From: ANME-2 cluster archaeon
Lineage (GTDB): Archaea; Halobacteriota; Methanosarcinia; Methanosarcinales; Methanocomedenaceae
Reading direction: 5' to 3'
Assembly: GCA_014237145.1 (NCBI GenBank)
Contig: JAAXOC010000117.1
Coordinates: forward strand, 1-40,151
DNA: 40,151 nucleotides
Shown: one piece after another, positions 1-40,151 of the stretch
Layout: each line of letters opens with the position of its first letter
Numbering within the stretch: the stretch's first letter is position 1
Position numbers and translations under genes: made by a program
Notes under the pieces: generated by a model
Databases searched by the model: none
Seen by the model: the letters and a program-made list of their open reading frames with translations, nothing else
Told to the model about the DNA's origin: nothing

Positions 1-1
1 A

Positions 2-154
2 ACTGGCCTTCTAAGTGATTCTATTATTATGACTGATAATATTGCGACCGTTCGTCTATCTGAGATTTACAGAAGAATTGGAACATTTACAGAGTTGGAC
101 ATACTGAAAGAATCGTTGAAACACACATTTGGACTTAAAATAAAAATGAATTGA
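2..154 (+). CDS. C-terminal tail of a PIN-like protein, cut by window edge
   Basis: The reading frame is open from the first full codon to a TGA at 152-154 and gives about 50 residues. The stretch LLSDSIIM then NIATV followed by RRIGTFTELD resembles the last conserved block of VapC/PIN toxins (an acidic residue, then NIAT and a short tail). The N-terminal catalytic half lies outside the window, so the assignment rests on a weak tail resemblance. No antitoxin is visible downstream. It could also be the end of an unrelated protein. Confidence 0.35.
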   Translation, partial: TGLLSDSIIMTDNIATVRLSEIYRRIGTFTELDILKESLKHTFGLKIKMN

Positions 155-200
155 CACATCATCAAGTGCGAATGGGCTTGTGTGTGGATAACTCATATTT

Positions 201-226
201 CAGAGATTGCCCGATAATTCAAAATC
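201..226. repeat. Half-site resembling a MITE end
   Basis: The sequence beginning CAGAGATTGCCCGATAATTC closely resembles the left end of the element at 10981-11087 (CAGACTGTCCGGTAATTC) and both continue AAAAT. No matching right end is seen nearby. It sits directly before the 5' edge of the first SbcC fragment and may mark the junction where that fragment was placed. Confidence 0.35.
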
Positions 227-237
227 CAGTGGTATTC

Positions 238-524
238 AGATACGCCCTTCGATTTGTTGACCTAAAGGATATTGTAGTAATAGACCTGTGGAACGCAGGC
301 GGACAACGCCCGGTCGAGACCCTTATCCGGCGGCGAGTCATTCCTGGTCAGCCTGTCGCTGGCCCTGGCACTTATCTGAACGAAGCAGCGGGCGCTCAAG
401 GCTGGAATCACTGTTTTTGAACGAGGGCTTTGGCACACTGGACAGCGAGACCCTGGATGCCGCCTTAAACGCACTGGAAAGCCTGCGGTTATCTAGCAGG
501 ACCATTGGTGTGATCAGCCACATC
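238..524 (+). pseudogene. SbcC/Rad50-type ATPase C-terminal fragment, copy 1
   Basis: Three frames must be joined to read the C-terminal ATPase lobe of SbcC/Rad50: VVIDLWNAG...RPVETL, then the ABC signature LSGGESFLVSLSLALAL, then SGRSRLESLFLNEGFGTLD (Walker B and D-loop) and SGR-like TIGVISH. The frame slips by one base at two places, each inside a CTTATC string. The Walker B aspartate is Asn in this copy. Homology to copies 2 and 3 stops after the SHI codons at about 524, so the last 25 or so codons are missing. It has no start codon of its own and cannot encode a working ATPase. Confidence 0.8.
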
Positions 525-649
525 CTTCTATTGATTCAGAGGTCGGATTAATTAAGTAGACAATTGCTTTCATAGGGTGGGTTACTATATTGTATATCTT
601 AAGTTATCAGATAATTATTTCTATATCATGGAAGATAATCATCATGTAC

Positions 650-1147
650 ATGAATTTAAGAAATCTGACATTATATTTAGAATCAACAATTCCAAGCTAC
701 CTTACAGCACGCCCAAGCCGAGACTTGATTGTGGCTGCTCATCAGCAAATTACTTATGAGTGGTGGCAGCAAGTTCGTCCCAACTTTGATATCTACATTT
801 CCGAAGCAGTTTTAGATGAGATAAGTGCCGGAGATTCTGATGCTGCATCGCGACGTTTAGCTATTGTAAAGGATATCCCGATTTTAGCGTTAAGTGAAGA
901 GGTAGAATCCTTAGCCATAGAGTATCAGAAAGAACTTGGCTTACCATACTCAGCACAGTTGGATGTAGTGCACTTGGCATGTGCAGTAGTATATGAGCTG
1001 GATTATTTGCTTACTTGGAATTGTAAACATATTGCAAATGGTGTGATTATTCAGCGCCTCAATAATGTCAATACCACGCTTGGCCGCAAGACACCAGTTA
1101 TCATTACACCGGAGGAGATTCTAGAGATGCCGGAAGGAGGAAAATAA
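650..1147 (+). CDS. PIN-domain RNase toxin (VapC-like)
   Basis: The protein of about 165 residues begins MNLRNLTLYLESTIPSYLTA, the β1 strand of a PIN domain, with a Glu where the first catalytic acid is expected. Further acidic positions follow in VLDEISAGD, in AQLDVVHLACAV and near the WNCKHIANG loop, the usual order of PIN acids. PIN proteins of this type are Mg-dependent RNases. Start choice: the frame is open from 590, but the fold begins only near 660, so ATG 650 (or ATG 644) fits better. The stop codon overlaps the ATG of the next small gene (TAATG), so the two are translationally coupled. This is one of only two TA-type loci here whose toxin frame is intact. Confidence 0.75.
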   Translation: MNLRNLTLYLESTIPSYLTARPSRDLIVAAHQQITYEWWQQVRPNFDIYISEAVLDEISAGDSDAASRRLAIVKDIPILALSEEVESLAIEYQKELGLPYSAQLDVVHLACAVVYELDYLLTWNCKHIANGVIIQRLNNVNTTLGRKTPVIITPEEILEMPEGGK

Positions 1148-1293
1148 TGTGGAAGGATCCTATTGTTGAAGAGATTCATAAAATCCGCAAACAGATCGCT
1201 GGGGAATATGATTATGATCTAAACCGTATTCTAAACCATTTACGGAAAAAAGAAATTGAGAATTCGGATAGAGTAGTATATAAAAAGAGCTAA
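1147..1293 (+). CDS. 48-residue partner of the PIN toxin
   Basis: The small gene starts on the ATG that overlaps the PIN stop codon and encodes MWKDPIVEEIHKIRKQIAGE followed by YDYDLNRILNHLRKKE and a short basic end. It is strongly charged and predicted helical. Short proteins with the opening WKDPIVEEIHKIR are commonly found directly after PIN proteins of this type, where they are presumed to be the antitoxin or a toxin-binding partner; that role is inferred from position, not demonstrated. It has no recognisable DNA-binding motif. Confidence 0.7.
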   Translation: MWKDPIVEEIHKIRKQIAGEYDYDLNRILNHLRKKEIENSDRVVYKKS

Positions 1294-1435
1294 CAACGAG
1301 CAAGATAATTCATATTTGCCCACCTCACCTCTATCTACACGCACCTTACACCCAACTTTTAACTCCATAGATGCCCCGAATTTAAGCGAAGTAAAATCCG
1401 GGGTCGTTGACTGTGGGATGGGGGATTTATGCTCC

Positions 1436-1810
1436 TCCAGGTATGCATTAAGGGCTGTTGACGTGAAGGATATGGTAGTAATAGACCTGTGGAACGCAGG
1501 AGAGTAACGCCCGGTCGGGACCCTTATCTAGCGGCGGGTCATTCCTGGTTAGCCTGGGGCTGGCCCTGGCACTTCTCAGAACGAAGCAGCGGGCGCTCAA
1601 GGCTGAGATTATTGTTTTTGGACGAGGGCTTTGGCACACTGGACAGCGAGACCCCGGATGCCGCCTTAAACGCACTTGAAAGCCTGTGGTTATCCGGCAG
1701 GACCATCGGCGTGATTCAGCCACATCGACTAGCTTACCCGGCGCATACCTGTGAGGATAGATGTGAAAAGGACAGGGGTCGGGACATCAACTATACATGT
1801 TAAGGGATAG
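1436..1810 (+). pseudogene. SbcC/Rad50-type ATPase C-terminal fragment, copy 2
   Basis: The region encodes, across several frames, RYALRAVDVKDMVVIDLWNA, a damaged signature region, LFLDEGFGTLDSET, and the C-terminal end RRIPVRI...VGTS, finishing at a TAG (1808-1810) equivalent to the natural stop in copy 3. It carries the same two one-base insertions as copies 1 and 3 (after CTT, before the signature and after LALAL) plus private changes: a TAG within the signature (TATCTAGCGG), an AAGGCTGAGATT change, and an extra T in GTGATTCAGCC. The Walker B Asp is kept. Its 3' edge lies 14 bp from the broken end of hicA. Confidence 0.8.
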
Positions 1811-1823
1811 GAGAACAAAATCC

Positions 1824-1883
1824 TTAAATGAGTTTTTCAAAGGCTTTTACTGCCTCTTTGCCTGATATAAGTGGCAGTTTCAT
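1824..1883 (-). pseudogene. hicA: hicA toxin, truncated after 19 codons
   Basis: The start codon overlaps the hicB stop (ATGA), the normal hicB-hicA arrangement for this orientation. The peptide MKLPLISGKEAVKAFEKLI matches the N terminus of HicA toxins, which are normally 60-80 residues and continue with a double-stranded RNA-binding-like fold containing a GSH motif. Here a TAA follows codon 19 and the sequence beyond is unrelated, ending close to SbcC fragment copy 2. The catalytic His is lost, so the toxin is dead. The cause was probably a rearrangement that brought the SbcC fragment next to it. Confidence 0.75.
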
Positions 1884-2122
1884 ACTTCAACCGCTAATGT
1901 ATGAAAACTAAATTCCTGGATATTTGCAATATCGGAAATTACATCTTCGGTCTCATCATCGAGACACATCTCAATGACTTCATGGATGTTCGTGAGCGCC
2001 TCATCGAGGGTCTTTCCTTGAGTATAACAACTTCTTAAAAGCGGACACTCTACTACATAAAATCCATCTTCATCTTTTTCTACGATAACTGGAAGATTTA
2101 TTTTATTTGAGCCAGATTTCAT
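1880..2122 (-). CDS. hicB: HicB-family antitoxin
   Basis: The 80-residue protein has the compact HicB fold: NLPVIVEKDEDGFYVVECPL followed by the turn CYTQGKTLDEALTNIHEVI and an acidic helix. In this family the partial RNase H-like fold binds and neutralises HicA. Length is typical for the short archaeal HicB form without a C-terminal DNA-binding domain. The downstream hicA is truncated to 19 codons, leaving an orphan antitoxin. A fragment of a PIN gene lies immediately upstream of the start codon. Confidence 0.8.
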   Translation of the reverse strand: MKSGSNKINLPVIVEKDEDGFYVVECPLLRSCYTQGKTLDEALTNIHEVIEMCLDDETEDVISDIANIQEFSFHTLAVEV

Positions 2123-2126
2123 TGTA

Positions 2127-2177
2127 GAATTAAGTGCCTTTCATAGATTTAAGGTTGTTGTAAGTCCTATACAAAGA
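2127..2177 (+). pseudogene. Internal fragment of a PIN-toxin gene
   Basis: Fifty-one bases match 7256-7306 of the truncated PIN gene near 7.2 kb with about six differences. The encoded peptide is ELSAFHRFKVVVSPIQR, the equivalent of ELSALHRFNVVVNPIQR. No start codon or complete domain is present. It abuts the hicB start codon, so the hicB upstream region was rebuilt by insertion or recombination. Confidence 0.6.
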
Positions 2178-2289
2178 ATATTTGCAATAGTGAATTATGG
2201 TGTGGAGTACGACTGGATTAATTAGTATGCAAGGGCTACCAGCATCAAAGGAACGAAAATAATTTCATGTTTTATAAGCTCTCTGACAA

Positions 2290-2330
2290 ATAACCATTAG
2301 GCAGGATTCAAAGCAACAAACCGTTTTATT
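2290..2330. repeat. 41-bp dispersed repeat, copy 1
   Basis: The segment ATAACCATTAGGCAGGATTC continuing to ACCGTTTTATT recurs at 5525-5565 with only two differences (GG for AA). Flanks on both sides differ between the copies. Each copy lies a short distance from a hairpin-forming element, and its origin is unknown. Confidence 0.65.
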
Positions 2331-2362
2331 AAAGTATATGAAGACTTTGTACTATTAGTACG

Positions 2363-3130
2363 GTTGTGACAAGAAAGTCCTATCATGAATTGCAGAAATG
2401 CCGCTCGCTCCCTTCCGAGTGACCCTACTGTGACATGCAGTATTAGTAATGGAATGTCTGATGCTCGCAGTCCAAGGTGGACAAAACCTGGAAGTCTGAT
2501 GCGGACAATCTGCTAGGGTAATGAATGCTAAGAAGAAACGAAAGTTGAATCATCGTAAGAGTCGTAAATAGTGACAAGCGAAAGCAGACTGTATACGCTT
2601 GAGCCAAAAGGCACAGAATTAGACTATAATGGCTTCGTACACATTACAGGGAATGGACATATGATTCTCGGCTTATAGATGGCTTCTAAGGCATTTAGAA
2701 ATTATTCAAGGTATGGAACTTGGTAAGCCCCATGAGCTCCCAGTTATCTGGGTAGAGAGTCCGTGAGGACCGACGATGGCTCAGAGGGTAGCGGAAACGG
2801 TAAAAAGCGAATGCCAGTTTGTAATGGACTGGATAGAGGTTCAGACTTTGCCTCAATCTGAAAGGGTGCAGACTTGCCAATGGTGTTTCATTGTATGAAC
2901 GGAGGCAAACCTGTCAATGTAAGACACTCAACGACGCTGAAAAGCGAGAGACTTACAGACGCTTAATGTGTTAATAGGCTGCAGACCGGAATTACAAAAG
3001 CAGTGATCTAAGTGAGAACTGCTGCCCGATACAAAAAGGGTCATGGAAGGCTTGAGCCGGATGTGATTAAAGTCGCAAGTCCGGTTCTTAGAGGGCTTGG
3101 GGCTGGCAACGGCCCCCGGCTACTCGGCAA
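2363..3130 (+). mobile_element. Group II intron without reverse transcriptase ORF
   Basis: The element starts near GTTGTGACAAG, a variant of the conserved 5' end (GUGYG), and closes with a clear domain V and a domain VI-like stem followed by CTACTC. Its length of about 770 nt and lack of any long frame indicate an ORF-less intron needing a maturase from elsewhere. GAAA tetraloops and stem-rich sequence in 2500-2960 fit domains I to III. It follows a perfect small palindrome, GTACTATTAGTAC (2349-2361), a possible hairpin target like those used by class C introns. Exact splice points are not fixed; the 3' end may vary by about 8 nt. It interrupts no recognisable gene. Confidence 0.75.
3054..3087 (+). 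ncRNA. Group II intron domain V
   Basis: This is a 34-nt hairpin of the canonical size. It opens GAGCCGGA and closes TCCGGTTC, which pair along eight positions, and carries the AGC catalytic triad at positions 2-4. After an asymmetric bulge, TGTGA pairs with the GTCGCA strand around a short loop. Size, triad and bulge together are diagnostic of domain V. Confidence 0.85.
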
Positions 3131-3266
3131 ATAGTTATTGCAGCGGTAAATACTTCAGTGGACATTATTTTAGTGGTTTTATATAGAGTTCCAAATTACA
3201 CTTACAGAGTAGTATATTTGATCACTTAATAATATTTAATAATAAGCACATACCTGCTTAATACAT

Positions 3267-5213
3267 ATGAATACCATAAAAAAAATAACCCCATACGGCT
3301 CCTGGAAATCTCCAGTCACATCAGATATGATCGTCTCAGGAACCATCAGACTTGAACAGATAGTTATCGATGGACCGGATATCTACTGGATAGAGAACAG
3401 ACCAAAAGAAGGTGGACGGTACGTAATAGTACGTCACTCACCAGACACTCTAAGTACAGATATCACGCCACCTCACTTTAATGCCCGTACACGAGTACAC
3501 GAGTACGGCGGCGGATCATTCACAGTTGTAGAAGGCACAACATATTTCTCAAATTTCGATGATCAACGTCTCTACCGTCAATTTTCCGGGGATGACCCGC
3601 ACCCACTTACTCCTGCACTGGATTATCGTTTTGCTGATATCATTATTGATAATATCAGGAATAACTTGATATGTGTACGCGAGGATCATACACACTCAAA
3701 ACAAGAACCAACCAATACTCTGGTAAGTATTGATCTTGATGCTAATAATGAATGTCAGGTACTGGTATCCGGTCATGATTTTTATTCATCTCCCCGGCTG
3801 AGTCCCAGCGGCTCACATCTTGCCTGGCTTACCTGGAACCATCCTAACATGCCATGGGATGGTACACAACTATGGGTAGGTGAAATAGAAAAAGACGGAT
3901 CGATCGGACATATAGACCAGATAGCAGGTGGCGTTGACGAATCTATATTCCAGCCAGAGTGGTCGCCTGATGGTACTTTATACTTCATTTCAGATAAAAA
4001 CGGCTGGTGGAATCTCTACTGCCTAAATAATAATAAAAATAATAAAAATATCAAGCCGGTTTGCCAGATAGAAGCAGAATTTGGCCTGCCGCAGTGGGTC
4101 TTTGGACAGTCCACTTATTCATTTGCATCAACGAACCGTATCATATGCACCTATACCAGACAGGGAACCTGGTACTTAGCAAGTATTGATACAGTATCAG
4201 GCAGACTTGATGTGATCAATACTCCTTATACTTCAATAGGATATCTCAAAGCTGTACCAGGATATATAGTATTTATCGGGGGTTCACCTACAGCTGCACC
4301 ATCAGTGGTCAGGCTTGATCTTGATACACACAAGATGCATGAGATGCGCTGCTCAAGTGAGATTGTGGTAGGTGTTGATATTGATATTAACTATCTCTCA
4401 AAACCAAAGCCTATTGAATATCCGACTGAGCACGGACTCACAGCAAACGCTTTCTTTTATCCACCCAAAAATCCTGAATTCGCAGCTGCGCCTGATGAGA
4501 TGCCCCCCTTACTTGTCATCAGCCACGGAGGTCCGACTGCATCTACTTCAGATACATTTAACCTGATGATACAGTACTGGACAACCCGTGGAATAGCTGT
4601 ACTTGATGTGAACTACGGAGGAAGTACCGGCTATGGCAGACAGTACCGCCAGCGTCTGGATGGCCAGTGGGGAATCGTTGATGTGGACGATTGTGTGAAC
4701 GGTGCACGATACCTTATTGAGCAGGGCAAGGTTGACAGTGAGCGGCTTGCTATTAGAGGAGGAAGTGCAGGAGGTTATACTACTCTATGTGCACTCACCT
4801 TCCGCAATGCTTTCAAAGCAGGAGCCAGTTACTACGGAGTCAGCGATCTTGAAGCCATGGTAAAGGATACACATAAGTTCGAGTCGCGTTACCTTGACCG
4901 GTTGATAGGTCCTTTTTATGAAGGAAACGAGCTATATAGCGAACGCTCACCTATCAACTCCATTGAGCGCTTATCATGTCCTGTGATCTTTTTTCAGGGA
5001 CTTGAAGATAAAATAGTTCCACCCAACCAGACCGAGATGATGGTGGACGGGATGCGTGCAAAAGGATTACCAGTGGAATATGTATTATTTGAGGGCGAGC
5101 AGCATGGGTTCCGCCGAGCTGAGAATATCAAACGTGCGCTTGATTGCGAGCTTGATTTTTATTCAAAGGTTTTCGGTTTTACACTGGCCGGGTATGATGG
5201 CCACAACTTATGA
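3267..5213 (+). CDS. S9 family prolyl oligopeptidase / acylaminoacyl peptidase
   Basis: The 648-residue soluble enzyme has the length and layout of the S9C group. Residues 1 to about 400 form a β-propeller (blade motifs such as VHEYGGGSF, SPSGSHLAWLTW, WSPDGTLYFISD). The rest is an α/β-hydrolase. The catalytic triad can be read as Ser500 in GGSAGG, Asp581 in LEDKIVPP and His613 in EQHGF; the oxyanion region is SHGGPT. Such enzymes cleave short peptides or N-acylated residues in the cytoplasm; no signal peptide is seen. The gene stands alone between mobile-element zones, with AT-rich promoter-like sequence upstream (TTTTATATAG, about 3178). Confidence 0.9.
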   Translation: MNTIKKITPYGSWKSPVTSDMIVSGTIRLEQIVIDGPDIYWIENRPKEGGRYVIVRHSPDTLSTDITPPHFNARTRVHEYGGGSFTVVEGTTYFSNFDDQRLYRQFSGDDPHPLTPALDYRFADIIIDNIRNNLICVREDHTHSKQEPTNTLVSIDLDANNECQVLVSGHDFYSSPRLSPSGSHLAWLTWNHPNMPWDGTQLWVGEIEKDGSIGHIDQIAGGVDESIFQPEWSPDGTLYFISDKNGWWNLYCLNNNKNNKNIKPVCQIEAEFGLPQWVFGQSTYSFASTNRIICTYTRQGTWYLASIDTVSGRLDVINTPYTSIGYLKAVPGYIVFIGGSPTAAPSVVRLDLDTHKMHEMRCSSEIVVGVDIDINYLSKPKPIEYPTEHGLTANAFFYPPKNPEFAAAPDEMPPLLVISHGGPTASTSDTFNLMIQYWTTRGIAVLDVNYGGSTGYGRQYRQRLDGQWGIVDVDDCVNGARYLIEQGKVDSERLAIRGGSAGGYTTLCALTFRNAFKAGASYYGVSDLEAMVKDTHKFESRYLDRLIGPFYEGNELYSERSPINSIERLSCPVIFFQGLEDKIVPPNQTEMMVDGMRAKGLPVEYVLFEGEQHGFRRAENIKRALDCELDFYSKVFGFTLAGYDGHNL

Positions 5214-5300
5214 CAGCACATGCAACTCTAAGAAGGAGTTGCTCGATTAAGCACAGATATGATCAGGACAGGTATCTGGAAACATAAGCATCTGCGTGCA

Positions 5301-5410
5301 TATAACCTGAGATTCAGGGTTTTTGGGGCTATAAAAATCCAAGTGTAATGAAGTACAGTCGGCTAATTTTGAGTGGGTGTAGCCTATGAAACCCTGAATT
5401 TCAGGTTATA
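5301..5410. mobile_element. 110-bp MITE with 22-bp inverted ends
   Basis: The left end TATAACCTGAGATTCAGGG and right end CCCTGAATTTCAGGTTATA are inverted repeats over 22 bp with a single mismatch. Each end also contains its own near-palindrome CCTGAAATTCAGG. The outermost TA at each side may be a TA target duplication, as made by IS630/Tc1-type transposases. There is no coding capacity. It lies just downstream of the S9 peptidase gene. Confidence 0.75.
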
Positions 5411-5524
5411 ACAGCCTATGTAAACCCCTAACAAGCCATTGAAATTTCAATGAAGGGAACTCAAGGCAATCCTCAAAGAGTTAAAACCAAATAGGGCAAT
5501 TAATTTGTAGTGAACTTACATATA

Positions 5525-5565
5525 ATAACCATTAAACAGGATTCAAAGCAACAAACCGTTTTATT
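5525..5565. repeat. 41-bp dispersed repeat, copy 2
   Basis: This copy, ATAACCATTAAACAGGATTC through to ACCGTTTTATT, differs from the one at 2290-2330 in two bases and is followed by an AT-rich tract leading to the CACAGAG hairpin. Confidence 0.65.
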
Positions 5566-5615
5566 TTTTAATTTATTCTGATCAAGTATGATAAATGGAT
5601 CATGGAAAGAAGATC

Positions 5616-5674
5616 AACCACAGAGAACACAGAGAACACAGAGCGTTATTGTTTTCTCTGTGCACTCTGTGGTT
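5616..5674. repeat. Hairpin built of CACAGAG repeats
   Basis: The arms AACCACAGAG and CTCTGTGGTT are perfectly complementary, and the interior holds three iterations of ACACAGAG that pair with TCTCTGTG. Related ACACAGAT hairpins form the interiors of the elements at 22336-22498 and 35318-35460. No terminal duplication could be found for this copy. Confidence 0.6.
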
Positions 5675-5752
5675 ATAAAGCGTTTCAGGAAATAATAAAA
5701 AGTCTCGAAACTCGAAGGGGCCAGGGCTGAAATGGAATGATGGCAGAAACTT

Positions 5753-6225
5753 GCAGGGGTAATACCTGCAAACAGCCTGAGGGACTTTGCCCTGCAGACC
5801 ATGTTCGACCTGCTCATTACAATCGCAAACCGCCAGTTGTCTGATATAACTTCCAGGTATGCATTAAGGGCTGTTGACCTGAAGTATACGGTAGTAATAG
5901 ACCTGTGGAACGCAGGCGAACAACGCCCGGTCGAGATCCTTATCCGGCGGCGGGTCATTCCTGGTCAGCCTGTCGCTGGCCCTGGCACTTATCTGAACGA
6001 AGCAGCGGGCGCTCAAGGCTGGAATCACTGTTTTTGAACGAGGGCTTTGGCACACTGGACAGCGAGACCCTGGATGCCGCCTTGAACGCACTGGAAAGCC
6101 TGAGGTTATCTGGCAGGACCATTGGTGTGATCAGCCATATCGACCAGCTTACCCGGCGCATACCTGTGAGGATTGGTGTGAAAAGGAAAGGGGTCGGGAC
6201 TTCAACTATACATGTGAAGGGATAG
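5753..6225 (+). pseudogene. SbcC/Rad50-type ATPase C-terminal fragment, copy 3
   Basis: This is the longest copy. It reads AGVIPANSLRDFALQ, then LLITIANRQLSDITSRYAL, then VVIDLWNAGEQRPVEIL in one frame; the signature LSGGGSFLVSLSLALAL in a second; and SGRSRLESLFLNEGFGTLD to the C-terminal VGTSTIHVKG and TAG in a third. The two one-base slips are the same as in copies 1 and 2. The signature Glu is Gly and the Walker B Asp is Asn. The N-terminal ATPase lobe and coiled coil are absent. Homology upstream of 5753 is not clear. Confidence 0.8.
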
Positions 6226-6838
6226 GATGGAAGAGACTATATGCATGCGGCGGCTCAGAATAGTAGTGGGTGCGTCAGGGACTGCACCATTGCTGTTGAA
6301 ATATATATTTTGTATGATGGGTTGCTGAAAACCTTGTTTTTATACGGTGTGGCCTAAAAAAGAATAAGCGTTCATGCCCCATCAGTAAATGCTATTTCCA
6401 GAGCAAAAATAATATAAATATGTAAGTGAGCCTTCGGCAAAATGGATGTAACAGCTTTAAAATGCCAATAAACACTTAGGACGGTTCAGTTTTTCTTAAA
6501 TTTCCTTCCAAGGGTTTGGATTGAGGGTATTTTAGGCAATTTTTGATACAATATCTGCCCAAACTCAAAAGAATTAATTCAACTGTATCGGAATGTATTT
6601 AAAGTAGGTGCTAATGAATACATTATAATTAAATCTCAATTATTGTTATTTTTGGATTTTTAGCAATAATATATACTTAAATAACCAGGATAGTTAGATT
6701 TTAGATAGAATTTCAATTTAAATATTTATAAATAAATTTTTTATAACTACATACCTTAACAATCTCATAAATCAAAAAATAACGAATATACTTTGGAATG
6801 CCAGAGCCTCAATTAAATGTATTTCATTGGGTGATAAT
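6226..6838. other. AT-rich stretch without recognised genes
   Basis: No convincing reading frame, RNA gene or delimited repeat was found. Base composition drops strongly from about 6590 onward, with several TTTATAAATAA-like runs before the antitoxin gene. These could hold its promoter, but none is distinct enough to assign. Confidence 0.4.
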
Positions 6839-7147
6839 ATGTCTCTTGAACAAATAAGCATGAGAGTTGATTCCAGACTCCTAAATGAGCTAGATCAAAT
6901 TGCTAAATCCGAATTTAAAAGAAGATCAGATGTTGTACGTGATGCACTTGTTGCACATGTAAAACATGAAATAGAAATACGCCAAATAAAAGAGATGGTA
7001 ACAAAACAATTCCTTGAAGGAAAACTCTGTTTTGATGATTTCGCACGTATTGTTGGTTTCGATACTGCACAACAAATAAAAGTTGGCAAAGAAACCTTAG
7101 AGGAGAGTATTGAACGTGCCAAAAAAGACTCAAAAAGAAATCTATGA
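6839..7147 (+). CDS. Ribbon-helix-helix antitoxin
   Basis: The 102-residue protein opens MSLEQISMRVDSRLLNELDQ, the β strand and first helix of a CopG/MetJ-type DNA-binding domain, followed by RRSDVVRDALVAHV as the second helix. Residues 55-102 are a charged helical tail that would bind the toxin. ATG 6839 is preferred over TTG 6827 because GGGTGAT (6829-6835), complementary to the 16S rRNA tail, sits just before it. The frame overlaps the PIN gene at its 3' end, a typical antitoxin-toxin arrangement. It would repress its own operon. The partner toxin is truncated. Confidence 0.8.
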   Translation: MSLEQISMRVDSRLLNELDQIAKSEFKRRSDVVRDALVAHVKHEIEIRQIKEMVTKQFLEGKLCFDDFARIVGFDTAQQIKVGKETLEESIERAKKDSKRNL

Positions 7148-7379
7148 AACAATAGTAGTTGAAGATACAAGTGCTCTAATCTCACTTGCTGTTGGTAGTG
7201 TACTTTTAAAATGTCTCAGAATTTCTAGAATTTTAATTCCTCAAGAGGTATATAGTGAATTAAGTGCCCTTCATAGATTCAATGTTGTTGTAAATCCTAT
7301 TCAGAGATTGTCGGAAAAGTACCTGAATGAAAATTCCCAGTCAAGTTTATACAGTAAAGCTGAAATATTCGAAAATTAG
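7116..7379 (+). pseudogene. PIN-domain toxin truncated by a MITE
   Basis: Translation from GTG 7116 (or TTG 7110) gives a PIN N terminus: ETIVVEDTSALISLAVG, with the first catalytic Asp, then ILIPQEVYSELSALHRF, with the conserved Glu. After about 62 residues the frame enters a MITE at 7304 and ends with foreign sequence (SEKYLNENSQ to EN). The second half of the PIN fold and two or three acidic active-site residues are missing. It overlaps the ribbon-helix-helix antitoxin gene by about 30 bp. A piece of a homologous gene lies at 2127-2177. Confidence 0.7.
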
Positions 7380-7396
7380 GCTTTTCCGACAATCTC
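7304..7396. mobile_element. 93-bp MITE, copy A
   Basis: The ends GAGATTGTCGGAAAAG and CTTTTCCGACAATCTC are perfect inverted repeats. Its right half is complementary over about 50 bp to the left half of copy B, so A and B are one family in opposite orientation. It interrupts the PIN gene. No clear target duplication flanks it on its own. Confidence 0.7.
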
Positions 7397-7442
7397 ATTG
7401 TTACTAACCAAGAACATTTACCTTAATGTGAATAAAACATTT

Positions 7443-7583
7443 GAGACTGTCGGAAAAGCCTTGTTTTTCAATATTTCAGCTTTACGATCTAAACTATACA
7501 AGGCGTAGCATAGTGATTTAGTTGGAATGATAATTTTAAAAGTTTCAATTTAAGTGCTTTTAGGGTACTTTTCCGACAATCTC
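7443..7583. mobile_element. 141-bp MITE, copy B
   Basis: The left end GAGACTGTCGGAAAAG and right end CTTTTCCGACAATCTC are inverted repeats with one mismatch. A direct CATTT flanks both sides (7438-7442 and 7584-7588), a possible 5-bp target duplication. Together with copy A it forms a long imperfect palindrome, 7304-7583, whose outermost 20 bases pair perfectly. Confidence 0.65.
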
Positions 7584-7604
7584 CATTTCATATTTTCTTT
7601 CATT

Positions 7605-8075
7605 TCAATAATTTTTTTTACGTTTGATCATATCTATAGATTGTTTTGCAGCTTCCTTAACTTGCTTATTTTCATCATTTAAACAATTTTCAAGTGATTT
7701 AATAACTTTTGGATTGTTCAATTTTCCGAGTGCAAGAGCTGCAACTTTTTTAACATATACATCTTTAATAGAAAGAGCTCTAATAAGTGGATCCACTGCT
7801 TTTGAATTTCCGACAAATCCCAAAGCCTCCACAACTGCTCTTAATAATCTCTTTTTACTGAAATTATCTTTATTTTCCAAAATTTTAACTAGAGGTTCTA
7901 TAACGTCTTCTCCAATATTCCCCAATGCTTTAGCTGCATATTTCCGAACACGAATATCTTCATCATCCAAAGCATGAATAAGTGGCTTTATTGCTTTTTT
8001 ATCGGAAACCTGAGTAAGACCCATTGCTGCATATTTTCTAACACTGGCATCTTCATTTATCAGAGCTTCTACCAT
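7605..8075 (-). CDS. HEAT-repeat protein (PBS-lyase type)
   Basis: The 156 residues consist of about five HEAT-like helical pairs, each with a core such as AVDPLIRALSIKDVYVKKVA and ALGKL or ALGNIG turns. Proteins of this kind are binding scaffolds; no catalytic residue can be pointed to and the partner is unknown. The frame stays open upstream of ATG 8075 to about 8190, running out of the MITE at 8165-8313, so the natural N terminus may be lost. The other HEAT ORF (9770-10843), same strand, lies on the far side of the IS110 element, and the two may be halves of one gene. Confidence 0.7.
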   Translation of the reverse strand: MVEALINEDASVRKYAAMGLTQVSDKKAIKPLIHALDDEDIRVRKYAAKALGNIGEDVIEPLVKILENKDNFSKKRLLRAVVEALGFVGNSKAVDPLIRALSIKDVYVKKVAALALGKLNNPKVIKSLENCLNDENKQVKEAAKQSIDMIKRKKNY

Positions 8076-8164
8076 AAAGTTTATATTTTTTTTGTTATAT
8101 AAACGTCCAGAAAACGCACATGAAATTCTTCGAATGACATGCTCAAAAAATGAAAGTACCCCTT

Positions 8165-8313
8165 GCAGGCTGTCCCAAAACTAAAAGCGTGTGTACAAAT
8201 CAAATGAAATCTATCTATCTGGGATAATAACATTGAATTATAATCAATAATTGCCCAATTATGATAAAATATAGCCGAATTGTATAATGTGAATTAGTTT
8301 TGGGACAGCTTGC
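8165..8313. mobile_element. 149-bp MITE
   Basis: The ends GCAGGCTGTCCCAAAACTAA and TTAGTTTTGGGACAGCTTGC are inverted repeats over 20 bp with one mismatch. The interior is AT-rich and non-coding. It is inserted next to the IS110 left side and upstream of the short HEAT ORF. No unambiguous target duplication is seen. Confidence 0.75.
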
Positions 8314-8505
8314 TTGCATAACCTTTTTTTGTTATTACTCCAACTATTCTTTGGGCAGGATAGGTTGTCATTATTTTGGTTCTTCGAAGCCGTCAGAAAA
8401 CTAACCAGTGAATTGCCATCGAAAGCTCAATTGTGACTTCGATCACGGATGCTAAATTGCCTTCGAGGCAATCACACTGCCCATTAAAAAATGAGGTAAT
8501 ATATA
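8314..8505 (+). ncRNA. IS110 left non-coding end, candidate bridge RNA region
   Basis: IS110-group elements encode a structured RNA in the non-coding stretch before the recombinase that guides target choice. These 190 bases precede the recombinase on the same strand and contain small stems: GTGACTTCGATCAC (8433-8446), ATTGCCTTCGAGGCAAT (8456-8472) and a stem around GGTTCTTCGAAGCC. Position and structure fit, but the guide loops and exact ends cannot be fixed by eye. Confidence 0.4.
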
Positions 8506-9750
8506 TTGTCAGTACTAATAAACAAAGCTTGTGGTTTAGATCTCCATAAACGTTTTTTAATAGCCACAATACTCAGCAGATCAGATGAAATGGCACAAAA
8601 GCGTTTCGAAAGGAATGACCAAGGAATTTTAGATCTCAAATCCTGGATAATCGAAAAGCAGTGTGATGTTGTTGCATGTGAATCAACAAGTGACTTTTGG
8701 GTTCCAATCTATGACACACTAATTAGTCACGTAACAGTAATTGTTGGAAATGCACGTGATATGAAGGCCTATTCTCATAAAAAGACGGATAAGATCGATT
8801 CTGAATTTATTGCACAACTTGCTTTAAATAACATGGTCAAGCCTTCAAGAGTTTTTCCCAAACACCACAGAGAATTCAGATCATATGTGCGTCTTCGTCA
8901 CAATCTTGTGCGAAAAAGAACTGATATAAAAAATCAAGCACACGCCATTCTTTCTTCGGAAATGTTTCATCTCAGTGATGTACTCACTGATATTTTTGGT
9001 AAGAATGGCAAAATGGTTCTATCAGGAATCTGTTCTGGTAAGAAGTTTGACGAAATAGTAGACAAACTCAGTCCAAATGTTCGTAAAAAGAGTGAGCAGA
9101 TCAAAGAGATTCTTGAACGTGAAATGTCTCAAAGTGCTGCAGTAAGGCTTCGAACATGCCTAAACTTGATCCAAGATATTGATGAGCAAATAAGCATTAT
9201 GGAAACACAAATGTTCAATTACGTTTACAAACATCATAAACATGATATGGATATTTTGATGTCTTGCCCAGGTATCGGTGAGTTAAGTGCTGCAACACTG
9301 ATTGCTGAAATCGGTGATTTCAATGACTTTTCATCGGGAGACAAGCTTGCTTCATGGCTTGGAATAGTACCAAATGTGTATCAATCTGCAGATAAATATT
9401 ATAATGGAAGAATCACCAAAAGAGGTTCAAAGGTAGCAAGATGGATACTAACCCAGATTGCTCAAGCAGCTTCCAGAAAGAAAGCCAGTAAGCTGAAAGA
9501 ATTTTTCAACCGGAAGAAGAAAACAATTGGATATCAAAAGGCAATAATTGCTCTGGCGAGAAAAATTGTAACGATTATATGGCATCTCATCACAAACAAT
9601 GAAATGTATGAAGATGAAACCGGTTATCAAAAAGGAGAAATTCAAAAGAGGAAGATTGTTGAGACTGCTGAAATATCCATTGATGAGAGAATATCAATAT
9701 TAAGTGAAATATTTGCAATTGTAAACAAAAAGAACACAGATGTAACATGA
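8506..9750 (+). CDS. IS110-family transposase (DEDD recombinase)
   Basis: The 414-residue enzyme has the two-part IS110 layout. The N-terminal RuvC-like DEDD domain shows Asp12 in GLDLHK, Glu near residue 59 in ACESTSDFW, and the paired acids of KKTDKIDSEFIA near residues 93-97. The C-terminal half has the helix-hairpin-helix PGIGELSAATLIAEIGD and the Ser-containing block GRITKRGSKVARW that carries the family's nucleophilic serine. It would excise and insert its element through a circular intermediate with RNA guidance. Translation starts at TTG 8506, with GAGGT (8493-8497) as ribosome binding site. The frame is intact, so the element may be active. Confidence 0.92.
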   Translation: MSVLINKACGLDLHKRFLIATILSRSDEMAQKRFERNDQGILDLKSWIIEKQCDVVACESTSDFWVPIYDTLISHVTVIVGNARDMKAYSHKKTDKIDSEFIAQLALNNMVKPSRVFPKHHREFRSYVRLRHNLVRKRTDIKNQAHAILSSEMFHLSDVLTDIFGKNGKMVLSGICSGKKFDEIVDKLSPNVRKKSEQIKEILEREMSQSAAVRLRTCLNLIQDIDEQISIMETQMFNYVYKHHKHDMDILMSCPGIGELSAATLIAEIGDFNDFSSGDKLASWLGIVPNVYQSADKYYNGRITKRGSKVARWILTQIAQAASRKKASKLKEFFNRKKKTIGYQKAIIALARKIVTIIWHLITNNEMYEDETGYQKGEIQKRKIVETAEISIDERISILSEIFAIVNKKNTDVT

Positions 9751-9768
9751 CAGATAAATATCTTTGAT

Positions 9769-9824
9769 CTTAACATCCCAGAAAATTGTTGTTTTCTTTA
9801 CAACGATAGTCACGGGATGTTAAG
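9769..9824. repeat. Two-tier hairpin at the right side of IS110
   Basis: CTTAACATCCC (9769-9779) and GGGATGTTAAG (9814-9824) are a perfect 11-bp inverted repeat. Inside it GTTGT and ACAAC form a second 5-bp stem. It begins about 18 bp after the transposase stop. It may be the target structure, part of the right end or a terminator, and it supplies the last codons of the adjoining HEAT frame. Confidence 0.6.
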
Positions 9825-10843
9825 ACTGAGGGTACTTTCATGCTAAATAATAGACTATTTGCAGCGGATAATCGAACACTTGCATTTTCATCTGTAAGTG
9901 TTTTGAAAATAATTTCGGTAGTCAATTTGTTTTTAGAATTACCAAGCCCAAATACAACGCTTTTTCGAATATCTGGGTTATTATTTTTTAAGTTTTGAAT
10001 TAAGCTTTCTAACGTTGTTTGAGTGTCTATTTTTCCAAGTAAACATGCTATATTATCTCGAACAACTTTAGATTTATCATTGAGTGATTGAATAAGGGCA
10101 TCAACAGTTCTTGTATCATCCTTTAATCTTCTATTATCCTTTAATTCCCAGAAAGATTCAGCTGCGTATTCTCTAACCTTATCATTCTCGTCACTCAAAT
10201 ATTGAATAAGGGATTCGAATGTTTTAAATTTATTAACTGTGTTAAATGCATTAAAAACCTCTTTAAGATATTCTGGAATCTGACTCTCATGAAACTTGTT
10301 TAATAGCTCTACTGCTCGCTCGTCATCAAATTCTTGAAGTGCTTCTTCTGCATAATATCTAACCTCGTCATTAATATCATTTAAGGCTTGTATTAATGGG
10401 TCGATTGCGGTTGGATCACCTAAACAACGAAGCGAATTAGCAGCAGAACATCGAGCGGCCCAATATTTATGTGATAGCACTTTTATTAAAGGTTTAACTG
10501 CTCTCTTATCCTTTAATCCTCCAAGAGAGGAAGCAGCATAATCTACTACACATTCATCTTTGTCATTTAAAGATTGGATAAGTGATTCCACTGCGCTCAA
10601 ATCTCCACATTCACCAAGTACCCTTGCAGCAAATCTTTTAACATTTTTATTACCATCTTTCAAACCTTCTTTAAGATACTCAATCTCATTAAAACCTGCC
10701 ACTTCGAAAAAAGTCTCTTCTGCTTGGCGTTGAATTTTAGGATCATTATGAGTTCACGCCTTAAGTATTCCTTTAACATCTTTATTGTCAATTAGAGATT
10801 GTATGTCAGGTTTAATAGAATCACCAGTTGATTTCATTTTCAT
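9770..10843 (-). pseudogene. HEAT-repeat protein with early in-frame TGA and altered C terminus
   Basis: Reading from ATG 10843 (or ATG 10837, which has AAAGGATG before it) gives MKMKSTGDSIKPDIQSLIDN and continues to KGILKA, then a TGA at 10754-10756. The same frame goes on without further stops through THNDPKIQRQAEE into about seven HEAT units (for example AVESLIQSLNDKDECVVDYA). A CGA-to-TGA change would explain the stop. A shorter product could start at GTG 10702 (310 residues). At the other end the HEAT pattern breaks off after LSAANSLLF, and the last 25 residues come from the inverted repeats beside IS110. The gene is therefore probably broken at both ends. Confidence 0.7.
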
Positions 10844-10980
10844 CCTTTTGTTGCAATTGCCAATATCAACATCCACAACCGTTATAATACACTTAAACCT
10901 TTCGCTGGAACAAACTTAGAAATCAAACAAGCCGGCAGAAATGCCAATCCTCAAGCACCCACCGGATGCCGCCTACATTT

Positions 10981-11087
10981 CAGACTGTCCGGTAATTCAA
11001 AATTTCGAAAAAAAGAAGGCTAAATATAGCTCTAAATCAAAAAAAGATGGATTTATTTATTAATGGTAGTAATTGTCGGACAGCCTG
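10981..11087. mobile_element. 107-bp MITE-like element
   Basis: The ends CAGACTGTCCGGTAATT and AATTGTCGGACAGCCTG are inverted repeats matching at 14 of 17 positions. The core is AT-rich and non-coding. The left end is shared with the half-site at 201-226. No clear target duplication is visible. It lies between the HEAT pseudogene and a small hypothetical gene. Confidence 0.6.
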
Positions 11088-11116
11088 TATTAGTACGGAG
11101 ATAGTTATTTTAATAA

Positions 11117-11126
11117 GTTTATATAT
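11117..11126 (+). promoter_or_regulatory. Probable TATA box
   Basis: GTTTATATAT fits the archaeal TATA element. It lies about 55 nt before the start codon at 11180, which leaves room for a short leader with the GTGAT ribosome binding site at 11172. Confidence 0.4.
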
Positions 11127-11179
11127 TACCTTTATCTATTTTATTCTATAGAGATGAATGGATATGCCAGTGTGATAAT

Positions 11180-11413
11180 ATGGATAATGACAATAATAAT
11201 CAAGAAATTGATGGTGGAGAGCAGACACCGGAAGTCCTATCAAGGAATCTTAAAATTTCAGGTGAAGATACCATAAAATTTTTGGTTAAGGACATGATTA
11301 TATCTCAATCAGGTGTTATAAAAGAAACTGGTATTTTTTTTGAATCTGGTGCGCATCAAAGAGCCATTGGAGTCATTAGACCAAAAACCACTGATGAAGA
11401 CCATGTGAGGTAG
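11180..11413 (+). CDS. Small hypothetical protein
   Basis: The 77-residue protein is not recognised. Residues 1-25 are Asn/Asp/Glu-rich and probably disordered; residues 26-70 (LKISGEDTIKFLVKDMIISQ, then VIKETGIFFESGAHQRAIGV) alternate like a small β-rich fold. There is no signal peptide or membrane segment. GTGAT lies about six bases before the ATG and a TATA-like box lies upstream, so it is likely expressed. It precedes a broken HEPN gene on the same strand, but the 115-bp gap gives no proof of co-transcription. Confidence 0.5.
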   Translation: MDNDNNNQEIDGGEQTPEVLSRNLKISGEDTIKFLVKDMIISQSGVIKETGIFFESGAHQRAIGVIRPKTTDEDHVR

Positions 11414-11527
11414 TCATATCAAAAGATAGATAAAACCGTTAATATACTTTCTCTTTTATATGGTGTAGGGGACTGGATGCCCCAATCGCCATCAGAATTT
11501 CAAATAAAAACTTAAATTACACTTTCT

Positions 11528-12097
11528 ATGAATCAAATGCATTTAGAAAGGGTAGATGACGTTTTCAAATCAATCTCAAATAAAATGAATGACGAAGAGA
11601 TGGAAATATATTTCAGAGCTTTAGGGTGGTATAAGAACGGTGTAAATGCTAAAAGTTTATTTAACAAGTTTTTAGCTTTCTACAACTCCATATAAAATTT
11701 TTCAGATGGATACCACTTCAAACACAAATCAGAATTTAAGAAGTCGAAAACTGAAAAAAACGAGTGCATACAAAAATTGTTTGAAGAATTTTCAATTACG
11801 TTGATTAGTGAGATTAAAAGAGCACATATTAACAATTGTTATGAAGAATGTTTGCAAATAAGTTCCAAAGATAAAATGAAGTTTGCTTTCGGAAATATTT
11901 TTGAAGGAGACGATGTCAAGATAAGTGAATTTTCAAACAAATTCTTTGACAAAGATGATGATTTTAAGTCAATAAGAAATGGCATAGCACATGCAGATTT
12001 ATCTGAATATCGGGAAAAAGATAAGGAACTTGTTAAAAATAACCTTTTTGAGATTCAGCATATGGCACGAGATTTTTTCGCAAAAATAATCTCGTAA
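11528..12097 (+). pseudogene. Apea-like HEPN protein with one in-frame stop
   Basis: The frame from ATG 11528 gives MNQMHLERVDDVFKSISNKM and then YFRALGWYKNGVNAKSLFNK, the pattern of large HEPN proteins of the Apea type. A TAA at 11693-11695 interrupts it after FLAFYNSI. The same frame then runs on unbroken through NFSDGYHFKHKSEF to the HEPN active-site motif in SIRNGIAHAD (R, then H four residues on) and ends at 12097. A GAA-to-TAA change would explain the stop. HEPN proteins are usually RNases in defence or toxin systems. Upstream sequence that should encode the N-terminal half is not recognisable, so it may be 5'-truncated too. Confidence 0.65.
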
Positions 12098-12323
12098 TAT
12101 TATATTGTACAACGGATGCCCTGTAATTTCATTACAGGTTGGCGCGGGTGGGACTTCGTAGATCGTTGGTGTATGCCCGAGGTCGAGATTGTTGTATAAA
12201 TGATGTGGTTTTGTGAGGTGGAACTTCATATAAGAACACCCTTGAAGGTGGACTTACAGGCAAGATAAAAACAGAAAAAATCACAAAGATACAAGATGGA
12301 AGAAGCAGTATAAAAGAAATAAG

Positions 12324-15300
12324 ATGACCCTGAACGAACTACTCACCACATCAACCAAAAGGCAGCTTGATGCAATACAACACACCCGTGGACCGCTGTT
12401 GATACTGGCAGGGGCAGGCACAGGCAAGACCACCACCATCACTACTAAGATAGCCTACATGGTGAAAGAACAGGGTATAGACCCGGGCCAGATACTTGCC
12501 CTTACCTTCTCAAGGGAGGCTGCCGGGCACATGAAGGCCAAGGTCGAGCAGCTCCTGGGAGGTCTGGAGGTACATGTCAGTACATTCCACTCCTTCTGCG
12601 CAGAGGTCATCAGGGAGAATGCTGACAAATGCGGTGTGTCCCCCGAGTTCTCCATCCTGGAAGACGTGGACACTTCCATTATGCTGCACATGAAATTAGG
12701 CATAAATATCAGGGATGCGACACTGTACACTTCATCCATCTCAAAAGCCAAGGACCTGAACATCACCATAGAGAACATGGAGGATTTCCTGCAGGGTCGA
12801 AAACAGTTACTCAGGGAAATGGAACCGGATGAGGGAAAATGGGAGCAGTTGTACCATGACAACACCACCCGGCTGAATACCTTCCACCTGCTGGACGATG
12901 CTAAAAAGAAGGCATTGAAAGAGGAAAAGAAGGGCTGGATACACTTCAACGAGGAATATACGGAATATGCCAGGTACAGGGATATGGTGCAAACCTGGAA
13001 ACGCTACGAGACCGCCAAAAAAAAGAGGAATGCACTGGATTATGGCGACCTGAACAAAAAGGCACTGGAATTCCTGCACACATACGGGACCCACGGGGCC
13101 ACTGACAGGTACAAGTATATCATTATCGATGAGTTCCAGGATACTAACTATGTCCAGTTCGAACTGATCAGACTCTTGGCAGGCAAAGAGAAGAACGTGA
13201 CCGTTGTTGCAGACCCCAACCAGACCATCTACGCATTCAGGGGTGCCTACACAAATAACATACAGGAGTTTATACGGAACTTTGATGTCGGGTCTGATGA
13301 CATTGTCTCCCTTGATGTGAGTTTCCGCTCAACCAATAAGATACTGCGGGTATCCCATGACCTGATACGGCATAACTACGGCCCTGACCAGACGGACCTG
13401 CTTATCCAGCTTCATAACAACGATGAAGTTGAGGGGGGAGATGTACACATTGTTGAGACCGCTGACGAGAATGAGGAAGCCAGGTACATTGTGGAACAGA
13501 TAGAGACATGCCTGGAACACGGGGTGGATAGGTCGGATATTGCCGTACTGTACCGGACACATACACAGGGGCGCAGGATAAGGCAGGCACTGGAAAGAAG
13601 GGGACATGCCGTACGTGTGAAGGATGATACTGATTTTTTAAAGCGCCCTGAGACCAAGACCGCACTTGCCTACCTGTACGTGCTGGATAACCTGGTCAAT
13701 CCAAGGGCAAGGGGTACAGAAAGCTGGTGGAGGCTGTTCCACTACAACCATGCACTTGATACAGGGGATTCCATAATTATTGGGGAGTACCTCAAAAAGC
13801 ACCGTGTCTCTTTTCAGGATGCCATCTACAACCATTTCAGTGAACTGGGCTTATCACCATCAGGACAGCAGGTAGTGAAGCAGATGAAACGCCGGATAGA
13901 TGGGTTGAAAGATAAACTTGTACTGGACGTTTCTGATATTTTAATAGAAATACTGGACGCATCAGGCTTAAGCCGCCAGTTCACCTTTGATGATACCAGG
14001 GAGAACAGGGAGGCTATGCTGAACCTGAGGAACCTGCATGAAATGGCCCTGAAATTCGAAACATCACACGGCAGGGAACTGGGCGATTTTATTGCTTACC
14101 TTGAGATACTGGATGAGATGGGCAAGAACCCGCCGGCTGCAAGGATAATGGAAGAAGATGCAGTGAATCTTATGACAATCCATTCATCCAAGGGCCTGGA
14201 GTTCAATACCGTGTTCGTGACAAATATGGCAAAGGACCGCTTTCCACTGTTCAGAGGTGGTGTTGAGCCATTGATACCTATTGAACTTATAGACCTGTAT
14301 CGTGACCTGCTTAAGCAGGATTTCAGTTCCAGGTCCAAACGGTTGAGTGCCATACGTGAACTGAAACGGGAGATCAAACTTGAAGAAGAGCGAAGGCTGT
14401 GCTACGTGGCCATGACCAGGGCAAGAGAACACCTGTACCTTACACTTGGTATCCGGTACGGTGCACGGGAGCGCCATCCATCGGAATTCCTTGTCGACAT
14501 TAGATATGACAACTGGAGAGCTGTGGACAAGGATGAAGTGGATGTACCTGATATCACATACCTGCGCGACAGCGAGGTAAGTTCAAGGGAGGTTATCAGG
14601 GACAGTGAGCTTGAGTGTATCAAAACCCACAGGAAAAAGCTGGTTATTGAATCCCTTGACTTGGGTTCATTTGAGGAGAACCTGGGGCACTTGCTGGCAT
14701 ACCATGCATTGAGGGATGGTAATGGTGAGGATTATCTTGACATTATTAATAGTAAATGGGACGAACTGGACCCTGCCGGACATGCAAAGGAGATACTGGA
14801 CAGGGACGGGAGTAATGAAGGTATTCCCCCTCCTTCTGATATCACATTTAGTGTTTCGGCAGTGAACACTTATTCGGAATGTCCTAAAAAGTATGAGTTA
14901 CAGCATATACTGGGCATGCCTACCCGTGATATGGAGAAGAGTGACGGGGCCATGAATATCGGAAGTTTCGTGCATAAGGTCCTGGAGAAAGCTGTACGCC
15001 AGAAGGTCTCGACCAGAAAACAGCTTGATGAGATCACCCTCACCCTGACAAAGGAGGATAAATGGAAATGGGTAGACACGGCAAAAGCAAAACCCTTACT
15101 GGATGTGTTCTGGCAGCGCAATAAATATTCTATTCAAAATAACATGATGGTGGAAAGGAGGTTCACCGTACTGCTGGGGGACCACCAGTTCAAGGGTTTC
15201 ATTGACAGGGTCGACCTGATACCAGGGTCAGATAATGAAGTGGAGATTATTGATTATAAGACAGGGAACGAACCTGGACCTGTTGAAAGGTCAAAACAAT

Positions 15301-15572
15301 TACTTTTATACGCACACGGGTTCGAACATATGTATCCTGAATACAGGGTGCAGAAGCTGACACTGGAGTTACTGGCAAAGGAAAAACCCAGGGTGTATGA
15401 ACTGGATGGTGAGGAATATATTTCCTCAAGGGTGAAACCGCTGGATAATGGTGCCCTGTCAGATATGATAGATGCAGCAGACAATATAGTTCATGATTAC
15501 CGATGCGGGTTTGACAGGATTGATGATGACTCGGTATGCAAACGCTGCGGGTACAATCTGTACTGCGGATAA
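12324..15572 (+). CDS. UvrD/Rep-type helicase fused to Fe-S PD-(D/E)XK nuclease
   Basis: The 1082-residue protein joins a superfamily 1A helicase to a RecB/AddB-type nuclease. Helicase motifs are clear: Walker A GAGTGKT (residues 30-36), STFHSFC near 86, Walker B DEFQD (269-273), motif III QTIYAFRG (300-307), SFRSTNK near 333, motif V MTIHSSKGLEF (about 617-627) and motif VI AMTRAREHL (about 696). The nuclease part has Cys853, the active-site block EVEIIDYKTG (Asp977, Lys979) and a C-terminal Cys trio (1072, 1075, 1081); the four Cys are the usual ligands of an AddB-like 4Fe-4S cluster. It probably processes double-strand breaks. It appears monocistronic, and GC content is higher than in the flanking accessory DNA. 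Confidence 0.9.
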   Translation: MTLNELLTTSTKRQLDAIQHTRGPLLILAGAGTGKTTTITTKIAYMVKEQGIDPGQILALTFSREAAGHMKAKVEQLLGGLEVHVSTFHSFCAEVIRENADKCGVSPEFSILEDVDTSIMLHMKLGINIRDATLYTSSISKAKDLNITIENMEDFLQGRKQLLREMEPDEGKWEQLYHDNTTRLNTFHLLDDAKKKALKEEKKGWIHFNEEYTEYARYRDMVQTWKRYETAKKKRNALDYGDLNKKALEFLHTYGTHGATDRYKYIIIDEFQDTNYVQFELIRLLAGKEKNVTVVADPNQTIYAFRGAYTNNIQEFIRNFDVGSDDIVSLDVSFRSTNKILRVSHDLIRHNYGPDQTDLLIQLHNNDEVEGGDVHIVETADENEEARYIVEQIETCLEHGVDRSDIAVLYRTHTQGRRIRQALERRGHAVRVKDDTDFLKRPETKTALAYLYVLDNLVNPRARGTESWWRLFHYNHALDTGDSIIIGEYLKKHRVSFQDAIYNHFSELGLSPSGQQVVKQMKRRIDGLKDKLVLDVSDILIEILDASGLSRQFTFDDTRENREAMLNLRNLHEMALKFETSHGRELGDFIAYLEILDEMGKNPPAARIMEEDAVNLMTIHSSKGLEFNTVFVTNMAKDRFPLFRGGVEPLIPIELIDLYRDLLKQDFSSRSKRLSAIRELKREIKLEEERRLCYVAMTRAREHLYLTLGIRYGARERHPSEFLVDIRYDNWRAVDKDEVDVPDITYLRDSEVSSREVIRDSELECIKTHRKKLVIESLDLGSFEENLGHLLAYHALRDGNGEDYLDIINSKWDELDPAGHAKEILDRDGSNEGIPPPSDITFSVSAVNTYSECPKKYELQHILGMPTRDMEKSDGAMNIGSFVHKVLEKAVRQKVSTRKQLDEITLTLTKEDKWKWVDTAKAKPLLDVFWQRNKYSIQNNMMVERRFTVLLGDHQFKGFIDRVDLIPGSDNEVEIIDYKTGNEPGPVERSKQLLLYAHGFEHMYPEYRVQKLTLELLAKEKPRVYELDGEEYISSRVKPLDNGALSDMIDAADNIVHDYRCGFDRIDDDSVCKRCGYNLYCG

Positions 15573-15764
15573 GCTTTGCGAAACCGGTGTAATGTTGCAC
15601 AAGGTTTTTTAAGTAGCAATGCATCTAAGGGCTGTATCTTTAGTAGACGTACGTTTAGTTGGCGTCCACATCAGAGAGATAACCGCGCCCAAAACATGAG
15701 GGGCGGCGCCGGGAAAATGTTCCGGGGCTATAGGAAATATGTTCCTATCGGAGGAAACCAATAG

Positions 15765-16235
15765 ATGGCAAAGAAAAAAGAGAATAGCGAACAGGATGAA
15801 ATTAAACATATAGTGCGTATCGCCAATACTGACCTTGAAGGTAAAAAGAGCGTACAATATTCCCTTACCGGCATCAAGGGCATAAACAGGCGCATAGCAC
15901 GTATTATTTCTGATAGATCCAATGTTGACCCGAGTGCAACAATTGGGTATCTGGATGATGAAAAGATCGATTCATTGAAAAAGACTATTGAGGAAATTAA
16001 ATCCATTTTACCCACATGGATGCTCAACAGGAGAAAAGACTTAATGACCGGGGATGACAAGCATATTCTCGCAACAGATATTCTACTTACTAAAAGAGAG
16101 GACCTGAACACCCTGAAAAAGACCAGGTCGTATAGGGGTGTCAGGCACGAGCGCGGTCATAAAGTGAGAGGCCAAAGAACAAGATCCTCAGGCAGGAGAG
16201 GGCTTACTGTGGGTGTCAAGAGGAAGCCTAAATAG
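15765..16235 (+). CDS. rps13: 30S ribosomal protein S13
   Basis: The 156-residue archaeal S13 begins with a basic leader and continues [20 protein letters not shown] and [13 protein letters not shown], the helix-turn-helix region that contacts 16S rRNA. The C terminus [20 protein letters not shown] is the conserved tail reaching the tRNA sites. It opens the S13-S4-S11-RpoD operon. TCGGAGGAAACC upstream (15748-15760) is a strong ribosome binding site. The 190-bp gap before it should hold the operon promoter; TTTTTTAAG at about 15605 is a weak TATA-like candidate. Confidence 0.97.
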
Positions 16236-16248
16236 GTGGTGAGATCTT

Positions 16249-17181
16249 ATGGGATACCCAGGTAAGAATACAAAATCATATGATACACCCAGACACCCCT
16301 GGCAGGCTGTCAGGTTGGCTGAAGAGGTTGGGCATGTAAAGACTTACGGACTCAGGAACAAACGTGAAGTCTGGAAAGCACAGAGTATGCTCAGGAATTA
16401 TCGACGGTCTGCTATGGAAATGCTGGCAGAGATCACTGAAGGCGAGTTGATCGGGCATGTTAAACGGAAATCAGACGATATCCTGGCCAAACTCAAGCGG
16501 TATGGTATACTGTCCCCTGAAGGCGGGCTTGATGATATCCTGGCACTGGATACCAGGAATTTCCTGGACCGAAGGCTCCAGACACAGGTTTACAGGCAGG
16601 GATTTGCTAATACACTGAGACAGGCACGCCAGTTTATCACACACGGTCATATAGCGATAGAGGCTAAGAAAATCACAGTGCCTGGCTATATGGTGACAAA
16701 GGAAGAGGAACTGAAGATCGAATATTACCTGAACTCTCCGCTCAAGAGCGAGTCACACGTTCAGCGGCCGGCCCAGATCGTCCAGAAAGAGATTGCTCAG
16801 ATAGAGGAAGTACAGGAAGACAGAAGACGTGGTCGCGGTCGCCGCGGTGGCGGCGGTGGCGGTCGCGGTCGTAGTGGCCCAGGTGGCGCAAATCGCGGTG
16901 CAAGTGGTACTGCCGGCAAAGGCAGTGGAAATCGTAGTACTGGTGGTACTGCCAGCAAAGGTAGTGGAAATCGTAGTACTGGTGGTACTGCCAGCAAAGG
17001 TAGTGGAAATCGTAGTACTGGTGGTACTGCCAGCAAAGGTAGTGGAAATCGTAGTACTGGTGGTACTGCCAGCAAAGGTAGTGGAAATCGTAGTACTGGT
17101 GGTACTGCCAGTAAAGGTAGTGGAAATCGTAGTACTGGTGATTCTGCTGGCAAAGATACAAAAACATCAGGTGAAAAATAA
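16249..17181 (+). CDS. rps4: 30S ribosomal protein S4 with repetitive C-terminal extension
   Basis: Residues 1 to about 180 are standard archaeal S4: the N-terminal block [17 protein letters not shown] and the S4 RNA-binding domain ([20 protein letters not shown], then [20 protein letters not shown]). S4 binds 16S rRNA early in assembly. Archaeal S4 usually ends near 170-220 residues; here it continues to 310 with an Arg/Gly-rich stretch ([18 protein letters not shown]) and then six 13-residue repeats containing SGNRSTGG. The tail is probably disordered and basic. The gene follows S13 after 13 bp, with GGTGAGATC before the ATG. Confidence 0.96.
16924..17157 (+). repeat. 39-bp minisatellite within rps4, six units
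   Basis: Six tandem units of 39 bp start at 16924, 16963, 17002, 17041, 17080 and 17119. Units 2 to 4 are identical or nearly so, and the last is degenerate. Each encodes the 13 residues [13 protein letters not shown]. The near identity at the DNA level means recent expansion by slippage or unequal exchange; copy number probably varies between strains. Confidence 0.95.
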
Positions 17182-17202
17182 TATTTACAGGAGTAAGATA
17201 TC

Positions 17203-17592
17203 ATGGTAGAAGGAAAATGGGGTATTGCCCATATACAGGCATCATTCAATAATACCATAATTACAATAACCGACCTGACAGGAGCAGAGACCATTGCTAA
17301 GATCAGCGGAGGAATGGTCGTTAAGGCGGCCCGCGACGAGAGTTCTCCATATACTGCAATGCAGATGGCTAACCAGCTATCTGATAAGCTCAAGGATAGG
17401 GGTATAATGGGTATTCATGTCAAGGTCCGTGCACCTGGTGGTAATAAACAGAGGAGTCCGGGTCCCGGTGCCCAGGCAGCCATACGGGCATTTGCCAGGG
17501 CTGGTATCAGGATCGGCAGGATCGAGGATGTTACACCCATACCACATGACGGCACACAATCCAAAGGCGGACGCCGTGGACGTAGAGTTTAA
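17203..17592 (+). CDS. rps11: 30S ribosomal protein S11
   Basis: The 129-residue protein shows the S11 hallmarks [20 protein letters not shown] and [20 protein letters not shown], then [20 protein letters not shown] and the C-terminal [21 protein letters not shown]11 lies on the platform of the small subunit near the E site. Length is typical for archaea. A CAGGAG motif precedes the ATG. Third gene of the operon. Confidence 0.97.
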
Positions 17593-17604
17593 GTGAGGCA
17601 CATA

Positions 17605-18396
17605 ATGGATATAGATATCATTGAATTATCTGACACGAAAGCCAGGTTCGTACTTGATGATATTGAACCTGCTATTGCTAATGGACTGCGAAGGATCATA
17701 CTGGCTGAAGTTCCCACAATGGCGATAGATTACGTTAACATCTATGATAATACATCTGTCCTGTTCGACGAGCAGATTGCACTGAGAATGGGACTGATAC
17801 CGCTTATAACTGATCTGGAATCATATGTGCTTCCTGAGGATTGTGACTGTGACGGCGAAGGGTGTACCAGATGCCAGCTTTCACTGAACTTGAGTGCTGA
17901 AGGTCCGAAAATAATATATTCGGGTGATCTGTTATCAAGTGACCCAAAGGTTACTGTGGCTGATGAGAAAATACCTATCATAGACTTAAGAGAACGTCAA
18001 ACGCTTGTACTGGAAGCCGTTGCAAAGCTCGGAATTGGACGTAAGCATGCGAAATGGCAGGCGGGTGTTGGATGTGGCTATAAGAACATGCCAGTTATTA
18101 CCATTAAGGAAGATTGTGATTCATGCGGAAGGTGTGTGGATGAATGCCCGAGGAATATCCTGATTATAAATAATGATAAGCTGGAGGTCACTGATCCCCT
18201 GAAATGCAATTTGTGCAAACTTTGCATGGGGATTTGTGATATTAATGCCATTGATGTTATGGAAAAGCCAAATTCATATATCTTTAATGTGGAATCTGAT
18301 GGTTCATATCCGGTAAAAGAACTGGTGATCCAGGGTGCTGACACCATTATCCAGAAGGCAGGACAACTGAAAGAAATACTCTCTGAAATAGAGTAA
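17605..18396 (+). CDS. rpoD: DNA-directed RNA polymerase subunit D with ferredoxin domain
   Basis: The 263-residue subunit D (Rpo3) is the archaeal counterpart of one bacterial α subunit and dimerises with subunit L during polymerase assembly. The αNTD-like parts are FVLDDIEPAIANGLRRIILA at the start and KELVIQGADTIIQKAGQL at the end. Between them lies a di-cluster ferredoxin insertion with Cys171/174/177/181 and Cys201/204/207/211, as in Methanosarcina-type subunit D, plus a small Cys-rich loop DCDCDGEGCTRC. ATG 17605 is chosen over GTG 17593 because AAGTGAGG lies seven bases upstream and the family begins at IDIIEL. It is the last gene of the ribosomal operon here; the usual L18e/L13/S9 genes do not follow in the window. 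Confidence 0.96.
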   Translation: MDIDIIELSDTKARFVLDDIEPAIANGLRRIILAEVPTMAIDYVNIYDNTSVLFDEQIALRMGLIPLITDLESYVLPEDCDCDGEGCTRCQLSLNLSAEGPKIIYSGDLLSSDPKVTVADEKIPIIDLRERQTLVLEAVAKLGIGRKHAKWQAGVGCGYKNMPVITIKEDCDSCGRCVDECPRNILIINNDKLEVTDPLKCNLCKLCMGICDINAIDVMEKPNSYIFNVESDGSYPVKELVIQGADTIIQKAGQLKEILSEIE

Positions 18397-18420
18397 TTCC
18401 TCAATGATAATATAAACATA

Positions 18421-18610
18421 GTGCAGGTGTTGCCGAAGCCGAACCTTACAAGGTTCGATCGAAGTGTGCGTTTCGCTATGCTCAAACGCACAATAATAAA
18501 AAAAAATAAAACATTGTGCGGTTGTTGCCACAGTCGAACCTTACAAGGTTCGATCGAAGCGTACGTTTCACTATGCTCAAGCGCACAATAATAAAAAAAA
18601 ATAAAACATT
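18421..18610. repeat. 95-bp tandem duplication ahead of tRNA-Leu
   Basis: Two units (18421-18515 and 18516-18610) are about 93% alike and exactly 95 bp each. Every unit begins with a tRNA-start-like GTGC(A/G)GNTGTTGCC, continues with the palindrome GAACCTTACAAGGTTC, a second stem (GTGCGTTT pairing with AAACGCAC around 10 nt) and ends in the A-rich ATAATAAAAAAAAATAAAAC. The same start, GTGCGGGGGTTGCCC, then opens the real tRNA. The A-rich end resembles a TATA region, so the array may present three promoter copies. Confidence 0.85.
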
Positions 18611-18612
18611 GT

Positions 18613-18697
18613 GCGGGGGTTGCCCAGCCAGGTCAAAGGCGCAAGGTTGAGGGCCTTGTCTCGTAGGAGTACGCGTGTTCGAATCACGTCCCCCGCA
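18613..18697 (+). tRNA. tRNA-Leu (GAG)
   Basis: The 85-nt gene folds as a class II tRNA. Acceptor strands GCGGGGG (18613-18619) and CCCCCGC (18690-18696) pair completely, with discriminator A. The anticodon stem CAAGG/CCTTG encloses the loop TTGAGGG, giving anticodon GAG for Leu codons CUC and CUU. A long variable arm (TCTCGTAGGAGTA) and a T arm with TTCGAAT follow. CCA is not encoded. A-rich TATA-like sequence lies directly upstream. A tRNA after subunit D is known from other archaeal S13 operons. Confidence 0.95.
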
Positions 18698-18700
18698 CAT

Positions 18701-18767
18701 TTTTCATTATATCTTCAATTGAGTCTATGTCAACACCGGCTGTGCGGTCGGCATGGGGCCTGCCCGG
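18701..18767 (-). repeat. Shared gene-end fragment, copy 1
   Basis: On the minus strand the sequence reads LPGRPHADRTAGVDIDSIED then IMKN before a stop inside the tRNA end. A related piece at 21603-21668 reads [20 protein letters not shown]. The two look like remnants of the same unidentified protein-coding gene. No full copy is in the window. Confidence 0.45.
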
Positions 18768-18999
18768 CAAAGATGCGGCACAGGGTGGTGAATATTGCGC
18801 TCTTGCCACAACTTGTATTTTATATTTTTACTGTTCGTGGCGGTACCAACCAAATATACACAGAAGATGCACCCTGATCTGTGTGGATCTGTGTTCGTAA
18901 TTTCCTATCCACACTAATTTTTGATCCCAATCCTGTCTCAAGACGTGTAGGTAAGGTTTATGCCCGATTAACTGAAAGATTCATTTCAGGGTTGAGTTT

Positions 19000-19302
19000 A
19001 TGGTACCGGATATTGACGATGACGAACTGGAAGACATGATGATGCGAGGCCCTACGGCTCGTGAGGCAAAAGTGGGCGACCATGACATGATGTTCAAAGC
19101 GCTGGGAAATCCGGTGCGTAGGAGGATTATCGTGTCTATCGGTGCCTTCGGGAAGGCGCTGCCTGATGTGGTGAAGGAAGTGGGGGTCAACAGGTCGCAG
19201 GTAGACTACTTGGATTTTCTTAAGAATGGGGAGTATGCGACTGTAGAAGGAGATATGATCCGGCTGACCGATAAAGGGCTAGTGCTGCGGTCAAATATTT
19301 GA
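19000..19302 (+). CDS. Winged-helix (ArsR-like) transcription regulator
   Basis: The 100-residue protein has an acidic opening (DIDDDELEDMMMRG) and then a winged helix: MMFKALGNPVRRRIIVSIG is helix 1-2 of the ArsR type, LPDVVKEVGVNRSQVDYLDF is the recognition part and IRLTDKGLVLRSNI is the wing. No metal-binding Cys pair is present, so it is not a classic metal sensor. Target and signal are unknown. Its 3' end and the following 95 bases are repeated twice more in the window (21.8 and 23.4 kb) ahead of TA loci, which suggests the end of this gene has served as a recombination site. Confidence 0.75.
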   Translation: MVPDIDDDELEDMMMRGPTAREAKVGDHDMMFKALGNPVRRRIIVSIGAFGKALPDVVKEVGVNRSQVDYLDFLKNGEYATVEGDMIRLTDKGLVLRSNI

Positions 19303-19397
19303 AGTGGGGCGGGGTGTGATGGTCTGAACTGGTTTGTTCAGACTTTGTTACATCTGGTCCTGGGCCAGTAACTCAACAATATGACAGATGAAAGTGG
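19252..19397 (+). repeat. Regulator-3'-end repeat, copy A
   Basis: This copy covers the last 17 codons of the winged-helix gene and downstream DNA containing the stem GTCTGAACTGG/TTGTTCAGAC and the string CCAGTAACTCAACAATATGA. Copies B (21772-21873) and C (23365-23538) share these landmarks but lack the rest of the gene. Confidence 0.8.
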
Positions 19398-19458
19398 AGA
19401 CTTTTTATTAGTATTTACTATTAAAAGTTGACCCGATATATTTGATGTTAAAGAGATT

Positions 19459-19815
19459 ATGTCCATTAATGATTGCACTAAAATAAAACCCATGCAGGGG
19501 TTTCAGATTTGTCCGTTCTGCGGTGGGAAAATCGAATACGCTGGTATCAGCAGCGGCCATATATTTCCCGCAGTACATACGGGCCAGATGTACGTTTGCA
19601 GGGAATGTGGATACCAGGGAAGTTTCATAATCGAAGTTGATGACCCCGATGATGTCAGGGAGATAAGGGAAGCTTTGCATGGATACAGTGAAGATATAGA
19701 AAAGTCAATGTTCAGTTTTCCTGAGAAGTGGAGATGGTTCTGGAAAGTAATCTTGTTTCTATGGGTTGCAGGGTTGATAATTAATATTATCGGGCTTTTA
19801 ATCATGATTTTTTGA
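19459..19815 (+). CDS. Zinc-ribbon protein with C-terminal membrane anchor
   Basis: The 118-residue protein carries one zinc ribbon: CPFCGG near residue 18 and CRECGY near residue 51, four Cys in the usual spacing. A short acidic helix follows (DDPDDVREIREAL). The last 24 residues, FWKVILFLWVAGLIINIIGLL, form a single hydrophobic helix ending at the C terminus, a tail-anchored layout. Family and function are not recognised. It begins 60 bp after repeat copy A. Confidence 0.65.
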   Translation: MSINDCTKIKPMQGFQICPFCGGKIEYAGISSGHIFPAVHTGQMYVCRECGYQGSFIIEVDDPDDVREIREALHGYSEDIEKSMFSFPEKWRWFWKVILFLWVAGLIINIIGLLIMIF

Positions 19816-20007
19816 TTTATTCTGGATAAATGGTTTTTCAAACCATTCCAGAAGATAATTAAAAGTCGAGCATCGTCCAGATGCATTCAGACCTCTGGTC
19901 CGGGATCCGTGACTGAACATCGGCTAATCCATACTCGAAATAATTGCGGTAACGATGATAAAAGTATTATGTTTCATGAACCCGATACTTTTTGACAGCT
20001 CCAAAAA

Positions 20008-21294
20008 CTACAAAAATGCAGTATCCAGAAGAAATTTCCAGGCAGGGATTACAGATATGTTATCCACTGTACCTTCCTCTTCCAGTGTCACAATCATTGA
20101 TCTCCCGACCTTATCACCAAATTTCTCTTGATACTTCTTTACCTGTTTAACAGATTTCCTGCTTTTTTTCACTTCAATTATATCCTGTTTGTCATTATCA
20201 GGGATTATGAAATCAATCTCAAAACTGTTCCTATAGAAAAATCTTGCATCTGTATGCGATGCTACAATGTTTTCAAGCATATATGGCAGGATCGAATCTA
20301 TATCCTGATTGAATGCAAATGCAAGGTTTGGTGTATATAGATAAACTTTTTTCATTTTTCTCATACTTGCAATAGGACTGCCCCTGTAATTGAAAACAAA
20401 CTTTATTAGAAGCCCGAACTCAAGATACTCAAAATAATTGGCAATAGTTCTCTGGTCTTTTCCAAGGTCCTTGGCAATCTCCCTATAATTGACGATCATA
20501 CCAGGTTTTTTACAGATTATATATACAAGAGTCTTAAGCAGCTCAACATCTTTTATCGCAAATTCATCTGGCAGGTCCTTATATATGACCCTTTCAATTA
20601 CATTGTTCAATATATATTTTCTTGCGAAATCCTCATCATTTTCATCATAAAGTTCAGGAAACATTCCGTATTTAAGATATCTATAAAAAAGGGGGATCAA
20701 TTCCCTTTTCCACAGGTCAGGGTTTTCCCTTATTTTTTTTGTATCCCTGCCTTTCATCTCGATAAATTCCTCAAATGAGAGTAGCTTCATCTGAAAATCC
20801 ATTAGTCTCCCTGTAAGGCTTTCTGTTGATTTTCTTCTTAGACTTACTGATGCAGAACCCGAGACAACGAATTTTATGTTTGGATAAACATCATAGTAAA
20901 CCTTTAACTTGTTCTCCCAATCGTCCACTTTTTGTATTTCGTCAAGGAAAATGTATATCTTCCCTTCTGCCTCATCAAAATTGTTACCTAAAACAGTTTG
21001 TTGGTAGCTTTCAAGGATCTCTTTGAAATCAAATACAATCTCATCGAAAGAAAAATAGAATATGTGTTTCTTATCGGCACAGGTGAGTAGTTCCTGTATA
21101 AGCTGGAACATGATTGTTGTTTTTCCTGTTCTCCTTAACCCCCATATGAGGATTACCTGTCTTTTATCGGTATATTTTTCAATATGAGAATAGATGTGCC
21201 GTTTGTATGGTTTAAGCCAGGAATCCTTTACATTTCCTGTTTTCCACCACGGATTAAACTGTTCCAAAGCGCCTATTGATGTCATAATTACCAT
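20008..21294 (-). CDS. AAA_14/DUF4143 ATPase
   Basis: The 428-residue protein belongs to the archaeal and bacterial ATPases with an AAA_14 domain and a C-terminal DUF4143 domain. Walker A is GLRRTGKTT (52-60), Walker B is IYIFLDEIQ near 115, and sensor-like VVSGSAS follows near 145. The middle has a winged helix (IVNYREIAKDLGKDQRTIAN). The C-terminal domain has the PD-(D/E)XK-like pattern FEIDFIIPDNDKQDIIEVKK. Its cellular role is not established for the family; links to mobile elements and TA-like functions are often suggested. It is a single gene, convergent with the zinc-ribbon gene, and in-frame ATGs lie at 21294 and 21285. Confidence 0.85.
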   Translation of the reverse strand: MVIMTSIGALEQFNPWWKTGNVKDSWLKPYKRHIYSHIEKYTDKRQVILIWGLRRTGKTTIMFQLIQELLTCADKKHIFYFSFDEIVFDFKEILESYQQTVLGNNFDEAEGKIYIFLDEIQKVDDWENKLKVYYDVYPNIKFVVSGSASVSLRRKSTESLTGRLMDFQMKLLSFEEFIEMKGRDTKKIRENPDLWKRELIPLFYRYLKYGMFPELYDENDEDFARKYILNNVIERVIYKDLPDEFAIKDVELLKTLVYIICKKPGMIVNYREIAKDLGKDQRTIANYFEYLEFGLLIKFVFNYRGSPIASMRKMKKVYLYTPNLAFAFNQDIDSILPYMLENIVASHTDARFFYRNSFEIDFIIPDNDKQDIIEVKKSRKSVKQVKKYQEKFGDKVGRSMIVTLEEEGTVDNISVIPAWKFLLDTAFL

Positions 21295-21488
21295 ATAGGT
21301 ACTATGACTATTTAAATCTAATTACGTTATTATGTTATCATTTCATTATTTTAATTACATTTTAATGTTATTATTTTCCATCAATCAACTTACGGTTAAA
21401 AATTGGTACGAACTTTTTAAGACAAAATTTACGAACATCATCGAGATGCCCTGTATTTGAGCGTTAGTGAAACCCAGGGTTATTGACC

Positions 21489-21552
21489 TATCTCATCACC
21501 ACTCCCGCCAGCGCCTTAGTCTTCCCAGGCGAGGTCATCATATTATCTGCAT
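21489..21552 (-). pseudogene. cofD 3'-end fragment
   Basis: The minus strand encodes MMTSPGKTKALAGVVM and matches the last codons of cofD (MMTSAGKSKRLAGVVM, 24091-24160) with scattered differences. About 20 codons are kept and nothing upstream is recognisable. It must come from a duplication of the cofD end, whose full copy is 2.6 kb away. Confidence 0.65.
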
Positions 21553-21602
21553 CATGATGATTTCGTATTATCCGGCCAGCCTGCTGACTGTACCCTCGAT
21601 TT

Positions 21603-21668
21603 CTTTCATTGTATCGCCACTTGAGTCATAGTAATCACAGGCTGTGCGGTCGCCATGGGGCCTGCCCG
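21603..21668 (-). repeat. Shared gene-end fragment, copy 2
   Basis: The minus strand reads [19 protein letters not shown], the partner of the fragment at 18701-18767. Upstream and downstream sequences differ, so this is a short duplicated piece within a patchwork of gene ends (21489-21873). Confidence 0.45.
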
Positions 21669-21771
21669 ATACTATCACCTGGGACTGGCGGTTGCCTTTA
21701 GGTTTTAGTAGGGTGGAGGCATGTCGGTGGTTGGGGAGATGCCACATGTCTTTGCCTGGATTGCCTGGGCG

Positions 21772-21873
21772 ATATGGTTGGGCTAACAGATAAGGGGCTG
21801 GCGCTGCTGGCGAATATTTGAAGGGGGCGGGGTGTGGTGGTCAGAACTGGTTTGTTCAGGCTTCGTTACATCT
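21772..21873 (+). repeat. Regulator-3'-end repeat, copy B
   Basis: A degraded end of the winged-helix gene (AACAGATAAGGGGCTGGCGC, with an early TAA) is followed by GTGTGGTGGTCAGAACTGG and TTCAGGCTTCGTTACATC, as in copy C. It precedes the RelB-like/RelE-like locus. Confidence 0.7.
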
Positions 21874-21942
21874 TATCTGGAGTATGTGACTTGAGTGGAT
21901 GATAGCTTTTATGGGGTGGATTACTAATGAATAAAAAGGAGA

Positions 21943-21951
21943 CTATATTAA
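21943..21951 (+). promoter_or_regulatory. Probable TATA box
   Basis: CTATATTAA lies about 26 nt before ATG 21971, the spacing expected between TATA and transcription start, so the antitoxin mRNA is probably leaderless. Confidence 0.45.
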
Positions 21952-21970
21952 TTATAAAAACAAATTATTT

Positions 21971-22171
21971 ATGACGGTTTATATGGAAACCATGACAGTC
22001 AAATTGAAAATCGAAACAATAGACAAATTAAGATTGATCGGCAAAAGTGGAGAGAGTTACGATGATATTATTCAGCATTTAATAGATAAAGTAGAGTATA
22101 AGGCATTTATGCAAGAACAATATAAAATCCTGGATGAAGAAAAAGAATGGATATCTTTAGATGAGTTATAA
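21971..22171 (+). CDS. RelB-like antitoxin
   Basis: The 66-residue acidic protein contains MTVKLKIETIDKLRLIGKSG followed by ESYDDIIQHLIDKVEY, the short ribbon-helix-helix-like opening and GESYDDII signature of small archaeal antitoxins. The C-terminal part (ILDEEKEWISLDEL) is acidic and would wrap the toxin. In-frame ATGs at 21971, 21983 and 21992 are all possible; the TATA box spacing favours the first. Its stop overlaps the start of the RelE-like toxin (TAATG), so the pair was coupled. Confidence 0.65.
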   Translation: MTVYMETMTVKLKIETIDKLRLIGKSGESYDDIIQHLIDKVEYKAFMQEQYKILDEEKEWISLDEL

Positions 22172-22609
22172 TGTCAAAAACAATTCGATTATCAAAAATT
22201 GCAATAAATCAACTCGATTTGTTGCCAAAAGATATGAGAAATAGAGTTAAAAAAGCACTATATGCTTTAAGTGATACTGAAAAGAGTAGAATACTTGATA
22301 CTAAGAAATTAAAAGGTGTTAATGGTAGAGAAAATGTATCCCCTTCAAATTAAATGGTAATTGATTATAGTGCTCTGAATTTTGAGACACAGATTACACT
22401 GATTACACAGATTGATAGTGGTTGTGAAAATCAGTGTAATCTGTGAAATCAGTGTCTACATTAATCTTGCATTTGACCATACTTTTTGAAGTGGATACGA
22501 GAAAATCTTTTTCGATTGAGAATTGGCAATTATCGTGTTGTCTATTTTGAAGATGTCAGGAGCTTTAAAATAATTCAGATTATCCATCGTGGAAAGGGAT
22601 ATAAATGGC
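22171..22609 (+). pseudogene. RelE/ParE-type toxin split by a MITE
   Basis: The N-terminal part (22171-22335) reads MSKTIRLSKIAINQLDLLPK and ends KLKGVNGREN. After a 163-bp element and its duplicated target, the frame resumes at 22507 with LFRLRIGNYRVVYFEDVRSF and finishes IIHRGKGYKWL, TGA at 22607-22609. Joined at the target site the two parts give a complete RelE-family mRNA interferase of about 88 residues, with the conserved RLRIGNYRVVY block. As it stands, translation stops at 22353 in the element. The insertion must be fairly young, since no other damage is seen. Confidence 0.85.
22336..22498. mobile_element. 163-bp MITE with 8-bp target duplication
   Basis: The ends GTATCCCCTTCAAA and TTTGAAGTGGATAC are inverted repeats with one mismatch and extend with lower identity for about 15 bp more. 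The insertion is flanked by a perfect direct repeat GAGAAAAT (22328-22335 and 22499-22506). The interior is a long hairpin of ACACAGATT/ACACTGATT units (about 22379-22460). There is no ORF, so a transposase must act in trans. Confidence 0.9.
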
Positions 22610-22701
22610 TATGAAATTTATATAGAACGGCTGTAATCTTAATCAATTTGCCCCGCAGCTCTGCTACGGTTGGGTGTGCCGTCGCAACGTTTGACTACTT
22701 C

Positions 22702-23325
22702 CTACGCATCCTTGTAGTCTCTTACTTTCAATTTCCACATTAACGGATTGCCATCTCTAAACAGCAGCAATGGAGTACTTCTTGCAACAATTCCTTCCAT
22801 TATTTTAGGTTCATTTGCAATTAAGCTGTTTGGTTTTGATTGTACATATTCCACAGCTTCATTAATCTCCATTGTTCCAACTAAAGGCACATAAGAAATA
22901 CCAATTTTATCTGAAATGTCTTCTATAGAGTCTCTTAAAACCCACCATCCGCCAATATAAGCATCGAATAGAATAAATCCTACGTCTTTGCGATATAAGC
23001 CACCGCCTTTTTGGATTTTTGGACCATATCCTTCTCCAAACAGAACAACATCTGTATCACCAAACATTTCGTGCATTATTGGCAATGTAAATGTTCTTTG
23101 CAGATATTCATACAAATGTGCAGGAATCTGAGCGTTATCAGTACGTCCACCAAATGAAACAATACCATTTTTATAGATAACTCTTATATTTGTGCCATCT
23201 ATTTTTTCAGTTATATTCCATTTCTTAATCGCAGCAAATTCAATTTTTGAATAATCTCCTTCGATTATCCTGAACTTGTTGTTTTCATCTCTTTTCCATA
23301 TTGTATTTATTTTTGGATATTTCAT
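22702..23325 (-). CDS. RNA ligase (Rnl2-like nucleotidyltransferase)
   Basis: The 207-residue protein is a minimal nucleotidyltransferase domain of the ATP-dependent RNA ligase type. Motif I is EKIDGTN with the AMP-accepting Lys41; then GGRTDNAQIP, motif III VVLFGEGYGPK, IIIa GFILFDAYIG, motif IV EGIVARS and motif V MWKLKVRD follow in the right order. No C-terminal accessory domain is present, so partner or substrate specificity is open. Ligases of this kind are common in phages and plasmids and seal nicked RNA or tRNA. The gene stands alone, with AGGTAAT before its ATG. Confidence 0.85.
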   Translation of the reverse strand: MKYPKINTIWKRDENNKFRIIEGDYSKIEFAAIKKWNITEKIDGTNIRVIYKNGIVSFGGRTDNAQIPAHLYEYLQRTFTLPIMHEMFGDTDVVLFGEGYGPKIQKGGGLYRKDVGFILFDAYIGGWWVLRDSIEDISDKIGISYVPLVGTMEINEAVEYVQSKPNSLIANEPKIMEGIVARSTPLLLFRDGNPLMWKLKVRDYKDA

Positions 23326-23364
23326 TATATATTACCTCATGCGTGGTTTTGATACCCATTATTA

Positions 23365-23538
23365 TGGGGGAAGTATGTTGTGGTTGAGGGATATATGGTC
23401 TGGCTGACCGATAAAGGGCTGGGGATGCTGTCTAATATTTAAAGGAGGCGAAGTGTGGTGGTCAGAACTGGTTTGTTCAGGCTTCGTTACATCAAGTCCC
23501 GGACCAGTAACTCAACAATATGACAGATGAAAATGTGG
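23365..23538 (+). repeat. Regulator-3'-end repeat, copy C
   Basis: The best of the two remnant copies: GGTCTGGCTGACCGATAAAG matches the wing of the winged-helix gene, followed by the shared downstream DNA including GGACCAGTAACTCAACAATA. It ends just ahead of the TATA box of the HicB gene. Confidence 0.8.
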
Positions 23539-23544
23539 TGTAAA

Positions 23545-23552
23545 CTTTATAT
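23545..23552 (+). promoter_or_regulatory. Probable TATA box
   Basis: CTTTATAT is centred about 28 nt before the HicB ATG at 23577, indicating a leaderless or nearly leaderless transcript. Confidence 0.5.
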
Positions 23553-23576
23553 CTTCCCCAGTACAAAGATATACAC

Positions 23577-23819
23577 ATGAAAACCATAATCCAGATTCAT
23601 AAAGAAGGAAAATATTTCGTAGCCGCAGACTTGGTAACAAATGTAGCGGACCAGGGACTAACTGAAGAGGAAGCTCTTGTAAACTTAAAAAAAGGACTTG
23701 AAGAACATTATCAAATCCTCATGGAACTCACCCCTAAGGATCAAAAGCTGTCATTCTTAGATATTGAGGTAGAAAAATATGCCCAAACTACCAGCCCTCC
23801 CGGCGAAGGATATTATTAA
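23577..23819 (+). CDS. hicB: HicB-like antitoxin
   Basis: The 80-residue protein has the HicB pattern: IIQIHKEGKYFVAADLVTNV, then DQGLTEEEALVNLKKGLEEH, with an acidic C terminus. It is unlike the HicB at 1880-2122, so the two loci are not recent copies. It overlaps the downstream hicA by 41 bp in another frame. The toxin carries a nonsense codon. Confidence 0.75.
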   Translation: MKTIIQIHKEGKYFVAADLVTNVADQGLTEEEALVNLKKGLEEHYQILMELTPKDQKLSFLDIEVEKYAQTTSPPGEGYY

Positions 23820-24003
23820 AGTTCTTACCAAGTCCGGTTTTCTGGTCCACCGTCAAACAGGAAGTCACATTCATTTATGGAATGAAGACCAACGACTACT
23901 TGTTACAGTTACAAATCATTAAGAATTGGCTAAAGGAACGTTGATATCAATTATGAAACAGGCAAAGATGGAAAGAGATGTCTTTCTATCAAAATTGAGA
24001 TGA
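23779..24003 (+). pseudogene. hicA: hicA-like toxin with one nonsense codon
   Basis: From ATG 23779 the frame reads MPKLPALPAKDIIKVLTKSG and FLVHRQTGSHIHLWN, including the catalytic-type His of GSH, then VTVTNH and a TAA at 23920-23922. The same frame continues ELAKGTLISIMKQAKMERD to a natural TGA at 24001-24003. Families normally have Lys at the stop position (NHKELAKGTL), so one AAA or AAG to TAA change accounts for the defect. The HicA fold needs the lost C-terminal helix. Confidence 0.8.
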
Positions 24004-24086
24004 TATTCATATGTGCGGGCAAGATTGAAAATCTAAAAGCTGGGAAGTTGAATATAAGCTATTTCTCTAATTCCGAAGCCGGTTGA

Positions 24087-25004
24087 CTACACCATCTGCC
24101 CCATAACCACTCCCGCCAGTCTCTTACTCTTCCCCGCCGAGGTCATCATAGTATCCACACTCACCACAGCCACACCCATATCCTCCACATCCCGCAGCCC
24201 CAACCCGTCCCGCTCATCCACCACAAACACATCCAGCAGTTCCTCATAGCACTGAGCTACGCCTCGGGACGACACCTCACACCCGCAGGCGCTCATCAAC
24301 TTGCCAGCAGGCCCGCTCACTGGCTCGCACCCAATGATAGGACTGACCCCCACCACATGTTTGCTTCCTATCAGTTCCCGCATGCCATTCACTGCAAGTA
24401 TTGGCCCTATACTTGTAATAGGATTGCTGGGGCCAATAATGATATTATCCTCCCGCTCCACGGCCTGGTAAATAGCATCTGTAATAGTAGTATTCTCTGC
24501 TCCCTGGTACTCCACACCCAGCACCCCGGGTTTGCCCCGCTGCCCCACCCAGAAATCCTGGAAGTGCATAGTACCGCTGTCGGTGGTTATCATAGATGAT
24601 ACCGGTTCATCACACATTGGCAGGATATTTGCCCCTGCCCCCAGCATACGTGCGGTCCGGTTCACAGCCTCTGTCAGGGAAGCACCCTGCCTGATAAACT
24701 CCGAGCGCAGGATATGGGTGCCCCTGTCCCAGTCCCCCAGCCTCAATACCTCATCATGTCCGGCCGAGGCAAGAGCTTCATGGGTGTGGTACGTATCCTG
24801 TGTGATGCCCCACCATTTATCCGTATCCAGCAGACCGGCAAAAAGGTAGGTAACAGTATCGATATCAGGGCACACCAGGTTGCCTGAGACCCACAGGTCC
24901 TCTGCTGTGTTAACCACAACAGTAATATCTTCATCAGGTACAAGCTGCCGAAGACCGCCCAGGAGTTTTGGTGTTCCGGTTCCACCGGATAATACGAGCA
25001 TCAT
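24087..25004 (-). CDS. cofD: 2-phospho-L-lactate transferase (F420 synthesis)
   Basis: The 305-residue enzyme joins the lactyl-phospho (or related) guanylyl donor to FO, making F420-0. The start MMLVLSGGTGTPKLLGGL is the nucleotide-binding loop of CofD. Further family blocks are VVVNTAEDLWVSGNLVCPDI, TYLFAGLLDTDKWWGI, LRLGDWDRGTHILR and IIGPSNPITSIGPILA. Length matches the family. It is transcribed away from the K+ channel gene, and cofG lies 1.8 kb off on the other strand, so F420 genes are loosely clustered. A fragment of its 3' end is duplicated at 21489-21552. Confidence 0.95.
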   Translation of the reverse strand: MMLVLSGGTGTPKLLGGLRQLVPDEDITVVVNTAEDLWVSGNLVCPDIDTVTYLFAGLLDTDKWWGITQDTYHTHEALASAGHDEVLRLGDWDRGTHILRSEFIRQGASLTEAVNRTARMLGAGANILPMCDEPVSSMITTDSGTMHFQDFWVGQRGKPGVLGVEYQGAENTTITDAIYQAVEREDNIIIGPSNPITSIGPILAVNGMRELIGSKHVVGVSPIIGCEPVSGPAGKLMSACGCEVSSRGVAQCYEELLDVFVVDERDGLGLRDVEDMGVAVVSVDTMMTSAGKSKRLAGVVMGQMV

Positions 25005-25106
25005 TGCTCATAGTACAGGGCAGAATATTAAACTTATTGAAATGTTCACTGCAAAACAATAAATAATATTTATCTTCCTACATACCAATTCATGTGATGA
25101 ATCTGT

Positions 25107-26105
25107 ATGATCATAAAAAAATCGGGTTGGAGCATATACAACTATATTCTCCTCTTTTTGATGATGGTTTTGCTGTACAGCTATATTGCAATGTTCATCA
25201 AATTAAATTATGAGGGGGAATCGCTCAGCTTAATTGAGTGTGTATATTTTGTGACATGCACCATGACCACGGTTGGTTATGGGGATGTGGTCATGACTTC
25301 ACCGGTTGGGATGATATTCAGTGTAGTTGTGTCACTATCCGGAGTCGTTCTGTTTTTTGCACTGCTCTTTCCATTTGTGGTAATGCCGTGGATTGATAAA
25401 CAGATGAAGGGAGGACTGCCCACCAGGGCTCCAAAAAAACTTGAAAACCACATCATTATATGCGGCTACAACACAATGGTCGAATCACTCGTGAACGAAC
25501 TGGAAGATCAGAACATGTCATTCATTGTGGTGGACGACGATGAGGGGCAGATACGGTCACTTTTAAATGACGGCACAGCATGTATTTTTGGGGACCCAGG
25601 TAAAGAGGAGGTACTGGCGGCAGCAGGGATATGCAGGGCCAGGTTGCTAATAGCTAACCAGAATGATGAAAAGAATGCTAGTATTATACTGACAGCAAAG
25701 GAATCCTGTAACATAGAACTCCTGGCAATCGTGAATGATAAAAGTAATTCGGATTATTTGAAATATGCCGGTGCCAATAGAGTGATATCGCCGAAATCAT
25801 TGCTTGGCTCGTTCATTGGACGCAAGGCTGTAGCACCCTTGTCTGACAGGATAGCCAACAGTACAGCTTTCATGGATGACCTTGAGATTACAGAGTTTCC
25901 CATATACCCGGGCAGCAGTCTGCTGAATAAGAGTCTTAAACAATCCAGGATAAGGGATTTGACAGGTGCCAATATTGTAGGGATATGGAAAGGAGGCGAA
26001 TTGTCCCTTAACCCCAGGTCATATGATATAATAAAGAGGAATTCCATATTGCTGGTAGTTGGCAACAAGGAACAGTTGAAGAAATTCAAACGACTTACAC
26101 ATTAA
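25107..26105 (+). CDS. K+ channel with RCK (TrkA-N) domain
   Basis: The 332-residue protein has an MthK-type layout: helix 1 (YNYILLFLMMVLLYSYIAMF, residues 11-30), a pore loop with the selectivity filter TVGYG (55-59), helix 2 (GMIFSVVVSLSGVVLFFALL), then a cytoplasmic RCK domain starting IIICGYNTMVESLVNEL and a TrkA-C-like end. The Rossmann glycine motif is reduced (GYNTMV), as in some RCK domains that do not bind NAD. It should form tetrameric ligand-gated K+ channels. A second RCK protein follows after 17 bp. Confidence 0.93.
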   Translation: MIIKKSGWSIYNYILLFLMMVLLYSYIAMFIKLNYEGESLSLIECVYFVTCTMTTVGYGDVVMTSPVGMIFSVVVSLSGVVLFFALLFPFVVMPWIDKQMKGGLPTRAPKKLENHIIICGYNTMVESLVNELEDQNMSFIVVDDDEGQIRSLLNDGTACIFGDPGKEEVLAAAGICRARLLIANQNDEKNASIILTAKESCNIELLAIVNDKSNSDYLKYAGANRVISPKSLLGSFIGRKAVAPLSDRIANSTAFMDDLEITEFPIYPGSSLLNKSLKQSRIRDLTGANIVGIWKGGELSLNPRSYDIIKRNSILLVVGNKEQLKKFKRLTH

Positions 26106-26122
26106 ACACAAACGAGATACTA

Positions 26123-26812
26123 ATGCATGAAACAGTGAATTTTATAGATAACCACACCATTGTGCTGGGATATGGTGATGTGGGACATAGAGTTGTAAAA
26201 CGCCTGACTTCGGCAGGGGTGCTTTTTGTTGTAGTGGATTCTGATGAAGAAGTGTTCAGGGATGTGGACTTCACCCACCTTACAGGGAATGCTGCATCCG
26301 AGTCTACCCTTAAAAAAGTGGCTGTTAAACGAGCTTCCACTGTTATTATGGCCCTTGAGTCTGATTCAGATATTATTTTTGCCATTCTGGTGACGCGCAA
26401 GCTGAATCCCAATAGTGTTATTCTGGCTAGGTCAAATGACATCCATTCCATTGACAAAATGTACAAAGCAGGTGCCGATTATGTTGCATCGCTTTCCATA
26501 ATCGCCGGCCAGATGCTGGGGCGGATCGCGTTGTTGGCACATGACCATCCGTTAAGGGAAGAGACTATAATGATGTACGAGGGCATGGAAATAGAAAAAT
26601 ATACAGTCAGTTCTTCCTCGTCCCTGGTAGGTAAGACCCTGGCCGAAATTGACCTGCACAACACCATCGGTTGCGCTGTGATCGGGATTTACGCAGGAGA
26701 TAAGGCCAGCTCAGAGATTGAACTTTCTACTATGATCGAGGAGGATATGACCCTGGCTGTACTTGGCAGTATGGAACAGATAAAGGAGTTCCGTGAGAAA
26801 TTTGTCAGATAA
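26123..26812 (+). CDS. TrkA-like RCK protein
   Basis: The 229-residue soluble protein has a complete TrkA-N domain, with the NAD-binding motif VLGYGDVGHRVVKRL (residues 14-28) and an acidic second strand end VVVDSDEE, and a TrkA-C domain (YTVSSSSSLVGKTLAEIDLH and so on). It lacks a membrane part. Being only 17 bp after the channel gene, it is probably a regulatory partner that forms a mixed gating ring with it. Confidence 0.9.
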   Translation: MHETVNFIDNHTIVLGYGDVGHRVVKRLTSAGVLFVVVDSDEEVFRDVDFTHLTGNAASESTLKKVAVKRASTVIMALESDSDIIFAILVTRKLNPNSVILARSNDIHSIDKMYKAGADYVASLSIIAGQMLGRIALLAHDHPLREETIMMYEGMEIEKYTVSSSSSLVGKTLAEIDLHNTIGCAVIGIYAGDKASSEIELSTMIEEDMTLAVLGSMEQIKEFREKFVR

Positions 26813-26840
26813 TCTATCAATATTTTTCAGGTGGTAACTT

Positions 26841-27857
26841 TTGGAAACACAACATTCGCGTGTGGTCACGTATTCTAAAAATGTATTTATCCCAGTTACC
26901 AACATGTGCAGGAACCATTGCGGCTACTGCGGGTTCAGGCGCAGCCCGGACGACCCGCAGGCATATATTATGCAGCCTGCCCGGATAGAGGAAATACTCA
27001 AAAGTGGTGTTCAGAGCGGCTGCACTGAAGCACTTTTTACTTTTGGCGAGCGGCCTGATGAAGATGCAGGATATTTGAGGCGGCTTAAGGCTATCGGGTA
27101 TAACCGCACCATGGATTACCTGCTGGACCTGTGCCGCATGGCTATTAAAATGGGACTATTGCCCCACTGCAATCCTGGAGTGCTTTCATACGCAGAACTT
27201 GCACTGCTCAAACCATTAAATGCCAGTATGGGGCTGATGCTTGAGACCACTGCTCATTTGCAAGCCCATGAGGACAGTCCGGGCAAGGTACCAGAGAAAA
27301 GGATAGAGAGTATTGCAAATGCCGGTAAATTGAAGATTCCTTTTACCACAGGGCTGCTGGTGGGTATCGGCGAAACAGAAGATGACCGTATCAAATCACT
27401 TGAATTGATTGCCCGCCTGCACCGGAAATACGGACACATCCAGGAGGTCATTATCCAGAACTTCACGCCCAAACCGGGTACTGCAATGGAACATCACCCG
27501 CCCCCAAAAACTTATGAAATGATAAGGACTGTTGATCTGGCAAGGGAGATACTTCCTGATGATGTGGCTGTACAGGTGCCGCCCAACCTCATCTCACCCG
27601 GGATGCTTATTAAGCACGGAGCGACTGACCTGGGCGGCATATCACCTGTGACCATCGATCACATCAATCCTGAACATGAATGGCCGGCGGTGGAGCAGCT
27701 TGAGCAAAAAGTGGGCATGGATGTTGTTCTCAGGGAACGTCTCCCTATCTATCCACATTACATCAAACAAGGTTGGTTCAGTGAAGATATACGGTTCCTG
27801 ATACAGCACCTGTCCAGTGATGATGGGTATAGGAAACCCGGAAAATGGCGGTCCTGA
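26841..27857 (+). CDS. cofG: FO synthase subunit 1 (radical SAM)
   Basis: The 338-residue protein carries the radical SAM motif CRNHCGYC (Cys23, Cys27, Cys30) after VFIPVTNM, plus ALFTFGERPDED, GLLVGIGETEDDR and IIQNFTPKPGTAM, all typical of CofG. Together with CofH it condenses a tyrosine-derived radical with the flavin precursor to form FO, the F420 chromophore. The start is TTG 26841, with AGGTGG at 26830-26835. Only 28 bp separate it from the RCK gene, so it may be co-transcribed with the channel genes. cofH is not in the window. Confidence 0.95.
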   Translation: METQHSRVVTYSKNVFIPVTNMCRNHCGYCGFRRSPDDPQAYIMQPARIEEILKSGVQSGCTEALFTFGERPDEDAGYLRRLKAIGYNRTMDYLLDLCRMAIKMGLLPHCNPGVLSYAELALLKPLNASMGLMLETTAHLQAHEDSPGKVPEKRIESIANAGKLKIPFTTGLLVGIGETEDDRIKSLELIARLHRKYGHIQEVIIQNFTPKPGTAMEHHPPPKTYEMIRTVDLAREILPDDVAVQVPPNLISPGMLIKHGATDLGGISPVTIDHINPEHEWPAVEQLEQKVGMDVVLRERLPIYPHYIKQGWFSEDIRFLIQHLSSDDGYRKPGKWRS

Positions 27858-27992
27858 ACATACGTGACTACACAGTCCTGCACATCCGGATAAAAGATTA
27901 TAATATCCATAACCTAATCAGTGATACCTATACTACTCAACTAAATCTAACTAAATCTAACTAAATTCAATAAAACAGCAGGAGAATCAGCA

Positions 27993-29741
27993 ATTACCCC
28001 GGAAATTTCACTTGTATTACCTGCCTATAACGAAGCAAAGCGCATCCATGATACTGTAGTCACCACTGCCGATACCCTGTCCGGTATCACCAGCTCCTTC
28101 GAGATCATTATTGCAGAGGACGGCAGTTCAGATGGCACAGACCGCATCGCATCCCAGCTGGCCTCGGAACTGGAATATGTGGTACACCTTCACAGTGATG
28201 AAAGACAGGGCAGGGGCAGGGCGTTGAACCGGGCATTTACGGCAGCTAGTGGCAGGATATTATGTTATATTGACGTGGATCTGGCAACCGACATGGGTCA
28301 CCTTGAAGAACTTATCGAGGCCATAAGGTCCGAAGGATACGATTTTGCCACCGGCTCAAGGATGATGCCTTCCAGTGATGTTAAACGCTCCATGAAACGC
28401 GGTCTTGCATCAAAAGGGTTCAACTTTCTTACACGCAGCATGCTGGGTTCGAAACTGTACGACCACCAGTGCGGGTTTAAGGCATTCAAGCGTGAATCCC
28501 TGTTCGAACTCATGGACTCGGTAGAGGATGAGCACTGGTTCTGGGACACTGAACTGCTGGTGCGGGCCCAGAGAAGTGGTTACAAAGTAAAAGAGTTCCC
28601 AGTGAAGTGGCGACACGGCGGGGCCACCAAGGTGGACCTGGTAAAGGACGTGATCGGCATGGGCAGCCAGATCGTGAGGCTCTGGTGGCAGTTGAGCTCA
28701 CTTAAATCCGGCAGATGGCAAAAGGGAATCCTTACCTTCATTCTTGCCATATTACTTTTGTTCCTTATATTTACCCTGGTGGGTATGGAGGATGTCTGGC
28801 AGGCGGCGGCATCGGCATCACCCCAAAGGTTTGGCCTGGCAGTATTCATCTACCTGTTCTCATGGCCTGTACGCGGGATCAGGTACCAGCATATCCTGAA
28901 ACGGCTCGGTCATGACCATGGATTGAACTTTATTACAGGCAGCATATTCATGAGCCAGTCAGCCAATGTCATCCTGCCTGCCAGGATAGGTGATGTTTCC
29001 AGGGCATATATCCTGAAACGGGAGAAGGATGTACCCCTGACCACAGGGATGTCATCACTGGCAGTGGAAAGACTGTTCGATATTATCGCTATAACGGTCA
29101 TAGGCGTACTGGCGGTCCTGGTGGTAATGGCTGAAAGGGCAGTGGACAACTGGGTAATGCCCTTGATGATTTCCTCGACTGCAGTTATAATTTTATTCTT
29201 TGCGGCTATATTTTTCATGGCATCAAAGGGAAGGAACGGTTTATCCCCGGTAGAGCGCATAATACTAAAAATTTCAAAGCCGGGTGATTATACAGACCGA
29301 GTTGCCGGCATTGCCCGCAAATTCGTTGATGAGATATATACAATATCATCCAGTCCCAGGGACTTTGTCATTGTGTTCTTTTCTTCATTAATGGTCTGGA
29401 CAGTGGACATACTCACTTGCTATACTGTGCTTATCGCTTTTCCTTTCGTGCACAATGCAGCATCACCAATAACGCTGACTGCCGTTGTATTCATGGCAGT
29501 TGCAGTAGGCAACCTGGCCAAGATGGTCCCAATAACTCCCGGGGCTATCGGTACCTATGAGGGTGCCCTGACTGTGGTGTTCAAGATCGCAGGAATTGCC
29601 GGGTATGTGGGGGCTGCAGCCGCAGTGATCGATCATATTATCAAGAACTCGGTGACCCTTGTGTTTGGTGCGTTATACCTGGCGCACTTTAATATCAAGT
29701 GGCATGAACTGGTAGACATAAAAGGAAAGAACGAAAAATAA
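27993..29741 (+). CDS. Family 2 glycosyltransferase fused to flippase-like domain
   Basis: Residues 1 to about 225 are a dolichol-phosphate sugar synthase-type GT2: ISLVLPAYNEAKRI, IIIAEDGSSDGT and the metal-binding DVDLATD. The rest, with about eight membrane helices (GILTFILAILLLFLIFTLVG onwards), is a UPF0104/LPG-synthase-like domain. The same fusion is seen in archaeal AglD-like proteins of N-glycosylation. No ATG, GTG or TTG exists between the upstream in-frame TAA (27948-27950) and the GT2 core; ATG-like starts further in (GTG 28179) would delete the nucleotide-binding half. ATT 27993, eight bases after GGAG, is the best start, giving 582 residues. Confidence 0.8.
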   Translation: MTPEISLVLPAYNEAKRIHDTVVTTADTLSGITSSFEIIIAEDGSSDGTDRIASQLASELEYVVHLHSDERQGRGRALNRAFTAASGRILCYIDVDLATDMGHLEELIEAIRSEGYDFATGSRMMPSSDVKRSMKRGLASKGFNFLTRSMLGSKLYDHQCGFKAFKRESLFELMDSVEDEHWFWDTELLVRAQRSGYKVKEFPVKWRHGGATKVDLVKDVIGMGSQIVRLWWQLSSLKSGRWQKGILTFILAILLLFLIFTLVGMEDVWQAAASASPQRFGLAVFIYLFSWPVRGIRYQHILKRLGHDHGLNFITGSIFMSQSANVILPARIGDVSRAYILKREKDVPLTTGMSSLAVERLFDIIAITVIGVLAVLVVMAERAVDNWVMPLMISSTAVIILFFAAIFFMASKGRNGLSPVERIILKISKPGDYTDRVAGIARKFVDEIYTISSSPRDFVIVFFSSLMVWTVDILTCYTVLIAFPFVHNAASPITLTAVVFMAVAVGNLAKMVPITPGAIGTYEGALTVVFKIAGIAGYVGAAAAVIDHIIKNSVTLVFGALYLAHFNIKWHELVDIKGKNEK

Positions 29742-29749
29742 TTGCCGGC

Positions 29750-32077
29750 GTGACTTTCATGGAATGGTTTGAAATAATAAAATGGTGGCTGGTACTTGAA
29801 CTAATAGGGTTTGCTGCCCTGCCGCTGACTGCCTGGATATTTGGTAACCTGAAAGACAACGGGATAGCCCTTACCAAGATAATGGGTCTGCTGTTTGTGA
29901 CATACTTCTCGTGGGTATTGACCCACATGGGTTATAATTATGGCACCGTGATCGTAGGATTATCAGTACTTATGGTACTTGCAATTTCACTGGTAATATT
30001 CTCATTCAAGGGATGTTCTTTTAACCTTAAAGCGCTGGTAAGGACTGAAGTACTGTTCACATTAGCGTTTTTGGTTTTTGTTACAATAAGAGCATACAGC
30101 CCCGATATCTACTGGACAGGCGGTGAGAAGTTAATGGATATGAGCTTCATTAACATGATCCTTCGCAGTACCAGCTTTCCGCCTGTGGATCCCTGGCTCT
30201 CTGGCGAGCCTATGCAGTACTATTATTTTGGATACCTTGTGGCAGCGAACCTTATCAAGCTCTCAAACGTGCTTCCTTCTATTGGTTTTAATCTTGCTGT
30301 GGCAACCATGTTCGCCCTGTCAGCCACAGCAGCGTATGGCATTGGCAAGGACCTGGTCAGTAACAACAGGGTGTTTGCGCTAATTATCATGGCATTTGTT
30401 GTGGTATTCGGCAATCCCGCCGGTTTTATCCAATTACTTGTGACCTTGTTCGTGCCCAAGTATCACGGTCTGTTCAATGTTCCAGCAGGTGATGTCCTGA
30501 CACGGCTGGCTGCATACAACTACTGGCCTACCAGCAGGGTGATACCAAATACCATTAACGAGTTCCCTTATTTCAGTTTCATCCAGGCAGACCTGCACGC
30601 CCATATGATAGCTATAGCCTTCCAGTTGCTAATGATCGCCCTGCTGCTTAACCTGCTACGCGGGGGAAAGGAATACAATATCCCGCTGTTGGCTGTCATC
30701 ACATTGCTGTTAGGGTTCATGTTCCCGCTAAACTCCTGGGATTATCCCACTTATGCCATTTTCTTTGTGATGGTTCTTGCAGCATGGAGGATCAGGGTTT
30801 CTGCAAAGGAAAGTAAAACCCATGGTTTTACGGGACGGATTTTCAGTGTGCATCCGGTGGAACTGGCAAAGCTGGCAGTAGTGGGGGCTGCAGTTATTAT
30901 TTCCAGTATTTTGTTATATCTGCCATACCATCTCCTTGCCAGCAATGTATCCCATTCGCTTCAGCTTGTAACATACGGACAGACCGGAATAATATTCTAC
31001 CTGGGTGTGTTTGGAATAATGCTCTTTTTCCTGTTGGTTTATTCCATCCTCAACTTCTATGATCACTATTACCCTGATATGAAAATGATACTGGCAGGCC
31101 TTGCAATTGCAATTGTGGCAGCATATCTGACCCATATCGAGATACTTATCATCATACTGCCGCTTATTGTCATGTCCATTTACCTGCTGGTAAAGGAAGA
31201 GGACCCTTCCATCCAGTTCCTCTACCTGTTGATCCTGCTGGGTGCCCTGCTGTCACTGTTCTGTGAGCTTTTCTATATCCAGGACTCCTTTGGTATCACT
31301 TCTCCCCAGTACATCAGGTTCAATACGGTATTCAAGGTATATGTCCAGCACTGGATTGTCTGGGCACTGGCAGCAGGAGCTGCATTCTATCACCTCTGGA
31401 ACCGGGGAGTAAAGGAAGCTCTGGATGTTGCGAAAGAAGATGTAGGGGGTGCGAAGGAAGCTTTGGAGGACGTGAAGGGAGTTGTGGAGAGTATGAAAGA
31501 GATGAAGGACATGGCCAATGTAACTAAAAAGGGATTTGCGATCATATCGATCATCCTGGTACTGGCAGCTTTGTCATATCCGGTATTTGCAACCTATTCC
31601 CGTTCAGGTAATTTCAAAGGCCAGCCCACCCTTGACGGTGCAGCCTACCTAAAACAGCAATATCAAAATGAGTATAATGCCATAATGTGGCTGAACAACC
31701 TTAGCGGTACCCCAGTGGTGCTGCAAAGTCCCGGACAGGCATATAAACTTAACACTCATGTGACTGCTTTCACGGGCATGCCTACTGTACTGGGCTGGGC
31801 AGGTCATGAGAAGAACTGGCGTAACGGTGCTGATATTGTCAATGAGCGCTGGTATGAGGTCCCCAGGGTGTACACCTCAAGTGATGTTGACACTGTCAAC
31901 GGGATACTTGATAAGTACAATGTGGAATATATCTATGTTGGTGGTGTGGAGGCGAAGCGCTATGGCGGTCATGATGCCAGGAAGGTCTTCATGAACAACG
32001 AGGATCGGTTCAGGCTGGTCTACTTTAATCCGAATGTTCATATTTACCAAGTGGTGAGACCTGTTGATCGAGGATGA
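29750..32077 (+). CDS. DUF2298 multi-pass membrane protein
   Basis: The 775-residue protein has a dozen or more hydrophobic helices and the DUF2298 landmarks GGEKLMDMSF near 125, PPVDPWLSGEPMQYYYFGYL near 145, and NEFPYFSFIQADLHAHM. The conserved acidic and His residues on extracytoplasmic loops suggest a GT-C-like glycosyltransferase using lipid-linked sugars, but no activity is proven. Residues of about 552-595 form a charged coiled coil (KEALDVAKEDVGGAKEALED), an unusual insertion. The soluble end (residues 620-775) resembles the C-terminal domain of such enzymes. It starts at GTG 29750 or ATG 29759, directly after the glycosyltransferase gene. Confidence 0.85.
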   Translation: MTFMEWFEIIKWWLVLELIGFAALPLTAWIFGNLKDNGIALTKIMGLLFVTYFSWVLTHMGYNYGTVIVGLSVLMVLAISLVIFSFKGCSFNLKALVRTEVLFTLAFLVFVTIRAYSPDIYWTGGEKLMDMSFINMILRSTSFPPVDPWLSGEPMQYYYFGYLVAANLIKLSNVLPSIGFNLAVATMFALSATAAYGIGKDLVSNNRVFALIIMAFVVVFGNPAGFIQLLVTLFVPKYHGLFNVPAGDVLTRLAAYNYWPTSRVIPNTINEFPYFSFIQADLHAHMIAIAFQLLMIALLLNLLRGGKEYNIPLLAVITLLLGFMFPLNSWDYPTYAIFFVMVLAAWRIRVSAKESKTHGFTGRIFSVHPVELAKLAVVGAAVIISSILLYLPYHLLASNVSHSLQLVTYGQTGIIFYLGVFGIMLFFLLVYSILNFYDHYYPDMKMILAGLAIAIVAAYLTHIEILIIILPLIVMSIYLLVKEEDPSIQFLYLLILLGALLSLFCELFYIQDSFGITSPQYIRFNTVFKVYVQHWIVWALAAGAAFYHLWNRGVKEALDVAKEDVGGAKEALEDVKGVVESMKEMKDMANVTKKGFAIISIILVLAALSYPVFATYSRSGNFKGQPTLDGAAYLKQQYQNEYNAIMWLNNLSGTPVVLQSPGQAYKLNTHVTAFTGMPTVLGWAGHEKNWRNGADIVNERWYEVPRVYTSSDVDTVNGILDKYNVEYIYVGGVEAKRYGGHDARKVFMNNEDRFRLVYFNPNVHIYQVVRPVDRG

Positions 32078-33041
32078 AAAACCAGTCTCACCTGTTAGCA
32101 GGCTTACCGAGCCAAGGACCATCATTTCATTCGCTGTGGCGGCAGTGGTGCTTTATTTCCTGTTCTCAAGGATAGAGTTTGACAGGATACTGGAGGTCAT
32201 CGGGGACGCCCGCCCTGGCTATATTGCAGCGGCTGCACTCATGTATTTCGGTTCGCTACCCATAAGAGGCGAGCGGTGGAGATTGCTGCTTAATAATATC
32301 AGTGTCAGGGCGGGACTGAAGGATGCCAGCGAGATATTCCTGCTGTCCTGGTTCGCCAATACCCTGGTCCCTGCCAAGATGGGGGATGTGTATCGCGGAT
32401 ACCTTGCAAAGAAAGCATGGAACGTGTCCATCTCAAAGAGTTTTGGGACCGTGTATGTGGAACGCATCTATGATGTACTGGTGCTGGTCATCCTGATGGG
32501 AGTGTCCAGCATCATGGTATTCGGGACTGATATTCCACAGGCGATCAGGGTATCGCTGGCCCTTGGATTTGCAATCCTGGTACTGTTGATATCGGTAGTG
32601 TTAGCCTTTTCTTCAGGAAAGACTACTATTGCCCGCAAACTGCCGTCAAAGATACAGCCAATGTTCACACAGTTTGCCGAAGGGTTGCATGAATCAGCAG
32701 GCAGGAGTTCTGTTGTGCTGATAATCCTGTATACCATACTTATCTGGAGTATGGAAGCCGCCAGATTGTACTTTGTGGTGGAATCGCTGTCCCCGCTGCA
32801 TAATATCCACATCGGCCTGTCCCTGATTGTGTTTGTTGCGCTGTCGGCAGCCCTGGTATCTGCACTTCCCATCACACCCAGCGGCCTGGGTGCAGTGGAG
32901 TTCGCCATTGTGGGTGTGTTCGTGCTGGTTGGGGTGGATGCGGGCGTGGCGGCGGGGATTGCCATACTGGACCGGGCCATAAGTTACTGGGGATTGATGG
33001 CGGTAGGGGCTGTGGTGTATATGGTGAGCGGGAAGAAGTAG
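32064..33041 (+). CDS. Flippase-like UPF0104 membrane protein
   Basis: The 325-residue protein has about eight membrane helices and the family blocks RGERWRLLL, WFANTLVPAKMGDVYRGYL, VERIYDVLVLVILMG and the closing LPITPSGLGAVEFAIVGVF. This is the same fold as the C-terminal half of the glycosyltransferase two genes upstream. It starts at TTG 32064, overlapping the DUF2298 gene by 14 bp with GGTGAG six bases before. The three genes form one operon, probably for assembling or moving lipid-linked sugars at the cell surface. Confidence 0.85.
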   Translation: MIEDEKPVSPVSRLTEPRTIISFAVAAVVLYFLFSRIEFDRILEVIGDARPGYIAAAALMYFGSLPIRGERWRLLLNNISVRAGLKDASEIFLLSWFANTLVPAKMGDVYRGYLAKKAWNVSISKSFGTVYVERIYDVLVLVILMGVSSIMVFGTDIPQAIRVSLALGFAILVLLISVVLAFSSGKTTIARKLPSKIQPMFTQFAEGLHESAGRSSVVLIILYTILIWSMEAARLYFVVESLSPLHNIHIGLSLIVFVALSAALVSALPITPSGLGAVEFAIVGVFVLVGVDAGVAAGIAILDRAISYWGLMAVGAVVYMVSGKK

Positions 33042-33175
33042 TCGCGAATCGCTGACCCTGGCAAAGAAGAACCAGCCACAGCCCTGAAAAATTCGGAGGG
33101 AACCTCCCCCACTCTGCCAGGTACTCACGTCAGTTGGTGCCACTTCATAGATACTGTGCCAACTATCCTGAATCT
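33038..33175. repeat. Dispersed repeat family, copy 1
   Basis: The first 93 bp (GTAGTCGCGAATCGCTGACC to ACTCACGT) match 34465-34557 at about 85%. The remainder (TTGGTGCCACTTCATAGATA to CTATCCTGAATC) matches 35900-35943. It contains the stem GGAGGGAACCTCCC. It begins on the stop codon of the flippase-like gene. Confidence 0.75.
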
Positions 33176-33221
33176 ATTCCTACCATCATTTAAAAATTAT
33201 ATGGATACTGTTCAGTGATTA

Positions 33222-33229
33222 TTATATAC
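33222..33229 (+). promoter_or_regulatory. Probable TATA box
   Basis: TTATATAC lies 24-31 nt before the ATG of the AbrB-like gene, implying a leaderless transcript. Confidence 0.45.
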
Positions 33230-33252
33230 GAATCTCTCATATTACCTTTTAT

Positions 33253-33501
33253 ATGAATTCTGATGTGGAAATTGTTGATGTGGATGAAAAAGGTAACATA
33301 GCCCTGCCTTATAAGATATGTGAAAAAATAGGCATCCACCCACACGATAAATTAATTATTGGAGTAAAAGATGAGACATTGGTCATATCAAAACAAAAGA
33401 GAAGCGTATTTGACCTACAACATAAAGAAGTGGTTGCAGGTACCCTCAAGCAGGCATTGATCTTTGAGCAAAAAATGGATCAGGCAGGTAAGAAGGAATA
33501 G
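33253..33501 (+). CDS. AbrB/SpoVT-like protein
   Basis: The 82-residue protein has a swapped-hairpin AbrB domain: VEIVDVDEKGNIALPYKICE, then KIGIHPHDKLIIGVKDETLV and ISKQ. Such proteins bind DNA as dimers and often serve as antitoxins or regulators. The C-terminal part (GTLKQALIFEQKMDQ) is helical and charged. It stands 63 bp before a HEPN/MNT pair; whether it regulates that pair cannot be told. Confidence 0.7.
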   Translation: MNSDVEIVDVDEKGNIALPYKICEKIGIHPHDKLIIGVKDETLVISKQKRSVFDLQHKEVVAGTLKQALIFEQKMDQAGKKE

Positions 33502-33564
33502 AAATTATTAAATATTGAAATGCTCGGATGAATGTATTTTAGATGTTCAATTGAGAACGACTAC

Positions 33565-33987
33565 ATGACAATTGATAAACGCAGAAAAAGGACTGATGCA
33601 TGGCTTGATGAAGCAATATATGATTTTGATACTTGTAATGAACTTCATAAGCTCGGGAGATTTAATTGGGTATGTAACTGCTGCCAGCAGGTGGCAGAAA
33701 AATCCATTAAATCTTTATTCCTCTTAAATGGTATTGATTATCCATGGACACATAGTACTGTCGATTTGCTGGATGAATTAAATGAGACGTTGTCGATTGA
33801 AAATAAGGAATTTATTGCTTTGAGACATTGTGCAAGTGAGCTTGATCCGCATTATATTGAGACTCGCTATCCTGATGCAATTAGCGGCACTCAAGCACCG
33901 TATAAATACTACGATAACCAGCGAAGTGCACAGTGTCTGGAAAATGCTGGGAGGATACTTGAATGGGTGAGGAAACAGATTCAATAA
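33565..33987 (+). CDS. HEPN-domain toxin-like protein
   Basis: The 140-residue protein is a minimal HEPN of the HepT group: WLDEAIYDFDTCNELHKLGR, then WVCNCCQQVAEKSIKSLFLL and the conserved HYIETRYPDA near the end. HEPN toxins are RNases or are AMPylated by their MNT partner. ATG 33565 fits the family start; an upstream ATG at 33532 would add 11 residues. It overlaps the MNT gene by 25 bp. This pair has both frames intact, unlike the pair on the opposite strand at 34.5-35.2 kb. Confidence 0.8.
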   Translation: MTIDKRRKRTDAWLDEAIYDFDTCNELHKLGRFNWVCNCCQQVAEKSIKSLFLLNGIDYPWTHSTVDLLDELNETLSIENKEFIALRHCASELDPHYIETRYPDAISGTQAPYKYYDNQRSAQCLENAGRILEWVRKQIQ

Positions 33988-34286
33988 TCGGGCAGGTAAT
34001 CGCATATTGCAAAAGGGTAAATCAAAATTTTAAATTAAAGAGGGTTATATTGTTTGGATCAATGAGCAGGGGTGATTTTTATCCTCATAGTGATATTGAT
34101 CTTTTACTGATATCTGACGAGTTTCCAGATGACTGGTTTAACAGACAGGCCGAACTTTATTTTTTAAAAACTAAACGAATAGAGCCAATTGGATATACCA
34201 CAGATGAAATTCAAAATATGTTAAAGGAGGGGAATAATTTCATCGAAAATGTTTTGCGTGAAGGGAGGGATATTGAATTATTCTAA
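33963..34286 (+). CDS. MNT-type nucleotidyltransferase antitoxin
   Basis: The 107-residue protein shows the minimal nucleotidyltransferase signature ILFGSMSRGDFYPHSDIDLL, with both catalytic Asp of DID. MNT proteins in HEPN/MNT loci act as antitoxins, some by adding AMP to the HEPN toxin. The frame overlaps the HEPN gene upstream, so translation is coupled. Confidence 0.85.
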   Translation: MGEETDSIIGQVIAYCKRVNQNFKLKRVILFGSMSRGDFYPHSDIDLLLISDEFPDDWFNRQAELYFLKTKRIEPIGYTTDEIQNMLKEGNNFIENVLREGRDIELF

Positions 34287-34464
34287 CCTTGATGGTATGA
34301 ATTGAAACTACTACAAATCGTGGGGTCAAGGATTTAAATGAAATGGCAATCCCGGAAATGGATTTATTTATCGGACATAAATTAAGCTTGAACAATTTTT
34401 CACAATGATTTACAATTCATTTAATCGGTTTATAATTTTGTCTAAAAAATATGTTGTTGAGACA

Positions 34465-34557
34465 GTAGTCGCAAATTGTGACCTTGGTAAAGAAAAACCA
34501 GCCACAGCCCTGAAATACCCGGAGGGAGCCTCCTCCACTATGTCAGGTACTCACGTA
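34465..34557. repeat. Dispersed repeat family, copy 2
   Basis: This is a 93-bp partial copy: GTAGTCGCAAATTGTGACC through CCAGCCACAGCCCTGAAATA and GGAGGGAGCCTCC to ACTCACGTA. Its last bases coincide with the stop codon of the HEPN pseudogene on the minus strand. Confidence 0.75.
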
Positions 34558-34943
34558 TCCAGTTTTCGCAGTAGAAAATACTTGAACGCTTTAGCCATTT
34601 TAACTGCTTCTTCCGCCTCCTCTATCAGGCACTCAATAAAATCACCTGGGTACCTGATCTCAACGGCATATCCGGATAGAAGTTCAGCATTATCTGAAAG
34701 TTCCTCAAAATCAGGGTCCATTTCAATACAGATATTATTGATTCTTGTGAGGTCATGGGTTTTCTCAACAGTAACATCTTTGGAGGTAAGATAACTTTAT
34801 AAGTATTTTTCAGCACACTGCTGCGCATGAAAACATATCGCATCAGTGGGAGGATTCTCAGTTGATAAAACGATTTCTGCTGTCCTTAGATCATTTTCAG
34901 CCTTTTGTTTCCATTCATTCACCCATTTTGTCTTATCCGGCAT
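34551..34943 (-). pseudogene. HEPN toxin with one nonsense codon
   Basis: From ATG 34943 the frame reads MPDKTKWVNEWKQKAENDLR and CFHAQQCAEKYL, then TAA (34797-34799), and continues unbroken SYLTSKDVTVEKTHDLTRIN to VEIRYPGDF and a stop at 34551. The pattern QQCAEKYLK of HEPN proteins puts a Lys at the stop, so one AAA-to-TAA change is enough. It overlaps the end of the MNT gene by 11 bp. Without the downstream helices the HEPN domain cannot fold. Confidence 0.85.
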
Positions 34944-35250
34944 AAATGATCTTCCCCTCCCTCGCTACTGTGGTAGCAAGCGTATTGGCAATGCCAACTT
35001 CTTCATTATATTCATCTTCATGATAAACAAAAACATCGAGAGAGAAATCCCTGTTCGGGAAAAGACGCCGGACTGCAAGACTCCGCTTGTTTTTTGGACC
35101 TGGCATATCTGCAATGATTAGCAGGTCAAGGTCACTTTCCGGTCTGGCTGTTCCTTTTGCATGGGAACCGAAGAGGTATATCTTTTTTGGACGAACCTTT
35201 TTTACGATTATATCAGAGATCTCTTTTATCTTAGCCTCATCAAGTGTCAT
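34933..35250 (-). CDS. MNT-type nucleotidyltransferase antitoxin
   Basis: The 105-residue protein has the signature IYLFGSHAKGTARPESDLDL with catalytic Asp residues of DLD, plus a third acid in FSLDVFVY. It is the intact partner of the broken HEPN gene that follows and overlaps it. It is only distantly similar to the MNT at 33963-34286. Confidence 0.85.
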   Translation of the reverse strand: MTLDEAKIKEISDIIVKKVRPKKIYLFGSHAKGTARPESDLDLLIIADMPGPKNKRSLAVRRLFPNRDFSLDVFVYHEDEYNEEVGIANTLATTVAREGKIIYAG

Positions 35251-35317
35251 AATATGTCTCTTTGTAGGAATTGTTGGTAAATATTTGAATCTTTGGTTAA
35301 ATGATTTGCGTTTATAG

Positions 35318-35460
35318 GAGACCGTTACAATTCGTGTTGGTGAATTTAATTAAACCACAGATAAACACAGATGAACACAGATTTTCAGGTAGCGTATCCG
35401 CGTTTATCGGCGTTCGTCTGCGGTTAGTTTGATAATACCAACATGTAATGTGACGGTCTC
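35318..35460. mobile_element. 143-bp MITE with 8-bp target duplication
   Basis: The ends GAGACCGTTACAATTCGTG and CATGTAATGTGACGGTCTC are inverted repeats with four mismatches. A perfect direct repeat GTTTATAG flanks it (35310-35317 and 35461-35468). The interior holds AACCACAGATAAACACAGAT pairing with CGTCTGCGGTT sequences. It lies just upstream of the MNT gene and may affect its promoter. Confidence 0.9.
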
Positions 35461-35599
35461 GTTTATAGAATTTGCTTTACTACTGAAGTTTCTCTTTATC
35501 TGCCAGGAAATTTGATATGACCGATTCAGGGGAACTTTCTTACTTTTATTCATATTTCAGTGCAAATATTTTCGACATTATGCATTCTTTCCCAATCTT

Positions 35600-35845
35600 T
35601 TTAGTGCGTTTTGCCCTCGCGGGTAGGATTGTCGGCGGATTTGCACCCGTCCTGTGCGGCTTGCCGCACGCATAGGCTTTGGTGCTTCGCCACCAGTGGT
35701 AAACGCTGCTCACGCAGCGTAAACGTAAGGGATAAAATAGTAAGGGGCTACAACTCCTGCAAAAGGCGAAAGCCCAGGAAGTAGTAGCGTAGGCCAGAGA
35801 CGATGCTGAAGCAGTCCGCTAACCGCAGAACTTGACGTAGTTGAC
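35600..35845. other. GC-rich structured sequence of unknown function
   Basis: The stretch is far richer in GC than its surroundings and contains several strong stems: GTGCGGCTTGCCGCAC, GGTGCTTCGCCACC and ACGCTGCTCACGCAGCGT. No long reading frame crosses it. It leads directly into dispersed repeat copy 3. It may be a mobile-element end or a structured RNA; the strand is unknown. Confidence 0.4.
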
Positions 35846-35847
35846 AC

Positions 35848-35943
35848 GGCTACCACCGCGAAAGATCCGGTCGGAGCCCCCTCGCCCAGGTACTCAGATC
35901 GGTTGGAGCTACTTCATAGCTACCATGCCAGCTATCTTGAATC
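35848..35943. repeat. Dispersed repeat family, copy 3
   Basis: The part CCAGGTACTCAGATCGGTTG to AGCTATCTTGAATC matches the second half of copy 1 at 33117-33175. The preceding GGTCGGAGCCCCCTCG is equivalent to the GGAGGGAACCTCCCCC block. On the minus strand it would encode EVAPTDLSTWARG, also present in copy 1 as VAPTDVSTW-like sequence, so it may come from a coding gene end. Confidence 0.65.
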
Positions 35944-36080
35944 CCAAGTTTGACACTTTGATTTATTGCTGATTTGTAATCTTCATTTTTTATGTCCATA
36001 ATTCTTTTTTTCATGCTTTTTCCTGACAAATCAGAATACATTCTCGAAAAGAAAAAAGTGAAACGTGTCAAACTTGGGAT
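35941..36080. mobile_element. 140-bp MITE-like element
   Basis: The ends ATCCCAAGTTTGACAC and GTGTCAAACTTGGGAT are perfect 16-bp inverted repeats, continuing for a few more matched bases. The interior is AT-rich and non-coding. No target duplication is evident. It separates dispersed repeat copy 3 from the nuclease locus. Confidence 0.75.
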
Positions 36081-36180
36081 AAATTAAAATAGAGTCGTTT
36101 ATGTAATCATTATGAAAATCATTGTTTGATTATGGGAAATATTTGAATTTTTTTCTACTAAAATGAAGGAAGGGCATTTA

Positions 36181-36855
36181 ATGAAAAATTATGAAATACT
36201 AAAACATTATAAAAAAAGTGATTTAAGAAGATTAGCCAAAGGGAAAACATCGGAAATAGTCGGCATAGATTCTGAAAAGATATTGATAGATCTTAGCAAA
36301 GTCCTGGGAAATTATGAAAGCATAAGAAATAATGTTGAATTTAGAAAACCTCCTAATCATACCATTCTTGAAGTATTATTTGATGCACCGGATCATCGCG
36401 TCAAAATTGAAGATTTAAAACTATTAGTCACCAAAAAAATTGCTGAATATCAGAAAAATTCTAACGAGATTAACCTTGAGGATCCAAATAAAAAATACCG
36501 TTTATACACAGCTGTATTAAATGCAGCTTGGGATTATGAAGGAGATTTATTGCCTGCTGAGGCAAACATATTGAGAGTACTTAGAAATGAATTGAGTATT
36601 TCAAAGAAAGAACACCAGTATATGATGGCACATCCACAAATTAAAAGGTTATTTTTTGATGACGAAATGTATAGATATGAATTAGAATATCTCTCAAGAG
36701 AAGGCATAATTTTAGTATATAAACTGGACAATGATGATTATTTTATTTTATCAGATGAGACTGTGGATAGTTTAAAAGAGCTATGGGGAATCGAACTTGA
36801 ACATGATCAATTCATAAGATTAGTGGACAAATTTGATAACTTTGAACTTTCATAA
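36181..36855 (+). CDS. TerB-like N-terminal part of SAP/nuclease locus
   Basis: About 224 residues are encoded from ATG 36181, which has GGAAGG seven bases before it (ATG 36163 is the alternative). The middle, AVLNAAWDYEGDLLPAEANI and LRVLRNELSISKKEH, resembles TerB-like helical domains with their acidic metal-binding turn. The end, YELEYLSREGIILVYKLDND then YFILSDETVDSLKELWGIEL, looks like a winged helix. The TAA at 36853-36855 is followed in the same frame by SAP-like sequence and then the nuclease, so this may be the front part of one broken gene. The family could not be named. Confidence 0.55.
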   Translation: MKNYEILKHYKKSDLRRLAKGKTSEIVGIDSEKILIDLSKVLGNYESIRNNVEFRKPPNHTILEVLFDAPDHRVKIEDLKLLVTKKIAEYQKNSNEINLEDPNKKYRLYTAVLNAAWDYEGDLLPAEANILRVLRNELSISKKEHQYMMAHPQIKRLFFDDEMYRYELEYLSREGIILVYKLDNDDYFILSDETVDSLKELWGIELEHDQFIRLVDKFDNFELS

Positions 36856-36981
36856 ATATTAAAGAATTTCAATCTACCCATTTCAGGAAATCACGAAAAT
36901 AAAGTAAATCGAATTATTTTGGAAGAAATAAAACCAAGTGAAATATAATATTCTCTTCCTTCGTCTCAATTATCTTCCTAT

Positions 36982-37971
36982 TTGAAAAGAATCGACATAT
37001 CACAATCTGGAAAAAAAGAAGAAAAAATTTTAAAAATTATAGACCATTTCAAAAATAGTAGAGATATTGTAACAATACCACCTGTGAAAATTATTGACTT
37101 AGACATTGAAGATAAAAAATTATCTGAAGAAAAGAGAATTGATTTATTTTCTAACTTGACGACCCAACAGTTAAGCAATGTACTTGGAAAATTAAATCTA
37201 TTAAAATCGGGGCAAAAAGATATTTTAATTTATCGTTTGGCAAACTGTCAATATAATGAAATAACTATTCTGAATGTCACCAAATTGGATGATATCAAAT
37301 CCACATCACGAAAATTGGAGTTGCAGGTAAGTGGTACAAAAACCAATCTAATTAATGATCTGATTAGATATTATTCAGACCTAATAATCAAAGAAAGTAA
37401 ATTGCCTACAAAAGAATTAGCCAATTATTACATTGAACTGAGTTGCCAAGATGCTAGGATTTATCCACAAGCTGATAATTCAGAAGTAATAAGTACAGCA
37501 TCAATTGCCCTTGACTTTGAAAGAGTGACAAAGTATCTCTTCAAGAATGTTTTTAAGTTAGAAATAAAAACACAGAGATTTGGAAAAGAAGACCCTGACG
37601 GTATAATCAAAGACGATGAAGGAAATCTTTTCTTCTATGAATGCAAAACGGTGTTGAATCCCCCATATAAAATGCCAATCGCCCATCGATTGCAAATTAG
37701 AAATTATATTGAAAAGATTTCAAAAACAAAAGATAAAGAGAACTTTAAGGGGTATATTATAATCTCTCATAGTTTTTCAGATAATATCATGAATAAAATT
37801 GAAGCAGTAAATTCTCCACTAGATGCTCCTATCTGCGTTATCGAAGCAAGAGATTTGGCGGCATTTGCAAAGAAATGGGAGACTAATTTTCCCATAGATA
37901 CATTTCCAATAAAGCAAATTGTGAAAAATGGGATTGTTACACTGAAAGATTTTGACCAGGCTTTGCATTAA
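36982..37971 (+). CDS. SAP-motif PD-(D/E)XK nuclease-like protein
   Basis: The 329 residues from TTG 36982 contain SAP-like DNA-binding motifs (LSSYLKRIDISQSGKKEEKI before and at the start, LSNVLGKLNLLKSGQKD, LELQVSGTKTNLINDLIRYY), then a nuclease core: an Glu in FERVTKYLF, DPDGIIKDDEGN and FFYECKT, which fits D-(X)n-ExK. Such a core is typical of restriction-like endonucleases. No good ribosome binding site precedes the TTG; an in-frame TAA lies at 36946-36948, with another SAP-like peptide (NLPISGNHENKVNRII) upstream of it. The real gene probably began at 36181. An IS21 element starts about 75 bp after its stop. Confidence 0.55.
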   Translation: MKRIDISQSGKKEEKILKIIDHFKNSRDIVTIPPVKIIDLDIEDKKLSEEKRIDLFSNLTTQQLSNVLGKLNLLKSGQKDILIYRLANCQYNEITILNVTKLDDIKSTSRKLELQVSGTKTNLINDLIRYYSDLIIKESKLPTKELANYYIELSCQDARIYPQADNSEVISTASIALDFERVTKYLFKNVFKLEIKTQRFGKEDPDGIIKDDEGNLFFYECKTVLNPPYKMPIAHRLQIRNYIEKISKTKDKENFKGYIIISHSFSDNIMNKIEAVNSPLDAPICVIEARDLAAFAKKWETNFPIDTFPIKQIVKNGIVTLKDFDQALH

Positions 37972-38162
37972 TTCTGCCCGCCCACTTCTCGCCTTCACTC
38001 CACCCATATGCCCCCCAGCTCCACTTGCCCTTGTGATGTGGGGGCTGGTGGTCGCTTTAGAGGTGCCTCATGGATGCATGGGTATCCGTGGTGAAAATTC
38101 CCACTTAAAATTGACCCACCCTATATACAAAAATCCCCCTGTTTTATTGCAGGAGGTTTTGG

Positions 38163-39680
38163 GTGATCTCAATGGAAGATTGGATAACAATAAGGAACTT
38201 AAAGAAGCGGAATCCCAAAATGGGAACAAGAACAATTGCAAAACAACTCAATTTATCGAGAAACGCCGTAAGGAACGCGCTGCGATCAGAAGATCCACCA
38301 GCGTATAAAAGAAAGCCGTATATAAATCCAGAACTACAACCATTTCAGGAATATATCACTGAGCAATACTTTGTTAAGAAACTGAAAAGAAGTCGAGTTC
38401 TTAATGATCTGCAATCAAAGGGCTGTAAAGTTTCAAGTTCGGCGTTTTATAGGTACATTCAACAGTATAAGACCGAATTTACACGGGCCTATATGCGATA
38501 TGAAACAAAGCCAGGAGAACAAGGACAATTCGATTGGTCGCCATACACCGTAATGATTGAAGGCAAACAGGTCACGATCCAAGTATTCTGTTTAATTTTG
38601 GGGTGCAGTCGATATAGAACATACATGTATTCTCTATCCCAGACACAATCATCTGTGTTTGAAGCATTGGAAGAAGGTTTGAGCAGAATAGGAGGAGTTC
38701 CTGAAAGGATTCAGACTGATAATCATACAACACTATATGATGCAAAAAAAAAGGAGTGGAATCCAAGATATATTAGATTTGCCAACCATTATGGTTTCCA
38801 ACCATCCCGTTCAGAGGTTCGCCACCCCTGGTCCAAAGGAAAGGTAGAAAATCCATTTTTATACCTTGAAAACCACTTTATTGCCGATAATGAGTTTGAA
38901 TCCTTCGATGACTTCTCTTTGAAACTCCTAGACTTTGAAACACAGGTAAATCATCGTATCCACACAACAACAAAGAAAAAACCCATTGAATTGTTCAATC
39001 CCGAAGAAATGGCGGTGCTTTCTCCATTACCAAAAAACAGATTCATTGGTATTTTGGAAGAATTCCGCAAAGTTAGTTCTGATTGTTTAATTTCAGTTGG
39101 TGGAAACAGATACAGTGTACCTCATATCTTTGCAGGTAGAGATGTCTGGATACGAATTAGTCAGGGCAGATATATAGAAGTCTATTCCCAATCGAACAAA
39201 CTAATAGCAAAACATACCCTGGAAAGAACTGAGAAAGGCAAGATCTTCATGAATCAGGAGCACTTTCAAGGATACAGGGGGACTAAAGGAACATGGAACT
39301 TCTTATCACAACAATTCTTAACAATTGTCCCAGGACAGGAAGATTTTTTAAAGAAACTCAAAGCACAGAAACGGATCAATCCATCACGGCATCTTACACT
39401 AATTGTTGAAGCAGCCAAACACTTCAACAAGGGGGATATCAAGAATGTGATCCAGTTATGTGATAAATACAACGTTTACCGGGGCGATCTGTTTGTTGAT
39501 CTCTTACATCAAAATTCTGAACCTGTTTTCATTCCCAAACTGGATCAGGTAAATGATCTGTCGATCCTGAGTCCACCTGGTGTAATTCGTAGTTTAGATT
39601 CATATTGTACTGAAAACTTTGTAGAAAGATCAGGGGGGAGATATGAATGGATGATCTTGAGCACTATTTTGAAGAATTGA
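38163..39680 (+). CDS. istA: IS21 transposase IstA
   Basis: The 505-residue DDE transposase has an N-terminal helix-turn-helix (MGTRTIAKQLNLSRNAVRNA), then the catalytic core with Asp in GQFDWSPYTV, Asp in RIQTDNHTTLY and Glu in WSKGKVENPF, and a C-terminal β-barrel-like part (SVGGNRYSVPHIFAG). It forms dimers that cut and join element ends, with IstB choosing the target. GTG 38163 has AGGAGGT six bases ahead; ATG 38172 has GGGTGATC ahead; either is possible. The frame is intact. Confidence 0.93.
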   Translation: MISMEDWITIRNLKKRNPKMGTRTIAKQLNLSRNAVRNALRSEDPPAYKRKPYINPELQPFQEYITEQYFVKKLKRSRVLNDLQSKGCKVSSSAFYRYIQQYKTEFTRAYMRYETKPGEQGQFDWSPYTVMIEGKQVTIQVFCLILGCSRYRTYMYSLSQTQSSVFEALEEGLSRIGGVPERIQTDNHTTLYDAKKKEWNPRYIRFANHYGFQPSRSEVRHPWSKGKVENPFLYLENHFIADNEFESFDDFSLKLLDFETQVNHRIHTTTKKKPIELFNPEEMAVLSPLPKNRFIGILEEFRKVSSDCLISVGGNRYSVPHIFAGRDVWIRISQGRYIEVYSQSNKLIAKHTLERTEKGKIFMNQEHFQGYRGTKGTWNFLSQQFLTIVPGQEDFLKKLKAQKRINPSRHLTLIVEAAKHFNKGDIKNVIQLCDKYNVYRGDLFVDLLHQNSEPVFIPKLDQVNDLSILSPPGVIRSLDSYCTENFVERSGGRYEWMILSTILKN

Positions 39681-40151
39681 AACTAAAGCATATCCCTGAG
39701 ATCTATAAAGAAGAAGCTAAAATAGCAGCGGAAAAAAAACTCGATTATACAGAGTATTTGTCCAATCTCATTGAAAAAGAATATCAAGGTATGATTGAAC
39801 GCTCAGTTAACCAGAGAATACGTCGAGCTGGTTTTCCTTGTATAAAAACAATTGACGGATACGATTTTACATGCCAGCCAGAACTAAATGAGAAACTCAT
39901 AAGGAACCTTAATACGTTGGAATATCTTGATAATGCGATCAACATAATATTTGTCGGGCCACCTGGTATTGGCAAATCGCACCTATCGATTGGCTTGGCG
40001 ATAAAAGCTTGTGAGAAAAGAAAACGGGTCATGTTCTATACTGCCCAGGAACTTGTAGATGATCTGGCAAAAGCAAAATTAATGGGCTATCTTGGTCGGG
40101 AGTTATCCAAATTAGGAAGGATCGATCTTTTGGTATTGGATGAATTGGGAT
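39647..40151 (+). CDS. istB: IS21 helper ATPase IstB, 3' end outside window
   Basis: Translation from ATG 39647 (GGGGGGAG six bases upstream) gives MDDLEHYFEELKLKHIPEIY and, after a helical N-terminal domain, Walker A FVGPPGIGKSHL and Walker B LLVLDELG at the window edge. It overlaps istA by 34 bp. IstB is an AAA+ protein of the DnaC type that assembles on target DNA and recruits IstA. About 168 of roughly 250 residues are present. Confidence 0.93.
   Translation, partial: MDDLEHYFEELKLKHIPEIYKEEAKIAAEKKLDYTEYLSNLIEKEYQGMIERSVNQRIRRAGFPCIKTIDGYDFTCQPELNEKLIRNLNTLEYLDNAINIIFVGPPGIGKSHLSIGLAIKACEKRKRVMFYTAQELVDDLAKAKLMGYLGRELSKLGRIDLLVLDELG

Follow-up and report, generated by a model that had tools for sequence, protein, structure and literature searches.

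The window, which is the whole stretch of DNA analysed here (40,151 bases, contig C117 of a 2.97-Mb genome in 118 contigs), carries an interrupted gene. We regard it, at odds of roughly two to one, as the pseudogene of a solitary, single-polypeptide nuclease, FokI-like and SAP-tethered, whose likeliest role would be directed against viruses or plasmids. The source genome encodes methyl-coenzyme M reductase subunit A and belongs to a methane-metabolising member of the Halobacteriota that is not a haloarchaeon.

Translation of the region reveals a frame that is open from ATG 36163 or ATG 36181 to the TAA at 37969-37971. As the preliminary description had stated, two internal TAA codons, at 36853 and 36946, are its sole breaks. 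The frame amounts to 603 codons when counted from 36163, and to 596 from ATG 36181, including the two TAA positions. No frameshift is present across the 1.8 kb. When this DNA was simulated with a first-order Markov model (1000 runs), 48.9 stops arose on average and never fewer than 30, as against the 3 seen when the terminal stop is included; the other five frames of this DNA contain 22-75 stops. The number of stops being far below expectation, the frame therefore is, or recently was, coding. The two internal stops are 90 bp apart, and 126 bp lie between the first TAA and a TTG start at 36982; codon-usage scoring of this gap was uninformative. ATG 36181 is the likelier start, because GAAGGAAGGG precedes it and the start methionine of the haloarchaeal proteins described below aligns with it. 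The features of the region are collected in the table.

Features of the interrupted gene and of its surroundings in the window
Feature	Positions	Strand	Evidence or remark
Whole interrupted coding unit	36181..37971	+	Translation, Markov stop simulation, collinearity with intact haloarchaeal genes
N-terminal piece: helical region and winged-helix-like segment, ending at first TAA	36181..36855	+	Translation, low-confidence model
First internal stop TAA	36853..36855	+	Translation
Codons in frame between the two stops, with SAP-like motif NFNLPISGNHENKVNRII	36856..36945	+	Translation; inside profile-aligned residues 184-304
Second internal stop TAA	36946..36948	+	Translation
SAP array	36949..37395	+	Pfam SAP above cut-off; alignment with relatives
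FokI-like PD-(D/E)XK nuclease domain, PDG...ECK intact	37483..37968	+	BLASTP, hmmsearch, Foldseek, alignment
HEPN / nucleotidyltransferase toxin-antitoxin-like pair	33532..34286	+	Upstream
MITE-like element, about 140 bp, terminal inverted repeats of about 20 bp, ATCCCAAGTTTGACAC / GTGTCAAACTTGGGAT	35941..36080	.	Just upstream
IS21-type transposase and ATPase genes	38163..40151	+	Downstream; named by eye; second gene cut by contig end

The joined frame gave weak matches in two haloarchaeal genomes, and one of the matching proteins was then used as a query. This defined a family of single genes of 545-558 aa, with 60-87% identity to the query protein. Ten haloarchaeal genomes and eight complete named copies each show a gene of about 550 aa without interruption; genera with named copies include Halorubrum, Haloglomus, Halonotius, Saliphagus, Natronococcus and Halolamina. 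Homologues consisting consistently of two genes, which would have spoken against a joined frame, were thus not what the searches returned, and the earlier proposal of one large protein of about 600 residues agrees with these collinear single genes. A family copy of Natrinema versiforme (WP_138247088.1) is annotated as 'hypothetical protein', and one copy is carried by plasmid pNVE500 of that species. An intact copy (QRG24139.1), also labelled 'hypothetical protein', is present in siphovirus Humcor1 (MW344765.1 24187-25827; L050 12001-13641), where it stands between a YbaK-family gene and a YdjM-family gene. Humcor1 is an induced provirus of Halorubrum coriense (PMC7911831).

Weak genome-search matches can arise by chance. 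Those near 1e-4 were therefore trusted only with a shuffle test, and the link between the window protein and the haloarchaeal family was tested directly by shuffles. With hmmsearch, the haloarchaeal profile matched the joined window frame at 40.2 bits (E 1.7e-11), whereas the best of 2000 shuffled sequences reached 6.6 bits. Two collinear segments, residues 184-304 and 378-577, match the profile in the same order and both score above all 2000 shuffles. The first of these spans both TAA codons and aligns to profile positions 221-352 with 9.8 bits. Alignment of window residues 119-578 to the family with hhalign gave a score of 51.3, whereas none of 60 shuffles exceeded 25.9 and the reversed protein reached 14.5, and the haloarchaeal proteins (for example QRG24139.1 and WP_138247088.1) are collinear with the window frame from about residue 119 on. 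The nuclease domain also matched L002 by BLASTP (3e-8). Residues 1-230 alone do not match the haloarchaeal profile significantly (E 0.13, in the wrong place), and for this reason we restrict the proposed family membership to the middle and C-terminal parts.

At 21-25% identity to the haloarchaeal relatives, and with an N-terminal part that is not alignable alone, the window protein might resemble the family at the superfamily level only (PD-(D/E)XK plus SAP), in which case the single-gene inference would not be transferable. The Mrr-like protein L100 (G348), rejected as a closer relative, is indeed also weakly matched (E 2e-5). Nevertheless, we consider this reading improbable, given that both segments match a single profile in the same order and above 2000 shuffles, and that domain order is the same and length similar. 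Four further matches to the haloarchaeal query (L018-L021, with E values from 5e-5 to 9e-4) were dismissed as chance: judged by eye, L018 and L019 fall within genes that resemble dehydrogenases or oxidoreductases, and no nuclease-like gene was seen at L020 and L021. An E value of 6e-162 from one search was circular, as the query was inside the profile, and was discarded. No matches came from pattern scans for the window nuclease in the genome and viral collections, from phage and plasmid sequences searched by tblastn with the joined frame, or from PDB sequence searches.

The preliminary description offered two fates for the gene, recent inactivation or expression as two parts. The first is favoured, because the downstream piece has no ATG ahead of the catalytic core: the first in-frame ATG, at 37672, is past the ECK motif, and the ORF starts before it are TTG and GTG only. 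The gene is probably a recent pseudogene, silenced in the source genome by two nonsense codons. The lack of frameshifts leaves room for a gene that is still in use. If it were split but alive, the N-terminal and SAP-nuclease pieces would be made separately and assemble like two-subunit restriction enzymes. TTG 36982 opens an ORF of 329 aa that covers SAP repeats together with the nuclease, whose catalytic motif is undamaged, and R.BspD6I, a natural two-subunit FokI-type enzyme, is among the fold matches (2p14). We nonetheless judge a living split gene unlikely. TTG 36982 is not preceded by a purine-rich ribosome site, a split would leave the 90 bp between the stops without a coding role although they belong to a stretch that still aligns with the single-gene relatives, and among these relatives only visibly degraded copies are split. 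Broken haloarchaeal copies comprise one in two pieces (G438), fragments in G425, G344 and G573, and a frameshifted copy (L048); L032 and matches L015-L017 are likewise broken or reduced to fragments.

Such broken copies in relatives also speak against the idea that the gene is intact and that errors in sequencing or assembly created one TAA codon or both. The division of the assembly into 118 contigs and the otherwise undamaged frame would fit errors of this kind, but two independent stop-making base errors within 93 bp are unlikely at ordinary coverage, and we give this explanation little credence. Readthrough or recoding of the stops, yielding full-length protein at a controlled level, would account for coding on both sides of two stops in one frame. 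It appears very improbable, as two successive events would be needed and no UAA-reading tRNA (anticodon UUA) was found among the 41 of 42 tRNAs read. Moreover, the recoding known from archaea of this group affects UAG, which is read as pyrrolysine, and not UAA.

The intact protein would consist of an N-terminal helical and winged-helix-like part, a SAP array and a C-terminal FokI-like PD-(D/E)XK cleavage domain. The winged-helix-like segment (about residues 143-208, M1 at 36163) is taken from the secondary structure of a low-confidence model; among PADLOC models, the window protein matched only LmuC, weakly and in the N-terminal piece (residues 143-207, E 0.006). The SAP-like motifs noticed earlier were confirmed by the Pfam SAP profile, which scored 34.6 bits (E 1.4e-8, cut-off 23.9) on the joined frame and 30.5 bits on the downstream piece alone. 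The first SAP-like repeat after the second TAA aligns with the SAP-like repeat of the haloarchaeal proteins. About two further SAP repeats before the nuclease are extra in the window protein, the intact haloarchaeal proteins having fewer repeats in the middle. The proposed PD-(D/E)XK core is likewise present, with PDG at residues 478-480 and ECK at 493-495 (M1 at 36163), and the DG and K of the catalytic motif are invariant in the alignment with haloarchaeal relatives. In contrast, the TerB-like label first given to the protein found no support, as no TerB profile in Pfam or NCBIfam matched at E<=10. Sub-threshold Pfam matches to ENT, DCP1, Cas2 and similar were set aside.

FokI appears to be the nearest solved relative of the nuclease. 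In Foldseek searches it was the first PDB match for both the haloarchaeal and the window AlphaFold models (E 1.1e-4 and 1.6e-4, probability 1.00), these being low-confidence models (mean pLDDT 56 and 43, respectively) with full-length TM-scores near 0.2 and a better C-terminal domain. The two models were built from nearly the same alignment and are not fully independent. Because the models are poor overall and not fully independent, the likeness to FokI is drawn from the C-terminal domain and from the agreement of sequence and fold. In the alignment, the catalytic signature is present in FokI order: the C-terminal order PDG...ECK...YKMPI...NYIE of the window protein corresponds to PDG...(D/E)xK...Y-x-(L/M)-P-I...Y-(I/V)-E, common to it and FokI (1fok, 2fok). 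Comparison of the nuclease with FokI by hhalign gave a suggestive score of 24.3, with 100 shuffles at 20.2 or below. The Pfam profile FokI_cleav_dom (PF09254, cut-off 25 bits) stayed below its cut-off, with 15.4 bits on a haloarchaeal copy (L031), and did not find the window protein in a search of its own genome. A BFVD fold search gave no significant match. Both FokI and the window protein carry their DNA-binding parts N-terminal to the nuclease and total about 580-600 residues. However, SAP repeats replace the FokI recognition domain, a cognate methyltransferase is absent, and the residues aligned to the FokI dimer residues D483 and R487 are not identical.

Behind FokI, the fold matches were Nt.BspD6I, EcoO109I, EndoMS and R.BspD6I2. 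Nt.BspD6I and R.BspD6I (2ewf, 2p14), which resemble the window nuclease as structural matches, have their nuclease at the C-terminus of the large protein. Unlike the window gene, they belong to a bacterial type IIS system with partner genes, and they are not known to carry SAP repeats. Mrr-type endonucleases (PF04471) are likewise solitary PD-(D/E)XK nucleases and cut without a partner methyltransferase. Mrr genes adjoin two of the haloarchaeal copies (L024 and L037), but Pfam Mrr_cat matched neither the window protein nor the three haloarchaeal proteins scanned.

A look for conserved neighbours, suggested in the preliminary description, showed that the genes around the haloarchaeal copies vary. 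No widely recurring partner gene was found across 21 haloarchaeal loci, and the genes that recur in three or four of them are mostly provirus genes. Only one of the 79 neighbours within 3.5 kb at 17 haloarchaeal loci is a methylase, of the D12 adenine type, and no methyltransferase gene is present among the annotated genes of the window. With this single methylase and no recurring partner, the gene is therefore not part of a type IIS restriction-modification pair, yet it keeps defence-rich and mobile company. Other neighbours at the 17 loci match profiles of DISARM DrmD, Mokosh, MADS and Gabija-like helicases, occurrences that do not by themselves amount to enrichment.

By analogy with FokI, the SAP and N-terminal parts may anchor the protein to DNA, and a double-strand break would result when two molecules bring their nuclease domains together. 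Since no methyltransferase is consistently alongside, the trigger would be something other than a missing partner modification, for example base modification, a structural feature of the DNA or a motif that the host lacks. The likeliest role would lie in defence against viruses and plasmids or in rivalry among them, because a haloarchaeal virus and a plasmid carry relatives and other relatives adjoin defence genes. The two nonsense codons would have silenced the nuclease gene in the source genome.

The preliminary description could name no restriction or defence family for this protein, and indeed none of Pfam, NCBIfam, PADLOC and PHROGs names the family, which goes by 'hypothetical protein' even where the virus has been published. 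The novelty is the methyltransferase-less archaeal family joining SAP repeats to a FokI-like nuclease, not the window copy, which, being most likely a pseudogene, matters mainly as a lead to the family. Our literature search found no paper on a nuclease that combines FokI and a SAP domain, an absence that is not proof of novelty, and the main text of a 2026 survey of archaeal immunity mentions neither FokI nor SAP domains (PMC12988326). We put forward only tentatively the wider proposal that a new family of solitary archaeal nucleases, with a SAP array and a FokI-like domain and no methyltransferase, resides on viruses, plasmids and chromosomes and cuts competing DNA recognised by its modification or structure. 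Should the protein prove to be a FokI-like nuclease that acts alone, then an archaeal virus has a restriction-type cutter but not the antidote to it, and the rule by which the host is spared can therefore be put to the test. Those who build nucleases from the FokI domain would also be interested in a natural relative directed by SAP repeats.

The gene has a GC content of 30%, compared to 42% for the window, and no relatives were found in the other 16 genomes of the family or the 185 of the order. Together, these two observations suggest acquisition by transfer. The defence-island setting first described holds in part: the HEPN-nucleotidyltransferase pair (a typical archaeal toxin-antitoxin module), the MITE-like element and the IS21-type genes flank the gene, but no recognisable multi-gene defence system is present. 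The MITE-like element has partial matches on two other contigs (C16 and C32). A dispersed non-coding repeat without an Rfam match occurs in three diverged copies (81-87%), at 33053-33174, 34479-34556 and 35877-35943. Elsewhere in the window, positions 3052-3128 match the Rfam group II intron catalytic domain (49.4 bits); the adjacent ORF (3267-5213) encodes an S9 peptidase and no reverse transcriptase, and the domain is likely an intron remnant. Finally, positions 12324-15572 encode a UvrD helicase fused to a PD-(D/E)XK nuclease (1082 aa).
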